From Myxococcales bacterium (GTDB taxonomy: Bacteria; Myxococcota_A; Polyangia; Polyangiales; Polyangiaceae): a stretch of 64,000 bases of DNA. A program made the position numbers and the translations under genes. The notes beneath the pieces are model-generated. The model worked only from the letters and a program-made list of their open reading frames with translations, searched no databases and was not told where the DNA came from. The stretch spans positions 1 through 64,000 of the forward strand of contig JAAFHV010000010.1 in NCBI GenBank assembly GCA_013297655.1, written 5' to 3'. Below are positions 1 through 64,000 of the stretch, piece after piece. Every line of letters begins with the position of its first letter. The stretch's first letter is position 1.

Positions 1-603
1 GAGGGCATGTTCGCGTTCTACAAAATCACGATGAACGACTGGACGCTCATCGCCGGCGACTGGAACAACAAGATCCCCATGGATATGGCTCGCTACGGCA
101 TGTTCGGCATGCTCGTCGAGCAAGAGGGAGCGCGCATCGCGCAGGGTGGTCCGCCAAAGCCGGTCAATATCCAACGCGGCGGCGGGCAACCCGCACAGCC
201 CGCGAACCCGTACGGTCAGCAGCAACAGCCCGGCTACCCCCAGCAACAGCAACAGCCCGGCTACCCCCAGCAACAGCAACAGCCCGGCTACCCCCAGCAA
301 CAGCAGCCCGGCTACCCCCAGCAGCAACAGCAGCCTGGCTACCAGCAACCGTTCGGCGCGCAGGCCGCGGGCTTCGGAGCGGCGATGGGCGGCGCGATCG
401 GGTCGATGGGAAGCGCCCTCGACGCCTTCGCGACGAGCGCGGTCGGCGGCTTCGCGGTCGGGACCCCCGTGCTCGTCCTTTGGTCCGATGGGCAGCGCTA
501 CCCGGGCACGATCACCCAAATCGCGAGCGGCCAGTACCAATGCGCGTTCCCCGACGGACGCCAAATTTGGGTCCCCAGCCACGCGATCTCGCTTCGTACG
601 TAA
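1..603 (+). CDS. Gln/Pro-rich protein with C-terminal Tudor/SH3-like domain (5' partial)
   Basis: The reading frame is open to the left edge and the first visible Met (position 7) sits in what looks like mid-protein sequence, so the true start is probably outside the window. Counting from that Met there are 198 residues: a non-repetitive segment (1-60), a low-complexity tract of five PGYPQQQQ-type repeats (about 70-112), a Gly/Ala-rich helix-like stretch (118-145), and a compact C-terminal module (about 150-198) rich in Val, Trp, Asp-Gly and Pro that resembles small Tudor/Agenet/SH3-like beta barrels (motifs VLVLWSDG, FPDGRQIWVP). Function is unknown. The repeat suggests a flexible linker between an upstream domain and the barrel. 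The gene converges on the lipoprotein gene ending at 689. Confidence 0.6.
   Translation, partial: EGMFAFYKITMNDWTLIAGDWNNKIPMDMARYGMFGMLVEQEGARIAQGGPPKPVNIQRGGGQPAQPANPYGQQQQPGYPQQQQQPGYPQQQQQPGYPQQQQPGYPQQQQQPGYQQPFGAQAAGFGAAMGGAIGSMGSALDAFATSAVGGFAVGTPVLVLWSDGQRYPGTITQIASGQYQCAFPDGRQIWVPSHAISLRT
211..346 (+). repeat. In-frame CAG/CCC-rich repeat encoding PGYPQQQQ units
   Basis: About five near-identical units of 24-27 bp (CAGCAACAG followed by CCCGGCTACCCC) lie inside the first gene. Unit length varies by whole codons, as expected for slippage kept in frame. They encode a Gln-rich linker. Confidence 0.8.
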
Positions 604-617
604 TCGTTCCCACCCGA

Positions 618-643
618 GGGGCGCCGCGATCCGGCGGCGCCCC
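618..643. terminator. GC-rich hairpin between convergent genes
   Basis: A perfect 10-bp stem (GGGGCGCCGC / GCGGCGCCCC) with a six-base loop lies just after the stop at 603 and before the minus-strand gene ending at 689. There is no T-run on either side, so it may act as a bidirectional pause or a Rho-assisted terminator. Position and symmetry support the call; strength is uncertain. Confidence 0.55.
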
Positions 644-688
644 ACGTGAGCCACAAGCGCCTGAATTTTCAGGACTTTCCGACAGTGC

Positions 689-1345
689 TCAGCGCGGTTT
701 GGCGAACACCATCACGCCGACGCGGCCCGCGCCCTTGGTCGCGGTGACGTCGACCTTGTACGGAATGGGGATCGGGGAGAGCGGGCAAATGGTGGCCGGC
801 GTCTTCCCGATGACGGCCGGCTGGCCCTTGCCTTTGCCTGCCTCGAACGTGAAAAACGGTGGAATGAAGAGCTTCACCTCGAGCTCCTTCACGATGCCGG
901 GGACCGCCGCCGCCACGATCGTGTAGCAGGAGCTCGGCTGGAGGGTGAACGTGGTGCCGAAGTGCTCCCCCTCCGCGAGATCGACGCGAATGACCTGCGT
1001 CTCCGGGAGGGCCCCCTTCGGCGCGACCTTAAGCGCGTGTTGCCGAATCGCGACCTCGATTCCCTGGTCGATCGCGTCGGCCGTCGCCCGCGGGATGGGG
1101 CTCGTGTTGGTCGGTGCGGCGCTCACGGACGCAGTCGCAGGCGCCTGCGCGGCCCCCGCGTCGGCGGCGCTCGCAGGCGTCGTCGGCACGAGCGACACCG
1201 GTCCGCTGCCGCCATCGACGCACTGCGGGCCTACGCACGGGGGGGGACCGCCGAAATGCTCGGTGCCGCCGCACGCGGCGACGACCGCGGGGATCGCCGC
1301 GAGAGCTCCGAGAAATCCGAGCGAGACCAGGCGCGAACGGGTCAT
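689..1345 (-). CDS. Putative lipoprotein, 218 aa, unknown function
   Basis: The start ATG at 1345 has an AGGAG ribosome site eight bases upstream and gives a classic lipoprotein signal: a basic n-region (TRSR), a hydrophobic core and lipobox VAAC with Cys25. A Gly/Pro/Ala-rich linker with Cys residues (PPCVGPQC) follows to about residue 80. The C-terminal 130 residues form a predicted beta-rich domain with two Cys (PSSCY, ATICPLS) and a hydrophobic FIPPFF patch. No known family is recognised. It is probably an envelope protein of the type common in myxobacteria. A longer frame extends upstream to 1675 but lacks coding character there. Confidence 0.75.
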   Translation of the reverse strand: MTRSRLVSLGFLGALAAIPAVVAACGGTEHFGGPPPCVGPQCVDGGSGPVSLVPTTPASAADAGAAQAPATASVSAAPTNTSPIPRATADAIDQGIEVAIRQHALKVAPKGALPETQVIRVDLAEGEHFGTTFTLQPSSCYTIVAAAVPGIVKELEVKLFIPPFFTFEAGKGKGQPAVIGKTPATICPLSPIPIPYKVDVTATKGAGRVGVMVFAKPR

Positions 1346-1466
1346 GAAACGTACTCTCCTGAGCCGCCGGTGCGACCCGCGGGCGGCATTACCACAAAGA
1401 GCGCGTCGCCCGCACGAGCGGCGGAACGTCGCGCGCTCGCGGCGAACCTTTGGCAAAGTCACGCCC

Positions 1467-2636
1467 GTGCTTCGTGTGGTCCCCGCTGACGAGCCGCTCG
1501 TGCTCGAGGTCGCGCTGCCGCCGTTTCGACTCGAAGCGGGTGCGCCGCTCCTCAGGCCGCGCGCGCGGATCGTGTTTTGGGGAACGAAGGACGAGCAAGC
1601 AGCGCTCGCGCGAGACGGGCGCCTCGAGGCCGTGGACCCATCGAGGCCGACGGTGTGCTTCCTCCCTACGCTCACGTCGGACCTCGATCCCCGCGTGAGC
1701 TTCCCCGAGCTCTTCGGCCGGAGCCGACCGCTCCGGCCCTGGGCGCAGCGCCTCGTCGCGGTGAGCTTGCTCGGGTCGGAGCACGATCCTTCCGGACCGG
1801 CCGCGGGTCACTTTCCGAGCCGTGACGCGGACGTTCGGTTTCCCCGCGCGGAGGCTGGCCTGCGTGGCGCAGCGACGCGACGCGACGACGAGCTGCCCGC
1901 GACGGTGACGACATGGGACCAGGCGCGCGCCCTGCGGCTCACGCTCGACGCGCTCGGCCTCCGGCGCGTGCACACGGTCTTCGGCGCGTCGATCGGCGGC
2001 ATGGTGGCGCTCGCGTACGCGGCGCTCGCGGGCGACGATCTCGAGCGCGCGTGTGTCGTCGCTTGCCCGTTCGCGACCTCCGCCGCGACGCTCGCGCACG
2101 ATCACCTCGTCCGCGAGGTGCTCCTCGCCGATCCGGACTATCCACACGGGACGGCGATGCTCGGCCTCGCGCGGCAGGTGGCCCTCTTCGGTTACCGAGG
2201 TCGGGGCGCGCTCGAAGCGCGGCAGGGACGCGAGACCGCAGGACCGCGCCACGCGGGCCCGGTTCGATGGAACCCGCGCGCGCCGTACCGAATCGAGACC
2301 TACTTTCGTCACCTCGGGGAGGGGCCGCATCGCGACGCCCGCGCGACGATCGCGCTGCTCGGCGCGATGGACCACCACGACCTCGCGCGGGAGCCTCCGT
2401 TCGCGTTTCGATCGGGAGCGGGGGCGATGATCGACCGCGTCCACGCCCGCGTGACGTGCGTCGCCGTGTCGAGTGACACCTTCGTGACGCCAGAAGAGGT
2501 GCGCGCGCTCGCGACGCGGCTCGGTGACCGCGCGACGTACCGCGAAATCGAGAGCGACTACGGCCACGATGGCTTCCTCGTCGAACGCGTCAAGCTCGCG
2601 CGCATTCTCCACGGCGTGCTCACAGAGCGTCGTTGA
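1467..2636 (+). CDS. MetX-like alpha/beta-hydrolase acyltransferase
   Basis: This looks like a homoserine O-acetyltransferase-family enzyme, which would transfer an acetyl or succinyl group from CoA to a homoserine-type hydroxyl in methionine synthesis. The nucleophile elbow GASIGGM places Ser at about residue 175. The SSDTFVTPEE segment supplies Asp337 and YGHDGFL supplies His367, the usual MetX triad order and spacing. Length (389 aa from the GTG at 1467) fits the family. The start is a judgement: the frame is open further upstream, but similarity-like sequence (LRVVPADEPLVLEV) begins here. The elbow differs from the common GGSMGGM form, so substrate is uncertain. A FadR-type regulator follows 31 bases downstream. 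Confidence 0.75.
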   Translation: MLRVVPADEPLVLEVALPPFRLEAGAPLLRPRARIVFWGTKDEQAALARDGRLEAVDPSRPTVCFLPTLTSDLDPRVSFPELFGRSRPLRPWAQRLVAVSLLGSEHDPSGPAAGHFPSRDADVRFPRAEAGLRGAATRRDDELPATVTTWDQARALRLTLDALGLRRVHTVFGASIGGMVALAYAALAGDDLERACVVACPFATSAATLAHDHLVREVLLADPDYPHGTAMLGLARQVALFGYRGRGALEARQGRETAGPRHAGPVRWNPRAPYRIETYFRHLGEGPHRDARATIALLGAMDHHDLAREPPFAFRSGAGAMIDRVHARVTCVAVSSDTFVTPEEVRALATRLGDRATYREIESDYGHDGFLVERVKLARILHGVLTERR

Positions 2637-2667
2637 CAGCGCGCTTGTTCGCGGAAAGACTCGAGAA

Positions 2668-3381
2668 ATGGTCGCCCCGAAGGCTCCGACGCGCAAGGCC
2701 GACGAGGTGTCGCGTGAGCTATTGGCGCGCATCGTCGGAGGGGAGATCGCGCCGCAGTCGCTTCTCCCGAAAGAAGAGGAGCTCGAGGCAGAGTTCGGTG
2801 TCGCGCGCAGCGTGATCCGCGAGGCGGTGAAGATCCTGGAGGTGCACAAGCTGGTGCGGCCCGTCCGCCGGCGCGGCACGGTGGTGCTCGATCCGCGAGC
2901 TTCGCTCTCCCCGGACGTGGTCTCGGCGTTCCTCTCGCCACGCGCGGCGAACGTGTCACGCGACTTCCTGAGCGGTCTCCTGGAGGTTCGAAAGCTCCTC
3001 GACGTCGAGATGAGCGGCCTCGCGGCGGCGCGAAGACAACCGCACGACGTGATCGCGATGCGGGCGGCGGCGGCAGAGTACGTTCGCGTCGCCGGCATCC
3101 CCGACGAAATCGAAGACGCCATTTTGCGCTTCGGCCTCGCGGTCGCGCACGCCACGCAGAACCCGATCTACGTCATGTTCGTGCACTGGAACTCGTCCGC
3201 GGTGCGGGTGCTCGCGCCGCTCTTTGCTTCGGTGCGCGCCTCGGCGGGCGCACACGCGGAGGGGGTCGAGCTCGTCATCAACGCGATCGAGCTCGGCGAC
3301 GTCGATGCCGCGCGCGCGATGACCGCGCTCTACCACGACTGGGCAGGACCGAAGATCCTCGAGGCCGCCTCCGCCACGTAG
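2668..3381 (+). CDS. FadR/GntR-family transcriptional regulator
   Basis: A 237-aa protein with an N-terminal winged helix-turn-helix (about residues 8-75; motifs LPKEEELEAEFGVARSVIREA and VRRRGTVV, typical of GntR) and an all-helical C-terminal FCD-type ligand domain (about 95-230). FCD regulators of this size usually sense a small carboxylate and bind a palindrome in their own region. The ATG at 2668 is preceded by a GGAAAGA ribosome site. It follows the MetX-like gene closely on the same strand and may regulate it, but no operator was recognised. The FCD metal-binding His residues are only partly evident. Confidence 0.85.
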   Translation: MVAPKAPTRKADEVSRELLARIVGGEIAPQSLLPKEEELEAEFGVARSVIREAVKILEVHKLVRPVRRRGTVVLDPRASLSPDVVSAFLSPRAANVSRDFLSGLLEVRKLLDVEMSGLAAARRQPHDVIAMRAAAAEYVRVAGIPDEIEDAILRFGLAVAHATQNPIYVMFVHWNSSAVRVLAPLFASVRASAGAHAEGVELVINAIELGDVDAARAMTALYHDWAGPKILEAASAT

Positions 3382-3496
3382 AGACCGACGCGGGTCGTGG
3401 AGTGCCGCGACGGCCGCCTTCGCCATTCTCTTTTCCCCCGGGGCGGAGATCCTTGTAGGGTGCGACCCGTAGACCCGGTGTTTTCTCGGAGGCCCG

Positions 3497-3949
3497 ATGC
3501 AACGTTCTGCGTTCCGTAGCTCGCTGGTGATTTTTGCGCTCCTCGGTGGGGCCCCGCTCCTGCTCGGCTCCGGCTGCAAGGACAAGCCCGCGCCGGTCGA
3601 TGCCGCGCCGCCTCCCCCTCCCCCGCCCGAGGTCGACGCCGCGCCGGCCGAGATCGCGCCGATGGAAGAAGACGCCGGAGTGGACGCGGCAGACGCCGCC
3701 GAAGCGGGCAAGAAGACGGGCGTCGGCGGAAACCTGAACGTCGCGCGCCTCAAGCAGTGCTGCGGCCAGCTCCGCGCCGAAGGCAAGAAGCTCGGTCTCT
3801 CCCCCGAGGCAGGGTTCTTCAACGCCGCGGCCGCGCAGTGCGACAGCATCGCAGCGCAAGCCGGCCCCTCCGGCACCGCGCCCGAGCTCGGGATTTTGCG
3901 AACGGCGCTCCACGGCCGCACGCTCCCCGGGGTCTGCTCCGGCTTCTGA
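3497..3949 (+). CDS. Small Cys-containing lipoprotein, 150 aa
   Basis: The signal sequence ends in LGSGC (Cys27), fitting a lipoprotein. A Pro/Ala/Asp-rich linker (residues 28-80, including a run of seven prolines) leads to a C-terminal helical domain of about 60 residues carrying four Cys (QCCGQ, AQCDS, GVCSG). An A/G-rich ribosome site (TCGGAGG) precedes the ATG. No family recognised. A strong terminator follows at 3995. Confidence 0.75.
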   Translation: MQRSAFRSSLVIFALLGGAPLLLGSGCKDKPAPVDAAPPPPPPPEVDAAPAEIAPMEEDAGVDAADAAEAGKKTGVGGNLNVARLKQCCGQLRAEGKKLGLSPEAGFFNAAAAQCDSIAAQAGPSGTAPELGILRTALHGRTLPGVCSGF

Positions 3950-3994
3950 CAGCGTCCGCGCCCGCGCAGCACCTGTTGCGCAGCGCCTCGCACC

Positions 3995-4024
3995 ACGGCG
4001 CCCTTCACCGGGCGCCGTTTTGCG
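3995..4024 (+). terminator. Rho-independent terminator
   Basis: A perfect 9-bp stem (ACGGCGCCC / GGGCGCCGT) with a six-base loop is followed by TTTT and a further T-rich stretch. It sits 45 bases after the lipoprotein stop and before the phosphofructokinase gene. Confidence 0.85.
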
Positions 4025-4107
4025 TTTGTACGGACCTCCCGCTTCGTGACGCAAGGCAGCGCGCGCTTCTCGGTGGGCGAAGCGCTCGCCTTCGGTATCG
4101 TGGGGAC

Positions 4108-5205
4108 ATGGCGGCGAAGCTCGAGCGGAACGACAAGGTCTTGGTGCTGACCTCAGGCGGCGACGCGCCGGGGATGAACTCCGCGCTCCGCGGAGCGGCA
4201 CGGGTGGGCGCGGAGCTCGGCCTCGAGCTCGTCGGGGTGGAGGACGGCTACGTTGGCCTGCTCGCGGAGCGCTTCGTGCCGCTCGACATGCGCCACTTGG
4301 ACGACGCCTCACGACGCGGCGGGACCGTGCTCGGCACCGCGCGAAGTCGCATCTTCCCCACCCCCGAGGGCCAACAGAAGGCCAAAGAAATCCTAGCCAA
4401 ATCCAACGTTTCCGCGTTGCTCGTGATCGGCGGAAACGGCTCGCTCACCGGCGCCAAGACGCTCGAGGGCACGGAGACGGGCAAGGGCCCTCTTCGCGTA
4501 GCGGGCCTCCCGGCGTCGATCGACAACGATCTCGGCGGCACGTCGATGGCGATCGGCGTCGACACCGCGATGAACACGATCGTGGAGGCGTGCGATCGCA
4601 TCTGCGACACCGCCACCGCGCACCGCCGCATTTTCCTCGTCGAGGTCATGGGCCGCGACTGCGGTTACCTCGCGATGACCGCGGGCATCGCCGCCGGCGC
4701 CGACACGGTCATCGTCCGCGAGACCGACCGCTCCGACGCGGAGGTCGTCGACCAAGTCTGCCGAACGATCGAGCGCGCGTACGCCGAGGGCGAGAAGCGC
4801 CGTCGTGTCCTCATCTTGAAGGCCGAGGGAGTGCACATCGGGACCAACGAGCTCAAGGCGAAGGTCGACGAGCGCCTCGCGCGAACGGTCGCCGACGTCG
4901 ACTCGCGGGTCACGGTGCTCGGCCACGTCGTGCGGGGGGGCACGCCGTCCGCGTTCGACCGTTTGCTCGCAGCGCGCCTCGCGAACGCGGCGCTGCGCGG
5001 TCTCGCGGACGGCGCGTCCGGCTTCATGGCCGGCTGGGTCGGCCCCGGGATCACGCGCGAGGCTTGCCCGTACGATCCATACGTGGTGCTCGTGCCGCTC
5101 GAAGAGATGCTCGCGGAGACCGACAAGCTCCACCGCGGAGAGTCTGCGCTCGCCATGTGGCGAAAGCGGGTCTATCGCGAGGTGGAGTCGATCCTCGAGC
5201 GCTGA
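4108..5205 (+). CDS. pfkA: 6-phosphofructokinase
   Basis: Phosphorylates fructose 6-phosphate in glycolysis. Recognised from GGDAPGMN (residues 17-24), the nucleotide site GGNGS (about 108-112), the catalytic SIDND segment (about 136-140), MGRDCGY and RGGTPSAFDR. The Gly after GGN corresponds to the ATP-type form rather than the GGDD of pyrophosphate-dependent enzymes. The residue normally Asp in GGDGS, which helps bind Mg in E. coli PfkA, is Asn here. Length (365 aa) is slightly above the 320 aa of short ATP-PFKs. The ATG at 4108 was chosen because homology begins at once; the frame is open upstream without coding signal. The gene ends eight bases from the convergent thiL. Confidence 0.92.
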   Translation: MAAKLERNDKVLVLTSGGDAPGMNSALRGAARVGAELGLELVGVEDGYVGLLAERFVPLDMRHLDDASRRGGTVLGTARSRIFPTPEGQQKAKEILAKSNVSALLVIGGNGSLTGAKTLEGTETGKGPLRVAGLPASIDNDLGGTSMAIGVDTAMNTIVEACDRICDTATAHRRIFLVEVMGRDCGYLAMTAGIAAGADTVIVRETDRSDAEVVDQVCRTIERAYAEGEKRRRVLILKAEGVHIGTNELKAKVDERLARTVADVDSRVTVLGHVVRGGTPSAFDRLLAARLANAALRGLADGASGFMAGWVGPGITREACPYDPYVVLVPLEEMLAETDKLHRGESALAMWRKRVYREVESILER

Positions 5206-5213
5206 CCGGCGCG

Positions 5214-6170
5214 CTACCGCGCGAGGTGATCGTGCCCGCGCGGAGGAACCTCACGCTCCCCGCGCGAGCCTTCGAGCGCGAGGGCGACCCCTTGCCCGCC
5301 AACGACACGCCCGATCGGCGAGAGCCCACGAGGCACGGGGGCGCGCGCGTCCCACGTGACGACGACGACGTAGTCCTCGCCTCCTTCGAGCGCGCAGCGC
5401 ACCGGATCGTCGCCGAGCGCGTGCGCACACGCCACGAGCGCCTCGCCCCCCGCGCGCACGACGTCACGTTCGTCGAGCACGATGCGCACCCCGCTCGCTC
5501 CCGCGAGGCGATGCAGATCGATCGCGAGCCCGTCCGATACGTCGATCGCCGCGCGCGCACGTGCGACGGAGCTCGCTAAATCGTAGCGGATCCTGGGCCT
5601 CCGAAACGCGGCGACGCATGCCGCGAGCGCCGGCTCGTCTTGCCTCCCCGCCTCGAGCGCGGCGAGGCCCAAGGTCGCGAGCCCGAGCGGCCCACCGACG
5701 AGCACGAGATCGGAGACCTCTGCCCCCGCCCGCGTGACCGCGCGCTCGCCGAGCACGCGCCCGAGCACGGTCGTCGTCACGGTGAACGTGCCCGCGCGCG
5801 ACACGTTGCCTCCTACGATCCCGGTGTTGCCCTCGAGCGCCGCCTCGCGCTGTCCCCGCGCGAGCGCGAGCGCGTCGTCGTCCGTCATCGTCGCGTCGAT
5901 CGTGAGCGCCGAGAGCGCCGCGAGCGGCTCGGCCCCCATCGCGACGATATCGCTCGCCGCTGCTGCAAACGACCGATACCCCACATCACCATACAGCAGC
6001 CACTCCCGCCGAAAGTGCACCTCGTCGACGTGGGCATCGACGGTCCAGACGAGGGCTCCGGGCGGGCGATCGAGCACCGCGCAGTCGTCGCCGATGCCGA
6101 CGCTCACCCCCCGGACGTCGGCGGCGAGGGTCGCTCCGAGGGCACGCACGAGGGCGTCCTCGGACCTCAT
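5214..6170 (-). CDS. thiL: Thiamine-monophosphate kinase
   Basis: Phosphorylates thiamine monophosphate to the active diphosphate. Family marks in order: GIGDDCAVL near the N-terminus, VDAHVDEVHF (the usual TTD-VEGVHF region), SDIVAMGAEPL, GGNVSRA and IDVSDGLAIDL. Length (318 aa) is normal for ThiL/PurM-like ATPases. The ATG at 6170 gives MRSEDALV, a good fit to family N-termini; longer in-frame starts upstream overlap the divergent promoter region. Other thiamine genes (a ThiE-like gene and thiG) lie 15 kb away, so this is not a single operon. Confidence 0.9.
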   Translation of the reverse strand: MRSEDALVRALGATLAADVRGVSVGIGDDCAVLDRPPGALVWTVDAHVDEVHFRREWLLYGDVGYRSFAAAASDIVAMGAEPLAALSALTIDATMTDDDALALARGQREAALEGNTGIVGGNVSRAGTFTVTTTVLGRVLGERAVTRAGAEVSDLVLVGGPLGLATLGLAALEAGRQDEPALAACVAAFRRPRIRYDLASSVARARAAIDVSDGLAIDLHRLAGASGVRIVLDERDVVRAGGEALVACAHALGDDPVRCALEGGEDYVVVVTWDARAPVPRGLSPIGRVVGGQGVALALEGSRGEREVPPRGHDHLAR

Positions 6171-6268
6171 CGCGCACCTCGGCGCGAGAACGAGCTTTTC
6201 ACGAAGACACGACCGGGGCGACAATCCCCCCGCGACGACGAGCTCCGTCGTCGGAAAGGACGAGCGCG

Positions 6269-6877
6269 GTGCTGAAGGTCGGCGACAAGGCTCCCACGTT
6301 TTCTCTCTCGGGCGACGACGGGCAAGCACACGAGGTCTCGAGCGATGGGCGCACGGTCATCGTTTACTTCTACCCGAAGGACGACACCCCCGGCTGCACC
6401 GTCGAGGCGAAGGACTTCTCGACCGACGAAGCGCAGGCTCGGATCAAGAAGGCACGCGTGACCGTCTACGGGGTCTCGAAGGACAGCGTGGCGAGCCACG
6501 GAAAGTTTCGCGACAAACACGGGCTCCGCGTTCGGCTCCTCTCCGACCCCGACCTGCACGTCCACGAGCTCTTCGGCGCCTACGGCGAAAAGACGATGTA
6601 CGGACGCAAGGTCCAGGGCACCATTCGCTCCACGTTCGTCCTCCGCGACGGCAAGGTCGTGCACGCGTACCCGAGCGTTCGTGTCCCCGGGCACATCGAC
6701 GCCGTGCTCGGCGCGATCGAGGGCCGCGCGAGCGCAACGGACGCCGCGCCGAAAAAATCGGCGCCGAAGGCAGCGACCGCGGCCGCCCCCAAAAAAGCCG
6801 CGCCGAAAAAGACCGCGTCGACCGAACGACCTGCCCCCAAGAAGCCCGCCGCGAAGAAGGCCGCGAAGAAATCCTGA
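6269..6877 (+). CDS. Peroxiredoxin (BCP/PrxQ type) with Lys/Ala-rich tail
   Basis: Reduces hydroperoxides by a thiol mechanism. The AhpC/TSA fold spans about residues 1-150 with peroxidatic Cys43 in DTPGCT. The second Cys typical of BCP, five residues later, is replaced by Lys48, and no other Cys occurs, so this is a one-Cys enzyme needing an external thiol. From about residue 157 the protein ends in a tail of Lys, Ala and Pro (PKKSAPK, PKKAAPKK) resembling the C-terminal tail of histone H1. The GTG start has a GGAAAGGA ribosome site. It overlaps no gene and is followed five bases later by the next CDS, so the two are probably cotranscribed. Confidence 0.9.
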   Translation: MLKVGDKAPTFSLSGDDGQAHEVSSDGRTVIVYFYPKDDTPGCTVEAKDFSTDEAQARIKKARVTVYGVSKDSVASHGKFRDKHGLRVRLLSDPDLHVHELFGAYGEKTMYGRKVQGTIRSTFVLRDGKVVHAYPSVRVPGHIDAVLGAIEGRASATDAAPKKSAPKAATAAAPKKAAPKKTASTERPAPKKPAAKKAAKKS

Positions 6878-6882
6878 TCGCG

Positions 6883-7875
6883 ATGGCCGACGTCCCCGTC
6901 GTCTGGCTCGACACTGGCGAGTCCGCGAAGAGCGAGAGCCGCGCCGCGATCGACGCGTGGGCGCGGTCGCGCGGTGTTCGCTTGGTCGGCTTCGCGAGCG
7001 ACCAGCGCTCGGCGCTCCCGTATCCGGAGGCGGTCGTCTTGCGCGTCGAACAAGAGATCGTCCGCGCCCGGGACGCGATCTCGGCGCTCGACGCCGACGC
7101 CGCGGACGCCGCCCTCGGTCGCGCCGAGACCGAGCTCGTGGCCCACCCGGAGGTGCCGCAATCCGCGTGGCTGCTCGCCGAGATCCTGCGCGCCCGCGCG
7201 GCCCGCGCGAAGGGCGTCGCTCCGAAGGACGAGGCACGCGCGAACTCCGCGCTCCGTGAAGCGCACGGGCTCGACCTCGGGCGCGCGGCGGGCATCGGCG
7301 AGCCAGAGAGCGCAGAGACGGACGAAGGCCCCGTCGACGTCGCGGTCGAGGGCGACGACGACGGAGAGCTGCGCGTCGACGGCCGACCGAGGGGCCCGGA
7401 GAGGGGCCTCTTGCACCTCGCGCCGGGCCGGCACCACGTCACGCTCCTGGTGGACGGGCGCCCCGTGTGGGCGGCGTGGACGTTCGCTGCGCGAGGCGCG
7501 AAGGTCGTCGTGCCGAGCCAGCGTGTGCCTTGCAGTCGCGAAGATCTCGCCATCGTCGAGCTCCGCGGCGCGAGCGTCGTCGCTCCGCGCGCCCGTTGCG
7601 ACGACTGGGTCACCGCTCGAAGGAGCCCGAGCTCTCTCATGCTCGCGCGCTGCCATGGCGACGCGTGCGGACCGCTCGTGGAGTGGCGCATTCGGCTCCC
7701 GGAAGCGCCGCTCGTCCCGCGCTACGAAGATCGCCGCGTGCCGATGTGGGCGAAGGTCACCGGGGTCGCCGCGGTGGTCGTGCTCGTCGCGGGCGTCGCC
7801 CTCGTCGGCACCGGCGCCTTCGAGACCCCCAGCGAGACGACACGCTTTTCGTACTCCGGCGTCGTCCCTCGCTGA
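6883..7875 (+). CDS. Hypothetical PEGA-like protein with C-terminal membrane segment
   Basis: A 330-aa protein not assignable to a named family. Residues 50-130 are helical and Ala/Glu/Arg-rich. Residues about 145-215 resemble a PEGA-like surface module (DGELRVDGRPRG, LHLAPGRHHVTLLVDGRP). Four Cys lie between 210 and 262. A single transmembrane helix runs at about 290-311 (VAAVVVLVAGVALVG) near the end. No signal peptide is evident, so it may be tail-anchored with the domains in the cytoplasm, or exported by another route. It follows the peroxiredoxin by five bases. Confidence 0.65.
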   Translation: MADVPVVWLDTGESAKSESRAAIDAWARSRGVRLVGFASDQRSALPYPEAVVLRVEQEIVRARDAISALDADAADAALGRAETELVAHPEVPQSAWLLAEILRARAARAKGVAPKDEARANSALREAHGLDLGRAAGIGEPESAETDEGPVDVAVEGDDDGELRVDGRPRGPERGLLHLAPGRHHVTLLVDGRPVWAAWTFAARGAKVVVPSQRVPCSREDLAIVELRGASVVAPRARCDDWVTARRSPSSLMLARCHGDACGPLVEWRIRLPEAPLVPRYEDRRVPMWAKVTGVAAVVVLVAGVALVGTGAFETPSETTRFSYSGVVPR

Positions 7876-7930
7876 ATCGCGGCCGGCGCCGACCTCGGCC
7901 CCGCGAGAAAAAAAATCGTCGTTGCGGGAA

Positions 7931-7956
7931 GGGTTCGGCGGAGCCCCGTGTCTTTT
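7931..7956 (+). terminator. Probable terminator
   Basis: A 6-bp stem (GGGTTC / GAGCCC, one wobble pair) with a GGCG loop is followed within six bases by TTTT, 55 bases after the stop at 7875. Confidence 0.55.
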
Positions 7957-8391
7957 CCACGAGACCGACGGTGACGCGAAGCCCGCGTAACCGTGAACGA
8001 AACGCCTATTTCCCTCCTGTCCCTCCGAAATCCGAACGAACCGAACGCGACCAACATCCACCCGCACCCGCGAGGTACGAGGCGCGAGCCGCGCGCGCCG
8101 ACCACGAATCAGCCACCTCAATTCCTCCCTCCAAGGGGCGCTCGTCTACGCAGCGAGCGCCCCTTCTCCTATTTGCGGCCCACGATGCGCGGTAGTTGCA
8201 CGATAAATCTCGCGTTTTTGGACCCGTAAAGAACGGTGAGGGCGCCCGTCAGCAGGTTGCGAGACCAGGGTGGCGTCGCTACCGTGGTGGGGGACGAAAT
8301 CGTCTCACGTCGACGTACGTAGGAGGGTGGAGCGGGCGACCATCGCCACTCGCCCTCGAAACGCCCTTTCAAAGCAAGAGGATCGCACATC
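7957..8391. other. Long intergenic stretch, no gene seen
   Basis: Between the terminator and the M48 protease gene no frame shows convincing coding character. The only clear structure is the perfect hairpin at 8133-8165. The last 200 bases must hold the promoter and leader of the protease gene, but no consensus promoter is obvious. Confidence 0.5.
8133..8165. terminator. Perfect 12-bp hairpin in intergenic region
   Basis: AAGGGGCGCTCG and CGAGCGCCCCTT form a perfect 12-bp stem around a nine-base loop, followed on the plus strand by CTCCTATTT. It lies 250 bases after the preceding stop and 226 bases before the next start. This is far from either gene, so it could end an unannotated small RNA, or be an operator or leader structure. 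Confidence 0.55.
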
Positions 8392-9288
8392 ATGGCGCAA
8401 GGCCCCGAGCTCGACTTCAGTTCGTTCGTCAACCGCATGAAGGGCGAGCGCGTCGGTGGAGGTGCCGAGAGCACGGGCCACGACTACAGCTACATCCTCG
8501 ATCGTCAAACCCGCGCTGCCTTCGAACGCGCGCGCCCGGTAGAGCTCGCGGTCGCGGCCACCGTCCGCATGTCGAAGCAGATCATCCGCGGCCAGCTCCT
8601 CGGCAACTCGGTCAAGGTGAGCGAGCGTCAGTTTCCGCGCATCCACCGCATCACCCAGCAGTGCGCCGACACCCTCCACATCGCGCCGCCCACGGTCTAT
8701 CTCGTGCCGAGCCCGGTGCTGAACGCGGCCACGTACGGCACGAACGAAGACTCGTTCATCATGGTGCACTCGGCCCTCGCGTCGAGCTACACCGACGAAG
8801 AGCTCCTCACCGTGATTGGCCACGAGTGCGGGCACATCCACAACTCCCACGTGGTGTACCTGACCGCGCTCCACTTCCTCACCCAGATGGCGGGCGCGTT
8901 CGTCGCGTGGATCGTGGAGCCGGCGACGATGGCGCTCCGGGCCTGGTCGCGGCGCGCCGAGATCACCTGCGACCGAGCGGCGATGCTCTGCTCCAAGGAC
9001 GAAACGGTCGCCACCCGCGCGCTCGCGAAGCTCATCGTCGGCTCGAACAAGCTCTTCGAGGAGTTCAACATGGACGCGTTCCTCGAGCAGTACGAAGAGG
9101 GCAAAGACGGCGTCGGGCGCTACCTCGAGGCCTTCGCGACGCACCCGTACCTCACCAAGCGCGTGCTCGCGATGCGCACGTTCGGCCAGAGTGAGCTCTA
9201 CAAAAAAGCCGCCAACCTCGGCGACGGGGGCCTCTCGATGCAGGAGGTCGACGAGCGCGTGCTCGCGCTCCTCAAGGGCGACGCCTGA
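8392..9288 (+). CDS. M48-family zinc metalloprotease
   Basis: A peptidase of the HtpX/M48 family, 298 aa. The zinc motif HECGH is at residues 144-148 and the third ligand is probably Glu190 in AEITCDRAA, the normal M48 arrangement. A hydrophobic segment (about 164-184, FLTQMAGAFVAWIV) lies between the motifs, as in membrane-associated M48 proteins, but there is no N-terminal signal or membrane helix. It is therefore probably a peripheral inner-membrane or cytoplasmic protease. Substrate unknown. The start ATG fits the onset of homology. Confidence 0.87.
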   Translation: MAQGPELDFSSFVNRMKGERVGGGAESTGHDYSYILDRQTRAAFERARPVELAVAATVRMSKQIIRGQLLGNSVKVSERQFPRIHRITQQCADTLHIAPPTVYLVPSPVLNAATYGTNEDSFIMVHSALASSYTDEELLTVIGHECGHIHNSHVVYLTALHFLTQMAGAFVAWIVEPATMALRAWSRRAEITCDRAAMLCSKDETVATRALAKLIVGSNKLFEEFNMDAFLEQYEEGKDGVGRYLEAFATHPYLTKRVLAMRTFGQSELYKKAANLGDGGLSMQEVDERVLALLKGDA

Positions 9289-9420
9289 CCCGCTTTTTCC
9301 GTTCTCGAATCTCCCAAGAAACGTAACCTTGCCTCGTCACGCGCCGGGGCGAACACGGCTGCGCGTAAAAGACGACGGACGCCGAGCGTCCAAAACCTCC
9401 CGCGAAGGAAATCCCACGTC

Positions 9421-11247
9421 ATGATGCTCGAGGCATTTTTCGAACGAAAAGCCGAAGTAAAGAAGGCGTTGTCCGCCCTCTCGGACGTGGCGGAGCGCGT
9501 CGGCGCGAAGAGCCTGCGCGAGCGCGTGGAGCGTGACCTCGTGAAGAAGCTCGACGAAGACAGGTTCCACCTCGTCGTCGTCGGTGAGTTCAACCACGGC
9601 AAATCGAGCTTCGTGAACGCGCTCCTCGGGGAGACGGCGCTCGCGGTCGGTGTCACGCCGACCACGGCCGCGATTCACCACCTCAAGTACTCGGAGACGC
9701 CGAGCGCGGAGGTCGTCTACACGTCCGGCAAGCGCGAGAGCATCCCCTTCGGCGAGGCGCGCAAGTTCGCGGTCGGCGGCGGCGGTGGCGGCGCGGCGAC
9801 GGAAGAGGTCGATTTCCTCGAGATTGGCTACCCCGCGCCGATCTTGAAGGAGCGCATTTTGCTCGTCGACACGCCAGGCGTGAACGACCTCTCGCTCCAA
9901 CGCAGCGACATCACCTACAGCTACATTCCGCGCGCGGACGCGGTGCTCTTCCTCCTCGACGCGGGCCAAATCCTCAAGGAGAGCGAGCGCATCTTCCTGC
10001 AAGACAAGCTCCTCAAGGCCTCTCGCGACAAGATCGTCTTCGTCATCACCAAGTGGGACATCCTCACCGACGACGAGAAAAAAGAGGCGCTCGACTACGC
10101 GCGCACGCAGCTCAAGAACCTCGTCAAGGATCCGATCGTCTTCCCGATCAGCGCGGAGACCTCGCTCGCGGGCAAACCGGCCGAGAGCGGCATGCCGGAG
10201 CTCCTCACCCACCTCACCACGTTCCTCGCCGAAGAGCGCGGACGCATCCTCCTCGACAACGCGCTCGGCGAGGGCCTCAACGTCGGCGCGCTCCTTGGAA
10301 AAGGGGTCGACGCGCGGCGCCGCGCCGCCACGATGAAGACCGAGGAAATCCAGCGTCGTATCTCGCTTTTGGAGCAAGATCTCGCCGGCCAAGCGGGCAA
10401 CATCGAGCAGCGCCGGATCAAGATTCGTGAAGAGGTCGCCGGCATCAAAGTGGGCGCGCGGAAGGACCTCGATCGGTTCGTCGAAGAGACCATCCGCCAA
10501 CTCCCGAACGTGATCGACGCCGCGAAGCAGGAAGATCTCAAGCAGTACCTCCCTGCCTTCCTCGAAGACACGTTCAAGAAGTGGGCAGAGTCGGAGGCGA
10601 AGGAGATCGGCGCCAAGCTCGAGGAGCTCGCCGAACGAACGATCGCCCTCGTCCGCGAAGACGCGAACGAGACCACCAAGCGCGTCGCGCAGACGCTCGG
10701 CAGCGACGTGAAGCGGCTCGACGTGCAGATCGACACCTTCCGCTACGACGCGGGCATCGCCGCCCTCTTCGCGGTCGGCCTCGGCGTCATGTTCGTCAAC
10801 GTGCTCGTCGGCGGCCTCCTCACCCTCGCCGCCCCCGTGCTCGCGCTCGTGCTGCGCGATCGTATCGATGCAGAATACAAGCAACGTGCGAAGGAGCTCG
10901 CCCCCGACGTGGTCCGCCAGGCCGCCGAGCGCGCTGCCCCCAAGCTCGACGAGATGGTCGACGAGTTCGCGAGCCGCCTCGACGCCTGGGTCGTCAACGC
11001 CGGCGAGGAGCTCCACCGTGAGGTGCTCGAGGTGCTCACCTCCGCGCGCACGCAGCGCGAAGGCGGCACGAAGGACGAGTCGCAAGTCTTGGCCGACGTG
11101 GAGACCCAGCAGAGGCTCCTCGACGAGGCGATCGTGAACGTCGAAGCGCTCCGAAAGGGCCTCTGGCAGACGGAGAAGGTCCGCGTCGCCGACGCCGCGC
11201 CTCCCGCGCTTGCCGCGACCGCGACCGAGGCCGCGCCGCCCGCGTGA
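9421..11247 (+). CDS. Dynamin-like GTPase
   Basis: A large GTPase of 608 aa. The G domain carries G1 GEFNHGKSS (about 55-63), a conserved TPTT switch I, G3 DTPGVND (about 150) and G4 TKWD (about 210). Long helical stretches follow (300-440). A hydrophobic hairpin at about 444-479 (AALFAVGLGVMFVNVLVGGL) probably inserts in the membrane. A helical C-terminus is next, then an Ala-rich end. This order is typical of bacterial dynamin-like proteins, which bend, fuse or repair membranes. A Gly-rich insertion (about 120-126) interrupts the G domain. Two adjacent ATG codons are possible starts. A clear terminator follows. Confidence 0.87.
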   Translation: MMLEAFFERKAEVKKALSALSDVAERVGAKSLRERVERDLVKKLDEDRFHLVVVGEFNHGKSSFVNALLGETALAVGVTPTTAAIHHLKYSETPSAEVVYTSGKRESIPFGEARKFAVGGGGGGAATEEVDFLEIGYPAPILKERILLVDTPGVNDLSLQRSDITYSYIPRADAVLFLLDAGQILKESERIFLQDKLLKASRDKIVFVITKWDILTDDEKKEALDYARTQLKNLVKDPIVFPISAETSLAGKPAESGMPELLTHLTTFLAEERGRILLDNALGEGLNVGALLGKGVDARRRAATMKTEEIQRRISLLEQDLAGQAGNIEQRRIKIREEVAGIKVGARKDLDRFVEETIRQLPNVIDAAKQEDLKQYLPAFLEDTFKKWAESEAKEIGAKLEELAERTIALVREDANETTKRVAQTLGSDVKRLDVQIDTFRYDAGIAALFAVGLGVMFVNVLVGGLLTLAAPVLALVLRDRIDAEYKQRAKELAPDVVRQAAERAAPKLDEMVDEFASRLDAWVVNAGEELHREVLEVLTSARTQREGGTKDESQVLADVETQQRLLDEAIVNVEALRKGLWQTEKVRVADAAPPALAATATEAAPPA

Positions 11248-11273
11248 CCGCCGGGCCACCCTGAGGGCCGATT

Positions 11274-11309
11274 CGCCCGCGCTCTCCCCAGGAGATCGCG
11301 GGCGTTTTT
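11274..11309 (+). terminator. Rho-independent terminator
   Basis: Stem CGCCCGCG / CGCGGGCG (8 bp, perfect) followed directly by TTTTT, 27 bases after the GTPase stop. Confidence 0.88.
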
Positions 11310-11388
11310 CATGGCGCCATTCCGTCGCCCCGATGGCGACATGCGCGCCCTCGTGGACCGCTCGTCCCGCGCCGGGTGGCCTCGCGTG

Positions 11389-12342
11389 TCAGTCTGCGGG
11401 AGGCGGCGGTGCCTTCGGGACGAGGATCTTTTGCTGTCCGAAATCGAGCACCGCGACGCTGCCCTCGGGGAGGTTCTTGGCCTTCGCTTCGGCGAGGAAA
11501 CGGGCGAGCGCCACGCCACGCTCGTCCGTCGAGTTGACGAACGTGTCGCGGTGAATCGGCACGACCACCTTCGCCCCGAGATCGAGGAACACCTGCACCG
11601 CCTCTTCGGGGCCGATGTGGGTCCGTCGCATGAATTCGCGTGGCTCGGCGGGGGCGATCGGCAGGAGCGCCACGTCGAGGTTCGGAAAACGGCGCGCGGT
11701 CTCGACGAACGCAAACTCGTCGTAGGCGGTGTCGCCCCCGAAAAAGACGCGGAGGCCGTGGTACTCGACCACGTAGCCGGTGAACGCGTCGTCGGTCCAC
11801 GCGTTGTCGACGCCATAGCGGAAGCCCACGTGCTTGGCCGGCACCGCGGTGATCTTGAGGCTGTCTTTCTCCTCCCACGACTCCCACGTGCCGAGCTCGA
11901 ACGCGTCGAAGGAGAAATCGGTGAGGTAGGTGAGCCCCCCGCGAGGCATCACCAAGTGCCGTATTTTTGGCTCGATCATCTCGAGAGAGCCGAGCGACAG
12001 GTGATCGGCGTGGTTGTGCGAGATGAGCACCGCGTCGATCGGCGGGATCGCCTTTGCTTCGATGCCCGGCTCGACCAGGCGTTGCGCGAGCTGCCCGACC
12101 GTCGCCGTGAGGACCGGATCGGTGAGGATGAAACGATCGTCCATTTGCACGAGGCACGTGGCGTGGCCCACCCAAAGCACCGCGAGCCGCGCATCGGTGC
12201 GCACCGGCTGCTTGATCTTGTTCGCGACCGGATCGGGCGTGCGGAAGAGGTTCCCCGCGTTCCGCGAGACGATGGGCATGATCGCGCATCCCGAGAGCAG
12301 CGCCGCCGCCGCGAGGAAGGCTCCGACCTTGAAGAGGCGCAT
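11389..12342 (-). CDS. Metallo-beta-lactamase-fold lipoprotein (UlaG/NAPE-PLD-like)
   Basis: A 317-aa protein with a lipoprotein signal (lipobox LSGC, Cys19) and a metallo-hydrolase domain. The metal motif HNHADH is at residues 109-114, preceded by the WVGHATCLV strand found in the UlaG/NAPE-phospholipase D branch. GGDTAYD and PIHRDTF supply further expected ligands. The likely reaction is hydrolysis of a phosphodiester or related ester at the periplasmic face; substrate is unknown. It is the last gene of a coupled three-gene operon, and its ATG shares one base with the TGA of the upstream gene (TGATG). Confidence 0.85.
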   Translation of the reverse strand: MRLFKVGAFLAAAALLSGCAIMPIVSRNAGNLFRTPDPVANKIKQPVRTDARLAVLWVGHATCLVQMDDRFILTDPVLTATVGQLAQRLVEPGIEAKAIPPIDAVLISHNHADHLSLGSLEMIEPKIRHLVMPRGGLTYLTDFSFDAFELGTWESWEEKDSLKITAVPAKHVGFRYGVDNAWTDDAFTGYVVEYHGLRVFFGGDTAYDEFAFVETARRFPNLDVALLPIAPAEPREFMRRTHIGPEEAVQVFLDLGAKVVVPIHRDTFVNSTDERGVALARFLAEAKAKNLPEGSVAVLDFGQQKILVPKAPPPPAD

Positions 12343-13031
12343 CAGAAGTACCTCACGCGGAACGTGAAGGTGGTCGCGACGGGCGAGAGCGCCGGCGTGG
12401 GCGACACCGAGACGACCGCGCCGAAGAGACCGAAGAGCACGTACACGCCGCCCTCGTACCGCGCGCCGATGTGGCCGTCGAACGACGTGCGCGCCACGCC
12501 GAAGGACGCGCTCAGGTACTCGCCGCGATGAAGGAGCGGGATCGTCGCGCGAATCCCGAGATCGACGAGCGTGGTGCCGCCCTTGTAACCGACCCACTCC
12601 GGCGACACGAAGAGCTCGACCGACCCGGAATGGCGCACGATCGGCTCCACGACGAGGGTGCGAATCGGCGAGAGCTTGCGATGGATCCCGAACGAATAGA
12701 GCAGCGGCGTGACCTGCCATCGCATGCCGAAGCGCGCGCCTTCGTCGCCGACGACGAGCTCGGGGCTCGGGATCGCTTGGGTGAGCAGCCAAACGATGCT
12801 CGGCGCGATCGCGGGCTCGTGCACCACGGTGGGATCGTTGCGCGGCGGAGCGAGACCGGGCGCGGGATCGGCCGGAGGCAGCGCGGGTTCTTTTGGCTTC
12901 GGCGGCGGCTTCGGGTGGGTGTCGCTCTCGACGTCCTCGTCGTCGTCCGCCGCGGCGCTCGCGATCCGCGGATGCACCGCGACCAAGAATGCGAGCACGA
13001 ACGATACGAGCACGGCCCGCCTCGCGCTCAT
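12342..13031 (-). CDS. Predicted outer-membrane protein, 229 aa
   Basis: An N-terminal signal peptide (about 1-27, ending ASAAAD) is followed by an acidic and Pro/Lys-rich linker (28-75). The C-terminal region has alternating hydrophobic strands ending in Phe (FRVRYF), as expected for a small outer-membrane beta barrel. No named family is recognised. It starts inside the stop of the upstream kinase-like gene (ATGA overlap) and overlaps the downstream metallo-hydrolase by one base, so it is part of a tightly coupled operon. Confidence 0.7.
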   Translation of the reverse strand: MSARRAVLVSFVLAFLVAVHPRIASAAADDDEDVESDTHPKPPPKPKEPALPPADPAPGLAPPRNDPTVVHEPAIAPSIVWLLTQAIPSPELVVGDEGARFGMRWQVTPLLYSFGIHRKLSPIRTLVVEPIVRHSGSVELFVSPEWVGYKGGTTLVDLGIRATIPLLHRGEYLSASFGVARTSFDGHIGARYEGGVYVLFGLFGAVVSVSPTPALSPVATTFTFRVRYF

Positions 13032-13984
13032 CGGCCGAGCCTCGAAGCGAGCCCCTTCGGGCCGAGGGCGTCGAGCGCGGTCAGGCGCGCCAAGAAGCGC
13101 CGGTAGAGCTTGCCTACCCGGATCGTGTCGTCCGCGATGCGAGTCGTCGCAAAGCGCAAGCAGCCGAAGCGCGCCTCGGCAAAAAAGCCATCCCATTCGC
13201 GTTGTTCCAAGGGTCGCACGTCCTCGTACCCCGCCACGAGCGCGCGCGCCAGAGGCCACTCGAAGGCACCTCCGTAACACCACGACAGAAAGACGACGGC
13301 GAGATCGAAGGCGAACGTGCCGGCGTGCGCGGACTCGAAGTCGAGGAGCGCCACCAGCTCTTCCCCTCGGAAGAGAACGTTGTCGCGGAACAGATCGCCG
13401 TGGATGAGCCCCGCGGGGAGCGACGGATCACGCGCGGTGTCGCCGTCGGTGCGCCGGAGCTCGTGATCGAAGAACGGGTGGAGCTCGCGCACGGAGCACG
13501 AAGCGTGGGCGCGAAAGCGCGACGCGAGCAAGAGCAGCGCGTCGCGGCCGAAACGACCGTCGGGGGCGGGCATGCCGTCGACCGCGAGGTGAAGTCGCGC
13601 GAGGGCGGCGCCCGTGGCCCGCGCGCGCGAAGGGGTCACCTCGCGCTGCTTCGGCGTCGCGCCCTCGAGGAACGGGAACGCGACGAGCGCCTTGCCTTTC
13701 ACCGTCGTGACGAAGCCACCGTCCGCGCGCGCGAGCGGGCACGGCGTGGGCACCCCCGAGCTCGCGAGGCGTTGGAGCATGGAAGCCTCGTGGCGCGCGC
13801 CGTCCAAATCTTGCTGCTCGTAGAGGCGCAAAAAGATCCGCTCCGACGACGCGAGGGTCGCGAGGTAGCTCGTGTTCACCGTGCCGGCGAAGACCGGATC
13901 GAGCACGACGCCCGAAGGATCGCGACCGATCGCCTCCAGGCAGGCGCGAACGTCGGCGGAGGCGAGAGGGGTCCGTACGGCCAC
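13028..13984 (-). CDS. Homoserine kinase type II-like (APH fold)
   Basis: A kinase of the aminoglycoside-phosphotransferase fold, 318 aa. HGDLFRDN (catalytic Asp near residue 196) and the DFE metal motif (about 215) match ThrB type II homoserine kinases, which phosphorylate homoserine for threonine synthesis. An N-terminal lobe with NTSYLA and FLRLYE fits the fold. The substrate could also be choline or another alcohol, and the neighbouring envelope genes do not decide it. The GTG at 13984 is the only start giving the full N-lobe. First gene of the minus-strand operon. Confidence 0.78.
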   Translation of the reverse strand: MAVRTPLASADVRACLEAIGRDPSGVVLDPVFAGTVNTSYLATLASSERIFLRLYEQQDLDGARHEASMLQRLASSGVPTPCPLARADGGFVTTVKGKALVAFPFLEGATPKQREVTPSRARATGAALARLHLAVDGMPAPDGRFGRDALLLLASRFRAHASCSVRELHPFFDHELRRTDGDTARDPSLPAGLIHGDLFRDNVLFRGEELVALLDFESAHAGTFAFDLAVVFLSWCYGGAFEWPLARALVAGYEDVRPLEQREWDGFFAEARFGCLRFATTRIADDTIRVGKLYRRFLARLTALDALGPKGLASRLGR

Positions 13985-14237
13985 GCGAGACTATCTTTCC
14001 CGATGCCCCGTCGTTGCAACGGTTCTTTACGTTGCCTCGGAAAGGATGCTATCGACGTCGCGTCGGCGGGTGCGGCACCGGGGGATCTCGGGGTTCGTAT
14101 GCGCTCACACTTCCGAGCACGTCGGTCCACCGTCCCACCGTCCTAACGTCCGTGTGGGGGCGGCGAATCGCCGATCGGCTTTCATCTCTCCGTGACTTCG
14201 GGCGGTCTCGGCCGCTCCTCAAGAAGTGAGCTCACTC

Positions 14238-14960
14238 ATGGCGACGACCAAAAAAGCCGCAAAAGCCAAAGCAGACGCGAAACCCGAGAAGACCGCGAAG
14301 TCCGGGAAAGGCGCCGCGAAAGCGGGGGGAAAGCCGGACAAGGTCGCCAAGGGCAAAGAGAAGGGCGAGAAGAAGGGCGGAAAAGGCGACAAGGACGCTC
14401 CGAAGCGAAAGCTCGGGCTCCGTGGCGCGGCTCCCTGGGCCGCTCGCCACGCCGCCAAGCACGCCGCCGAGGCCCGTGCCCGCGCCGCCGAGCCGCCGCT
14501 CCCGGGCAGCGCCCGCGCGACGATCCGTACGCCCCAGGGCGCAGAGGACATCAAGCAGCGCATCGCGGATCTCCACAACCTGCTCGTCTCGGTGAAGGGC
14601 TTCCGCAAAAACCTCAACAAGGGTTTTTACGACATCGGCACCGTACTCCGCGACATCCAGGCCAAGCGTCTTTACGAAGCGAAGGGCTTCGGCTCGTTCG
14701 AGGCCTTCCTCGAGCGTGAGATCGACCTCGGGAAGGTCACCTCGCTGCGCCTCATCCGTGTCGTGCACACGTTCCACCGCGAAGCCGCCCTCGAGCTCGG
14801 CATGGACCGCCTCTTCATGGCGCTCATGGCGATCGAATCGGGCGACGCGACGCCGGACGCGCGCCCGTCGGGCAAGATCCCGCCGCCCCCCTCTCCTCTT
14901 CGGTGCTCCCTCTCAAGCCCCCGGGCCGCTGAGCGCCAAATCGGAAATCGGAGGCCGTGA
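14238..14960 (+). CDS. Protein with histone-H1-like basic N-terminus and helical C-terminal module
   Basis: A 240-aa protein. The first 80 residues are dominated by Lys, Ala and Gly (AAKAKADAKPEKTAK, KGEKKGGKGDKD), like an H1 tail, and should bind DNA or RNA non-specifically. Residues about 95-200 form a helical domain with FYDIGTVLRDIQAKRLYEAKG and FGSFEAFLERE. This resembles the module found in some phage and plasmid DNA-binding proteins in which a (L)REIRDKRLYR core is followed by F-x-x-F-E-E-Y. The ATG at 14238 is preferred over the in-frame GTG at 14226 because of ribosome-site spacing. The Pro-rich end (PPPPSPL) is unusual. Possibly a nucleoid or regulatory protein; not assigned. Confidence 0.75.
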   Translation: MATTKKAAKAKADAKPEKTAKSGKGAAKAGGKPDKVAKGKEKGEKKGGKGDKDAPKRKLGLRGAAPWAARHAAKHAAEARARAAEPPLPGSARATIRTPQGAEDIKQRIADLHNLLVSVKGFRKNLNKGFYDIGTVLRDIQAKRLYEAKGFGSFEAFLEREIDLGKVTSLRLIRVVHTFHREAALELGMDRLFMALMAIESGDATPDARPSGKIPPPPSPLRCSLSSPRAAERQIGNRRP

Positions 14961-14981
14961 TTCTCTAAAGGAATCGCGGCC
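14953..14981 (+). terminator. Hairpin overlapping the stop codon
   Basis: An 11-bp stem with one G-T wobble (GGCCGTGATTC / GAATCGCGGCC) and a seven-base loop begins within the last codons of the preceding gene. It lies between convergent genes and probably terminates one or both. The T-run is poor. Confidence 0.6.
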
Positions 14982-15028
14982 TTCGCGCATTTCTGAGCGC
15001 GACCTTCGAGCGCTCGGGGCAGCGTTGG

Positions 15029-16579
15029 TCAGGAGCCGGTCGCGCGCGGGACGGAGACGGTGACGCGGGTGCCCTTCTCGCGCTCGCTGTCGATGCGCAC
15101 GTCGCCGCGGTGCTGGTCGACGATCTTTCGCACGATGCTCAGACCGAGGCCCGTGCCCGCCTCCTTCGTCGTGAAGAAGGGATCGAACACGCTCGCGAGG
15201 TGCTCCTTGTCGATGCCGCCGCCGGTGTCCGCGATCGACATTTCGATCATGTCGTCCGCCGCGCGCACGGTGGCGGTGAGGGTGCCCCCGCCCTTCATCG
15301 CGTCGAGCGCGTTGACGACCAAGTTGATGAGCACCTGCTTGAGCTTCTCCGCGTCGCCGATCGCGACACAACCGTCCTCCGGCAGATCGCGGACGAAGGT
15401 GACTCCACGCGCGAGCGCGGTCTCTCGCTCGAGCTCGAGCACGTCGTGGAGGAGGCGCGGCACGTGGACGGGCTCGCGCGCGAGACCACGCGGGCGCGCG
15501 AGCTCGAGGAACTCGGTGAGCAGCCGGTTCAAGCGACCGATCTCGTCGCCCACGATCGCGGCGCGGGACTTGAGGGCGGCGCGCTTCTCTTCGTCGGCGG
15601 AGAGCTTGTCGACGTCGCGACCGAGCAAATGGAGCTGCAACACCGCCGCGTTGAGCGGATTTCGGATCTCGTGGGCGAGGTTCAGCGCGAGGGTGCCCAT
15701 CGCGGAGAGGGCCTCCGCGTCGGCGGCGCGCTTCTCGAGCGCGCGTCGCTCGGTCACGTCGATCCCGATCGCGTACACCACGCCGTCGACGCCATCCGCG
15801 TGGGACAGGTGCCAACGGACGCGGAGCCTCGTGCTCGGGTTCGCCGCCGGCTGGAGCCCGGTCTCGACCTCGACCCCGCGCCGCTCGCTCGCCCGCCCGC
15901 GAACCTTCTGGAGGGCCTTGTGGAAGCGCTCGCGTGAGTCGTCGGGGACGAAGCGCTCGAGGAACGGGTGACCGAGCGCGTCCTCCGGGAGCACGTCGGT
16001 GAGCATCGTCGCGCGGCGGTTCCAGAGTGACACGTTCTCGTCCTTGTCGAGGGCGACGAACACGACGCTCGTGAGCTCGACGAGGTCGCGGTAACGGCGC
16101 TCGAGCTCCTCACGCTCGCGCATGAGGGCGACCTTCGCGAAGGCCTGCTCCACCGTCGCGATGAGCTCTTCCGGGCGAAACGACTTCAGCACGAACGCGA
16201 ACGCGCCGCTGCGGAGCGCGCCCATCGCCGCGTCCAGCGTGGCGAAACCGGTGACGAGCAACACCTCCGAGAAGGCCGATTTTTGCCGGAGCGGCTCGAT
16301 CAGGTCGACGCCGCTCGCGTCGGGGAGCTTCACGTCCACGATCGCGACGTCGAAGCCGTTCTTCTCTGCCGACGCGAGGCCGGCTTTGCCCGTCTCGGCG
16401 GCGCGAACCTCGTACTTGGACACGCCCTCCCCGTCGACGACGGTCGAGAGCACGTCCTCGAGCGCGGCGCGGAGCTCGGCGTTGTCGTCGACGATGAGGA
16501 TGCGACCACGCGCCGCTCGGTGACGGCCGGCGGGAACGATCGGCGGCGGGGCGACCGTCTCTGGGTCTGGTCCGCTCAT
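15029..16579 (-). CDS. Receiver-PAS-histidine kinase hybrid
   Basis: A soluble 516-aa signalling protein. An N-terminal receiver domain (about 25-145) carries the acidic pair IVDD and phospho-acceptor Asp82 in VDVKLPD. A PAS-like sensor (about 160-280) follows. The HisKA dimerisation helix has phospho-acceptor His303 in LAHEIRNPLNA, and the HATPase domain has N box VNALDAM, DTGGGI and GTGLGLS. The receiver Lys is followed by Ser (LKSF) where Pro is usual. With no membrane segment it probably takes phosphate from another kinase or senses inside the cell. It overlaps gatB by four bases (ATGA), so the two genes are cotranscribed. Confidence 0.9.
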   Translation of the reverse strand: MSGPDPETVAPPPIVPAGRHRAARGRILIVDDNAELRAALEDVLSTVVDGEGVSKYEVRAAETGKAGLASAEKNGFDVAIVDVKLPDASGVDLIEPLRQKSAFSEVLLVTGFATLDAAMGALRSGAFAFVLKSFRPEELIATVEQAFAKVALMREREELERRYRDLVELTSVVFVALDKDENVSLWNRRATMLTDVLPEDALGHPFLERFVPDDSRERFHKALQKVRGRASERRGVEVETGLQPAANPSTRLRVRWHLSHADGVDGVVYAIGIDVTERRALEKRAADAEALSAMGTLALNLAHEIRNPLNAAVLQLHLLGRDVDKLSADEEKRAALKSRAAIVGDEIGRLNRLLTEFLELARPRGLAREPVHVPRLLHDVLELERETALARGVTFVRDLPEDGCVAIGDAEKLKQVLINLVVNALDAMKGGGTLTATVRAADDMIEMSIADTGGGIDKEHLASVFDPFFTTKEAGTGLGLSIVRKIVDQHRGDVRIDSEREKGTRVTVSVPRATGS

Positions 16580-18066
16580 GGCGCTCCCTCCGCGCTCGCC
16601 TCGAGGATCTCGGTCAGGATCTCGTTCGTGCGCTTCGGGTTCGCTTTGCCCTGCGAGGCCTTCATGACCTGGCCGACGAAGAAGCCGAACAGCCCCTTCT
16701 TTCCACGTCGATAGTCGTCGCGCTGCTTCGCGGCCTCGGCGACCACCTTCTCGCAGAGGGCCCGGAGCGCGGTCTCGTCGGTGAGCTGGCGCATCCCGAG
16801 GGACTCCGCGAGCGCGCGCACGTCGACGCTGCCCTCCCCCCCACCGACGCGCGTCTTCACCTCACGGTAGAGCTCTTTTCCCTGCTTGCCGCTGATCGTG
16901 CCGTCCTTCACGAGCGAGAGGAGCTCGGAAAGCGCGCGGGCGGGGATCGGGAAGGTCGCGTCGAGGCCGTGGGTGGTCACGTCGGCGAGGACCTCGGCCT
17001 GGACGAAGTTCCCGAGCGCGACCGGATCGGCCCCGAGGGCGACCGCCTCCTCGAAGTACGCGGCCACCTTCGGGTGCTGCGTGAGCACCTCCGCCGCGTA
17101 CGGGGTGAGCCCCAGGCTCTCCGTGTATCTTGCACGCTTCGACGCGGAGCCCTCCGGCAACGACGCCCGCGCTTCGGCGAGGAAGGCCTCGTCGATCACG
17201 AGCGGCAGGAGGTCCGGCTCGGGGAAGTAGCGGTAATCTTGGGCGGTCTCTTTTTCGCGCATCGAGAACGTCGTCTCGTTTTTTTCGTCCCACCCGCGCG
17301 TCTCGGCGACGAGGCGACCGCCACCCTCGAGGACCTCGATCTGGCGCGCGGCCTCGATCGTGATCGCGCGCTCGACGAACTTGAACGAGTTGATGTTCTT
17401 GAGCTCGACGCGGGTGCCGAGCTTCTCTTCGCCGCGCGGCTTGACCGAGACGTTCGCGTCGCAGCGGAAGCTGCCCTCCTCGAGGTTGCCGTCGTTCACG
17501 CCCGCGAAGACGAGGGCGTCGCGCAGGATCCGCAGGTACTCCGCCGCCTCGCGCCCGCTCGACAAATCGGGGCGGCCCACGATCTCGACGAGGGGCGTCC
17601 CCGCGCGGTTCAAATCGACGAGGCTCTCGCGCCCCTCGTGCACGTTCTTCCCCGCGTCCTCTTCCATGTGGATGCGCTCGATCCGAGCCACCTTCGTGCC
17701 ACCCCCCTCGAGCGGCACCACGATCGCGCCGCCCTTGCCGAGCGGCTCGTCGAACTGGCTGATCTGGTACCCCTTCGGGAGGTCCGGATAGAAATAGTTC
17801 TTCCTGGAAAACCTCGATGTTTTGGACACTTCCGTTCCCACCGTGAGGCACGCACGCACGGCGAGGCGGACCGCCTCCGCGTTGGGGACGGGGAGCGTGC
17901 CGGGGTGGCCGGCGCAGACGGGGCACACGTGCGTGTTCGGCGGCGCTCCGAACGTGGTCTCGCACGAGCAAAAGAGCTTCGTCCGGGTGGCGAGCTGCGC
18001 GTGCACCTCGAGGCCGACGACCACGTCGTAGGGCCGGCGTTCCTCGTCGATCGTGGCGACTCCCAT
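16576..18066 (-). CDS. gatB: Aspartyl/glutamyl-tRNA amidotransferase subunit B
   Basis: Part of GatCAB, which amidates Glu-tRNA(Gln) and Asp-tRNA(Asn). Clear family sequence throughout: YDVVVGLEVHAQL, CPVCAGHPGTLP, NYFYPDLPKGYQISQ, RIHMEEDAGK, DLNRAGTPLVEIV, FRCDANVSV, ELKNINSF and a C-terminal YqeY-like tail domain with GFFVGQVMK. Length is 496 aa from the ATG at 18066; an in-frame ATG at 18102 would add 12 residues and is also possible. gatA and gatC are not in the window. The 3' end overlaps the start of the hybrid kinase gene. The divergent ftsB-like gene starts 60 bases away. Confidence 0.95.
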   Translation of the reverse strand: MGVATIDEERRPYDVVVGLEVHAQLATRTKLFCSCETTFGAPPNTHVCPVCAGHPGTLPVPNAEAVRLAVRACLTVGTEVSKTSRFSRKNYFYPDLPKGYQISQFDEPLGKGGAIVVPLEGGGTKVARIERIHMEEDAGKNVHEGRESLVDLNRAGTPLVEIVGRPDLSSGREAAEYLRILRDALVFAGVNDGNLEEGSFRCDANVSVKPRGEEKLGTRVELKNINSFKFVERAITIEAARQIEVLEGGGRLVAETRGWDEKNETTFSMREKETAQDYRYFPEPDLLPLVIDEAFLAEARASLPEGSASKRARYTESLGLTPYAAEVLTQHPKVAAYFEEAVALGADPVALGNFVQAEVLADVTTHGLDATFPIPARALSELLSLVKDGTISGKQGKELYREVKTRVGGGEGSVDVRALAESLGMRQLTDETALRALCEKVVAEAAKQRDDYRRGKKGLFGFFVGQVMKASQGKANPKRTNEILTEILEASAEGAP

Positions 18067-18126
18067 AGGCCACGTGTCTATCAGAAAAGTTGGCCGCTTC
18101 ATGGTGCGCCTGCCACCGTCGATTCC

Positions 18127-18435
18127 ATGTCCTCCGAAGCCTCCGCGATCCGGGCGCTCGAGCGCCTCCTGCCGATGGCCGTGCTGGGTGTGGCGTTCGT
18201 CTCGGTGCCGCTCCTCATCCTCAAGCCGGAGGGGCTCCCCCGGATGCGCCTCCTCGAAAAGGAGCTCGCGCAGGTCGACGCTGAGAACACCGAGCTCCGC
18301 CGCGACGTGGCGAAGCTCCGCGTCGACGTCGCCGATCTGCGCGACAACCCCGCCGCCGTCGAGCGCATTGCCCGCTCGAAGCTCGGGCTCTTGCGACGGA
18401 GCGAGGTCGTGTTTCAGTTCGGGAAGCGCCCATGA
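18127..18435 (+). CDS. ftsB: FtsB/DivIC-family septum protein
   Basis: A 102-aa membrane protein: one transmembrane helix near the N-terminus (about 14-32), then a coiled coil (about 38-70, LLEKELAQVDAENTELRRDVAKL) and a short tail (NPAAVERIARSKLGLLRRSEVV) typical of FtsB/DivIC. It should join the FtsQLB divisome complex. The ATG at 18127 gives the normal length. It is divergent from gatB with a short shared upstream region. Confidence 0.82.
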   Translation: MSSEASAIRALERLLPMAVLGVAFVSVPLLILKPEGLPRMRLLEKELAQVDAENTELRRDVAKLRVDVADLRDNPAAVERIARSKLGLLRRSEVVFQFGKRP

Positions 18436-18536
18436 CGGGCGCATCCGCCGCGAAACGAGGCCACTCACGGACCAATTTCGCGGAAGGCCCTGTTCGGGCG
18501 TCGGCGCCGTTGGTTCTGTTGTAGAGTTCCGCCGTC

Positions 18537-20321
18537 GTGGCGGTCGAATTCGCCAAAGGTTTGATGGTGACCGAGGTCGTGAGCGTGGACGCTCTCGAGA
18601 GGGCGCTCTACGTGGCCGTCTCGAACGACTCGCCGCTGGAGCACGCCTTGCTCGACACGAGCGCCATGACCGCAGCGCGCCTCGAGGAAGAGCTCGCGCG
18701 CGGAGACGCCCCCGTGCTCCACGGCGTCGTCGCGGACGTCGACCTTATCGACAAGCTCCCGACCGGCCTTTGCTCGCGCCTTCTCGCGGTCCCGCTCCGC
18801 TACGATGCGCGCTCGAACACCGTCGATCTCGCGGTCGTGAACGTGTTCGACACCCACGCGGCCGAGGAAATCGCCTTCCATTTGCAGGCAAACGTGGTCG
18901 CGGTCCGCGCGTCGCTCTCGGACGTGGAAGCGGCGCTGAAGAACCGGCCGAGCTACGTCGAGCTCGCCGCGTCACGGCCGGCCCACCCAGCCTATCCGTC
19001 GGCCCGCTCGCGCCACGAGACCCCCGCGTCGAGCGGGCGCCACCAGGAAACTCCGCCTCCCGTGCCCGTGCGCATCACCAAGCGCACCCCGCCTTGGGGC
19101 ACCGACGTCTCCGTCATGACGTCCCTGTCCAACGACCGCACGTCCGACATTCCGATCCCGCTCACGCGGCGTCGAAGCCTCGTGCCCGGCGAGGCTGGAC
19201 CCGCGTCGGTGCTTCCCGCCGAGCCTCCGCCTCCGGACGACATCGCCGCGCTCACGTACGCGCGGCTGGGCGGCGGGCTCTCCCTCCCCGACGCGGCCCT
19301 CGTGCGCTCGAAGAGCTCGTCCCCGTCGCCCGCACACGAGTTGCCTTCGCACGAGCACGAGGGGCTCCGCATCGACTCCCTGCCGATGGCCGCGGTCGAG
19401 GTCGCGAGCACACGCGGCGGCATCTCCGGCGCCCCTTCCACCGACCGCGACGGCACACGAGACGTTCCCCCACCGTCGTCCGTCGCGAGCTATTCGATGG
19501 ACATGGGCCTCCCGCCCCGCTCCGCCGCCGCGACACGCGCGGGCGAGCGCCTCGCGCCGCCGATCCCGGCGGCCGACGAGAGCATGGTCGCGATCCCCGC
19601 TCCCCCGGACACCGAGCGCGGTCTCACCTCGGTCGTGCCGCCTGCGCCGCCTGCGCCTTCGATTTCCCACCGCGACGAGCCGACCACCGCGCGGGACGTG
19701 GCCCACCGCCCGCCGCCGGTGTCGATGCGGGCTCCGAGCGTGCGTCCTCCGGGCTCGATCCCTCCCCCGATTTCGGTGCGCGCGCCGAGCCGGCGCCCCG
19801 GTCCTTCGGGCTCGGCGTGGCCCGACGCGCGGCCGCTGACGAAGAGCCTCCCTCCTCCGGACGCGGCGCACGTCGTCAGCGCCTTGAAGACCGCACCCGA
19901 CCGCGACGCGGTGCTCGCCTACGTGCTCGCCGGCGCGCGCGGAGTTGCGCGGCGAGTCGCCCTTTTTGTAGCAAAAAAGGGCACTTACGTGGGGTGGTCG
20001 TGCTCACCCGAGTTCGGCAACGAGACGGCGCTCGTTTCGCTCTCGGTGCCGCAGGACGCGCCCACGGTCCTCAACTGGGCCGCCACGGAGGGCACCTACC
20101 TCGGGCCGCTCGATCCGAGCTCACACGGGATGCTCCTCGCCGTCATGGGCTCCGCCTCGCGCGACGTCGCGTCGGTCCCCATCCGGGTGAGCGGCAAGAC
20201 CGCGATCGTCATCGTCGCCGACGATCTGGGCGACACGATGATCGGCACGAAGCGCCTCGAAGAGATCGCGCGCGCGGCGGGCGACGCGCTCCTCCGCGTC
20301 GTCCGCGCCGGCAAAAAGTAG
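18537..20321 (+). CDS. GspE/PilB N-domain-like protein with long disordered linker
   Basis: A 594-aa protein in three parts. Residues about 1-140 resemble the MshEN/GspE-II N-terminal domain of secretion and pilus ATPases (LMVTEVVSVDALERAL, VDLAVVNVFD, FHLQANVVAV). Residues about 145-440 are Pro/Ser/Arg-rich and presumably disordered. Residues about 445-594 form a compact, GAF-like domain (RVALFVAKKGTYVGW, IVIVADDLGDTM). No Walker motif is present, so it is not an ATPase. MshEN domains can bind c-di-GMP in other proteins, so a regulatory or scaffolding role is possible. The GTG start at 18537 is supported by the immediate onset of the domain. Confidence 0.72.
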   Translation: MAVEFAKGLMVTEVVSVDALERALYVAVSNDSPLEHALLDTSAMTAARLEEELARGDAPVLHGVVADVDLIDKLPTGLCSRLLAVPLRYDARSNTVDLAVVNVFDTHAAEEIAFHLQANVVAVRASLSDVEAALKNRPSYVELAASRPAHPAYPSARSRHETPASSGRHQETPPPVPVRITKRTPPWGTDVSVMTSLSNDRTSDIPIPLTRRRSLVPGEAGPASVLPAEPPPPDDIAALTYARLGGGLSLPDAALVRSKSSSPSPAHELPSHEHEGLRIDSLPMAAVEVASTRGGISGAPSTDRDGTRDVPPPSSVASYSMDMGLPPRSAAATRAGERLAPPIPAADESMVAIPAPPDTERGLTSVVPPAPPAPSISHRDEPTTARDVAHRPPPVSMRAPSVRPPGSIPPPISVRAPSRRPGPSGSAWPDARPLTKSLPPPDAAHVVSALKTAPDRDAVLAYVLAGARGVARRVALFVAKKGTYVGWSCSPEFGNETALVSLSVPQDAPTVLNWAATEGTYLGPLDPSSHGMLLAVMGSASRDVASVPIRVSGKTAIVIVADDLGDTMIGTKRLEEIARAAGDALLRVVRAGKK

Positions 20322-20365
20322 CCCGATCGAGAGGCGAGCCTCGGAAGGCGCGCGAGAGAGCACGC

Positions 20366-20620
20366 TCAGGCGGCAGACGGGCCCGAGAGGCGCGTGATCG
20401 CCTTCGCGACGTCGTCCACCGTCACGAGGTCCATCAAGAGCTCGTTCGGGATCGTCACGTCGAAGCGCTCCTCCGCGTCGGCCACGAGCTCCATCACCGC
20501 GAGGCTGTCGAGGCCGAGATCGCTCTGGATGCCGTGCTCCGCCAAGATGGTCTTGCTGGCGGGGACGTGCCTCCGAAGGAGCGTGATGGTCGTGCTCAGG
20601 GTCTCTTCGTAGGTGGCCAT
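20366..20620 (-). CDS. Acyl carrier protein
   Basis: An 84-aa four-helix carrier. Ser39 in LGLDSLAVMEL is the phosphopantetheine attachment site, and FDVTIPNELLMDLVTVDDV matches the third and fourth helices. No fatty-acid or polyketide synthase gene is adjacent. The neighbours are a ThiE-like gene upstream on the same strand and a convergent gene downstream, so this is probably a specialised or orphan carrier rather than the main AcpP. Confidence 0.88.
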   Translation of the reverse strand: MATYEETLSTTITLLRRHVPASKTILAEHGIQSDLGLDSLAVMELVADAEERFDVTIPNELLMDLVTVDDVAKAITRLSGPSAA

Positions 20621-20637
20621 CGTGGGTGACGCTCAGT

Positions 20638-21339
20638 CTATCGCCGGCGGGGGCGGAACACACGTTCGATCGGCCGCGCAAAGGCGTGCCCGCGTGCGTC
20701 GTTTCCCGCGCGCCGCGGGGGCAGACGCTCGAAGAACGCGGCGTCGGAGAAGGGCGCCCGCATCACGGCGACCGCGTCCGCCCCGGCCTCGAAACACGCG
20801 CTCGCGCGGCCTGCGTCGATGCCGCCGAGGGCGATCACGTAGAGCCCTGGGTGCGCCTTCGCCGCGCGCGTGATGGCGCCTTTCCCCCGCGCCGCTCCTT
20901 TTCCCGGGACCTCGAAGATCGGGCTCACGACCACCGCGTCGAACCCGGCCGCGGCGGCCTCGTCCACGTCGGCGTCGGTGTGCGCTACGCGCGATATCCA
21001 TGCATCATGCATGCGTGCACGGAGCCCCTCGGGAGCGAGGCTGCCCGGGACGTGGAGGTGCGCGCCGAGGGCGAGCGCGAGCGCGGGATCACCGTTCACG
21101 AACCACGGGAGCCCCTCCGAAGCGGCGAGCGACGCGACGTCGGTCGCGACGCGCACGAGCTCCTCGTGGCTCGACTTCGCACGCGCTTGGACCGCGAGCC
21201 GCGACCCGAGCACACGCGCGCCTCGCTCGATCACGCGCGCGAGATCGGCGCGGGTGACACCCTCGGGGGTGATCAGCAGCACCTCGAACGAGGGCCGCGG
21301 CCGCGGCGGCACGGAGTCAGCCGCCGTCGGAATGCCCAT
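20638..21339 (-). CDS. ThiE/TenI-family TIM-barrel protein
   Basis: Resembles thiamine-phosphate synthase, which joins the pyrimidine and thiazole moieties. The barrel strands and several family positions are recognisable (QARAKSS in place of QLREK, FVNGDP in place of NDR, ALGAHLHVPG, VSPIFEVPGKG, YVIALGGI), but the pyrophosphate-binding and substrate residues are altered. It may be TenI-like or a diverged ThiE rather than a normal synthase. 233 aa. The ATG at 21339 lies inside the end of the upstream small gene, so translation is coupled. thiG is two genes upstream in the same direction. Confidence 0.75.
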   Translation of the reverse strand: MGIPTAADSVPPRPRPSFEVLLITPEGVTRADLARVIERGARVLGSRLAVQARAKSSHEELVRVATDVASLAASEGLPWFVNGDPALALALGAHLHVPGSLAPEGLRARMHDAWISRVAHTDADVDEAAAAGFDAVVVSPIFEVPGKGAARGKGAITRAAKAHPGLYVIALGGIDAGRASACFEAGADAVAVMRAPFSDAAFFERLPPRRAGNDARGHAFARPIERVFRPRRR

Positions 21340-21574
21340 CGAGCTCGGCGCGCGCGGCCGCGGCGTGTCGGCTCGAGGGATACTTGTCGACGAGGAACTT
21401 GAGCGTCGATCGCGCCGCCGCCTCGTCTTTTTTCGCGCGGAAGTCCTGCGCGAGGTCCCACAGGGCGTCGCCGGGTGAGTCTTCGACGCGGAGGGTCGGG
21501 TCCGGTGTGCGCGCGCACTGGACGGGGGCAAGGGAGAGGGAGCTGACGAGGGCGGAGACGAGGACGACGCGCAT
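21317..21574 (-). CDS. Small exported TPR-like protein, 85 aa
   Basis: A hydrophobic N-terminus (MRVVLVSALVSSLSLAPVQC) suggests export, possibly a weak lipobox at Cys20. The rest is a single helical hairpin resembling one tetratricopeptide unit of the BamD/YbgF type (ALWDLAQDFRAKKDEAAARSTLKFLVDKYPSSRHA). It overlaps the ThiE-like gene by 23 bases and follows thiG by 14 bases, suggesting one transcript. Function unknown. Confidence 0.65.
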   Translation of the reverse strand: MRVVLVSALVSSLSLAPVQCARTPDPTLRVEDSPGDALWDLAQDFRAKKDEAAARSTLKFLVDKYPSSRHAAAARAELDGHSDGG

Positions 21575-21588
21575 GGGCTCTCCCGATG

Positions 21589-22362
21589 TTATTCGATGAG
21601 GCCGGCTTGGGGGCTCGACGCGTTCGCGTAGCGGCTCTTCTTCATGCGGCCCGCGAGGAACGCCATCCGGCCCGCAGATACGCCGGCGCGCATCGCCTTC
21701 GCCATGAGGACGGGATCCTTCGCGTGCGCGATCGCGGTGTTCATCAGGACCCCGTCGCACCCGAGCTCCATCGCGACGGCGGCGTCGCTCGCGGTGCCGA
21801 CCCCGGCGTCGACCAGCACCGGCACCTTCGCGCGCTCGAGGATGAGGGAGAGGTTGTGCGGGTTTTGGATTCCGAGGCCGCTCCCGATCGGAGCGGCGAG
21901 CGGCATCACCGCGGCGCACCCCAAATCTTCGAGCTTCCGGCACAAGATGGGATCGTCCATGCAGTAGGCCATGACGACGAAGCCCTCCTTGACCAAGATC
22001 TTCGCGGCGACGAGCGTCTCTTCGTTGTCCGGGTAGAGCGTGTCTTTGTCGCCGATGACCTCGAGCTTCACGAGATCGGCGATGCCGAGCTCGCGCGCGA
22101 GGCGGAGGGTGCGCACCGCTTCGTCTGCGGTGTAGCAGCCGGCGGTGTTCGGGAGCAGCGTCCAGGGCTTCTTGCGGAGGAGCGCCATGAGCGAGGTGCC
22201 GCTCTTGTCGGCGAGGTCCACCCGCCGGAGCGCGACCGTCACGATGCTCGCGCCCGAGGCGTCAATCGCGGCCTCCGTCTCTTCGACGCTCGCGTACTTG
22301 CCCGTGCCGACGATGAGGCGGCTCTCGAAGGTGCGCCCGGCGATGCGAAGGGGATCGTCCAT
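21589..22362 (-). CDS. thiG: Thiazole synthase
   Basis: Builds the thiazole phosphate of thiamine from deoxyxylulose phosphate, dehydroglycine and ThiS thiocarboxylate. Recognised from [25 protein letters not shown], Schiff-base Lys99 in LVKLEVIGD, and the phosphate loops PIGSGLGI and [11 protein letters not shown]. 257 aa, normal length. The ATG at 22362 was chosen; a GTG six bases upstream is equally possible. No ThiS, ThiF or thiamine riboswitch is seen in the window. Confidence 0.95.
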
Positions 22363-22484
22363 CGCCACCGGATAGCGGCAGTCTCCCCCGCGAGCAAGCT
22401 TCGTCGCGAGTCAAGATTCCTGCACACCTCACGCTTTCGTCCGCCGGTTCGTTGACACACCCGCGACCACGACGTCATCGTTCG

Positions 22485-24146
22485 ATGCGACGCCCCATGC
22501 CGCCGCTCCGTTCCCCACTCCAGCGCTCCGCGAAGCGCCACGCGTGCGTCACGCGCGCGCTCGCATTCGTGGGCGCGATCGCGGCTGCGAGCGGCGCGAC
22601 GACGATCACGACGGAGGGTCTCGCGCGCGCCGACGAGGGGCAGTCGCGCACCGAGCTCGCCGACCCCGCGAGAGACCAGCTCGACGCCGATTTGACCATT
22701 GTTCCGGACGGTTACGGAGCATTGTTCGTTCCCGCGCTCGAGTCGGATTTGGACCCCGAGGCTTCCGTCATCGTCGAGCTCGACGGCGAAACGCTCTCGG
22801 TCGGCAAGCTCGGACAGCGGATCCCGCTCCCGCCCGGGCACTACCGCGCGCTCGTCGGGACGGGTCCCCGCGAAGCGCGCTCGGCCTCCGAGATCGTGGT
22901 CGTCGCCGGCGAGACGACCACGCTGGCGCCGAGCTACGGCGTCATGCGGATCAGCATCGTCGATCCCAACGGGAAGCCGGAGGACGAGACCTACGTCGTC
23001 GGCGCGCTCGATACGGGCCGCTCGTACGGACCGTTCCGCCCATCGTTCAAGCCCGGCCAGCGCGCGTCGATCGCGCTCTACCTTCCCCCCGGGCGCTACG
23101 TGTTCGCGCTCGGCAAGGATCCGAAGGCGCGCGACAACTCGGTCGCCGTGCTCGTCGCGGCGGGCGACGTGCTCCACTACCGCGTCGTCGTCGAGGACGG
23201 CCGCATCATGCGCACCGAGTTCGGCGAAGCGGCGACCGTGCGCGAGCCGAGCATCTTCAAGGTGCGCTGGACCCTCGCCGCCGACGGAACCCTCGGCAGC
23301 CGCTTGAACCAGCTCTCGTCGTACAACGGCGACGCCCTCACGCTCGGAGCGTACACGCGGCTCGATCTCGGCATCGACACCGGACGCCACCTCGCCGAAG
23401 CGAGCCTGCTCGCGGACTTCGCGGCGGTGGGCATCTTGTCGTCGAACGGCGCCTCGGAGTTCCCGATCCAAAAGGTGACGGACGACGTGCGCGCCGAGGT
23501 CCTCTACAACTACCGGCTCGGCGGCGTCGCGGGGCCCTACGCGCACGCCACGGGCTACACGTCGCTCTTTCCGACGCGCTACTACGCACCCGTCGACCTC
23601 CGCGCCGTCACCACGAACGAAGCGGGAAACGTCGTTCGCGACGAGGCGTTTCGAAAGGGGGACGACTACCGCCTCTTCCCCGAGCTCGGGCCCCTCGTCG
23701 TGCAGGAGGGCGCCGGCATCGGCACCAAGGTCGACCTCGAGACGTTCCGCTTCGCGTTCCGTGGCGGACTCGCTGCGCGGCAAGCGTTCTTCTTCGACGG
23801 TCGCGCGATCACCTCGCAGGCCGGCACGAACCTGAACCTCCTCCAGCTCGACGACGTGAAGACGCTCGGCGTCGAGGCGACCGCGATGTGCGGCATCACG
23901 GTGCGTAACCTCCTCGACATCGACTCCCGACTCGACGGGTTCGTAGGGGAAAACCAGTTCGCGTCGCTCTTCAAGGACGAAGGCAAGTACCGGCCGGTTT
24001 ACCGCTGGGACACGACCGCGTCGCTCAAGCTGAGCCGCCACGTCGCGCTCGTTTATACGCTCGGTCTGCGCCGCGACACGCAGGCGCTCGAGAAGGATCA
24101 GATCTCCCACTCGCTCCGGTTGAGGCTCCAGTGGTCCGTCTTTTGA
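22485..24146 (+). CDS. Large outer-membrane protein with N-terminal PEGA-like domain
   Basis: 553 aa. A long basic N-region and hydrophobic core give a signal peptide ending near GLARADEG. Residues about 60-235 hold beta-rich carbohydrate-module or PEGA-like repeats (VIVELDGETLSVGKLGQRIPLPPGHYR, LYLPPGRYVFALGK). The C-terminal 300 residues alternate polar and hydrophobic positions, with aromatic girdles and a terminal Phe (LRLRLQWSVF), as in outer-membrane barrels. First gene of a four-gene plus-strand operon of envelope proteins. The ATG at 22485 is preferred to an upstream TTG. No enzyme motif is seen. Confidence 0.75.
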   Translation: MRRPMPPLRSPLQRSAKRHACVTRALAFVGAIAAASGATTITTEGLARADEGQSRTELADPARDQLDADLTIVPDGYGALFVPALESDLDPEASVIVELDGETLSVGKLGQRIPLPPGHYRALVGTGPREARSASEIVVVAGETTTLAPSYGVMRISIVDPNGKPEDETYVVGALDTGRSYGPFRPSFKPGQRASIALYLPPGRYVFALGKDPKARDNSVAVLVAAGDVLHYRVVVEDGRIMRTEFGEAATVREPSIFKVRWTLAADGTLGSRLNQLSSYNGDALTLGAYTRLDLGIDTGRHLAEASLLADFAAVGILSSNGASEFPIQKVTDDVRAEVLYNYRLGGVAGPYAHATGYTSLFPTRYYAPVDLRAVTTNEAGNVVRDEAFRKGDDYRLFPELGPLVVQEGAGIGTKVDLETFRFAFRGGLAARQAFFFDGRAITSQAGTNLNLLQLDDVKTLGVEATAMCGITVRNLLDIDSRLDGFVGENQFASLFKDEGKYRPVYRWDTTASLKLSRHVALVYTLGLRRDTQALEKDQISHSLRLRLQWSVF

Positions 24147-24655
24147 CTCGACCGCAGCCCGGAGCCCTCGCGATCGCGCTGCTCCTCGCGCTCGCGGCGT
24201 GCGGACCAGGCGCGGCCTCGACTCTCGGCGGTCCCCAAGCGGCCGACGCGCGCCTCGATCCGACGGAGCGGATCGTGCGCCTGCATGTCGCGATCAACGA
24301 GCTCCGCGACGATCCGGACGCCGCAGGGACCGCCGTCGAGCTCTCCCGCGCGGCGACGTGGGTCGCGCGCGCCGAGGCCCTCACCCGAACCAAGACCGAC
24401 CCCGACCTGCGCGATCTCCTCCTCGATACGGCAGAGGGACAGGTCACGATGGTGCGCTCGCACGCGGCGCTCCGCCGAAGCTCGCGCTCCCTCCAAGAGC
24501 GTCACCCCGGCGCGCTCCCTCTCCGCGACCACACGGGCGACGCACCTTCGCGCCCACCGCTCCCCGCGCCCGCCGATGCCCATCGTGGCGACGACGCGGG
24601 CGCTTCCGCTGCCCCCTCCGTGACGACGTCGGCAGCGCCGACCGAGGCCCCATGA
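24131..24655 (+). CDS. Lipoprotein, DUF4398-like, 174 aa
   Basis: A GTG start within the end of the preceding barrel gene (16-base overlap) gives a lipoprotein signal with lipobox LAAC (Cys24). Residues about 40-120 are helical (IVRLHVAINELRDDPDAAGTAVELSRAATWVARAEAL), resembling the short helical repeats in DUF4398 lipoproteins. The end is Pro/Ala/Ser-rich. Its stop overlaps the next ATG (ATGA). Probably forms an envelope complex with its neighbours. Confidence 0.75.
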   Translation: MVRLLTRPQPGALAIALLLALAACGPGAASTLGGPQAADARLDPTERIVRLHVAINELRDDPDAAGTAVELSRAATWVARAEALTRTKTDPDLRDLLLDTAEGQVTMVRSHAALRRSSRSLQERHPGALPLRDHTGDAPSRPPLPAPADAHRGDDAGASAAPSVTTSAAPTEAP

Positions 24656-27570
24656 AACGAGCTCCCTGGCACCCCTTCGTGACGACCTTGGCCCTCGTCT
24701 CGGCGACCGCCGCGTGCACCCCCGCGCAGGTCCCCCCCGCCGTCGGCGAGGCCGACGCGATGCTCGATCGCCACGAGACGAAGACCGTCGCGGCCGGTCG
24801 TCCGCGGCTCGTCGCCGAGGCACGCGAGCTCTCCCGTCGTGCACGCGAGGCCGCCGAGCGCGGCGAGACCGAGCAGGCCACTCTCCTCGCCCGCCAGGCA
24901 GTGCAAAAGCTCGAGATCGCTAAGAATTTTTCGGAGCGCGACCAGGCCGAGCGCATGCTCGGGCAGCTCGAAAAGGGCGGCGCGCCTCGAAAGGACAGCC
25001 GCGAGGAGGGTCGCGAGGCAGGTGGACGAACCGGCGCCAAAGAGGCGATCGCGCGGGCCGAGAGCGCACGCGACGCCGCCGCCCGCGCCGGCGCGCGGCC
25101 TTCACGAATGACCGACGGCGAAGAGGCCCTCCGCGACGCACGGCGCGCAGAGGCGAGTGAAGCGTGGGACCGCGCGCGTGCATCCGCGAACGAGGCGCGC
25201 TCGATCTTCGACGCGGCGTCGGGAGGCGGGGGCGATCGCGAAGGCGGCTCGTTCCGTGTGCTCGCCGAGCGCTCCCTCGTCGCGCTCGGGCTCCGTCGTG
25301 GAGAGCTCCTCGGGCAGCTCCGCGATCAGTCGTGCGCCGCGCCGTTTCGCGAGTTCGAGGCCATCTTGGAGCTCGGCCAGCGCCGCTACGACGCGGGCGA
25401 CTACGAGCGCGCGTACGAGTTCTCCCTCCGCGCCGAAGAGCGCCTCCGTGTCTGCGATCCGCGCTTCGCTCCGCAGACGCCCGCCGCGATGACGAAGCGC
25501 GAGGCGGATGAGGAAGCGCTGCGAAAGAAGGCCGCCGCGGCGCTCCAAAAAGCCCAGATCGAGCTCTCGCGGGTGCAAGCGCAAAACCGCGAGGATCCCG
25601 GCTACGTGCAGGGCCAAGCGCTGCTCCAAAATGGTGACACGTGGTACGCGCGCCACTCGTACGCCGAGGCCAACGAGCTCGCGACCCGCGCCTACGCGGT
25701 CCTCGTGCGGGTCAAGGCCGGCGTCGCCACCCCCGCCGCCGCCGCCCCCGCTGGGAACGCGCTCAAGGACGACGCAGACGACGCGCTCGCCGAGGCCCGT
25801 GTCGAGAAGGATCGCACCCTCGACGGGCAAGGCAAGACGCGCGGCGCGGAGCTCTTGGTCCTGGCCGAGCGCGCGTACGCCGGCAAGTCCTACGTCGACG
25901 CGAAGGCTCAAGCGAAGCGCGCGACAGAGGCGTTCCGCGGCGCATCGCGCGACGGCGGCTGCGACACGGCGCGCGCGCGCATCGCCGGCGCGCGCGACCT
26001 CGATCGTCGCCTCGGGAGCGGCACCGATCCGAAGAAGGAGGCCCCGCGACGGGCCGCCCTCGCCGATCTCACGACCGCCGAGCGCAAGCTCGCCGAGCGC
26101 GCATGCCTCGAAGCCGGCACCCTCGCCGAGCGCAGCCGCGCCGCCCTCGCGACGCTCGCCGGGGAGCCCGCGCGCCCGAACGGACGCGCATGGGACGCCG
26201 CCCTCGCCGCGATCAAGGACGCCGAGCGCGCGCGCGACGAGGCTCGCGCGCGCGGGGCACAGAGCCTCGCCCTCGAGCGCGGCGACGTGGCGCTGAAGAC
26301 AGCCAACCTCGCGTATGCGAAGGAAGATTTCGTCGACGCCGCTCGCACCGCGCGCGAGGCGAAGGACCTCTACACCGAGACCCAAGACGTCCTCGATCCT
26401 CCGATCGGCAGCGCGGCGGCGCGGGCGGACGAGCACCTCGCGAAGCAAGCCGCGAGCCTCGCCGCGCTCGAGGCGACGACGCCCTCCTACCGCGGCGCGT
26501 ACACCGCGATCTTCCGCGCGCTCGCCTCGCGCGAGGACGCGATGCGCGAGAGCCCCCTCGCCAAGCCGCGGTTCGCGCAGGCCGACGGTCACCTCGCGCA
26601 GGCGAAGGACCTCTGGCAAAAACGACGGTTCGTCGACGCCGAGCGCGCGGCGAACGCGGCGATCGCGATCTTGGGCAAGCTCGCCTCGCCCCCGCCGGAC
26701 GACCTGAGCGGTGACGACGGTCGCGCGCGCGCCGACGCCTCCACCGAGGTGACCGTCGCGGGCGAGCTCTCCACCTTGTGCGACCACGACAAGGGGGAAG
26801 AGCGCGATCCTGTGCGTGTCGTCGAAGCGCGCGCGATGCTCACCGCGTCGCGCCGTGCCCTCGCCTCGCGACGGCCGAGCGCGGCGAAGGAGCTCGCGGT
26901 CGCGGCGCAAGAGCGCTTCACCGCCGCCCTCGAGCGCCCGCGCAAAGGCCACGAGCCCCCTGCCCCCGCGACCGACGCAGAGAAGGCGCAGCTCGCGGAG
27001 AGCGACGCGGCGCTCCGCGACGCCGAGGCAGCACGCAGGACGTGCGAGGCTCGTGGATGCCCCGTCGACGCGGCACGCGCGGCACGCGAGGCGTTCATCG
27101 CCGCGAAGGTCGCCCGAGTCGACGGAGCGTACGCGCGGGCCACCACCGGAGCGCGCGACGCCGAGCGCCTCTTCCGCTCCGCGACCGCGATCGTCTTCGA
27201 GATCCCCGCCCAGGTGCGCGACGTAGCGCGATCCGGCAGCGAGCTCGCGGTGACTCCACCGCTCGCGTTCAAGCCGGGCGCGAAGGACCTCGCGCCGGCG
27301 AGCGAGCCAGGCATCGCCGGGCTCGCGCGCACCCTCTCCGACAACGCGCGCGCCGTCCGCAAGACGCGAATCGCCGTCACCGTCGAGGCGAAGGGCAACG
27401 AGGCGCAAAACCGAAAGCTCGCGGAGCAACGCGCGGAGACGATCAAGACCGCGCTCGTCTTCCGTGGCGTCGCGATCGAGACCGTGAGCGCCGAGGTAGG
27501 CCCCAAAGAGGCCGACGCGCAGGTGGCCCGCGTGATCGTCACCCTCGACCTCGCAGAAGGCGTGAAATGA
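24652..27570 (+). CDS. Large helical lipoprotein with C-terminal OmpA-like domain
   Basis: 972 aa. Lipobox TAAC (Cys22) follows a short signal. About 830 residues of Ala/Arg/Glu-rich helical repeats come next (DUF4398-like segments such as ARELSRRAREAAERGETEQATLLARQA). Residues about 861-972 resemble an OmpA C-terminal peptidoglycan-binding domain (PLAFKPGAKDLAPASEPGIAGLARTL, NRKLAEQRAETIKTAL). The last domain lacks a perfect NxxLSxxRAxxV motif: NRKLAEQRAETI is close. It is probably an outer-membrane-anchored spacer reaching to peptidoglycan. Both ends overlap neighbours by ATGA, so it is translationally coupled. Confidence 0.8.
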   Translation: MKRAPWHPFVTTLALVSATAACTPAQVPPAVGEADAMLDRHETKTVAAGRPRLVAEARELSRRAREAAERGETEQATLLARQAVQKLEIAKNFSERDQAERMLGQLEKGGAPRKDSREEGREAGGRTGAKEAIARAESARDAAARAGARPSRMTDGEEALRDARRAEASEAWDRARASANEARSIFDAASGGGGDREGGSFRVLAERSLVALGLRRGELLGQLRDQSCAAPFREFEAILELGQRRYDAGDYERAYEFSLRAEERLRVCDPRFAPQTPAAMTKREADEEALRKKAAAALQKAQIELSRVQAQNREDPGYVQGQALLQNGDTWYARHSYAEANELATRAYAVLVRVKAGVATPAAAAPAGNALKDDADDALAEARVEKDRTLDGQGKTRGAELLVLAERAYAGKSYVDAKAQAKRATEAFRGASRDGGCDTARARIAGARDLDRRLGSGTDPKKEAPRRAALADLTTAERKLAERACLEAGTLAERSRAALATLAGEPARPNGRAWDAALAAIKDAERARDEARARGAQSLALERGDVALKTANLAYAKEDFVDAARTAREAKDLYTETQDVLDPPIGSAAARADEHLAKQAASLAALEATTPSYRGAYTAIFRALASREDAMRESPLAKPRFAQADGHLAQAKDLWQKRRFVDAERAANAAIAILGKLASPPPDDLSGDDGRARADASTEVTVAGELSTLCDHDKGEERDPVRVVEARAMLTASRRALASRRPSAAKELAVAAQERFTAALERPRKGHEPPAPATDAEKAQLAESDAALRDAEAARRTCEARGCPVDAARAAREAFIAAKVARVDGAYARATTGARDAERLFRSATAIVFEIPAQVRDVARSGSELAVTPPLAFKPGAKDLAPASEPGIAGLARTLSDNARAVRKTRIAVTVEAKGNEAQNRKLAEQRAETIKTALVFRGVAIETVSAEVGPKEADAQVARVIVTLDLAEGVK

Positions 27571-28295
27571 AGCGACCGTCCCGAATCCTCGCCGCCCTCG
27601 CCGGCGTGCTGCTGCTCACGGGCGCCGAGTCCCGCGCGAGCGCGCAGTCCGACCCGTTCACCGACTACGAAACCCTCAAGAAGGGCGGCGCGCCCACCAG
27701 CCGCGGTCCTGTTGAGCCGGAGGTCACCCTCCCCTGGCAGCGCGGGACCTGGATGCTCGGCCTTCGCAGCGCCTTCAGCTACACCGGCGCGCTCGCGCAG
27801 TCGGTCGTCGGGTCGAGCGAGAGCCTGACCACCTTCTTCTTCCGTTTCACGCCGACGCTCCAGCTCCACGTGATCGACAAGCTCGCGCTCGGGGTCTCGT
27901 TCGGCATCCTCGGCAAGTCGAGCGGACGCGAAGAAGAGCGCGGGCGCTCCGAGATCGACTGGCTCAGCGAGATCACTGCGCACTACACGATTCCGGTGAC
28001 CCAGCGCTTCGCCATCACACCCGGCGTCGGCGTCGGCGTCTACTTCGGCGGCAGCGATCGGCGCCTCCAGATCGCGCAGAACGGGCCCCTCGTCGACGAG
28101 TCCACGAGCACGCGCGCCTTCTCGGGAGCGCTCTACCTAGACGTGGCGTACCAGGTCACGAAGAGCTTCCAGCTCCGCTCAGGGCTCGGTTTTTTCGCCA
28201 GCGCCGGCTCCGAGACGGTCGAGAGCGTCGACCGGAGCCTCGGCACCACCGCGTTCAACATCACGCTGCCTGTCGAGATCCACTACACGTTTTAG
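27567..28295 (+). CDS. Outer-membrane beta-barrel protein, 242 aa
   Basis: A signal peptide (about 1-27, ending SRASAQS) precedes a barrel-like region with repeated amphipathic strands (TTFFFRFTPTLQLHV, RFAITPGVGVGVYFG, SFQLRSGLGFFASAG) and a C-terminal Phe (IHYTF). Its ATG overlaps the stop of the OmpA-like gene. The last 35 bases overlap the end of the convergent acyltransferase gene. No known family assigned. Confidence 0.78.
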   Translation: MKRPSRILAALAGVLLLTGAESRASAQSDPFTDYETLKKGGAPTSRGPVEPEVTLPWQRGTWMLGLRSAFSYTGALAQSVVGSSESLTTFFFRFTPTLQLHVIDKLALGVSFGILGKSSGREEERGRSEIDWLSEITAHYTIPVTQRFAITPGVGVGVYFGGSDRRLQIAQNGPLVDESTSTRAFSGALYLDVAYQVTKSFQLRSGLGFFASAGSETVESVDRSLGTTAFNITLPVEIHYTF

Positions 28296-29160
28296 GCTCC
28301 GTCGTGACGACGCGAGGGTCGCCGTCGCTCCTTCGCGATCGAGACCGCGGGGGCAGGTCTTTCCAGCGGCGGTGGAGCCACAGCCACGACGCGGGAAACG
28401 CGCGGACGTGAGCCTCGAGAAGTCGGCTCGCCTCCCGCGCCGCGTCGGAAGGCCGCGCGAGCTCGCCCGCGCCGAGGGTGGCGACCACGTGGATGCGCGG
28501 ACCTTCGACCACCGCGACGAGCACCGTCGCGCCCGCGCGCTTCGCGACGACGAACGGCGCACGATCGAGCCACGCGTCCGCACCGAGGAAGGCGCCCCGC
28601 TCGCCGTGCGCCGCGATCGCGGGGACCTGATCGATCGGCATCACGACCACCCTCCCCGCCCGCAAGGCCTCGGCCGAGCCCGCGAGCGCCCCCTCCGGCG
28701 CGAGGAGCGCGATCCGATGACGCTCGCGAACCGCGCGCACGAACCTATCCGCGGCGCGGTTCCCCTGCCGCTTGGCGACGACCGCGACGGGCACCTCCTC
28801 CGCGAGCGCGAACGCCGCGAGCTCCCAGTTGCCCGTATGCGACGCGGCGATGAGGACGGGCGCTCCCGTCGCGCGCGCGGCGCGCAGCTCTGCCATCGCC
28901 GCGTCCGTGAGCCTCGGCGCGCGGGCGCCGATCGACGCTCCCCCTGCGACGGCGAGGAGGTCGACCGCGTTCTCGGCGAGCGTGCGGTAGAACGTCGCGA
29001 CCTCGCCGGCATCGATCCCCGCGCGACGCATCGCGCCCTCGACGTGGCGACGACGCAGGCGAAGCACGCCTCCCACGAGCCACGCCAGCACCCCCGCGAG
29101 GCGAAGACGGCCGCGCGGAGACAGCGCCGCCACGAGCGCGGCGAGGAGCCCGAAGATCAC
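28261..29160 (-). CDS. LpxL/HtrB-type lipid acyltransferase
   Basis: Adds a secondary acyl chain to a lipid A or related precursor at the inner membrane. A hydrophobic N-terminal anchor (about 1-34) is followed by the catalytic HxxxxE motif SHTGNWE (His108, Glu113) and LLAPEGALAG. 299 aa, within family range. GTG start at 29160 overlaps the stop of the upstream small gene (GTGA). The C-terminus carries an Arg/Ser-rich extension reaching into the convergent barrel gene. It could also be a broader acyltransferase of the same fold. Confidence 0.82.
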   Translation of the reverse strand: MIFGLLAALVAALSPRGRLRLAGVLAWLVGGVLRLRRRHVEGAMRRAGIDAGEVATFYRTLAENAVDLLAVAGGASIGARAPRLTDAAMAELRAARATGAPVLIAASHTGNWELAAFALAEEVPVAVVAKRQGNRAADRFVRAVRERHRIALLAPEGALAGSAEALRAGRVVVMPIDQVPAIAAHGERGAFLGADAWLDRAPFVVAKRAGATVLVAVVEGPRIHVVATLGAGELARPSDAAREASRLLEAHVRAFPASWLWLHRRWKDLPPRSRSRRSDGDPRVVTTEPKTCSGSRQAA

Positions 29161-29435
29161 ACGCCGAAGCCGGCGGGGCGGCGCCCCTCGGTCGACGTGC
29201 CTTCGCGCGCGACCGCGAACACCTCCGAGACGTGGAACGCGACGACCGATTTCGGCGACCGCGCGACCACGAGCGACTTTTCGATCTTGAGGTGCTCCAC
29301 GCGCGACACCGCGAGCGAGGCGCCCTGATGGGCGACGTGGAGCGTGAGGCTCTTGCCCTCGGCGACGGAGTAAGCGCCGTCCTTCGCGGTGACGTCGATG
29401 GCGGCGAGGAGGTGCTCGAGCTCGGCTGCGGTCAT
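29157..29435 (-). CDS. Small hypothetical protein, 92 aa, coupled to acyltransferase
   Basis: A short protein with no signal or membrane segment, predicted mixed alpha/beta (ELEHLLAAIDVTAKDGAYSVAEGKSL, VEHLKIEKSLVVARS). Its TGA overlaps the GTG of the acyltransferase by four bases, arguing that it is real and translated. No family recognised. The ATG at 29435 lacks a strong ribosome site. Confidence 0.6.
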   Translation of the reverse strand: MTAAELEHLLAAIDVTAKDGAYSVAEGKSLTLHVAHQGASLAVSRVEHLKIEKSLVVARSPKSVVAFHVSEVFAVAREGTSTEGRRPAGFGV

Positions 29436-29610
29436 AACCGGGGAGGTTACCAAGGTTTGTGCCCCTTGGAAGCGGCGGAAGAGGGATAGCGCGTGCGCAC
29501 GCGCCGAAGTAAGGATCGTGGGTGATGACCTCGACCCTCCGGGACATGCGCGCGCACCGCCGAGAGCCATCTCCGCCCGCGCACGCGGCCCCCGCGCCGG
29601 AGGGCCGGCG

Positions 29611-30447
29611 ATGAGCGCCCCGCGCGACGCGATCGTGGAGCTCCGCAAGGTACGGAAGACGTTCCGCGACCAAGAGGTGCTCAAGGGCATCGATCTGACC
29701 TGCAAGAAGAACGAGACGACCGTCATCATCGGCGGCTCCGGCGCAGGAAAGACCACCCTCCTCCGGCTCATCGTCGCCCTCGAGTCCCCCACCAGCGGCG
29801 AGATCTGGATCGACGGCACGAACATCGTGGGTCTCGGCGAGCGCGAGACGAACCGCGTCCGTCAGAAGTTCGGGATGGTCTATCAGTACGCCGCGCTGCT
29901 CGATTCGTTCACCGTGCTGGAGAACGTCGCGTTCCCGCTCGTCGAGCACACGAAGCTCTCCCAGAAGGAGATCACGGAGCGGGTGGTCGACAAGCTCGGG
30001 CTCCTCGGCCTCGATCCGTCCGTCATCAAGAAGTTCCCGAGCGAGCTCTCCGGCGGCATGCGCAAGCGCGTCGGCCTCGCGCGCGCCCTCATGCTGGAGC
30101 CCCCGATCCTGGTCTACGACGAGCCCACGAGCGGCCTCGACCCGCTCACGAGCCGGCTCGTCGACGACCTCATCGAAGAGATGCGCGAGCGTTTCGGCGT
30201 CACGAGCCTCGTGATCTCGCACGACATCGCGAGCTGCTTTCGCATCGCGCACCAGGCCGTGCTCCTCATTCGCGGCCAAATCGTCGCGCGAGGCACGCCG
30301 GACGACCTCGCCAACGGCGACAACGAGGAGGCGCGCGACTTCATCGTCAACTCCGGGGTCGACGTCCGAGCGATCAAGCGGGTCGGCCCCCGGAGCTCGT
30401 CCGCCGAGGCCCCCAAAGAGGCGCGCACCGTCGAGACCGACCGCTGA
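29611..30447 (+). CDS. MlaF-like ABC transporter ATPase
   Basis: ATPase of a lipid-asymmetry (Mla/Mce-type) transporter. Walker A GGSGAGKT (41-48), Q-loop region YQYAALLDSFTV, signature LSGGM (146-150), Walker B LVYDE (Asp170, Glu171), and switch His in VISHD. The FAALLDSLTV-like Q-loop is characteristic of MlaF. 278 aa including a C-terminal extension. ATG at 29611 with a GGAGG ribosome site. The permease MlaE and the MlaD substrate-binding partner are not adjacent here, so the transporter is split. Upstream is divergent to the acyltransferase operon. Confidence 0.88.
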   Translation: MSAPRDAIVELRKVRKTFRDQEVLKGIDLTCKKNETTVIIGGSGAGKTTLLRLIVALESPTSGEIWIDGTNIVGLGERETNRVRQKFGMVYQYAALLDSFTVLENVAFPLVEHTKLSQKEITERVVDKLGLLGLDPSVIKKFPSELSGGMRKRVGLARALMLEPPILVYDEPTSGLDPLTSRLVDDLIEEMRERFGVTSLVISHDIASCFRIAHQAVLLIRGQIVARGTPDDLANGDNEEARDFIVNSGVDVRAIKRVGPRSSSAEAPKEARTVETDR

Positions 30448-30509
30448 CCGGCGGTTACGTTTCGCCAATGCAGTGCCGCCCGCGATTTGCCGGCGTCTGC
30501 CTTCCCATT

Positions 30510-30763
30510 CGCCAGCGTTGGCGTTTTCCAAAATTCGCCAGCGTTGGCGTTCCCATTCGCCAGCGTTGGCGTTTTCCAAAATTCGCCAGCGTTGGCGTTT
30601 CCATTCGCCAGCGTTGGCGTTTTCCAAAATTCGCCAGCGTTGGCGTTTCCATTCGCCAGCGTTGGCGTTTTCCAAAATTCGCCAGCGTTGGCGTTCCCAT
30701 TCGCCAGCGTTGGCGTTTTCCGAAATTCGCCAGCGTTGGCGTTCCCATTCGCCAGCGTTGGCG
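30510..30763. repeat. 48-bp tandem repeat built of palindromic half-units
   Basis: Eleven copies of the 14-base core CGCCAGCGTTGGCG (5-bp inverted repeat with GCGT centre) are spaced alternately 26 and 22 bases apart. The joins are a 12-base AT-rich spacer (TTTTCCAAAATT, one variant TTTTCCGAAATT) and an 8-base spacer (TTCCCATT or TTTCCATT). This gives a 48-bp period repeated about 5.3 times. It lies between the convergent mlaF and polysaccharide deacetylase genes. Because 48 is divisible by three, all frames stay open through it and produce spurious long frames. It is not a CRISPR: spacers are the same two sequences throughout. It could act as a bidirectional terminator, a protein-binding array or a chromosomal tag. 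Confidence 0.95.
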
Positions 30764-30807
30764 TTTTCGACACCGGCCAACGGACGGCGGCGCCCGACGA
30801 CGCGGCG

Positions 30808-31719
30808 CTACGCGACAGCCGAGGCGGCCTCTTCGAGGGTGACGAACGTGTATCCGGCCGCCTTGAGCTCGGCCACGGTGGACGAAAGCGTCTCGAGCTT
30901 GCGCGCGAGGGAGACACGGACGTCGAACTGGTGCGGAGCGAGAGCGGCGAGGCCGTCGGTCGCGTCGAGCACGTCGATGCCGTGGAGCTCCAAGTTCACG
31001 AGCGGCGCGCCGACGCAGCTCCGGGCGAGCCTGCGCGCCCCGAACGGCCCAGCGAGGGTGAGGCTCGTCCCGATGACGGGCAACCGAAGGCCAGGGGTGA
31101 CCTGGATCGGGAGCTCCACGAGGCCACCGCCGCGCTCGGAGTACGGACGCCCCACGCGGTAAGGCACCGTCGGCGCGCCGAGCACACGCGGGTGGTCGAC
31201 GATGCTCTTGCTCTCGCGGCCCCGCATGCGAATGAGCCCGACGACGGACGCCTTCGCGAGCCAGTACGCCGGACACGGAAAGACCGACGAGTCGTAGCTG
31301 ACGCCGAGGTCGGTGAGCACCTCGAAGACCTCGTCCGTGATGGTGTAACCCGGCGCACGAAAGCCCTTCGGACGCTTGCCCGTCGCGCGCTCGATGTCGT
31401 CCGCGCCGCCCTCGATTTGCTCGCGCATCTCCGCCCTCGACAGGCGCACGAGATCGTATCTGTGGTCGCGCGTGTGGTTCGCCATCTCGTGACCGCGTTC
31501 CGCGGCGCCTTTGAGAGCGCGTGCGGACGCGGGCCGTTCGAGATCGTTTCCCACCGCGAAGAACGTGATCGGGAGCCCGTGCGCGGAGGCAAAATCGACG
31601 AGCCGCGGGACCGCCACGTCGTAGACGAGCGTGCCCGTATCGCCCTCGGGACGAAGACCGTGGATCGCGTAGTAGTGGACGATTTCGTCGAGGTCGACGC
31701 TGAGGGCGGCAAGCTTCAC
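30808..31719 (-). CDS. Polysaccharide deacetylase (NodB fold)
   Basis: Removes acetyl groups from an N-acetylated sugar polymer or related glycan. Motifs: SVDLDE near the N-terminus (first Asp), the metal HTRDH pair (His82, His86), GFRAPGYT and a C-terminal LELHGIDVLD. 303 aa. No signal peptide is evident, suggesting a cytoplasmic or membrane-associated substrate, as in NodB-like enzymes of exopolysaccharide or lipid-linked sugars. It stands alone and ends next to the palindromic repeat array. Confidence 0.87.
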   Translation of the reverse strand: MKLAALSVDLDEIVHYYAIHGLRPEGDTGTLVYDVAVPRLVDFASAHGLPITFFAVGNDLERPASARALKGAAERGHEMANHTRDHRYDLVRLSRAEMREQIEGGADDIERATGKRPKGFRAPGYTITDEVFEVLTDLGVSYDSSVFPCPAYWLAKASVVGLIRMRGRESKSIVDHPRVLGAPTVPYRVGRPYSERGGGLVELPIQVTPGLRLPVIGTSLTLAGPFGARRLARSCVGAPLVNLELHGIDVLDATDGLAALAPHQFDVRVSLARKLETLSSTVAELKAAGYTFVTLEEAASAVA

Positions 31720-31803
31720 GCAAAGCGATCTAGCACGTCCCCCCGACGCACGAAGGGCGCGCTCCCTCGCGGAAACGCGCCCTCGTGCTCGAAGCGACGA
31801 AGC

Positions 31804-32613
31804 TTACTGCTTGCGGATCGTGGCCTTGCCGAGGAGGCCGGTGCACTTCACCGAGACGCTCTTCGCGCCGGTGCCGGGGGTGCCGAACGCAGCGCCGTTC
31901 TTGAGCTCCGGGAAGTCGGTCGTGATGATGTCCTTCGCCTCGTCTGCGGCCAACGTGACCATGTCCGCGGCGAAGCTCGCCGGCAGCGAGAGGGTCGCGT
32001 CGTCTTCGGCGGCGACGGAGATGACGCTCCCGACGACCGGCGTCGCCGAGACCGTGGCCGCCCCGCTTCCGCTCGCTTCGACGAGGACGCTTCCGGTGAC
32101 ACCGGTGACCGTGACGTCGCCGTTGCCCGCCTTGACGACGAGGTTGAGGGGCTTGGTCGCGTCGCCCGCGGGCACGGTGACGACGAGCGACTTGCAGCCG
32201 GTGCTCGCCTGCTTGATGGAGCCGTAGTCCTTCGAGGAGTGGCCACACTTCACGACGATCTTGCCGCCGACCTCGCTGACGGTGAAGCTCTCGAGGGCCT
32301 CCGCGTTGGCCTTGCCTGCGTTTTCGGTGTCGCCCGCTTCGCCTTGCGACGAGATGACCGCCGCAGCGGACACCTTGGTGGCGGTGGCGGAGCCGGTGAC
32401 GGTGAACGTGACACCGAGGGCGGGGTTAGGGCCGTCGTTGAGCACTTCGATCGCCTGCCCGGTGTACGCGGCCTCCTTCTGCGGGCGCTGGTCCGAGACG
32501 AACTCGGTGGGGGGCTTGAGCGTGATGGTGCCGTCAGGGTTCGTCGTGATGTTGCAGGCCGTGACGGAGGCCGAAACCATGAGACCCGCGAGAGCGACGA
32601 AGGCAGTGCGCAT
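31804..32613 (-). CDS. DUF4097-like putative adhesin lipoprotein
   Basis: 269 aa. Signal with lipobox VTAC (Cys20). The mature part is a repetitive beta-rich sequence (KPLNLVVKAGNGDVTVTGVTGSVLVEAS, GSVISVAAEDDATLSL) like the DUF4097 right-handed beta-helix or adhesin-type domains, with three Cys (KCGHS, GCKS, KCTG). The ATG at 32613 has GGAG seven bases upstream; another ATG at 32619 overlaps that site and is less likely. Monocistronic. Function unknown. Confidence 0.75.
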   Translation of the reverse strand: MRTAFVALAGLMVSASVTACNITTNPDGTITLKPPTEFVSDQRPQKEAAYTGQAIEVLNDGPNPALGVTFTVTGSATATKVSAAAVISSQGEAGDTENAGKANAEALESFTVSEVGGKIVVKCGHSSKDYGSIKQASTGCKSLVVTVPAGDATKPLNLVVKAGNGDVTVTGVTGSVLVEASGSGAATVSATPVVGSVISVAAEDDATLSLPASFAADMVTLAADEAKDIITTDFPELKNGAAFGTPGTGAKSVSVKCTGLLGKATIRKQ

Positions 32614-32749
32614 GAACATCTCCGTGGAAGGAAAGAGGCTGGGAGCCGCTTCGGCTCACCTGGAGCACTTGGACCGGATCTCCCGGAAATCCATTCAACC
32701 TTGCTCATGAGCGCGCCATGACCGCGCGCGGGCATCGCCGAATAGGTAT

Positions 32750-33358
32750 CTATTTCAATAAGTTGTGGGCTTCGGCGCTCGCGACCCGGATCGCCTCTTC
32801 GAGCCGCGCGGGGGGCGCGTCGAGGTCGACGGGAGGGCCGAGCACGATCGCGACGCGGGACAGAGGGTAGGCCAGCGTGAAGCTGTCCCAGGCGCGCGGG
32901 AACGTCTTTCCCCACGCGATCGCGGCCGCCATCGGGACGAGCGCGCCGCCGATCCTGCCCGCGACGTAGGCCGCGCCCGGCTTTGCGCGTTCGGCTGGAC
33001 CCTTCGGTCCGTCGACCGCGAACGCGAGATCGTCGCCCGCCTTCCCTCGCCGAACGAGGGAGGCCACCGCGCGCGCGCCGCCCCGCGACGAGGAGCCACG
33101 GACCACCCGAAAGCCTAGCGCGCGCAGCACCCCCGCGAGCCACGTGCCATCGGACGAGAGGCTCACCAGGACCGAGGTGCGCGCGCGCTTTTTCCACGCG
33201 AGGAGGGGGAACTGTTGGCCGTGGAAGAACGAGAGCACCCACGGCGTGCGGAGGCCCGCGAGCTCCGGCGCCACCGAGAGGCGCACGCGGAGGGTCGCGA
33301 GCCAGAGCCGAACGAAGAGTCCGAGGACGAGCGCGAGCGCGCCCCGGACGCGGGTCAC
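32750..33358 (-). CDS. DUF374 lysophospholipid acyltransferase-like protein
   Basis: A 202-aa acyltransferase of the DUF374 type. An N-terminal hydrophobic segment (ALALVLGLFVRLWLATL) is followed by SFFHGQQFPLL, the divergent HX4D-like region of this family, and VDGPKGPAERAKPGA. Such proteins are proposed to add acyl chains in lipid A or phospholipid synthesis. The GTG at 33358 overlaps the TGA of the giant TPR gene by four bases (GTGA), so translation is coupled to it. Confidence 0.82.
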   Translation of the reverse strand: MTRVRGALALVLGLFVRLWLATLRVRLSVAPELAGLRTPWVLSFFHGQQFPLLAWKKRARTSVLVSLSSDGTWLAGVLRALGFRVVRGSSSRGGARAVASLVRRGKAGDDLAFAVDGPKGPAERAKPGAAYVAGRIGGALVPMAAAIAWGKTFPRAWDSFTLAYPLSRVAIVLGPPVDLDAPPARLEEAIRVASAEAHNLLK

Positions 33359-36300
33359 GACTTCAGAGATTCGAGGAGGCTCTTGGCCTGCTCGAGGGCG
33401 GGATCGTTCTCGAGCGCGCGCTCGAGCATCTGTTTCGCTTTCGGCTTGTCGCCTTGGCGCTTCGAGATGTCGCCGAGGTAGAAGAACACCTCGCCCTTCG
33501 AGATGCCCGAGCCCGCGTCGAGGCGTTGGAGCAAGAGGGCGCGGAAGGTCTTCTGTGCGCGTTCGAGATCGCCCGTGTCGAGGGCGAGCACGCCGAGATC
33601 GCGGAGCACCGGCACGCTGCCCGGATCGATCTTGAAGGCCAAATCGAGCTGACCGAGGGCGGAGTCCTTGTTGCCGAGCTGGGCGAGCGCCTTGCCGAGC
33701 CGGTGGTGGAACACCGAGAGCTCCTTGGTGCGCTTCTGACCGAACGACGCGATGATGCGCTCGAGCACGACCGTCGCGTCTTGTTCGCGACCGGAGGCCG
33801 TGTACGCGTCGCAGAGGAGGAGCAAGAGCTCTCGATCGTTCGGGACGAGCTCGGTCGCCTTCTCGAGCACGGGGACCGCGTCGGTGGGGCTCTGGCGCTC
33901 CTTCAGGTGAATCTCCGCTGCACGACGGAGCAACTTGACCGAGTCGGCGATCTCCGCCGGCGGGGGGATCGAGCCGGACGACGGCGCCGGCGCGGCGGGC
34001 TTGGTGAGGTCGGCCTCTTCGACGAGGAGATCGGCGAGCTCGGCCCACTTCTTCCGCTTCTCGTAGGCCGCGAGCAGGCGCGGACGGACGTCGCGACCCG
34101 GCGGGACGAGGGAGATCGCCTTCTTCAAGGCCTCCTCGACGCCGTCGAGATCGTCGCGCTTCTGCCGAACGTCGGCGAGGCGCAGCGCGAAGGCCTTCGC
34201 GTCGTCTGCGTCGGCGACCTCCACGAGCTTCGCGAGCGCGGCGGCGGCGCGGTCGTGATCCGATCGCTCCTCCGAGATGCGCGCGACCGACTCGAGCGCG
34301 GCGCGGTGGGCGGGCTCCTGCTCGAGCACCGCCTCGTAGGTCGCGAGCGCGCGGCCCGTGTCCTTCAAGCGGCCTTCGAGCACCTGTCCGAGACGCACCT
34401 TGAGCGCGAGCTCCGAGGCGGTGTCGGCGCGATCCTTCGCGCGCCCGATTTGGGTATCGAGCAGGTCCGCGAGCTTGTCGTCTTGGCCCGTCTTCTCGAG
34501 AATTTCCGAGAGGGCGAGCGCGGCGTCACGCTGGTCGGGGTCCTCGTCCAAGATCGCGGTGAGCGTGTCGATGGCGTCGTTGGGCGCCTCGAACTTCTCC
34601 ATTTGCAGCTTGGCGAGATCGAGCCGCAGGGCGACCCTTTCTTCCATCGTCGTCGCGTTGTCGACGAGGGTCGAGAGGAGCTTGCCGAGGTCTTTGTCGC
34701 GTCCGGTTTGGGCGTAAAGATCGCGGAGCGCGCGCGCCGCCTTTTCGTCGCTCGGCTCGCTCTCGAGGATCTCCTGCTGGAGGGCGATCGCCCGCGTTTT
34801 GTCGCCGAGCTTCTCGAGCACGACGCCCGCGGCCTTCCGACGGAGCTCGAGGGCCTCCCCGCCATCCATCACGTGCTCGGCGCGCTTGAGGAGCAGCGTG
34901 GTGACCTCGGCGAAGTCGCCCGCGTGCTCACGGAGCGAGACGAGCTCGGCGAGCGCCCAGTCGTCCGCTTCGTTTTCGGCGAGGAGCTCACGGAGCGCCG
35001 CTTCCGCGAGCGCGACGTCTCCGAGGGTGTTCTGCGCGACCTCCTTCGCCTCACGAAGGAGCGCTTTTTTGTCGGTCGGATCCGTCTCGAGCTTCGCGCG
35101 GAGGCGGAGCACTTCGACGAGATCCTTCTCCCGCTCGGGCACACGAAGGAGGGCCTCGAGGGCGCGGAGGGCGTCGAGGCTCTCCTTGTCGAGCGCGATC
35201 GCCTTCCGGAGCGCGACCTCGGCCCCGGCCGCGTCGTTCGCGCGATCGCGACGCCAACCCGCCAACCGAACCCAAAGCTCCACCGGCTCGCCGAAGGCGT
35301 CGAGGTTCAGCGTGCTGAGGGAGCGGCTCTCGGCGCGGGCGTCGAGAGCGGTGGCGAGAGCGTTCGCGGCGCTCGCCCACTGCCCCGTGATTCCGGCGAG
35401 ACGCTCGAGCTCGGCCTGCGCGTCGGTGTCTTGCGGATCGTCGCCGATCGCCGCTTCCACCGCGCGTTGGGCGCCCTCGAGATCTTTCGCTTCGCTCTCC
35501 AAGATGCGCGCGTGATCGAGCCGCGCGGTGACACGCGCCTTGCGGCCGTCTGCCCGCGCGACCCGCTTTTCGTAGAGACCCGCGAGCTCTTTCGAGAGAC
35601 CGAGAGACCGGTACACGGACTCCAAGCTCTCGAACGCGTCCTCGAAGAGGACGTTGTCGTCGAGGAGCTTCTCCATGAGCTTGCGGCTGTCCTCGTGGGA
35701 GGGCACCTTCTCGAGCGCGGTCCGCAACGTACCCAAACCTTGGGACTTTTCGGAGAGCGCGTCGATCTGGAGGCAAGCGAGGCGGTAGACGAGATCGGCG
35801 TTCGCTTCGGCCGAGGCCTCGAGCGCGATCCGTCGCTCGAGTACGTCTGCGAGGGCCGGGCTGTCGCCGAGCTCCGCGAAGACCGACTCGAGCGCGACGA
35901 GCACCTCGGTGGTGTCCCCGCCCTGCTCTGCTGCGTGCTGATAGGCCTCGGCGGCCTTGCGCGCATCGCCGAGCTCGACACGCTCGACGCGTCCGAGGCG
36001 GGCGTAGAGATCGGCCGTGACCGGCGCGTCGAACACGGAGGTCGCGCGCTCGCGGAGGGTGTCGGCGTACTTCTGCCAGCCGGGGCGGCCGATCACCTTC
36101 GCGAGGCGCTCGACCTCGGCGTGGGTGCTCGCGTCTTGCGGCTCTTCCGCGATCGCACGGAGGAGCGCACCTTCGGCGACTTGCGGCTGCGAGAGCTTGT
36201 TTTCGGCGTAATCGGCGATCTGGCGAAGGGTCTTCGCGCGGTCGAACGGCTCGGTCTCGGCGCGGAGCCGGAGCTCGAGCACCTCGACGAGCGCCTCGAA

Positions 36301-39300
36301 CTTGCCCTCGCCGAGGAGGATGCCGGTGATCGACTCGGCGGCCTCGTGACGGAGCTCGTCACGGGCTTCGCCGATCGAGCGGATCGCGGCGACCGCGTCG
36401 TCGTCGTAGCCCATCGCGAGCACGTCGGAGTAGGCGGTGAGCGCCTGCCCCGGATCGTCGAGCTCCTTCGCGAGGAGCCCACCGATGCGCTTCTTGAGGG
36501 CGCGGCGGAGGTCGATGTCCCCCTCGAGCGCCGCACGCGCGCGGAGGTTTTCGTGGAGCTCCGAGTAGAGCGACTCTGCCTCGTAGAGAGTGCCGAGGCG
36601 CACGAGCACGTCGACCGAATCGGGCTTCACCTCGAGCGCTTCGGTGAGGAGATTGATCGCCTCGCGGCGCTCGCCGAGGCCCTTCTCGTAGCGTTCGGCC
36701 GCGTCGAGGAGGAGCTGGAACTTCAGGCCTTCGTCGTCCTCGCCGCAGAGCTCGATTCGGCGACGGTAGAGGTCGACGAGCCGTGCCGCGTCGTTCTTCG
36801 CTTCGTAGAGCGGGATGAGGTTGTCGAGTGTGAAGGCGCTGTCGGGCTCGAGATCGAGCGCGCGCTCGTACGCGTCGGTCGCGCCGGGGGCGTCGTCGAG
36901 CATGTCGCGCTTGGCCTCACCGACGCGGCGCCATGTGCTCGCGCGCTCCTCGTCGGAGGGGATGAGCTCGACGCGCTTGGTGAGCACACGGACGAGGGTG
37001 GGCCAGTCCGAGAGCAACGTCGCGAGATCGACCATCTCGTCGAGGGGGCGAATCTCGGTCTCGTCGAGCTTGAAGAGGCGATCGTACGCGTCGAGCGCGA
37101 GGCGGGGATCGTCCCGTCGTTTGTCGTGGAGCTTGGCGAGCGCGTCGAGGAGCTCGCGCTTCCCGATGCCCTCGGTGACCGAGATGCCTTTTTCGTACGT
37201 GTCGGCGAGGTCGTCCCAGCGCGACGTAGCGATCGCGAGGCGATCGAGCTCTTCGCGGGTGTCGCCGTCGTCGGGATCGAGGACGAACGCTTGGCGCAAG
37301 GCCTCGAAGGCGCGGAGCGGGTCGCCGCCACGTTCTTCGAGGAGGCGCGCGTTCTCACGGAGGACACCGACACGCTCGCCCACGTCTTGGGCGATCGCGA
37401 GCCTGTGCTCGTTGACGGCGACGATGTGCTGCCAGTCGTCCGCGCGCTCGTAGAGCGGACGGAGGATTTCGACGATGCGCACCTTGTGGTTTTCGTCGCG
37501 GATGAGCGTCTCGAGGGCGTCCACCGTGTCGCGGTAGGGAGGACGCGACGACTCGGCGAGCAGCTCGACGATCGCCTCGTACTCGTCGATCGCGCGGGTG
37601 ACGTCCTCGACCTTCTCACGGAGCACGGTGGCGAGCTCGAAGCGGTACTTCGCCTCTTCCTCGGACATCGCGCTCTGCTCCGCGCGGCGGCGGAGGAGGT
37701 CGGCGAGGTCGTTCCAGCGCGCGCTCTTGGCGAACAGACGCGTCAGCGCGTCGAGGCTGATCGAGTCGGTCTCTTCGGTGTCGACCGCGGATCGATACGT
37801 CTCGATCGCGGCGGCGTCGTCGCCGAGATCCTTTTCCTGCAGCGTGGCCATCACGTGGAGCGTGCGGACACGGTCCTTGGGATCGTGGCGGTGATCGAGC
37901 GCCTCGCGGTACAGGGCGACCCGCTCGGTGGGGCGCCCGGCCTTCGTGAGGAGGCGGTCGATCGAGTCGAACGCGGTCGTCGATTCTTCGGGAGCGAACG
38001 CGTACGCGCGGCGGAAGAACACGAGCGAGCGGTCGACGTTTCCGAGGTTCTCGAAGAGCTCCCCGGTGCGGTACGCGAGCTTGGCGGTGGCCGGCTCGTC
38101 GCTCGAGATTTTTTCGAGCTCCGCGGCGTACACGTCGGCGAGGCGTGACTCCGAGTTCGCGGCGCGCGAGAGGCGCTCGAGCTCGGCCCAGGTGCTCTCG
38201 TCGGCGATGTCCTCCGCGAGGAGGCGGGCGGTGACCTCGAGGGCGGCCTTGAGGTCGTCCGATTGCTCCTCTTCGAGCTTCGAGAGGCGGCGGAGCAACT
38301 GGCGTCGCTCGTCGGGATCCTCGCTCGCGCCGAGGCGCGCTTCGAGGGTGCCCATGACCTTGCGCCACTCGTGGCGGGCAAGGTAGACGCCCTCGAGGAT
38401 CTCGGCAGCGCGCGCGGCGTGCTGCGGGATCTTCATGAGGACCTCGAGCGACGCCACCGTGGGAGCGTGCTGCGCCACGAGGGCGAGCGCGGCGACGTAC
38501 TCCTCGAACGCACGATCCGCGTCGCCGAGACGTGACTCTCGGAGGCCGCCGAGGGCGTGATGGAGCGCGGCCTTGTCGGTATCGACGAGGCCCGGCGCGT
38601 TGAGCTGACGCTCGTGGAGCGCGACGAGATCGTCCCAGCGGCTCTCGCCGGCGTAGAGCCGCTCGAGCGCACGGATCGCGAAGGGATCGAGTCCGAGGTC
38701 GAGGATGCGCTCGTAGACCTCGATCGCGGTGACCTTCTCGCCGAGCTTCTCGTCGAGGAGTCGCGCCTCTTTCGTGTAGACCGCGCGACGTTCGGGATCG
38801 GTCTTCGCGATCTCGCCGCGGCGCTTGAGGATTCGGTAGAGGTCCTGGTCCGCGGCCGAGGCCTCGAAGATCGCCTCGAGGGCGAGCAACGCGTGCTCGT
38901 CGTCGCCGCGGAGCTCGAGCGCCTTCTCGTAGTAGCTCTTCGCGAGCTCGGTGTCGGAGAGCTTGTCTCTCCCGAGATCGGCGATCCGGAGGAGCACCGC
39001 GACTTGGCGATCCTCGTCGAGCACGTCGCTCACGACCTCACGCAGGAGGTCGCACAAAGCCTTGTAATCGCTCGATTTTTCAGCAAGCCGTTCCACACGC
39101 GCGAGCCAATCACCGAACGAGGGCTCGGCGGCGGCGTGGCGCGTGCCACGGGCGGCATAGACGAACGCACGCGGCGCGTCGGAGAGGCGCGACTCGGCCA
39201 CGTCGGAGGCGAGGGCGAGCAGCGCGAGCTTGTCGTCCACGCCGTCGGCTGCCGCGATCTGGATGTCGAGGACACGGAGCAGCTTCTCGTGCGCGTCGTC

Positions 39301-42300
39301 CGCTTCGTAGAGCGGGCGCAAGAGCTCGGCTGCGTCGCGGCTCGCGGTCTCGTGATCGAGGAGGGCTTCCACCGCCTCGCGGCTCTTCGCGTGGGAAGGG
39401 CTCAACGTGAGCGCTTCGCGGTACGCGTCGAGGGCGGAGTCGACCTGGGCGGAGTCGACCTGGTCGAGGAGGCTGCGACGCACGTCGCCGAGGCGGGTCA
39501 GGAGCTCGAGGCGCTCTTCCGTTTCGGTGACGAGCCCGAGCTCGGCGACGAGCGTCTCGGCGAGCTCGTCGTTCTTCTTGGCGCGCTCGTAGAGGCGCGC
39601 GAGGGCGGAGAGCGTGCTCCTCTCGGCGCCGAAATCGTCGACGACCGCGCGGTAGGCGAGGATCGCCTCTTCGATGTCGTCGAGCTTCGAGTCGAGGGTG
39701 GCGGCGGCGCGGACCATGAAGCCCTTGCGAGCGTCGGGTCCTTGCGCGAGTCGCTCGCGGGAGCGGAGCACGTCGACGAGCGCGCGTGCGTCGCCCTTGC
39801 GCTCGTAGAGGCGATCGAGCGCGACGAGGGCTTCGTCGTCCGTGGGATCGTCCTCGAGTCGCTCTCGCCACGCGCCGATCGCGGCGTCGAGATCGGCGAG
39901 CTGCTCTTCGCACAGGAACCCGAGGCGACCGAGCAAGCTGCGCCGGACGGGAGGCTCGACCTCGAGCTTGACCTGGACGCGGATCATCTCCGCGAGCTCT
40001 TGGCTGCGGCCGGTGGCGCCGTAGATGCGTTCGAGCGCGCGCGCGGCGGGGAGCGCGACGGACGGGTCCTCGCGATCGAGCTCGAGCACCTCGCGGTACA
40101 CGGTCTCGGCGCGGGTGGCCTCCGAGGATTGTTCGTGGATGCGCGCGACCTCGAGGAGAATGTCGGCGCGCGGCTGCGGCGCGGAGGCGGCGTCGGCTGC
40201 CTCGCGGAGCACCGTCGCGGCCTTCGCCATCGCGCCGTGACGGGCGCTGATCTCGAGGAAACGCTTGCGGTTGTCGACGTCCTCGGGCGTGAGCGGGACG
40301 AGACGGGCGTAGGCTTCGAGAGCGCCCGCGTCGTCCGTCAGCTTCTCGTCGCGGAGATCGGCGACCCGGCGAAGGAGGTCACGACGTTCGTCCTTGTCGG
40401 TCGCGAACTCGAGGCGCACCTCGAGGATGCGCACGAGATCGCGGTTCTCGGCGCGGTGCGAGTACACCGTCTCGAGGATGCCCGCCGCGCGCTTGCGGAG
40501 CTCGGGCACGGCGAGGGTGGCCTCGACGAGATCCTTGGCTTCGCGGCTCGTGGGCTCGTCGGCCAAGACCTCTTCCAGGTAGCCGATCGCCGACGCCGGA
40601 TCCTCGAGCTTCTCTTGGTGGATGCGGCCGAGGCGGAGGCGGAGGGTGGTCGCCTCGTCCCCGACTGCGCTCGTGAGCTTGCGCGTGAGGAGCACCGCCA
40701 GCTTTTGCCACTCGCCGCTCGCGGCGTAGAGCTTGTCGAGCGCGGTCGTCGCCTGCTCGTGCTCGGGGATCTCCTCGAGGATTCGCTCGTAGTAGCGGAT
40801 CGCGCGGACGGGCTCGCCGACGATCTCCTCGACGAGGGTCGCGACGTCGACGAGGAGGGCGGCCTTCGCCTCCCCTTCTTGTGCGGCGATGACCTGCTCG
40901 TAGGCGACCTCGAGATCGCCCCACTTCTCGCGGTTCGTCAGGGTCTGGCGGAGGCGACCGAAGGCGCGTTCGTTCTTCGGATCGGTACGCAGGATGCGCT
41001 CGAGGTACGGGCGCGCCGCGTCGGCGTCGCCGAGGTTCTCGTCGTAGAGGGTGGCGGCACGTTCGGCGAGATCGAGCTCCGTCGCGAGCGGGAGGCCGGT
41101 CTGTCCGGTGGGGGGCACCGCAGCCGCGATCGCCTCGACGAACGCCTGCGTGCGTTGCGTGCGATTCGCGAGCACACCGAGCCGGTCCCACATCGAGAGC
41201 TCGGACGGGACCTCGCCGACCGCCTTGGTAACGACGTCGAACGCAAGGGCAAAATTCCCTTGTTTTTCATGCACTTCTGCGAGTCGTTCGAAGAGCGGGA
41301 GGCGGTCTTGGCGCGAGATCGCGGTCGCGATCCGCACGTTGAGGACCTCGGCCTGCTTGTCGAGCTTGCCGGTCGCGGCGTAGGACTCCTCGAGCACGAC
41401 GGCGGCGCGGCTGCGCGTCTCGGCGACGGGGAGGAGGCGCTCGGCGATCGTGATCGCCTGCGGATCGTTGGGCTGCGCGGCGAGGGCGCGCTCCACGGCG
41501 GCGAGCGCGTCGAGCGGACGCGAGAGGCTGCCGAGGTAGAGCTCGGCGAGGTCGAGCTCGCGGGTGACCCTGTCGCGACCCTCGGCGAGATCGCGCTCAC
41601 GCTCGAGGGCCGACGCGGCGCCGGACGCATCGCCAGAAGCACGAAGCAGGCGCGCGACGGCGCGGAGGGCCGATTTGTTCTCGGCGTCGGCTTCGAGAAT
41701 TTCCCTGTAGAGCGCGACCGCGCGCTCGGGGCTCTCGAGGCCTTCTTCTTCCAGCGTCGCCCACTCCGCGAGGAGGTCGAGCCGCTCTCTGCCCGCGGCG
41801 CGATCCGCTTTGCGGCGGAGGAGCCAGCGCAAATCGTCGTGACGGCCTTCGGCGCGGAGGAGCGCGTCGAGCTTCGCGGCGACGGCTTCGTCGGCCTCGT
41901 CCGCTTCGTAGAGCTCGCGGTAGATCTTCACCGCTTCGTCCACGTTGCCGAGCTCGCGGGCGGCGATCTCGGCGATCGTGAGGCGGAGCTCGCGCGCTTC
42001 GGTCGCTGCCGTGTCGCTCTTCGCGACGCGGGCGCGGAGGATCTCGACGAGCTCGCTCCACTTGCCGGCGACGCGGGTCACGTGCTCGAGGGCCGCGAGG
42101 GCGCCCGGGCGCGTCGGATCGAGGTCGTACACCTTCTTCGCCCACGCGAACGCGGCGGTGCGATCTTGGAGCCGATCGCCGGTGGTCGTGACGAGCTTCT
42201 GAAGGAGCTCGCGGCGCGCGTCGTCGTCCTTCGCGTGGCCGAGGAGCACCTCGTAGAGCGCGGGCAAGCGGCCCCATTTTTCGTCCGCTTCGTAGAGCGG

Positions 42301-44727
42301 AACGAGCTCTTGCGCGGCGCGCTGGTCGTCCGGGCGCACGGCGAGCACGCGCTCGTACGCACGGAACGCACGCTCGGGGGCGCGCAGCTTGTCGCGGTAC
42401 ACGGCGGCCGCGCGGAACGAGAGGTCCACCTTCCCGGCCGCGTCTTGTGCGCGATCGGCGGCGCCGGAGAGCACCTCAGCGAGGCCTTCGTAGTCTTGCG
42501 TGCGATCGTACATCGCGGTGAGCGCGTCGAGATCTTGGGTCTCGAGGTACCGATCGCGGAGCGCGCGAAGGGCCTTCGGGTGCGCCGGCGAGAGCTCGAG
42601 GACGCGCGTCCACGTGCGGCTCGCGCCCTCCGAGTCGGTCAAGCGATCCGTGTAGACTGCACCTAGCTTCTGGAGCACTTGGAGGCGTTGCGCGTCGCCC
42701 TCCGCGAGCCCGACGCGGCGCTCGAGCACCTCGGCGAGCGAGACGAAATCCTTGTCGCGCTCGGACTGCTTCTCGAGCGCGTCGAGCGCGGGCAAGAAGC
42801 TCGGCTCTTCTTCGAGGACGAGCTTGTAGAGGCGCACCGCGTCGGCGCCGCGATCGAGGCGCTCGGCGGCGAGCTTCGCCATCTCGAGGGTGAGCGCGCG
42901 GCGCGCTTCGCCGGGCTCCATCGCGGCGATTTCGGCCTCGTGGAGCTCGAAGAGCTTCGCGTAGGTGCGCCGCTTTCCGTAGAGCTCCTTCAGCTTCTCG
43001 AGCGCCTCCGGATCGAGGGGGACCGACTCGCGGAGCTTCTCGTAGGCTTCGACCGCGTTCTGCACGTTCGAGAACTGATCGAGCCAGCGGCGGGCGATTC
43101 CGCGATAGATTTCCGCGCGCACCGTGGGCTCGGCCTCGAGCTCTGCGAGGCGGGCTTGGGTCGTCAACAAGTCGCGCCAGCGCTGGAGCGACTCGTAGAC
43201 GCGGGCGAGCTCGCGGAGCGCGTCTGCGTCGTGCGGCGCGAGGCTCACGATCTGGGTGAGCACGGCCACGAGGGCGGAGTCGCTCTTCAGGTAGTCGCGG
43301 TACACGTCCGAGATCTCGCGCAGGACCGGCAGGCGAGCCTCGGCGTCCTCTGCACCGATGCGTTCGAGCTCACCGCGGAGGAGATCGGCGAGCGCGTTCC
43401 AGCCCGACGTTTGACGGTAGAGCCGGCGGAGCGCGGCGCGTGCCTCGGCGCTGGTGGGATCTTGACGCAAGATCGCGCGCCACTGCTCGATCGCTTTGGC
43501 GGCGTTTGCGCCCTCTTCGGCGAGCTTGGCGATCTCGGTCGCGACCTTGCCGCGCTCGGCCTCCGGCAACACACGCTGCGCGTCGCCCAAAATCGCGGCG
43601 AGGCGCTGGCTCTCCCCGCGCTCGACGCAGAGCTCGCGGAAGAAGTTGAGCATCACCGGTTGCGCCGGCTCGGCCTTGCGAAGACGCTCGAAGTAAGGCT
43701 CGGCCTGCTCGGGACGCTTTCGCATGCGCCAATGCACCATGCCGATTTGGAGGAGCGTCCCCGCCTCTTGGCCGCCGCGGACACCACCGCCCGTGAGCTG
43801 CTCTTCGTAGAGCGCCACGAGGTGATCCCACATTTCCTTTTGCGTGAAGTAGTCGGCGAGGAACGCGATCGCCTCCGAGTGCCCGGGGGACAGCTCGATG
43901 ACCCGCTCGTACGCGGTGGCGGCGCGATCGGGCTGACCGAGTCGCTTCCGCGCGAGGCGCCCAAGACGCAGGTATCCCGCGATTTTCTCGTCCTTCGCGG
44001 TGGACTCGAGGGAGAAGCGCTCGATGCCCTTCGCGAGCTCCTCGTAGCGCTCTTCCTCGCGGTACACGTGCTCGAGGAGCAGCGCCGCGCGGCGGTTCTT
44101 CGGATCGATCTCGAGCGCTTCGACGAGCCCGGACACGACCTCTTCGAGGAGCACCTTGCGCGGCGCTTTGCCCTTCTTCCCGCGAGCGGCGAGCTCGGGG
44201 CGGCCATAACGGAAGGCCGTCTCGGCGGCGCTCACGAGGAACGAGCTCTTCAGCGCGGTGTCTTGCGCCGACTTTGCCTCCTCTACGTACCGCGTGACGA
44301 GCTCGCGCCATTTCGCGCGGCGTGCGGTGCTGCGCTCGAGGGCCTCCTCGGCGTGGTCTTGGCCTGGCGCGAGGCCGAGAATTTTCTCGTAGACCTTGGC
44401 CGCGGCCTCGTCGTCGAGCAGCTCGTCGTCGCACACGCGAGCGAGCTCCTCGAGGAGAGGCAGCTCGTTCGGCGAGCCCTCCGCGAAGGCAGACTCGAGG
44501 CGCAGGAGCGACGCGACGGCGTCGTACTCACGGCGCATTTCGTGGGCTTTGCGCGCGGCTTCGAGAAGCTTCTCGAGGTCGGCACGCGGGAGGTCTTCTT
44601 CCACGTACGTGACACTGCCGTTCTCCTCGTTCCACCCGAGCGCGGCGCGCAGCGAAGCGAGGGCCTCCGCGTTTTCGGGATCGTCTTGAAGCTGGCCAAG
44701 TGCACTGCGGATGGTCTTCGCGCTCAT
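33355..44727 (-). CDS. Giant tetratricopeptide-repeat protein, 3790 aa
   Basis: The largest gene in the window. Apart from a short N-terminus it consists of back-to-back helical hairpins following the TPR pattern (A-x-x-x-YERVLELSP, ALxALxRLYE, WxxLxxLYExR), probably on the order of 100 units, arranged in larger blocks. There is no signal peptide or membrane helix and the protein is strongly acidic, so a cytoplasmic scaffold is likely. The ATG at 44727 (AAGGTG ribosome site five bases upstream) is preferred over one at 44757. No catalytic domain is seen. It ends coupled to a DUF374 acyltransferase. One unit contains an exact 15-bp duplication (39433-39462). The reverse strand holds long frames from codon bias only. 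Confidence 0.9.
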   Translation of the reverse strand: MSAKTIRSALGQLQDDPENAEALASLRAALGWNEENGSVTYVEEDLPRADLEKLLEAARKAHEMRREYDAVASLLRLESAFAEGSPNELPLLEELARVCDDELLDDEAAAKVYEKILGLAPGQDHAEEALERSTARRAKWRELVTRYVEEAKSAQDTALKSSFLVSAAETAFRYGRPELAARGKKGKAPRKVLLEEVVSGLVEALEIDPKNRRAALLLEHVYREEERYEELAKGIERFSLESTAKDEKIAGYLRLGRLARKRLGQPDRAATAYERVIELSPGHSEAIAFLADYFTQKEMWDHLVALYEEQLTGGGVRGGQEAGTLLQIGMVHWRMRKRPEQAEPYFERLRKAEPAQPVMLNFFRELCVERGESQRLAAILGDAQRVLPEAERGKVATEIAKLAEEGANAAKAIEQWRAILRQDPTSAEARAALRRLYRQTSGWNALADLLRGELERIGAEDAEARLPVLREISDVYRDYLKSDSALVAVLTQIVSLAPHDADALRELARVYESLQRWRDLLTTQARLAELEAEPTVRAEIYRGIARRWLDQFSNVQNAVEAYEKLRESVPLDPEALEKLKELYGKRRTYAKLFELHEAEIAAMEPGEARRALTLEMAKLAAERLDRGADAVRLYKLVLEEEPSFLPALDALEKQSERDKDFVSLAEVLERRVGLAEGDAQRLQVLQKLGAVYTDRLTDSEGASRTWTRVLELSPAHPKALRALRDRYLETQDLDALTAMYDRTQDYEGLAEVLSGAADRAQDAAGKVDLSFRAAAVYRDKLRAPERAFRAYERVLAVRPDDQRAAQELVPLYEADEKWGRLPALYEVLLGHAKDDDARRELLQKLVTTTGDRLQDRTAAFAWAKKVYDLDPTRPGALAALEHVTRVAGKWSELVEILRARVAKSDTAATEARELRLTIAEIAARELGNVDEAVKIYRELYEADEADEAVAAKLDALLRAEGRHDDLRWLLRRKADRAAGRERLDLLAEWATLEEEGLESPERAVALYREILEADAENKSALRAVARLLRASGDASGAASALERERDLAEGRDRVTRELDLAELYLGSLSRPLDALAAVERALAAQPNDPQAITIAERLLPVAETRSRAAVVLEESYAATGKLDKQAEVLNVRIATAISRQDRLPLFERLAEVHEKQGNFALAFDVVTKAVGEVPSELSMWDRLGVLANRTQRTQAFVEAIAAAVPPTGQTGLPLATELDLAERAATLYDENLGDADAARPYLERILRTDPKNERAFGRLRQTLTNREKWGDLEVAYEQVIAAQEGEAKAALLVDVATLVEEIVGEPVRAIRYYERILEEIPEHEQATTALDKLYAASGEWQKLAVLLTRKLTSAVGDEATTLRLRLGRIHQEKLEDPASAIGYLEEVLADEPTSREAKDLVEATLAVPELRKRAAGILETVYSHRAENRDLVRILEVRLEFATDKDERRDLLRRVADLRDEKLTDDAGALEAYARLVPLTPEDVDNRKRFLEISARHGAMAKAATVLREAADAASAPQPRADILLEVARIHEQSSEATRAETVYREVLELDREDPSVALPAARALERIYGATGRSQELAEMIRVQVKLEVEPPVRRSLLGRLGFLCEEQLADLDAAIGAWRERLEDDPTDDEALVALDRLYERKGDARALVDVLRSRERLAQGPDARKGFMVRAAATLDSKLDDIEEAILAYRAVVDDFGAERSTLSALARLYERAKKNDELAETLVAELGLVTETEERLELLTRLGDVRRSLLDQVDSAQVDSALDAYREALTLSPSHAKSREAVEALLDHETASRDAAELLRPLYEADDAHEKLLRVLDIQIAAADGVDDKLALLALASDVAESRLSDAPRAFVYAARGTRHAAAEPSFGDWLARVERLAEKSSDYKALCDLLREVVSDVLDEDRQVAVLLRIADLGRDKLSDTELAKSYYEKALELRGDDEHALLALEAIFEASAADQDLYRILKRRGEIAKTDPERRAVYTKEARLLDEKLGEKVTAIEVYERILDLGLDPFAIRALERLYAGESRWDDLVALHERQLNAPGLVDTDKAALHHALGGLRESRLGDADRAFEEYVAALALVAQHAPTVASLEVLMKIPQHAARAAEILEGVYLARHEWRKVMGTLEARLGASEDPDERRQLLRRLSKLEEEQSDDLKAALEVTARLLAEDIADESTWAELERLSRAANSESRLADVYAAELEKISSDEPATAKLAYRTGELFENLGNVDRSLVFFRRAYAFAPEESTTAFDSIDRLLTKAGRPTERVALYREALDHRHDPKDRVRTLHVMATLQEKDLGDDAAAIETYRSAVDTEETDSISLDALTRLFAKSARWNDLADLLRRRAEQSAMSEEEAKYRFELATVLREKVEDVTRAIDEYEAIVELLAESSRPPYRDTVDALETLIRDENHKVRIVEILRPLYERADDWQHIVAVNEHRLAIAQDVGERVGVLRENARLLEERGGDPLRAFEALRQAFVLDPDDGDTREELDRLAIATSRWDDLADTYEKGISVTEGIGKRELLDALAKLHDKRRDDPRLALDAYDRLFKLDETEIRPLDEMVDLATLLSDWPTLVRVLTKRVELIPSDEERASTWRRVGEAKRDMLDDAPGATDAYERALDLEPDSAFTLDNLIPLYEAKNDAARLVDLYRRRIELCGEDDEGLKFQLLLDAAERYEKGLGERREAINLLTEALEVKPDSVDVLVRLGTLYEAESLYSELHENLRARAALEGDIDLRRALKKRIGGLLAKELDDPGQALTAYSDVLAMGYDDDAVAAIRSIGEARDELRHEAAESITGILLGEGKFEALVEVLELRLRAETEPFDRAKTLRQIADYAENKLSQPQVAEGALLRAIAEEPQDASTHAEVERLAKVIGRPGWQKYADTLRERATSVFDAPVTADLYARLGRVERVELGDARKAAEAYQHAAEQGGDTTEVLVALESVFAELGDSPALADVLERRIALEASAEANADLVYRLACLQIDALSEKSQGLGTLRTALEKVPSHEDSRKLMEKLLDDNVLFEDAFESLESVYRSLGLSKELAGLYEKRVARADGRKARVTARLDHARILESEAKDLEGAQRAVEAAIGDDPQDTDAQAELERLAGITGQWASAANALATALDARAESRSLSTLNLDAFGEPVELWVRLAGWRRDRANDAAGAEVALRKAIALDKESLDALRALEALLRVPEREKDLVEVLRLRAKLETDPTDKKALLREAKEVAQNTLGDVALAEAALRELLAENEADDWALAELVSLREHAGDFAEVTTLLLKRAEHVMDGGEALELRRKAAGVVLEKLGDKTRAIALQQEILESEPSDEKAARALRDLYAQTGRDKDLGKLLSTLVDNATTMEERVALRLDLAKLQMEKFEAPNDAIDTLTAILDEDPDQRDAALALSEILEKTGQDDKLADLLDTQIGRAKDRADTASELALKVRLGQVLEGRLKDTGRALATYEAVLEQEPAHRAALESVARISEERSDHDRAAAALAKLVEVADADDAKAFALRLADVRQKRDDLDGVEEALKKAISLVPPGRDVRPRLLAAYEKRKKWAELADLLVEEADLTKPAAPAPSSGSIPPPAEIADSVKLLRRAAEIHLKERQSPTDAVPVLEKATELVPNDRELLLLLCDAYTASGREQDATVVLERIIASFGQKRTKELSVFHHRLGKALAQLGNKDSALGQLDLAFKIDPGSVPVLRDLGVLALDTGDLERAQKTFRALLLQRLDAGSGISKGEVFFYLGDISKRQGDKPKAKQMLERALENDPALEQAKSLLESLKS
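39433..39462. repeat. Exact 15-bp tandem duplication in the giant TPR gene
   Basis: GGCGGAGTCGACCTG occurs twice in direct succession, adding five in-frame residues (QVDSA twice) to one repeat. It looks like recent replication slippage. Confidence 0.9.
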
Positions 44728-44988
44728 CGTCACCTTGCGAATCGGGTTCCCGATCATGCGCTCGAAGGGCCATAAAAGAACGACGTAAGCCTTCTACATC
44801 GTTCGACTTTTCCCCCGCGAGCAATCGGTCGAGCCACGATGGTAAAGGCCGTCATCGCTGGATTCAATGGGCTTTCGGTCCCGGGGCGCCGATCCTTGCC
44901 GCGGCGATTCGATCCGCGCCTTCCTGGCGTACAACCACGTCGCAAATGACGACCGCGGCGCGAGCGTGCGCCCAAACGAGGTCGAGTC

Positions 44989-45705
44989 GTGTTACTAGCA
45001 AAAGACCTGCGCGTGCCTCGCTCCCTCCGCCTCACCATGCGAAGCGTGTACGAGACGTTGGCGATCAGCGCGCCGACGGTGCTCGACGCCGCCCTCGGGA
45101 AGACGAGCAAAGCCGCGTGCGACGATCGCCTCGCGCGATGGTCCGCGAACATCGTCGCCGCGATCCGCATGCAGCTCACGGTGAAGGGCCGCGAGAACGT
45201 CGGCAGCGGCGAGACGTTCGTCGTGATGTCGAATCACCAGTCGCACTACGACGTGCCCGTGCTCTTCCACGTGCTCGGGCCGAACCTTCGCATGGTCGCG
45301 AAGCAGGAGCTTTTCCGCATTCCCGTCTTCGGCAAGGCGATGCAGGAGGCGGGCTTCATCTCGGTCGATCGCAAGAACCGCGAGAGCGCGATCCGCAGCC
45401 TCGAGCTCGCGAAGCCGATGCTCCGCGGCGGCACTCACCTCTGGATCGCACCGGAGGGCACGCGGAGCCTCGACGGTCGCCTCGGCACCTTCAAGAAGGG
45501 TGGCTTCGTGCTCGCGCGCGAGCTCGAGCTCCGTATCTTGCCCGTCACGATCTCGGGCACCCGCAACGCGCTCCCGTCGCATGGCGCGCTCACGTCGCCG
45601 GGCGAGTCGGTCACCGTCACGTTCCACCCGCCGATCGCATCCGACATCGACCGCGCGGAGCTCATGCAGACCGTGCGGGACACCATCTCGAGCGCGCTGC
45701 CATGA
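44989..45705 (+). CDS. plsC: 1-acyl-glycerol-3-phosphate acyltransferase (PlsC family)
   Basis: Acylates lysophosphatidic acid to phosphatidic acid at the inner membrane. The catalytic HX4D motif NHQSHYD (His83, Asp88) and the substrate motif APEGTRS (about 154-160) are both present, with FISVDRKN and ILPVTISGTRN between and after. 238 aa. Start GTG at 44989. Its stop overlaps the ATG of the lipid kinase gene (ATGA), so the two are cotranscribed and may act on the same phospholipid pool. Divergent from the giant TPR gene. Confidence 0.9.
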   Translation: MLLAKDLRVPRSLRLTMRSVYETLAISAPTVLDAALGKTSKAACDDRLARWSANIVAAIRMQLTVKGRENVGSGETFVVMSNHQSHYDVPVLFHVLGPNLRMVAKQELFRIPVFGKAMQEAGFISVDRKNRESAIRSLELAKPMLRGGTHLWIAPEGTRSLDGRLGTFKKGGFVLARELELRILPVTISGTRNALPSHGALTSPGESVTVTFHPPIASDIDRAELMQTVRDTISSALP

Positions 45706-46709
45706 CGGCGACCTCGCGGGCCCCGGGAAGCGGGCTCGCCATCCTCGTGAACGCGAACGCGAAGCGCGGCGGGCGGCGCATCGCGGTGCAAATCGCAGAG
45801 ATTTTGCCTGGCGCGGAGGTTCGGCTCACGAAGAGCGTCGGCGAGGTTCGCGGCTGGCTGCAGAGCCTGCGTGGGGTGCGCGCGATCTTCTCCGCCGGCG
45901 GCGACGGCACCGCGGTCACGCTCCTCACCGCCCTCGACGCCGAGACGCCGCAGGGCGTGCCGCTTCCTCCCATTGGTGTCCTCCCGCTCGGGACAGGCAA
46001 CGCATGGGCTCACTCGCTCGGGGCACGAACACTCGACGCATGCGTGCGGGCCCTCGCGCGACACGGGGGCCCGTTGCCTACGCGCCTCACGCGCGTCTTC
46101 TCGGTCGACGAGAAGCTGACGTTCTTCGCCGGCTCGGGTTGGGACGCACAAATCTTGGACGACTACCGCCTCCAGCTCGAGAGCTCACCCTCGCGTCGCG
46201 CGGCGAAGAACGTGTGGGGCTACATCACCGCGATGCTCTTCCGCACCGCGCCGAAGACGATCCTCCACGGTCGCGCAGAGGTACGGATCGAGAACCTCGG
46301 GAGCAACGTGTACATGCTCGATGGCGCCGGAATTCCTGTCCGTGTGCCAGGCGCGGGACCCGGCACCGTGCTCTACGAGGGCCCCGCGAGCGTGGCCGGC
46401 TGCGCGACGTGCCCCGAGTTCGGCTACCGCTTCCGCGCGTATCCACACGCCGAGCGCCTCCTCGGCTACATGAACGTGCGGGTCTACGACCAAACGCCGC
46501 TCCGCGCGATCCGCGACGTGCCTCGCCTCTGGTACGGCAAACACCCGCTCGAAGGCATGATCGACTGGTTTTCCACCAACGTGCGGATGACCTTCTCGCG
46601 GGAGTGCCCTCTTCAAATCGGCGGCGAGGCCGTCGGCTCGAGGCGCACCGTGGACTACGCCATCTCGCCGCGAGAGGTGCGCGCGGTCGACTTCCGTCGC
46701 TTGCTCTGA
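45702..46709 (+). CDS. Diacylglycerol/sphingosine-kinase-like lipid kinase
   Basis: 335 aa of the DAGK catalytic family. Nucleotide-binding GGDGT (about 66-70) and PLGTGN (about 95-100) are intact. The C-terminal half has the beta-rich lid domain. It probably phosphorylates diacylglycerol or a related lipid, supplying phosphatidic acid alongside the coupled PlsC. A Cys pair (GCATC) in the C-terminal domain is unusual. No membrane segment is seen, so it is likely peripheral. Confidence 0.88.
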   Translation: MTATSRAPGSGLAILVNANAKRGGRRIAVQIAEILPGAEVRLTKSVGEVRGWLQSLRGVRAIFSAGGDGTAVTLLTALDAETPQGVPLPPIGVLPLGTGNAWAHSLGARTLDACVRALARHGGPLPTRLTRVFSVDEKLTFFAGSGWDAQILDDYRLQLESSPSRRAAKNVWGYITAMLFRTAPKTILHGRAEVRIENLGSNVYMLDGAGIPVRVPGAGPGTVLYEGPASVAGCATCPEFGYRFRAYPHAERLLGYMNVRVYDQTPLRAIRDVPRLWYGKHPLEGMIDWFSTNVRMTFSRECPLQIGGEAVGSRRTVDYAISPREVRAVDFRRLL

Positions 46710-46754
46710 GGCTCCCGCGAAACTGCGGCGATGCTTTGGGCGTAGTCTCGAGGA

Positions 46755-48464
46755 ATGCGCGCGCGCCTCACGCTCTTCGTCGTCTCGGTCCTGCTCGGGG
46801 CGTGCGCACGGTCCGCTCCGTCGGCCGTTCCGCAGGGAAAAAACACCCACGGAGGTGCTCCGTCCGCGACCCCGAAGGCGGGCGGGCTCACGTTCGCCCC
46901 GTTCGACAAACCGGCGTTCGAGCGCGCCGCGCGTGAAGGAAAGCTCGTGCTCCTCGATGGCGCCGCGGAGTGGTGCCACTGGTGCCACGTGATGGACGCC
47001 GTGACGTACCACGACGGCCAGGTCGTCGCGGCGCTCGAGAAGGGCTTCGTCGCCACCCGGGTCGACATCGACGCGCGCCCCGACATCCAAGAGCGCTACG
47101 CCGACTACGGCTGGCCGGCCACGATCGTCTTCACCGCCGACGGGCGCGAGCTCGGGGCCTACCGCGGGTACCTCGCGCCCGATCGGATGCTGGCGATCCT
47201 GGAAGAGGCGCGGAGCGCGCGCGCGGGAGGCGCAGAAAGCTCGAAGGTCGCGGTTCCGCGCGAGGGTGGCGGCGAGCTCACCGCGTCGGAGCTCGCCGCG
47301 CTCGAGGCCGACGTGCTCACCCGCATGGGCGCGTTCTACGACGACAAGGAAGGTGGTTACGGCACGTTCCAAAAGGCGCCGCTCGGATGGAACAACGCGG
47401 TCCTTCTGCGCCGCGCGGCCGATCCCTCCCTCCCGGAGGAGACGCGCGCTCGCGAACGGAACAGGGCCCTCTTCACGCTCGAAAAGCAGGCCAAGCTCAT
47501 CGACCCGGTGTGGGGCGGAATCTACCAGTACTCGGATGGCGCGACGTGGGAGCGGCCGCACTACGAGAAGCTCATGACCTTCCAGGCCCCCGCGCTGGAG
47601 AACTACGCCGACGCGTACACGCTGACGAAAGACCCGGTCCAGCTCGCGCGCGCGCGGGCGATGAAGGGGTACCTCGTCGGCCACCTGCGGAGGGACGATC
47701 TGTTCGGCGCGACCCAAGACGCCGACCTGAACGCGCACACGAACGACGCACGCAAGCCGTTCATGGCCGGGCAGTCGTTCTACGCGCTCGACGACACGAA
47801 GCGGCGCGCCGCCGGTGAGCCACGCGTCGAGTGGCGGGCCTACCCGAAGGAGAACGGCCTCGCGATCGCCGCTCTTTCCCGTTACGCCGACGTCACGAAC
47901 GACGCCTACGCGAAGGCGCTCGCCCTCGTGACCGCGAAGAAGATGGTTGCATCCCACATGCAAAAAAATGGGCTCGCTCACGAGGCAGGGGCGCCGAACG
48001 AGGCTGGTCCGAGCGCGAAGGTGTTTCACCTCGCCGACGCGAGCCATTTCGGTCGCGGGCTCGTCGCGCTCTATGCGGTCACGAAGGACCCCGCCCTGCT
48101 CTCGGCCGCACTCGTCATCCGCGACCTGATGATGCGCACGATGTGGGACGAAGCGCACGGAGGCTTCTTCACCCACACCCACGACGCGGACGCGATCGGT
48201 GTCTTCCAAAAACGACGCATGCCGCTCGACGAGAACGCGTTCGCGGTGCGCTTCCTCGTCGCCCTCGCGCGCCTTCCTTCCGCCTCGCGGGCGTGGGCGT
48301 TCGCAGACGAAGACGCGGCGGCGATGAAGAAGGCGGTCGCGCGGACGCTCTTCGCGGTGCTCACCAAGGAAAATCTCGACGATCGTGGGCGCATGTTGGG
48401 CGAGGTCGCCCTCGCGATCGCCGACGCGCGTGAGCTCTTCCTCGTGGGTCGCGCGGAGCGGTAG
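46755..48464 (+). CDS. DUF255 thioredoxin-like lipoprotein
   Basis: 569 aa with lipobox LGAC (Cys17). Residues about 45-150 are a thioredoxin-like domain with CHWC (Cys74, Cys77) in EWCHWCHVM, the mark of the DUF255/SPATA20/YyaL family. The remainder is alpha-helical, like the six-hairpin glycosidase-type part of those proteins (GGIYQYSDGATWERPHYEKL, KPFMAGQSFYALDD). The family function is poorly known. Export as a lipoprotein is unusual for this family and points to a periplasmic redox role. Confidence 0.82.
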   Translation: MRARLTLFVVSVLLGACARSAPSAVPQGKNTHGGAPSATPKAGGLTFAPFDKPAFERAAREGKLVLLDGAAEWCHWCHVMDAVTYHDGQVVAALEKGFVATRVDIDARPDIQERYADYGWPATIVFTADGRELGAYRGYLAPDRMLAILEEARSARAGGAESSKVAVPREGGGELTASELAALEADVLTRMGAFYDDKEGGYGTFQKAPLGWNNAVLLRRAADPSLPEETRARERNRALFTLEKQAKLIDPVWGGIYQYSDGATWERPHYEKLMTFQAPALENYADAYTLTKDPVQLARARAMKGYLVGHLRRDDLFGATQDADLNAHTNDARKPFMAGQSFYALDDTKRRAAGEPRVEWRAYPKENGLAIAALSRYADVTNDAYAKALALVTAKKMVASHMQKNGLAHEAGAPNEAGPSAKVFHLADASHFGRGLVALYAVTKDPALLSAALVIRDLMMRTMWDEAHGGFFTHTHDADAIGVFQKRRMPLDENAFAVRFLVALARLPSASRAWAFADEDAAAMKKAVARTLFAVLTKENLDDRGRMLGEVALAIADARELFLVGRAER

Positions 48465-48520
48465 CTTCGCGACGACCTTGGACGTCCCCGACGCGTCCGA
48501 GTGCCGTACTCTCGGCCACC

Positions 48521-49942
48521 ATGAGCATCGGTGACCTTCCTTGGAGCTCCATGATGGCGGTCGGCGAGACCACCTGGATCGTGGGCCTCGTCGTGTTCAT
48601 CTTGCTCGAACGACGCACGCCGGTCGCGACCCTCGCGTGGATCTTCGGCCTCGTGCTCCTCCCCGGCCTCGGGATCCCGGTGTACCTGTTCCTCGGCCCG
48701 CGGCGGCTCCGTCGCAAGAAGCTCCACTACAAGGACAAACGCCTCGCCGTCACGCGCGCCCTCGCCGACGTCCGCGCGCGAATGCCAGCCGGTGACGGCA
48801 CTCGCCTCGCCACGATCGGCGAAAGGCTCCAGCACACGCCGGTATCGACCGCGACGAAGCTCGTCGTGCACCACGAAGGAGACAGCCTCTACGACCGTGT
48901 GATCGAGTCGATCGACGCGGCGAAGGAGCACGTGCACGTCGAGTATTACATCTACGAAGCCGACACCCAGGGCGCGCGCCTTCGCGACGCCCTCGTGCGC
49001 GCGCGCGGCCGCGGGGTGGAGGTGCGCATCCTCGTCGACGCCGTCGGATCCCCCTCTGCGCGCGCCGGTTTCTTCGCGCCGCTCATCGAGGCAGGCGGTC
49101 ACTTCCAGCGCTTCTTGCCCCCGAAGCTCGGCATCGTGTGGACGCGGTTTTTCAATTTTCGCACCCACCGCAAGATCGTGATCGTCGACGGCGTGCGCGG
49201 CTTCACCGGCGGAATGAACTGGTCTTCCTGTCACTCTGCGCGCGACTCGGGCGAAAGCGCGTGGCGGGACACCCAGGTGGAGCTCGAGGGGCAAGTGGTG
49301 GCCGATCTCCAGCGCACTTTCCTCGAGAACTGGGTCTACTCCGGCGGTGACTCGCCGACGACGGCCAAGTACTTCCCGCCCTGCGAGGCGGGGACGGAGC
49401 TCGTGCAAATTCTCCGCTCGGGCCCCGATCGCGAAGTCTTCCCGATCCACGCGTTCTTCGTCTCTGCGATCACGATGGCGCGCGAGCGCGTGCTCCTCAC
49501 CACGCCGTACCTCGTCCCGGACGCGACCACCCTTTACGCGTTGAAGACGGCGGCGCTCCGCGGGGTGCGGGTCGACATTCTGGTGCCCCTGCGCGGGGAC
49601 TCGCGCATGGTCTCGGCCGCGGCGCGCAGCTACTTCGAGGAGCTCATGGACGCGGGCTGCCGGATCTTCACCTACGATCCATGCATGTTACATGCAAAGC
49701 TCCTCGTCGTCGACGAAGACCTCGCGACGATCGGCACCGCCAACTTCGACAATCGCAGCTTTCGTCTCAACTTCGAGGTGATGGCGGTGCTCTACGGCGC
49801 GACGCAGGCGACCGCCCTCGCGGCGCAGTTCGAGAAAGACATCACCCGCGCCACGAAGGTCGCCCGGCGCGATCTCCATCGGGAATCGCTCGCCATGCGG
49901 CTGTTCGAGTCGGGCGCACGGCTCTTCTCCCCGCTCATGTGA
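48521..49942 (+). CDS. cls: Cardiolipin synthase
   Basis: Phospholipase D-type enzyme making cardiolipin from phosphatidylglycerol. Two N-terminal membrane helices (about 14-30 and 36-58) precede two HKD motifs: HRKIVIVDG (His216, Lys218, Asp223) and HAKLLVVDE (His391, Lys393, Asp398), each followed by the expected GFTGGMNW and IGTANFDNRS. 473 aa, normal for bacterial Cls. Together with the nearby PlsC and lipid kinase it makes this stretch rich in phospholipid enzymes. Confidence 0.93.
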   Translation: MSIGDLPWSSMMAVGETTWIVGLVVFILLERRTPVATLAWIFGLVLLPGLGIPVYLFLGPRRLRRKKLHYKDKRLAVTRALADVRARMPAGDGTRLATIGERLQHTPVSTATKLVVHHEGDSLYDRVIESIDAAKEHVHVEYYIYEADTQGARLRDALVRARGRGVEVRILVDAVGSPSARAGFFAPLIEAGGHFQRFLPPKLGIVWTRFFNFRTHRKIVIVDGVRGFTGGMNWSSCHSARDSGESAWRDTQVELEGQVVADLQRTFLENWVYSGGDSPTTAKYFPPCEAGTELVQILRSGPDREVFPIHAFFVSAITMARERVLLTTPYLVPDATTLYALKTAALRGVRVDILVPLRGDSRMVSAAARSYFEELMDAGCRIFTYDPCMLHAKLLVVDEDLATIGTANFDNRSFRLNFEVMAVLYGATQATALAAQFEKDITRATKVARRDLHRESLAMRLFESGARLFSPLM

Positions 49943-49944
49943 TG

Positions 49945-49974
49945 GTCCGCGGCGGGGCAAATCCCACCGCGGCC
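49945..49974. terminator. Bidirectional terminator-like hairpin
   Basis: CCGCGG followed by GGG pairs with CCC and CCGCGG around a short AAAT-containing loop, directly after the cls stop and before the convergent lipoprotein gene end. Confidence 0.55.
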
Positions 49975-50012
49975 GGTGACCGCGACGTCCTCATCGAGGT
50001 TCGGTTCGGCCT

Positions 50013-50876
50013 TTACTGCGAGCGAGCCAAGCACTCCCCTTCGCCGCGGAAGTGCCCCACCGTGCGGCTGAGCGCCGTGGTGTACGCCTTCATGTCGAGG
50101 ATCTCGGACGCGGTCCCGGTGCCGTAAGGCCCGTTCGCCTTCGGGAGCCGCGCGAGCTTCGAGGCCTCGAGCTCCGCGAGGGTGACCTCCCCGTTCTTGT
50201 CGGCGTCGGCGTCCGCGATGTTCTGGAAGCGGAGCTTCGCGTCGGGCGACTGGAGGTCGTCGTAGAGAAAGTGATCGCCGTGGATGGTGAGCTCGACCGC
50301 GTCGACGCCACCGTTGGTGACCACCACGCCGTCGACCTCTTTGCCGGCGACCTCGCCCTTGCACTTGTCGAGCTGCGTCTTGGTGGAAAATCCCCACTTG
50401 AACGACTTCGTGTCGGTGCCCTTCGTAGCTTTGCCCTCGACGTAAACGGAGTAATTCCCGGTCACCATGAGCGCCTTCTCGGCCTCGGTCGCGCCTTCAC
50501 CGAGCTCGCTCGCCGAGGTCGCGGGGGCGATCTCGTAGCTCACCTCGGTCCACGCCTTCGCCTCGAGATCCTTGAGCTCGACGACCGGCTTTGGCTTCGG
50601 AACGACGAGGTTGAACACCTTCGCCGTCTTCATCTCGGCGCCCACAGCCGTGCCGTCGCCGACCTTCACGTTGCCGATGACGACGAGGAACTTTTCGTAC
50701 TTCACCGCCCAGCCGTCCTCGAGCTCGGTCGCGGGGATGCCCTCCTCGATGTACTCCTCACCCCACGTCGTGAAGCTCGCGGAGCCCTTGCCCCCCGAGC
50801 TCGCGGCGTCGGTGGTGCAGGCCCCGAGAACGAGCGACAGAGCGAGAACGGAACCGGCGATCGCTGAAGTACGCAT
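50013..50876 (-). CDS. Metal-associated lipoprotein with EF-hand-like segment
   Basis: 287 aa, lipobox LGAC (Cys20). A central beta-rich domain contains IHGDHFLYDDLQSP, a His/Asp-rich segment suited to metal binding. Near residue 235 lies DADADKNGEVTLAELE, an EF-hand-like calcium loop. Two more Cys (LDKCKG, GECLARS) are present. Strong GGAGG ribosome site. A Zur-like palindrome sits at 50899-50913, 23-37 bases before the start. It follows another lipoprotein gene and a TonB receptor gene on the same strand, so a role in handling or delivering a metal complex is inferred. Confidence 0.75.
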   Translation of the reverse strand: MRTSAIAGSVLALSLVLGACTTDAASSGGKGSASFTTWGEEYIEEGIPATELEDGWAVKYEKFLVVIGNVKVGDGTAVGAEMKTAKVFNLVVPKPKPVVELKDLEAKAWTEVSYEIAPATSASELGEGATEAEKALMVTGNYSVYVEGKATKGTDTKSFKWGFSTKTQLDKCKGEVAGKEVDGVVVTNGGVDAVELTIHGDHFLYDDLQSPDAKLRFQNIADADADKNGEVTLAELEASKLARLPKANGPYGTGTASEILDMKAYTTALSRTVGHFRGEGECLARSQ

Positions 50877-50887
50877 GAGCCTCCAAA

Positions 50888-50913
50888 TAACACGATTATG
50901 TTAGTACGTAACA
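50888..50913 (-). promoter_or_regulatory. Zur/Fur-like palindromic operator
   Basis: TGTTAGTACGTAACA (50899-50913) is TGTTA-N5-TAACA, matching the core arms and spacing of the gamma-proteobacterial Zur box. A third half-site, TAACA at 50888-50892, forms a second inverted pair with TGTTA (six-base spacer). A CATAAT -10-like hexamer on the minus strand (50895-50900) overlaps it, so a bound repressor would block the lipoprotein promoter. Zur binding in this phylum is not shown; another Fur-family or TetR-type repressor is possible. Confidence 0.5.
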
Positions 50914-50962
50914 CTTTCGTGCCACGGACACACATACGCGTGTCAAGCTCCCGCGGATCGCC

Positions 50963-51757
50963 TCATTTTGGAGTGAACGCGAAGCGGTAACGATCGCCCC
51001 CGCGGATGCTGCGCGTGAGCTGGGACTGGGTCACGTCGACGAGCTTGGCGGGGGTCGCGTCCTTCGGGAGGAGCTCGAACTCGACTTGGTCGAGCCACGC
51101 GTCGGCGTCGATCGTGACGACCACGTTTCCCTCGCTCTGCACGTCGGACTCCGTGAAGGGGCAGCCCTCGATCGCAGGCCTGCCTTTCGCGTCCACCACT
51201 TCGTCCGCCTTCACCTCGGCGCGGAACGTGCGGGCCTCCGCGCCCTTCTTCGCGGTGCCCTCGAGCACGATCACGTTGCCAGCGAGCTCGCCCGCGAGCG
51301 GCCCGGCGGCCGGCGATCCGAACGTGAACGTCGCGCTTCGGAAAGGCCCGGAGACTCCTTGCCCATCTCCGAGGCGCCCGTCGGCAGCGAGCAAGTCGAC
51401 GCTCGTGGCGGTGAGCATCTCCCCCTTCGCGTTGCCCGGAACATAGTGACCGGGGTGCGCGTGCGCGGTCTCGACGCGCCACAAGAGCTGGAGCGGAGAG
51501 AGCACCGGCCGCCACGGCGCGCTCGCGAAGAGCGTGTCGCCGTCGAAGAAGTAAAACGCCCCCGTCGCGACCATCGCCTTCGTGAGCGTCACGTCCCACC
51601 CGACCTTGGTCGTGAAGGTCTTCTTGACCGGCGCGACCGTCATCGTGAACGTGACCCGCTTTCCGGTCGTCGCGTCCGGGGTGCTCGCGTCGCCGCAGCC
51701 GAGGAGCGACACGAAGAGCGACGAGACGAGCGCGAGAGCGGTGCGACGGGTGAGCAT
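50963..51757 (-). CDS. Lipoprotein of the TonB-receptor locus, 264 aa
   Basis: Lipobox SLLGC (Cys21). The domain is beta-rich with a His cluster (ETAHAHPGHYVPG), a Cys (IEGCPF), and acidic surface patches (DADAWLDQVEFELLP). It starts seven bases after the TonB receptor stop with a GAGG ribosome site, so the two are cotranscribed. The family is not named with confidence. By context it is probably a periplasmic-facing metal- or metallophore-handling partner of the receptor. Confidence 0.72.
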   Translation of the reverse strand: MLTRRTALALVSSLFVSLLGCGDASTPDATTGKRVTFTMTVAPVKKTFTTKVGWDVTLTKAMVATGAFYFFDGDTLFASAPWRPVLSPLQLLWRVETAHAHPGHYVPGNAKGEMLTATSVDLLAADGRLGDGQGVSGPFRSATFTFGSPAAGPLAGELAGNVIVLEGTAKKGAEARTFRAEVKADEVVDAKGRPAIEGCPFTESDVQSEGNVVVTIDADAWLDQVEFELLPKDATPAKLVDVTQSQLTRSIRGGDRYRFAFTPK

Positions 51758-51764
51758 GAAAGCC

Positions 51765-54215
51765 TCAGAGGTGAAGGGTCAAGCTCGCGTAAAACGCGCG
51801 AGGAGGGCCGGCGGTGACGTGGCGAACGGGGATGCGGGAAGGGCTCGCGCTACGAGAGAAGTTCGACGCGAAGACGAACTGGCCGTCGTAATACGGTTGG
51901 TCGAGCAGATTGGTCGCATCGAGGGAGATCTCGACCTCCTTGAGGCGGATGCCCATCGTCGCGTCCGTCAGGACCACGTTCTGGCCCAGCTCGCCGTAGG
52001 GCAGCGGGCGGCGAATCACGCCGTCGAGGCCGACGCCGACGCGACCGACGAGATCACGCGAGAACAGACGCGCGAGCTTGTGCTCGATCTTCGCGTCGCT
52101 CCGCACGATGAGCTGCGGCACATAAGGAAGGAGATCGCCCTCCGCGTAGTCGGCGTTCGACCCCGTGAACGCGGCGCGGGTGTAGGTGACGCTGCTCGAG
52201 AGGATCAAGAGCTCCCCTGCCCGCGCGGTCATCTCGAGCGTGCCTCCCACGCGCCTCGTCCCCGGTACGGCCTCGTTCCGCGCGGTGACCGGATCGAACA
52301 CGAGATCGTCGGAGAGGCTCGTCGTGTAGACCGCGGCCGAGCCCGCGAGCGCGCGCCCGAACGTGAACCGCGAGCCGAGCTCGAAGCTCTGAACCTTCGT
52401 AAAGGGCGAGATTTGCCCGTTCGCGAGGCTGCGCGCCTGCGGCGAGCGGAAGCCATCGCCGTAGCTCGCGAGCACGTGGAGCCCGCGCATGATCGTCGCG
52501 TCGGCGGTGATCTTCTTGCCGATGTTGGCGGACTGCGACGATCGCGAGGGCCCCGGGTTCGTGGCGCGATCGTTCACCGCGTAGGCGAGCGTGTCGACAC
52601 GCACCCCGCCACGAAGCACGAGACGCGGGTGGAGGTGGAGCTCGTCGTCGATGTACGCCGCCACGTCGGTCGCGTGCACGTCGGCGTCGACCAGTGTCTC
52701 GCTGATCCGATCGTCCACGCTGCGGAGCCGCACCTGCGATTGTTCGATGCGATCGTGACGCGCATAAACGCCGACCTCGATCGTGTCGCGATCGGAGGCT
52801 ATTTTTAGCGGCCTTTTGTAAGAAGCGGTTCCGCCGAACATGAGCGAGCTCTGCTGCTGCTCGGTGTTGTCGGAGTCGAGCGTGTCCTTCCCGCCGCGGA
52901 GGGAATCGCCGAGGAAGCCGGTGAAGTTCTGGCGGAGCGAGAAGCCACGAACGACGACGAACGGCGCGACGTGGAAGCTGCCTTCCGTGGTGTCGCGGTG
53001 GAGCTCGAGGAGGAGCTGCGTCCGCGACGACCGACCTCCCTGCTTCGGATCGAGGGTCGCGTAACGATCGAGCCTCCCCGCCTCTACGTCGCGCTGGGGC
53101 ACGACCCCGGCGGTGTCGAAGCGGCCCGAGTAGGTCGAAAAAAGAAGCCTCGCAGAGAGCCCGTTGTCAAAATCGTGGGTCGCCTGCGCCATGAGCGAGC
53201 CGCGGCGCGCGCTGCGGTTCGGCCCGAAGCCGTCGGTGGTGTACTCCTCGAACGAGGCGAAAGTCTCGTCGGAGACGTCTTTCGGGCGGTACGCGAGGAA
53301 GAGCCTCCGCGTGCCGAAGGAGCCGATCGTGCCCTTCGTATGGATGCCTGGCTCGGCGTACCCGAGCTTCATGCGAATCGTGCCGGCGACGCCAAAATCG
53401 CCCTGCCTCGGATCGTAGGTGCCGCCCTGCGCGACCACCTCTTTTACCACCTCGGGGGGCGCAAAATGCAGGTCCGCATAACCCTGACCGTGCACGTTCG
53501 AGACCTCGTTTACCGGGATCCCGCCGACCCAGAGCTCCACGTCTTGACCGTGCACAGCGTCGAAGCCGCGCATGAAGATCTGGTGCGCCTTGCCCTCTCC
53601 GCTGTGCTGCGTGACGAACACGCCCGGCACCACGTTGAGCAGATCGCTCGCGGTGCGATGGGGCGCAGCGCCGAGCACGTCGCGCCCGCGCACGATCTCG
53701 GAAGCTGAGCGCGCCCCGGCGCGGCCCTCGACGCGCACCGCCTCGACCTTGGGAGGCTCGGGCGGCGCGTGCGTGTGCGGCGGCGCGCTCACGTCGTGAA
53801 CGTGCGGCGCGACCTCCGGTGTCGCCGGCACCGCGGCAGGGCCCGCCGCGACCGCGACCCCTCGGAAACGAACCACCTCGCGTACCTTCGCGGAGACCGG
53901 CTTTCCGTCCCGCGTCGCCGGCGTGTAACGAAACGACGAGGCCGCGTCGACCGCCGCGTGATCGAGGTCGTGCGAGACCGAAGCCTCGACCTCCACTTGC
54001 GCGACCGCGCCGTCCTCGCCGACGACGATCACGACCGGAACGACGACGTCGTGGGTATCGGCCGCGCCGGGCCAAACCGCGTCGGGGTGGTGCACCGCCA
54101 CCGGCACCGTCACGTCGTGCGCGAACGCGGGCGACTCGGCTCCGAGCCACGCCACGAGCACCCACGACGCCACGGCACCCAACTTCACGAAGGGGTGAGT
54201 AGCACGATTGGTCAT
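51765..54215 (-). CDS. TonB-dependent receptor with fused TonB-C-like N-terminal domain
   Basis: Outer-membrane importer, 816 aa. A signal peptide (about 1-32) ends ESPAFA. The mature start is His-rich (HDVTVPVAVHHPDAVWPGAADTH by segments). Residues about 52-122 resemble the C-terminal domain of TonB (VVGEDGAVAQVEVEASVSHDLDHAAVDAA, FRYTPATRDGKPV), then a second His patch (HVHD, PPHTHAPPEP). A plug domain (about 165-290, ASDLLNVVPGVFVTQHSGEGKAHQIFMRG) and a 22-strand-type barrel ending in LTLHL follow. His clusters favour zinc or copper, free or chelated. It lies directly downstream of the MNIO/DUF2063 genes. Confidence 0.88.
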   Translation of the reverse strand: MTNRATHPFVKLGAVASWVLVAWLGAESPAFAHDVTVPVAVHHPDAVWPGAADTHDVVVPVVIVVGEDGAVAQVEVEASVSHDLDHAAVDAASSFRYTPATRDGKPVSAKVREVVRFRGVAVAAGPAAVPATPEVAPHVHDVSAPPHTHAPPEPPKVEAVRVEGRAGARSASEIVRGRDVLGAAPHRTASDLLNVVPGVFVTQHSGEGKAHQIFMRGFDAVHGQDVELWVGGIPVNEVSNVHGQGYADLHFAPPEVVKEVVAQGGTYDPRQGDFGVAGTIRMKLGYAEPGIHTKGTIGSFGTRRLFLAYRPKDVSDETFASFEEYTTDGFGPNRSARRGSLMAQATHDFDNGLSARLLFSTYSGRFDTAGVVPQRDVEAGRLDRYATLDPKQGGRSSRTQLLLELHRDTTEGSFHVAPFVVVRGFSLRQNFTGFLGDSLRGGKDTLDSDNTEQQQSSLMFGGTASYKRPLKIASDRDTIEVGVYARHDRIEQSQVRLRSVDDRISETLVDADVHATDVAAYIDDELHLHPRLVLRGGVRVDTLAYAVNDRATNPGPSRSSQSANIGKKITADATIMRGLHVLASYGDGFRSPQARSLANGQISPFTKVQSFELGSRFTFGRALAGSAAVYTTSLSDDLVFDPVTARNEAVPGTRRVGGTLEMTARAGELLILSSSVTYTRAAFTGSNADYAEGDLLPYVPQLIVRSDAKIEHKLARLFSRDLVGRVGVGLDGVIRRPLPYGELGQNVVLTDATMGIRLKEVEISLDATNLLDQPYYDGQFVFASNFSRSASPSRIPVRHVTAGPPRAFYASLTLHL

Positions 54216-54233
54216 TTTCTTGCTATCGACCTG

Positions 54234-55040
54234 CTATCGAGGAGCGCCCAGCAAAATCCCGCGTTCGCCGAAGTCCGCGAGCCATTTCGCGACCTCCGTG
54301 AGGAGGGCCTCGGACACGGCTGCACCGCACGCCCCCGCCGCTTCGCCTATCGAATGACCGAGCGGGAGGCCGCGAAGCAAGCGCGCGAGGAGCTCGTCCG
54401 CGAAGGGAGTCTGCACGACCACGCGCACCTCGTGCTCCGCGTCGCGGTAGACGAAGAGCCGTGTCTCGGCCGCCGCCGCGGGTGGGGTCGGCGCGACACC
54501 GAGCGTGTGGACAGGGTGCGCGAACATGAGGCGCTCGCTCGGTCCGCGAAGCACGACGGGGCGCTCGGCGGCGATGTCGTCGAACGACGCGGGCAGCACC
54601 TCGTTTACCGCCGCGCCGACGCGAAACTCGGTGAGCTCGAGGCGAAAGAGCTCCGCCACGTACGACGGGACACGTGCATCTTGCATGAGTCGCGGGACGA
54701 GCACGGCGACGAGCTCCGACGGTACGTCGCGAAGGTGAGGAGTGCGCGGACCACCGGCGTCGAGATAGGCGTCGACCGCGTCGCTCCATGCGCCCTTCGC
54801 GCTCGCCTCGAGGTGCGCGTGGCCGCGTTCGAGAATGGCCTCGCACACCCCGAGCACGTTCCCGCGCACGAGCTTGCGGTAAAGCGAGAGGCGAGGCTTC
54901 GCGCCGAGCAGCGCGCGGCGGTCGGGAGGGGCGACGCCGTGGCGATCGAGCAGGGCGCCGAGGTCTCGTTTTGCCTCGTCTTTCGGCGAAAAACAGGCCT
55001 CTCGCACCGCGGCGTGAAGCGCCTCGACCCGAGCGCTCAC
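54234..55040 (-). CDS. DUF2063 (HvfC/BufC-type) partner of MNIO maturase
   Basis: 268 aa. The N-terminal half is the DUF2063 domain (SLYRKLVRGNVLGVCEAILERGHAHLE, and LPRLMQDARVPSYVAELFRLELTE region), originally named a DNA-binding domain but in MNIO clusters the recognition partner (as HvfC, BufC, and functionally like MbnC/TglI). The C-terminal half is an alpha/beta region with HPVHTLGVAP. The GTG start overlaps the MNIO stop by four bases (GTGA), so the two proteins are made in step. It should present the Cys-rich peptide to the maturase. Confidence 0.85.
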   Translation of the reverse strand: MSARVEALHAAVREACFSPKDEAKRDLGALLDRHGVAPPDRRALLGAKPRLSLYRKLVRGNVLGVCEAILERGHAHLEASAKGAWSDAVDAYLDAGGPRTPHLRDVPSELVAVLVPRLMQDARVPSYVAELFRLELTEFRVGAAVNEVLPASFDDIAAERPVVLRGPSERLMFAHPVHTLGVAPTPPAAAAETRLFVYRDAEHEVRVVVQTPFADELLARLLRGLPLGHSIGEAAGACGAAVSEALLTEVAKWLADFGERGILLGAPR

Positions 55041-55948
55041 GGGCGCACCTCGGCGACCGCGCGCGTCGCCGCGACGTGCTTCGCGAGACCGCGATCGTAC
55101 GCCGCGCCGAGGGTACGAACCTCCGCGAGCAGCTCCGAGAGCTCCCCTATCGCTTGGTCACGCTCGAGCACGACCGGCACCGGCCCCGTCTTCGCGATCA
55201 TTTCTTCGAGGAGCGTGACGACCGGCGGGCACACGTCCGAGCCATGGGTGTCGACGATGAGGCGGCCCTTGCCTGCTCGCTGCGTCGCGGAAAGCTCGTA
55301 GGTGCCTTCGTCGAAGTAGTCGTGGCCGGCGACGTGCATTTGGATCACGCGATCGAGCGGTACTTTCGAGAGCCACGCGCGCACGTCGTGGCCGAAGTTC
55401 GAGGCGTTCACGTAGGCGTTGTTGACGTCGAGCATGAGCTTGCAATCTGCCGCTTCGCACACCTCGGCGATGAACTCGGCTTCGCCCATCTCGGCCTCGC
55501 CGGGGTGGAGGTAATAACTGACGTTTTCGATCGCCATCGGTCGTCCGATCGTGTCCTCGACGTGCTTGATGCGATCCGCGATCCGCGCGACCTCGCTCGT
55601 GAGGAACGGGATCGGCAAAAGATCGTGGAGCACGCTGCCGCCCGCCGACGAAAAGCAGAGATGGTCCGAGTGATGCTCGGCGCCGACCTCGTCGAGGAAC
55701 GAGCGCAGTTGCCTCAAGAACGCGCGATCGAGCGGATCGGATCCACCGAGCGACAGCGACAGCCCGTGGCTCAAGAGCGGATAGGTCTCGCCCAGCCGAG
55801 CGAGCAGCGCGGGAAAGCGCCCACCGCGCCCGACGTAGTTCTCGGGCGAGATCTCGAGGAAAGGCAACGCGGGCAAGCCCTCGCACAACGCGTCGATGAT
55901 CTCCCAGCGGAGGCCGAGCCCCACGCCCGTCGGACGCGGCTTCTTCAT
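55037..55948 (-). CDS. DUF692 / MNIO peptide-maturase
   Basis: A multinuclear non-heme iron oxidative enzyme of 303 aa, the family of MbnB, TglH, HvfB and BufB that oxidatively rearrange Cys in peptide natural products. Expected metal-ligand segments are all present: EISPENY (Glu36), LSHGLSLSLGG (His61), EHHSDHLCF (His93, His96), IENVSYY (Glu141), LDVNNAYVNASN (Asp174 region), FGHD (His187), MHVAGHD (His205), VDTHGSDV (Asp233, His235) and LERD (Glu262). AAAGGAG ribosome site seven bases before the ATG at 55948 decides the start. The DUF2063 partner is coupled downstream and the Cys-repeat peptide gene lies 440 bases upstream on the same strand. Confidence 0.93.
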   Translation of the reverse strand: MKKPRPTGVGLGLRWEIIDALCEGLPALPFLEISPENYVGRGGRFPALLARLGETYPLLSHGLSLSLGGSDPLDRAFLRQLRSFLDEVGAEHHSDHLCFSSAGGSVLHDLLPIPFLTSEVARIADRIKHVEDTIGRPMAIENVSYYLHPGEAEMGEAEFIAEVCEAADCKLMLDVNNAYVNASNFGHDVRAWLSKVPLDRVIQMHVAGHDYFDEGTYELSATQRAGKGRLIVDTHGSDVCPPVVTLLEEMIAKTGPVPVVLERDQAIGELSELLAEVRTLGAAYDRGLAKHVAATRAVAEVRP

Positions 55949-56050
55949 GCGTCGCTCCTTTCGGTCGACACGCACGCGTCGCCCGTTCTCATCGTGGGGG
56001 TCGCGCGCCGTTCGCTGACGCTCGGTTGCATCGTCATGGCTCCAAAACCT

Positions 56051-56240
56051 AGAGCACCGAACCGCTTAGTGACCGAGGATTTTCGCCGAGTTGCGAGCCG
56101 TGCGAGGCGCGACGACGAGTCCTACTGCTGCTAGCCGAGGAGGAGCAACGAAGCACGACGCTACAGGGCAGCAAGTCCCTGACGAGGGACGGCGACGCAA
56201 ATCGTCGAAAAGCCGACCGAACTAAGCGGTTCGGTGCTCT
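56051..56240. repeat. 190-bp element with perfect 20-bp inverted ends
   Basis: AGAGCACCGAACCGCTTAGT at 56051-56070 is repeated exactly in reverse complement at 56221-56240. The arms extend inward imperfectly (a shared GGxTTTTCG). The interior contains a 6-bp hairpin (GTCCCT / AGGGAC near 56175-56190) and no gene. No target-site duplication is obvious. It could be a MITE-like element or a large RNA fold in the leader of the MNIO gene. Confidence 0.85.
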
Positions 56241-56310
56241 GGCAGCAGGGGGATCGCGGACCGAAACGGGTCGTTGCGAACGAGACCGATCGAGACCGCA
56301 TTCTACGAAT

Positions 56311-56345
56311 GAAAACGCCGCGCCTCGCGCAGGGCGAGACACGGC
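56311..56345 (-). terminator. Terminator or attenuator after the Cys-repeat peptide gene
   Basis: On the minus strand GCCGTGTCTCGC pairs with GCGAGGCGCGGC (12 bp, two wobble pairs, five-base loop) and is followed by GTTTTC. It lies 45 bases after the peptide stop. Partial read-through would give more peptide than maturase, a common arrangement in RiPP operons. Confidence 0.7.
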
Positions 56346-56389
56346 ATTCTCGGGGTCCGTGCGCGCCGTTCAGCGCGACGAACGGGCGA

Positions 56390-56833
56390 TCACTTCTTCT
56401 TCGCGGAGCAGGTGCCGGCGCCGCAGGAGCCCGAGCCCGCCTTCTTGACGTCGGGCTTCTTGGCAGCAGCCTTCGGATCGGCGACGGGCGCCGAAGCGGC
56501 CGCGGCCTTGGTGTCCGGAGTCGCGGCCGGGGTGGTCGCCGCGGTGGTCTCCGGGGCCTTCACTTCGTCCTTCTTGGCGCTGCACGAGGCCGCGCCGCCC
56601 TTGTTCGCGCTGCACGAGGCCGCGCCGCCCTTGTTCGCGCTGCACGAGGCCGCGCCGCCCTTGTTCGCGCCGCAGGAGCCGCCGTCCGCCGCGGCCGCTG
56701 CGCCGGGGACCGCGTCGGTCGCGTTCACCGCGGGAACCTCCGGCGGCTTGACGTCGCCGCACGCGGCGATGACGACGGTGGTGCCGATGACAGCGAGCGC
56801 GCCCGCGATTTTCTCGAACGAAAGATTGGCCAT
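56390..56833 (-). CDS. Secreted Cys-repeat peptide, candidate MNIO RiPP precursor
   Basis: 147 aa. N-terminal export signal (hydrophobic 9-24) ends in IAAC (Cys25), a possible lipobox. After a Pro/Ala-rich spacer come four Cys ten residues apart (Cys54, 64, 74, 84) in repeats SCGANKGGAA and SCSANKGGAA, then a 50-residue Ala/Lys/Pro linker, and finally GSGSCGAGTCSAKKK (Cys137, Cys142). Such exported, low-complexity peptides with SCGANK/KCG-type motifs are the usual substrates in HvfA/BufA-like MNIO clusters. GGAG ribosome site eight bases before the ATG. Terminator and inverted-repeat element separate it from the maturase gene. Modification and metal are not demonstrable from sequence. Confidence 0.8.
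   Translation of the reverse strand: MANLSFEKIAGALAVIGTTVVIAACGDVKPPEVPAVNATDAVPGAAAAADGGSCGANKGGAASCSANKGGAASCSANKGGAASCSAKKDEVKAPETTAATTPAATPDTKAAAASAPVADPKAAAKKPDVKKAGSGSCGAGTCSAKKK
56581..56670. repeat. Three identical 30-bp repeats in the precursor gene
   Basis: The 30-base unit starting TGCACGAGGCCGCGCCGCCC is present three times without a single mismatch. Each encodes the ten residues around one Cys (GGAASCSANK). Perfect identity at synonymous positions points to recent expansion. Confidence 0.93.
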
Positions 56834-56910
56834 CACGATTCTCCCTTTTTCGACCCGCACAGCGGGCCTTCCGTTTCCGTTGAGGAGCGCTTGGCTCCTC
56901 GCCTTCACGA

Positions 56911-56944
56911 GCGGCGGGACCGAGGTCCGCCGCGAACTTTTTTT
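56911..56944 (+). terminator. Plus-facing terminator between two minus-strand genes
   Basis: GCGGCGGGACC and GGTCCGCCGC form a 10-bp stem with a one-base bulge, followed on the plus strand by GAAC and seven T. No plus-strand gene precedes it. In minus-strand RNA it would be an A-run then a hairpin, in the leader of the precursor gene. It may block antisense transcription or shape the leader. Confidence 0.6.
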
Positions 56945-56986
56945 CTTCCGCGTCTCCGCTCGTGGCGGCGGCGCGATCGCCCGCAT

Positions 56987-57841
56987 CTAGGGCGCGATCG
57001 TAGCGGTGAAGTCTACCGAAATCGACGCCGTTTCCGCCACCTTGGTGCCAATGAGCGAGAAGGCGGCCTTCGCGATCTTGCCCACGTCGTCGCGCGGGCG
57101 CACCTCGTGCTCGGCGAGCGTCACCTTCCAAGGATCGCGCGACGTGATCACGATCGACTTCGGACGATCGGTCGGCTTTGCGCCCGCGGCGTAGACCAGC
57201 TTCGCCGTGAGCGGCACGTCTTTGTTCACCTTGTGACCGTGAACGAGGAGCTCGCCGTGGGCGACGAGATCGGTCTTGCGCACGTCGTTGCCGCCCTCGG
57301 AGACGGAAGCGATCTTGCTCGCGTTCTTCTCTGCGACGCCGTCGATGCTACGGATCGCGAACACCGCGAACTTGTTCTGCGCCTTCACGTCGTCGGCGAT
57401 TTTACCCTTCTCCGGATCGCCTGCCTCGAGCCACGCGAGCGCGTGAAGGGTCTGCGTGCCGTCCTTCGTGGCGTCGCCGAACGTGGTCGTCTTGAGGGAC
57501 GTAACGTCCACCTTCACCTCCCCGCGCGTCTGCGTGAGGTCCATGAGGTCGACGTCGAGGTGGCCGTCGGCGGCGCTGGTCTGCGCTTTGATCTTCTCGC
57601 TCGGGGCCGGCATGTCGATCTTGGTGGTGCCCTTCGGATCGATCTTGGCCTTCACGACCATGCTCGAGGGCGGCGCTTCCGACGGAGCCAAGCTCGACGC
57701 GGCAGGAGCCACTGGCTTCGTCTCTTCTTTCTTGTCGCACCCCGTGCCCAAAGCCATGCCCGCCGCCACTGCCATCACGACCGCTGCACCGTTCAGCGAC
57801 GAAATACAGCTCGTTTTCAGCATTCCGTAAGGTCCTACCAT
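56987..57841 (-). CDS. YceI-like exported protein
   Basis: 284 aa. A hydrophobic N-terminus ends LGTGC, giving a probable lipoprotein. After a Pro/Ser/Glu linker (about 35-80) the C-terminal 180 residues match the YceI lipocalin-like beta barrel (KAQTSAADGHLDVDLMDLTQTRGEVKVDVTSLKT, VAHGELLVHGHKVNKDVPLTAKL, FSLIGTKVAETASISVDF). YceI proteins bind isoprenoid-type lipids in the periplasm. The ATG at 57841 has a GGAGGAGG ribosome site. It precedes the Cys-repeat peptide gene by 153 bases on the same strand, so it may belong to the same locus. Confidence 0.8.
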   Translation of the reverse strand: MVGPYGMLKTSCISSLNGAAVVMAVAAGMALGTGCDKKEETKPVAPAASSLAPSEAPPSSMVVKAKIDPKGTTKIDMPAPSEKIKAQTSAADGHLDVDLMDLTQTRGEVKVDVTSLKTTTFGDATKDGTQTLHALAWLEAGDPEKGKIADDVKAQNKFAVFAIRSIDGVAEKNASKIASVSEGGNDVRKTDLVAHGELLVHGHKVNKDVPLTAKLVYAAGAKPTDRPKSIVITSRDPWKVTLAEHEVRPRDDVGKIAKAAFSLIGTKVAETASISVDFTATIAP

Positions 57842-57946
57842 CCGCGCCTCCTCCGGCCGCCACACTCTACGCGCCAGGTCGGGTGCGGTTTCGAACATAC
57901 CCGAGGGTTTTCGTGAGGACCGAAATAACCGTACCCTTTCGAGACG

Positions 57947-58804
57947 ATGCTGACCCTCGCCGAGGCCTTCACGCGCCTGCGCCCCTGCCCGTGCGCCTGC
58001 CACGCGACCCTCTCGCGCGACGACCGGCTCCGTGGGATTCATGCACTCTACACGCTCGACGACGCCCTCCGCGGCATGGGCTACGTGCCCACCTACGAGC
58101 TCTATGGCGATGCCCTCTTTCGCGCGGCGCAGGTGAAGAACGACACCACGAGCCGCGTGGTCGCGGTCCGCTTCGGCGAGTGCATTTACCGGAGGCTCGT
58201 CGGCAGCTTGCTTCACGAGATTCTGCACGCGCTCTACGGCGAGGTCGGCGCGTCGAACTACGGCATCCCGTTCGGCCTGCCCTATGGCGTCCCGGAGAGC
58301 CTGCCCGTCGCGGAGGAAGAGGCGTACCTCGCGAAGTTCAACCGAGGCGAAGCGCTCGCGTTCGCGGGGGTCTGGATCTTGGGCAAGCACCTCTTTCGCA
58401 TCGCGTGGGACGTGCGCACCGCGCGCGACGTCGGCACCTATTGTTTCGTCGGAGGCAACGCGCTCGTGAAGGTGCCGAAGGGCTTTCGTGTCGTCGGACA
58501 CCTCGACCGCACCGCGCACGCCGAGCGCTACTACGCGAAGGCGCGCGCCCTCGAAGCCGAGGCAGCGGCGTCCCTCACGAAGGAGGAGCTCGATCGCCTC
58601 GCCGACCGCATCCGCGCCTACGCGAAGGAGGGCGAGAAGAAACGCCCCCGCGCGCTCCCCGCCCCCGAAAAGATCGTCGACCGTGCGCCGGACAAGATCG
58701 GCCGCAACGACCCGTGCGTGTGCGGCACGCCCCTCAAGTACAAGGACTGCTGCGGCGCTCGGCAGGGCGCTTACTTCGAGCCCACCTCGATCGCGCGCGG
58801 CTGA
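57947..58804 (+). CDS. SEC-C protein with HEXXH motif
   Basis: 285 aa. The C-terminus is a SEC-C zinc motif (IGRNDPCVCGTPLKYKDCCG, about 252-272) as in SecA, which binds zinc and proteins or RNA. In the N-terminal half LLHEILHALYGE gives HEXXH (His90, Glu91, His94), a metalloprotease-like site, with no obvious third ligand. A Cys cluster CPCACH (14-19) near the start could bind another metal. Family function unknown. Divergent from the YceI-like gene, 105 bases away, so it may share regulation with the metallophore locus. Confidence 0.75.
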   Translation: MLTLAEAFTRLRPCPCACHATLSRDDRLRGIHALYTLDDALRGMGYVPTYELYGDALFRAAQVKNDTTSRVVAVRFGECIYRRLVGSLLHEILHALYGEVGASNYGIPFGLPYGVPESLPVAEEEAYLAKFNRGEALAFAGVWILGKHLFRIAWDVRTARDVGTYCFVGGNALVKVPKGFRVVGHLDRTAHAERYYAKARALEAEAAASLTKEELDRLADRIRAYAKEGEKKRPRALPAPEKIVDRAPDKIGRNDPCVCGTPLKYKDCCGARQGAYFEPTSIARG

Positions 58805-58849
58805 GCCCGAGCGAAACGGTGGGGCCCCGCGCGCACGAGCACCCGGCGA

Positions 58850-60226
58850 TCATGCGCTCTTCTCGGGGACGACCTCGGGGGCCGGAGCGGGGTGGTCCTC
58901 GGACTCCGCGACCTCGGCCTCGTCGCCGCCTTCGTCGCGGAACACGCCCTCCCAGCGCGCGATGACCACGCTCGCGACCGCGTTCCCCATCACGTTCGTC
59001 GCGCTCCGCGCCATGTCCATGATCTCGTCGACCGCGAGCAGCATCGCGACCCCCGCCTCGCCCGGCAAATCGAAGCTCGCGCATGTGGCGGCGATGATGA
59101 CGAGGGTCGCGCGGGGCACGCCCGCTACGCCCTTCGACGTGAGCATGAACGCGATCACCATGAAGATCTGCTTGCCGATCGGCATGTCGATGTTCGCGGC
59201 CTGCGCGATCGTGAGGCTCGCGAGCACGAGGTAGAGCGTGGAGCCGTCGAGGTTGAACGAGTACCCCGCCGGCAGCACGAAGCTCGCCACCCGCCGCGGC
59301 ACGCCGAGCTTCACCAGCACTTCGAGCAGCTTCGGGAGCGCCGCCTCGCTCGACGCGGTGGTGTACGCGGTGAGCACCGGCTCGCGGATCGCGCGGAAGA
59401 ACTTGAGCGGGCTCACCCGAACGAGGAGCAAGATCGGGATGAACACGAAGCCGACCATCAAGAAGAGCGATGCGTAGAGGCTGCCGACCACCTTCGCGTA
59501 GCGGAGCACCAAGTACGCGACCGCGGGCCAACCCTCGATCTCGGTGCCGTCCGGCAGCTTGTGGCCGGAGGCCATGTGCGACACGTTGTAGGCCATCGCT
59601 CCGAACACCCCGAGGGGCGTGAGCTTCATGATCATCCCGGTGTACTTGAACATCGCCTGCGCGACCGTCTCGGCGAGGGCGAGGAGCGGCTTTCGGCGCT
59701 CCCCGAGCTGCGTGAGCGCGATCCCGAAGAGCACCGAGAACACCACGATCGGCAAAATATCCCCGTCGTACGCGTGCTTGGCGAGGTTCGACGGGAAGAG
59801 GTGCATCGCGGTGTCCCACCCGTTCTGCGCCTTCGCTTTGTCGACCACGCCGTGCTGCGAGAGATCGATCGGCAGGCCGCGCCCAGGCTTCACCACGTTC
59901 GCGACGACGAGACCGAGGGCGAGCGCGAGGGTCGTCACCACCTCGAAGTAGAGGAGCGACTTCGCGCCCATCCGGCCCACCGCTTTGATGTCTCCCGTTT
60001 GTGCGACGCCGACGACGATCGTCGAGACGAGGAGCGGGACGATGAGCCCCTTGATGAGCGCGATGAACGCTTTGGAGAGGAACTGGAAGAGCGCGAAGAG
60101 GAACGGGTATTTGCTCTGCGGAAAGAACCCGCCGAGCACGATGCCGAGCACGAGCGCGATCACGATGTAGATCGTGCCCGAGAGCGGGTTCTTCTTCGCG
60201 GCGGCCGAAGGCGCAGCGGGCGTCAT
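58850..60226 (-). CDS. Dicarboxylate/amino acid:cation symporter (DAACS family)
   Basis: A secondary transporter of 458 aa with about eight membrane helices and two re-entrant hairpins typical of GltP/DctA. The substrate region contains SFVLPAGYSFNLDGSTLYL, corresponding to the conserved hairpin and NMDG motif of TM7, and ASSEAALPKLLEVL in HP1. It should take up glutamate, aspartate or C4-dicarboxylates with Na+ or H+. An acidic tail (EDHPAPAPEVVPEK) ends the protein. ATG at 60226 with GAGG nearby is preferred to a GTG at 60250. Confidence 0.9.
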   Translation of the reverse strand: MTPAAPSAAAKKNPLSGTIYIVIALVLGIVLGGFFPQSKYPFLFALFQFLSKAFIALIKGLIVPLLVSTIVVGVAQTGDIKAVGRMGAKSLLYFEVVTTLALALGLVVANVVKPGRGLPIDLSQHGVVDKAKAQNGWDTAMHLFPSNLAKHAYDGDILPIVVFSVLFGIALTQLGERRKPLLALAETVAQAMFKYTGMIMKLTPLGVFGAMAYNVSHMASGHKLPDGTEIEGWPAVAYLVLRYAKVVGSLYASLFLMVGFVFIPILLLVRVSPLKFFRAIREPVLTAYTTASSEAALPKLLEVLVKLGVPRRVASFVLPAGYSFNLDGSTLYLVLASLTIAQAANIDMPIGKQIFMVIAFMLTSKGVAGVPRATLVIIAATCASFDLPGEAGVAMLLAVDEIMDMARSATNVMGNAVASVVIARWEGVFRDEGGDEAEVAESEDHPAPAPEVVPEKSA

Positions 60227-60322
60227 GCGCCTCACCGTAACCGGGAACACGGCCCGCGGGAGGATTCGCGTTCAGGGTCGCCACCAGGAAAGGAAAGCGC
60301 GCTCACGATCGTCGCGAGGTCG

Positions 60323-61324
60323 TTACTTCTTCTTCGGCGGCTTCCAGCCGGGGACCCTCACGTCGTGGCGCGGAGGGGGCGTGGGGTGGGCCTCGCCGCG
60401 CACGCAACGGAAGCCGACCCCGGGGACCTGATACGTGAACTGCGCCGCCGCCCGGTACGTGATGACCATCCCGCCGAACGAGCGGTTCCAGGCCCCGCCG
60501 CGGAGGGGATGCATCGGCGTCTCGTTGCGGACGAGCGGGTCTTCCGCGCCGCCCTTCTTGAACGGCGCGTACGAGTCCTCCACCCACTCCCACACGTTGC
60601 CGGCGAGATCATGGATGTGGCCGGACGGCCAGACGCGATCGCCTTGCGGGTGCGAGCCCACCTTCGACGGCCCGCCGCCGTGACAGCCCACGTCGCCCCC
60701 TGCCCTCGTCTTCGGCGCGCCGTACTTCGTGAAGTCGACTTGATCACACGACGGCTCGGGAGCGTTGCCCCAGGGGTACTTGTAGTGCTCCGGCCCCGTC
60801 GCCGCCCACTCCCACTCCGCCTCGGTCGGGAGCCGCTTGCCGACCCACGCGCAGTACTCACGCGACTTTTGCCAGTCGACCGAGTTCACCGGATGATCGG
60901 GGAAATTCGGGTACATCGAGAACGGATCGGTCTTCCACGGCTCGCGGCACGCGCCCTTCGCCACACATGCAGCGAACGCCTTCACCGTCACCTCGCTCGC
61001 GTCCATGCAGAATGCACGCGTGATGACCACGTTGTGCGCTTCCTCACGCCCCTTCATCATCGTGAAGCCCGTCGCTCCGGTCGGCGGGATCTCCACCTCT
61101 CCGTCCGCGCATGCGCTCGTTCGTGGCGGGGGCGCGCCATCGCCCGCGTCGTCGGCGCTCGCGACGTGCACGTCTGCCCCGGCGTCCACGACCGGCTCGG
61201 GAGCGGCGATCGAAGCGTCGGGAAAAGCCGACGGCGCGGCGGCCACCGGCGCGGGAGCAGGCGTCACGTTGCCTCCGCACGACGCGAGCAAGGCGAGGGC
61301 CAGCGAGACCATCCGGGGGCGCAT
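60323..61324 (-). CDS. FGE/SUMF1-type lipoprotein
   Basis: 333 aa. Lipobox LLASC (Cys16), then a Pro/Ala/Asp-rich linker to about residue 70. The formylglycine-generating-enzyme-like (sulfatase-modifying factor) domain follows: MDASEVTVKAFAAC, FPDHPVNSVDW, RLPTEAEWEWAATG, DLAGNVWEWVEDSY, LRGGAWNRSF, GFRCVRG. Most bacterial members are ligand-binding or regulatory rather than sulfatase activators, and no sulfatase gene is near. Several Cys beyond the fold could form disulfides in the periplasm. Confidence 0.88.
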   Translation of the reverse strand: MRPRMVSLALALLASCGGNVTPAPAPVAAAPSAFPDASIAAPEPVVDAGADVHVASADDAGDGAPPPRTSACADGEVEIPPTGATGFTMMKGREEAHNVVITRAFCMDASEVTVKAFAACVAKGACREPWKTDPFSMYPNFPDHPVNSVDWQKSREYCAWVGKRLPTEAEWEWAATGPEHYKYPWGNAPEPSCDQVDFTKYGAPKTRAGGDVGCHGGGPSKVGSHPQGDRVWPSGHIHDLAGNVWEWVEDSYAPFKKGGAEDPLVRNETPMHPLRGGAWNRSFGGMVITYRAAAQFTYQVPGVGFRCVRGEAHPTPPPRHDVRVPGWKPPKKK

Positions 61325-61484
61325 CCGGCGTTCGTACTCGAGGAACGCGCGATGGGAAAAATTCGCGGAGATCGCAGGTTCGTGGCGTCGCTCGGTCTTC
61401 GGACCTCCCTCCCCACGGTCCATCGTGCTCCGGTTGGCACGAAGGGTTCCCGGATGACCTGTCGCTGTCGTAAGGTGGGCTGTC

Positions 61485-62243
61485 ATGCATCCGAGGCGAG
61501 GGAGAGAGCGAAGCGCCACCATCCGTCGCGGGACGCGCTCCCACGTGCGGCGTCTCGTCGCGCTGGCGCAGGTCCTCGTGCCCGTCCTGCTCGTGCTCCT
61601 CTCGTCGTCCACCGCGCGGGCGCAAGCGCGAGAGACCCAACTGTGGACCGGCGTGTTCTTGAACGCGAAAGATCCGCGGACCGCGAACAAAGAGCAGGGC
61701 CTCTCGCTCTGGGTCGACCTGCAGACCCGCCGCGGCGAGGAGGGCACCACCTGGCTCGCTCGGCCCGCGCTCGGATACAGGCTCTCTCCGCGGTGGAGCG
61801 TGTGGGCGGGCTACGCGTGGGTCGGCACGTTCGTCGACGCCGAGGATCGCCCCGACGTCATCGAGCAGCGCGCGTGGCAGCAGGGCCTCTACACCGACAA
61901 AATCGGGCAGCTCACGTACCAGCTTCGCCCGCGCCTCGAGGAGCGCTTTCGTCACGGGGAGGACGCCGCCCTCCGCGCGCGCATGCTCGCCCGCGCGAAC
62001 GTCGCGTTCTGGCCGGACGGCCCCCTCGCGCTCGCCGCGTGGGACGAGGTCTTCGTCGCGTTCGCGAAGACCTCGTGGGGCGCGCCGGGCGGCTTCGATC
62101 AGAACCGGCTCTTCCTCGGCCTCGGCTACACCCAAGGCATCATGCGCATCGAGATCGGATACATCGGCACCACGGTTCGGCGTGCGGACGACTCGCTCCT
62201 CCACCAGCACAACCCGTCGCTCTTCGGGTTCTTCACGTTCTGA
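61485..62243 (+). CDS. DUF2490 outer-membrane barrel
   Basis: 252 aa. An Arg-rich N-region and hydrophobic core give a signal peptide ending in ARAQA. The mature protein matches DUF2490: RETQLWTGVFLN, short paired strands such as WVDLQTRRG and RLSPRWSVWAGYAWVGTF, and a C-terminal FGFFTF. Predicted small outer-membrane barrel of unknown function. Divergent from the FGE-like lipoprotein gene. Confidence 0.82.
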   Translation: MHPRRGRERSATIRRGTRSHVRRLVALAQVLVPVLLVLLSSSTARAQARETQLWTGVFLNAKDPRTANKEQGLSLWVDLQTRRGEEGTTWLARPALGYRLSPRWSVWAGYAWVGTFVDAEDRPDVIEQRAWQQGLYTDKIGQLTYQLRPRLEERFRHGEDAALRARMLARANVAFWPDGPLALAAWDEVFVAFAKTSWGAPGGFDQNRLFLGLGYTQGIMRIEIGYIGTTVRRADDSLLHQHNPSLFGFFTF

Positions 62244-62270
62244 CGCGCGACACGAGCGCGCGACACCCTC

Positions 62271-63035
62271 TCAGCGCGGGCGCGAACCGATGCTCTCGAC
62301 GTTAGGGAGCCAAATCGGCTCTTCGTGCGCTTCCGGGCGGCCGACGAGCAGCTCGTGGGGCCGGTACGACGACTTGTACGTGAGCGACGCGCAGCCCCGC
62401 ACGCGGTACCCGAGGTACACGTACGGGATCGCCCGCGCGCGCGCGATTTCGACCTGGAGAAACACGTTCGCGACGCCGAGAGACAGCCTCGCGTACGACG
62501 GCTCGTAAAAAAAGTAGACCGCGCTCCACGCGTGCGGAGTCTCGTCGGCGATGCCCACCGCGACGAGCTTGCGCCCCTCCTCCGCGTCGTCGTCGTAGAA
62601 GGCGATCTCGCGCGCGCACGGGTGCGGGTACGCGAAGCTCTGGAAGTAGCTCTGGCGATCGGTCGGCGACGGGTCCCACCCGCGCGCGTCCTCCCGCGCG
62701 GCGTGCCACCGGGCGAAGAGGGCGAGGCGCTCCTCGTCCACCTCCGGCCGCGCGACCTCGATTCTGAAGCGCGAGCACGCCTTCGCGGCGCGCTTTTGGC
62801 TCTTCGTCGGCGCGAAGGTCGCGGTCGGGATCCGGAGCGACACACACTCCGCGCAGTCGCCGCACGCGGGGCGAAAGTACACCGGCCCGAAGCGACGGTA
62901 GCCGCGCACCAGCAGCTCCTCGTACTCCTCCGCGCTCACGTCCACCATCACGCGAACGTCTTGCCGCGCGCGCTCGACGGGGAGGTACACGCACCTCCGG
63001 TCCGATTCGACGAACGATTCGAGCACGCGCGCCAT
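62271..63035 (-). CDS. bpt: Aspartate/glutamate leucyltransferase (Bpt)
   Basis: An aminoacyl-tRNA-protein transferase that tags N-terminal acidic residues with Leu to direct them to ClpS/ClpAP (N-end rule). The N-terminal domain has CVYLP and the Cys cluster RPACGDCAECVSLRIP, expected for the family. The C-terminal GNAT-like domain has YFFYEPSYARLSLG, YLGYRV and CASLTYKSSYRP. 254 aa from the ATG at 63035; a GTG at 63041 is an alternative. Confidence 0.9.
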   Translation of the reverse strand: MARVLESFVESDRRCVYLPVERARQDVRVMVDVSAEEYEELLVRGYRRFGPVYFRPACGDCAECVSLRIPTATFAPTKSQKRAAKACSRFRIEVARPEVDEERLALFARWHAAREDARGWDPSPTDRQSYFQSFAYPHPCAREIAFYDDDAEEGRKLVAVGIADETPHAWSAVYFFYEPSYARLSLGVANVFLQVEIARARAIPYVYLGYRVRGCASLTYKSSYRPHELLVGRPEAHEEPIWLPNVESIGSRPR

Positions 63036-63184
63036 CGCCACCCCGGAGACTACGGCCAGTCCGTCTCGCCTGGGAACGCGCGGTTTTGGATCGGCCGCAA
63101 ATAGTCAAAAAGCATCGCGTTTCGACCGCCTATCGAGCCGAACGTCCCGCTCACGAGGCGCGCCCTACGCCGCGGCTTCGGCGG

Positions 63185-64000
63185 TCAGCTCTCGAGGTTC
63201 GCGAGCACCTTGCGGAGCACGTCGACGTCGCGCACCCCCTCGGCCTCGGCGCGGTACGAGAGCACGAGCCGGTGCCGCATCACGGGCATGACCATCGCGC
63301 GCACGTCGTCGACGTCGGCGGCGGCCTCCCCCGCGAGCGCGGCGCGCGCCTTCGCGGCGAGCACGAGGGCCTGCGAGCCACGCGGGCCAGCCCCGAAGCG
63401 CACGTAGTGCGTGACGGCCTCGGGTGCTTTTTTGTCCTTCGGGCGCGTCGCGCGGCCGATCGCGACCGCGAGCTCCACCGCCGCGTCGGTGACCGGGATG
63501 CGAGGTACCAAATCTTGGAGCGCGCGGACCTCGACCGCGGAGAGCACCTTCGGCACGTCGCGCATTTTCCCGCTCGTGGTGCGGCGCGCGATCTCGCGCT
63601 CCTCGAGCTCCGACGGGTAGTCGACGTGCACCTCGAGGAGAAACCTGTCGAGCTGGGCCTCGGGCAGCGGGTACGTGCCCTCTTGCTCGATCGGGTTCCG
63701 CGTCGCGAAGACCTGGAACGGATCGGGGAGCGAGTGCGTCACCGTGCCCACCGTCACGCGCCGCTCTTGCATCGCCTGGAGGAGCGCGGCCTGCGTCTTC
63801 GGAGGGGTGCGGTTGATCTCGTCCGCGAGCACGAGGTTGTGGAAGATGGGCCCCGGCATGAACCGCACGCGGCGGGTGGGGCCCTGCGCGGTCTCGTCTT
63901 CCTGGAGCACGTCGGTGCCGGTGATGTCGGCGGGGAGCAGGTCCGGTGTAAACTGCACACGCCCGAAGCCGAGGTCGAGCGCCTCCGCGAGCGACGCGAC
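63185..64000 (-). CDS. MoxR-family AAA ATPase (5' partial)
   Basis: The gene runs off the right edge; only the last 271 residues are seen. Walker B region [22 protein letters not shown], sensor 1 [22 protein letters not shown], and the helical lid with [17 protein letters not shown] and [15 protein letters not shown] identify MoxR. These act as chaperones, often loading metal or activating VWA-domain partners. No VWA or DUF58 gene is visible downstream. Confidence 0.9.

Follow-up and report, generated by a model that had tools for sequence, protein, structure and literature searches.

Does a stretch of DNA that carries an MNIO maturase, a Cys-rich peptide and a TonB-dependent receptor encode a single system that makes, exports and recovers a metal chelator, or does it hold two gene sets that only lie side by side? 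We examined this question in a 64,000-nt stretch from a Polyangiales soil bacterium (the window). All seven ORFs were on the minus strand, at the positions and in the order that an earlier note on this DNA had described. Unit A (57892-54234, minus strand) comprises genes for a YceI-fold lipoprotein, a lipoprotein RiPP precursor, an MNIO and an HvfC-type partner, and unit B (54226-50013, minus strand) comprises genes for a TonB receptor, an MbnP-fold lipoprotein and a second lipoprotein. We consider it likely that these are two adjacent yet separate units, with unit A acting as a copper buffer and unit B in nickel uptake. A MITE-like repeat between the precursor and MNIO genes (56051-56240, unstranded), which has 45-nt inverted ends and about 40 copies in its own genome, is an insertion and no part of the system.

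The MNIO gene (55037-55948, minus strand) encodes a RiPP maturase of the MbnB_TglH_ChrH family (PF05114, 302 bits), with a set of His, Asp and Glu residues that is invariant across 42 homologues and with 3bww and 8hci as PDB relatives. Among NCBIfam profiles, the protein scored nearest to HvfB and BufB, below the HvfB equivalog cut-off (282 versus 360) and the BufB cut-off (267.6 versus 310). The HvfC/PME1-type partner (54234-55040, minus strand) combines a DUF2063-like domain with an NGO1945_C/RRE-type domain. Pfam profiles matched it at 35.3 bits for NGO1945_C (cut-off 27) and, just short of the cut-off of 27.2, at 26.7 bits for DUF2063; its score for the NCBIfam HvfC equivalog was 75, under the cut-off of 142. 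The two genes share a GTGA overlap at 55037-55040, bearing out the coupled MNIO/DUF2063-type pair of the earlier note. The locus thus holds both genes that define captophorin or MNIO-PME1 clusters, an MNIO gene (PF05114) and an adjacent gene for a DUF2063/RRE-type partner. In several relatives, the partner is encoded on the other strand.

The precursor gene (56390-56833, minus strand) encodes a lipobox signal, a low-complexity tether, four SCG/SCS motifs (SCGANK/SCSANK repeats) and, as the conserved head at the C-terminus, the CxxxxC motif CGAGTC (56408-56425, minus strand). Using a script-based search for the lipobox at 49 related loci, we found that 41 encode a precursor that has both a lipobox and a low-complexity tether, the lipobox in a precursor of an MNIO cluster being the mark of DAG-RiPPs. 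Almost all of these precursors (40 out of 41) had a C-terminal CxxxxC (CGxG[TS]C) that resembles one EGKCG dyad; together with the signal peptide, a conserved CxxxxC is what defines the CxxxxC family of PMC12452194. The repeated EGKCG motifs typical of oxazolin and Buf_EGKCG peptides were absent from the window precursor, and a Pfam search with it returned no match and thus no DUF2282, the domain of bufferins. The peptide had been described as a secreted Cys-repeat peptide, and it is indeed exported by prediction, uncharacterised and, beside its maturase pair, likely to be a metal-binding RiPP; however, because its signal ends in a lipobox, it is predicted to be a lipoprotein. Judging from its sequence, it looks membrane-anchored and not like a diffusible chelator. 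The picture that emerges is of an MNIO peptide family that is widespread in Polyangiales, apparently lipid-tethered and, in places, reduced to one C-terminal CGxGTC head.

The remaining member of unit A is a YceI-fold lipoprotein (56987-57841, minus strand). On its own, the window protein scored 16.4 bits against PF04264, under the Pfam cut-off, but 25 out of 29 aligned relatives matched this family, and the top 20 PDB matches of its predicted model were all YceI-family proteins. Its modelled fold is that of the YceI family, and in this sense the "YceI-like" call stands. The lipobox Cys35 was nearly invariant. In 34 of the 58 relatives with a YceI homologue, about 4 kb or less separated its gene from an MNIO gene, and the set of YceI, precursor, MNIO and partner recurred together across Polyangiales.

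In front of unit A, we observed an ECF-like promoter, GAAACC-N15-CGTAGAG (57865-57892, minus strand). The pattern GAAAC-N14/18-CGTA was present upstream of the YceI gene in 17 out of 32 loci, compared with a mean of 0.09 and a maximum of 2 in 300 shuffles. When we searched for other genes behind such a promoter, no clear regulon emerged; one ECF-like site was located 54 nt upstream of a Ser/Thr kinase gene (G072, L202). We set aside CorE as the sigma factor of unit A, the main text of the CorE paper containing no sequence for comparison.

We propose that unit A is read from the ECF-type promoter and that, in the cytoplasm, the MNIO and its HvfC/PME1 partner would oxidise Cys residues within the CG-type motifs of the precursor. 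The product would most likely be 5-thiooxazole, which is what the characterised MNIO-PME1 pairs form in their copper-binding peptides (PMC13097082). The precursor would next be exported, lipidated at the lipobox Cys and kept at the membrane by its disordered Ala/Pro/Lys tether, where the CGxGTC head and, in the window, four more Cys motifs could bind and buffer an excess of a soft metal, with Cu(I) the likeliest. The YceI-fold lipoprotein might bind a membrane lipid, an isoprenoid or a quinone and possibly limit copper-provoked lipid peroxidation. Unit A could also be correctly delimited yet serve a metal other than copper (zinc, nickel, cobalt, gold or another thiophilic metal), or be a redox or envelope-stress device. 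We regard this as a real but minority possibility: the unit has no fixed metal-specific regulator, its promoter is of a general ECF type and its YceI partner suggests lipids or quinones, whereas the MNIO-PME1 products studied are copper-linked (PMC12452194, PMC13097082). Unit A very probably yields a chemically modified Cys peptide tethered to the membrane. In the copper-buffer reading that we prefer, it is a variant of the known copper-binding bufferin/HvfA kind, and its YceI-fold partner, a putative lipid binder, is new.

Unit B begins with a TonB-dependent receptor (51765-54188, minus strand) that has an N-terminal TonB_C domain and matches for Plug and beta-barrel. Its start is probably GTG 54188, from which a good signal peptide is predicted; we preferred this codon because ATG 54215 falls inside an operator. 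The next gene (50963-51757, minus strand) encodes a lipoprotein with an invariant HPGHY motif, whose model aligned with MbnP (7l6g) at Z 10.2 over 181 residues, with an rmsd of 4.0 and 14% identity over the aligned part. By this predicted structure it is an MbnP-fold protein, and an NCBIfam search at E 0.1 assigned it to no family. The second lipoprotein (50013-50876, minus strand) has an invariant TIHGDH..YDDL motif and an EF-hand-like loop.

NikR-type boxes were found at two places in unit B, in front of the receptor gene (ATAGCAAG-N12-CGTGCTAC, 54199-54226, minus strand) and before the last lipoprotein gene (GTGTTACG-N12-CGTGTTAT, 50887-50914, minus strand). The latter had been taken for a Zur-like palindrome. 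The palindrome is real, but it fits the NikR signal far better than a Zur-type operator, and we put Zur control aside in favour of NikR. The NikR-type boxes match the published delta-proteobacterial NikR signal (PMC545781), and unit B combines a box of the published type upstream with nikR in the genome. Boxes of this type were present at 16 out of 20 unit-B relatives, the other four having no recognisable box, and the same box precedes NicO nickel transporters. In addition, nikR adjoins unit B in G058, G078 and G072 and in Labilithrix-type loci. From these sites and neighbours, unit B appears to be an independently regulated operon for nickel uptake, acting at the outer membrane under the presumed control of NikR. 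Import of another metal (such as copper or cobalt), or of a chelate of such a metal, is unlikely: the MbnP fold is known from copper-linked operons and NicO-type carriers can transport cobalt as well as nickel, but nikR adjacency and the NikR-type box argue for nickel.

Are the two units linked? The earlier note had combined them into a cycle of synthesis, export and re-uptake or sensing, with the receptor as a dedicated importer of the peptide. In its methanobactin-like form, this reading makes the RiPP a diffusible metallophore that the neighbouring receptor and lipoproteins take back or sense. The receptor gene does follow closely behind the partner gene, the units adjoin outside the window in three Labilithrix-type genomes, and one unit-B lipoprotein has the fold of MbnP, whose gene occurs with that for MbnT in methanobactin operons (PMC3621798). 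However, the receptor and two lipoproteins formed their own operon lacking MNIO genes in 20 relatives, usually with its own NikR-type box, and unit B lay 0.3-8 Mb away from unit A in eight genomes. The upstream region of unit A contained no NikR-type box, the precursor carries a lipobox, and the MNIO scored 47.4, far below the MbnB cut-off of 325, a score on which we rejected the methanobactin-like reading. We also rejected adjacency as a sign of joint function, given that it needs two changes on the MNIO tree and that, at the three Labilithrix-type loci, the only others where the units adjoin, nikR separates them. Because unit B, including the receptor, looks like a separately switched nickel operon, a peptide with its own importer is unsupported, and we judge a single system very unlikely. 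Given the three adjoining loci, some link between the units is possible. One such link, in which the modified lipopeptide in the window lineage and Labilithrix would bind nickel, or help to sort it from copper, at the cell envelope and pass it to the NikR-controlled receptor and MbnP-fold lipoproteins of unit B in a RiPP-assisted uptake, is highly improbable.

Unit A offers a compact case in which to ask what MNIO-PME1 chemistry requires and whether metal buffering is linked with envelope lipid damage. Unit B, a NikR-linked operon of TonB receptor and MbnP-fold lipoprotein, is a candidate outer-membrane nickel route and may place the MbnP fold in a nickel context.

Unit A shares with captophorins (oxazolin/HvfABC, fontiphorin, gonophorin and bufferins; PMC13097082, PMC12452194) an MNIO and a DUF2063/NGO1945-type partner beside an exported Cys peptide. 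CG motifs are common to both, and the two Cys of CxxxxC are spaced as in two EGKCG units. Unlike captophorins, unit A has a lipoprotein precursor with one C-terminal CGxGTC dyad, variable extra Cys and a low-complexity tether, as well as a YceI partner, an ECF-like promoter and scores under the curated HvfB, BufB and HvfC cut-offs. By description, its precursor is like the CxxxxC precursors (PMC12452194) and those of cluster X (PMC12636315), in having a conserved CxxxxC and a signal peptide, which in cluster X is that of a lipoprotein; the lipidated CxxxxC group is known and uncharacterised (PMC12636315). Those clusters often contain Lactamase_B_2 and DoxX genes, with YceI unmentioned, whereas unit A has YceI. 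Lipidated MNIO RiPPs have been demonstrated for DybA and NedA (PMC12636315), DAG-RiPPs that share with unit A an MNIO-modified peptide for which entry into the lipoprotein pathway is predicted. Of the two, DybA falls in the ChrH branch and NedA has EGKCG repeats; neither is described with a YceI partner, unlike unit A, and the literature searched made no mention of YceI joined with MNIO clusters. The YceI fold is shared with the YceI/BcnA bacterial lipocalins (PMC9113575), which are tied to a cytochrome b561 gene, whereas the unit-A protein has a lipobox and is tied to an MNIO. For unit B, the first lipoprotein shares its fold with MbnP of methanobactin operons (7l6g; PMC3621798) but differs in its 14% identity, in its NikR-type control and in that no MbnH-type di-haem partner was seen. 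The delta-proteobacterial NikR regulon (PMC545781) has the same half-sites, GTRNCAC and GTGYTAC about 14 nt apart, with nikR nearby; that regulon targets an ABC transporter, whereas here the target would be a TonB receptor and an MbnP-fold lipoprotein.

All seven minus-strand ORFs described in the earlier note were present where it had placed them. They fall into unit A (57892-54234), encoding a YceI-fold lipoprotein, a lipoprotein RiPP precursor, an MNIO and an HvfC-type partner, and unit B (54226-50013), encoding a TonB receptor, an MbnP-fold lipoprotein and a second lipoprotein. What is shown here is the conservation of the genes, their predicted folds and the sites, whereas chemistry, lipidation, metals and function are inferred; the best-supported assignment is that unit A would provide a tethered soft-metal buffer and unit B a nickel importer. 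Searches of Pfam and NCBIfam recognised a clear MNIO and an HvfC-like partner, whose genes are joined by a GTGA overlap, and an additional N-terminal TonB_C domain in the receptor; neither database gave a family match for the precursor or the last two lipoproteins. The precursor (MANLSFEKIAGALAVIGTTVVIAAC...) had been taken for a secreted Cys-repeat peptide. It is a Cys peptide with a signal, but a lipobox closes that signal, so it is predicted to be a lipoprotein rather than a soluble peptide. A MITE-like element with 45-nt inverted ends (56051-56240) lies between the precursor and MNIO genes; the genome has some 40 copies of it, with identities of 73-99%. An FGE-sulfatase lipoprotein is also encoded at 60323-61750. 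The same genome encodes a second, distant DUF692-type protein (C503:4587-5192; 79 bits), beside which we looked for a Cys-peptide gene and found none.

An MNIO was found at E <= 1e-20 in 117 of 145 relatives, which include many draft genomes and MAGs. We compared neighbourhoods of at most 20 kb for 40 of the 117, plus named Myxococcota loci, with genes called by a simple codon-position score. The order YceI, precursor, MNIO, partner recurred, with the partner gene at times on the opposite strand and YceI at times after rather than ahead. In counts that ignore kinship, and with places compared by hand, a YceI homologue lay no more than about 4 kb from an MNIO in 34 of the 58 relatives holding one. 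Among the 12 best YceI homologues, 11 were this close to an MNIO, and in the exception the MNIO is the terminal gene of a short contig. PF04264 matched 25 of 29 aligned family members, and the structures matched by the AlphaFold model (mean pLDDT 85) are of the YceI family, among them E. coli YceI, BcnA and polyisoprenoid-binding proteins. BcnA, which has the YceI fold, curbs lipid peroxidation in Burkholderia (PMC9113575); the unit A lipoprotein may bind or protect lipids. In six relatives (L045, L047, L058, L060, L062 and L070), a Ser/Thr kinase gene lies downstream of the partner gene in the same orientation; the L062 kinase is fused to an FGE-sulfatase domain (Pfam), and L045 reads alike.

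Upstream of YceI, 17 of 32 loci carry GAAAC-N14/18-CGTA (300 shuffles: mean 0.09, maximum 2), the window copy being GAAACC-N15-CGTAGAG (57865-57892, minus strand). ECF promoters, in myxobacteria as in other bacteria, commonly have AAC in their -35 element (PMC3107203), and unit A would be read from an ECF-type promoter.

The earlier note had also proposed a dedicated TonB importer for the peptide, and a Zur-like palindrome before the last lipoprotein; the dedicated importer is not supported. In relatives, the two unit B lipoproteins adjoin each other at independent loci, with the receptor beside both in 18 of 20 and no MNIO, partner, precursor or YceI in the surrounding stretches (0/20). Units A and B lie 0.3 to 8.2 Mb apart in eight genomes with both on one contig. 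The inverted repeat GTRNCAC-N14-GTGCTAC occurs before the receptor or elsewhere in unit B in 16 of 20 relatives, and repeats of this type occur at two window positions and before NicO-type nickel transporters. It agrees with the NikR signal published for delta-proteobacteria, the reverse-oriented form of that signal included (PMC545781). Of 20 genomes searched, 17 have a nikR gene, which adjoins the unit B operon in three (G058, G078 and G072). Given this fit, the nikR neighbours and the NicO sites, the palindrome is most likely a NikR box, and unit B would be a NikR-controlled importer that brings nickel through the outer membrane. The first lipoprotein has an MbnP fold (Z 10.2; next entry 5.8) and an invariant HPGHY, and His/Asp motifs are invariant in the second. 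Elsewhere in the window's genome, the genes for a second TonB receptor, again with a TonB_C domain at its N-terminus, and for a His-rich TonB protein diverge around a NikR-type box (C536), and paralogues of both lipoproteins lie together on C81, with no receptor or recognisable box found nearby.

Unit B is also downstream of unit A in two Labilithrix MAGs and one Myxococcales MAG (L172, L173 and L182), separated from it by nikR and a ChrR-like cupin gene. The cupin gene, possibly of anti-sigma factor type, is on the opposite strand between the partner gene and nikR. The MNIOs of these loci form a clade excluding the window MNIO, so adjacency requires two changes on the tree. Nine other loci share a SEC-C gene found upstream of unit A, so most of the locus is inherited as a block. 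We read the adjacency as position rather than function, a link between the units being possible.

The window MNIO scored 282 against HvfB (cut-off 360) and 268 against BufB (cut-off 310), below both cut-offs, and is far from MbnB, ChrH and ApyH by NCBIfam scores; all 42 MNIO homologues scanned matched HvfB and BufB. For characterised MNIO-PME1 pairs, 5-thiooxazole formation has been reported, as has copper binding by their products (PMC13097082; PMC12452194). The unit A peptide would carry oxidised Cys, be tethered to the membrane through predicted lipidation and buffer a soft metal, with copper the likeliest. DybA and NedA are MNIO RiPPs with demonstrated lipidation, cluster X is a known though uncharacterised lipidated CxxxxC group (PMC12636315), and PMC12452194 likewise names a CxxxxC family. 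The peptide itself is thus not categorically new, but a YceI partner goes unmentioned in the papers searched.

A script that required Cys downstream of a lipobox, together with a hydrophobic segment, identified a precursor at 41 of 49 loci. Many share a similar signal peptide (MRPNLSxExIAGALAVLGT) and a short PVNATEV-like motif soon after the lipobox. A low-complexity Ala/Pro/Lys stretch then separates the anchor from a C-terminal CxxxxC head, present in 40 of the 41 (typically CGAGTC, CGEGTC or CGQGTC), with none to seven extra Cys motifs (four in the window). Betaproteobacterial loci found by MNIO similarity (L178-L184) encode oxazolin precursors of the ordinary KDGKCGEAKCGA type; in contrast to the lipobox precursors, these have signals that look to be of signal peptidase I type. 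CGEGTCG differs at one position from the CGEGKCG dyad of EGKCG repeats, so we read the head as a single, reduced dyad of the oxazolin type. Because FonBC modified a substrate with two EGKCG repeats and not one with a single repeat (PMC13097082), one dyad is plausible as a minimal substrate.
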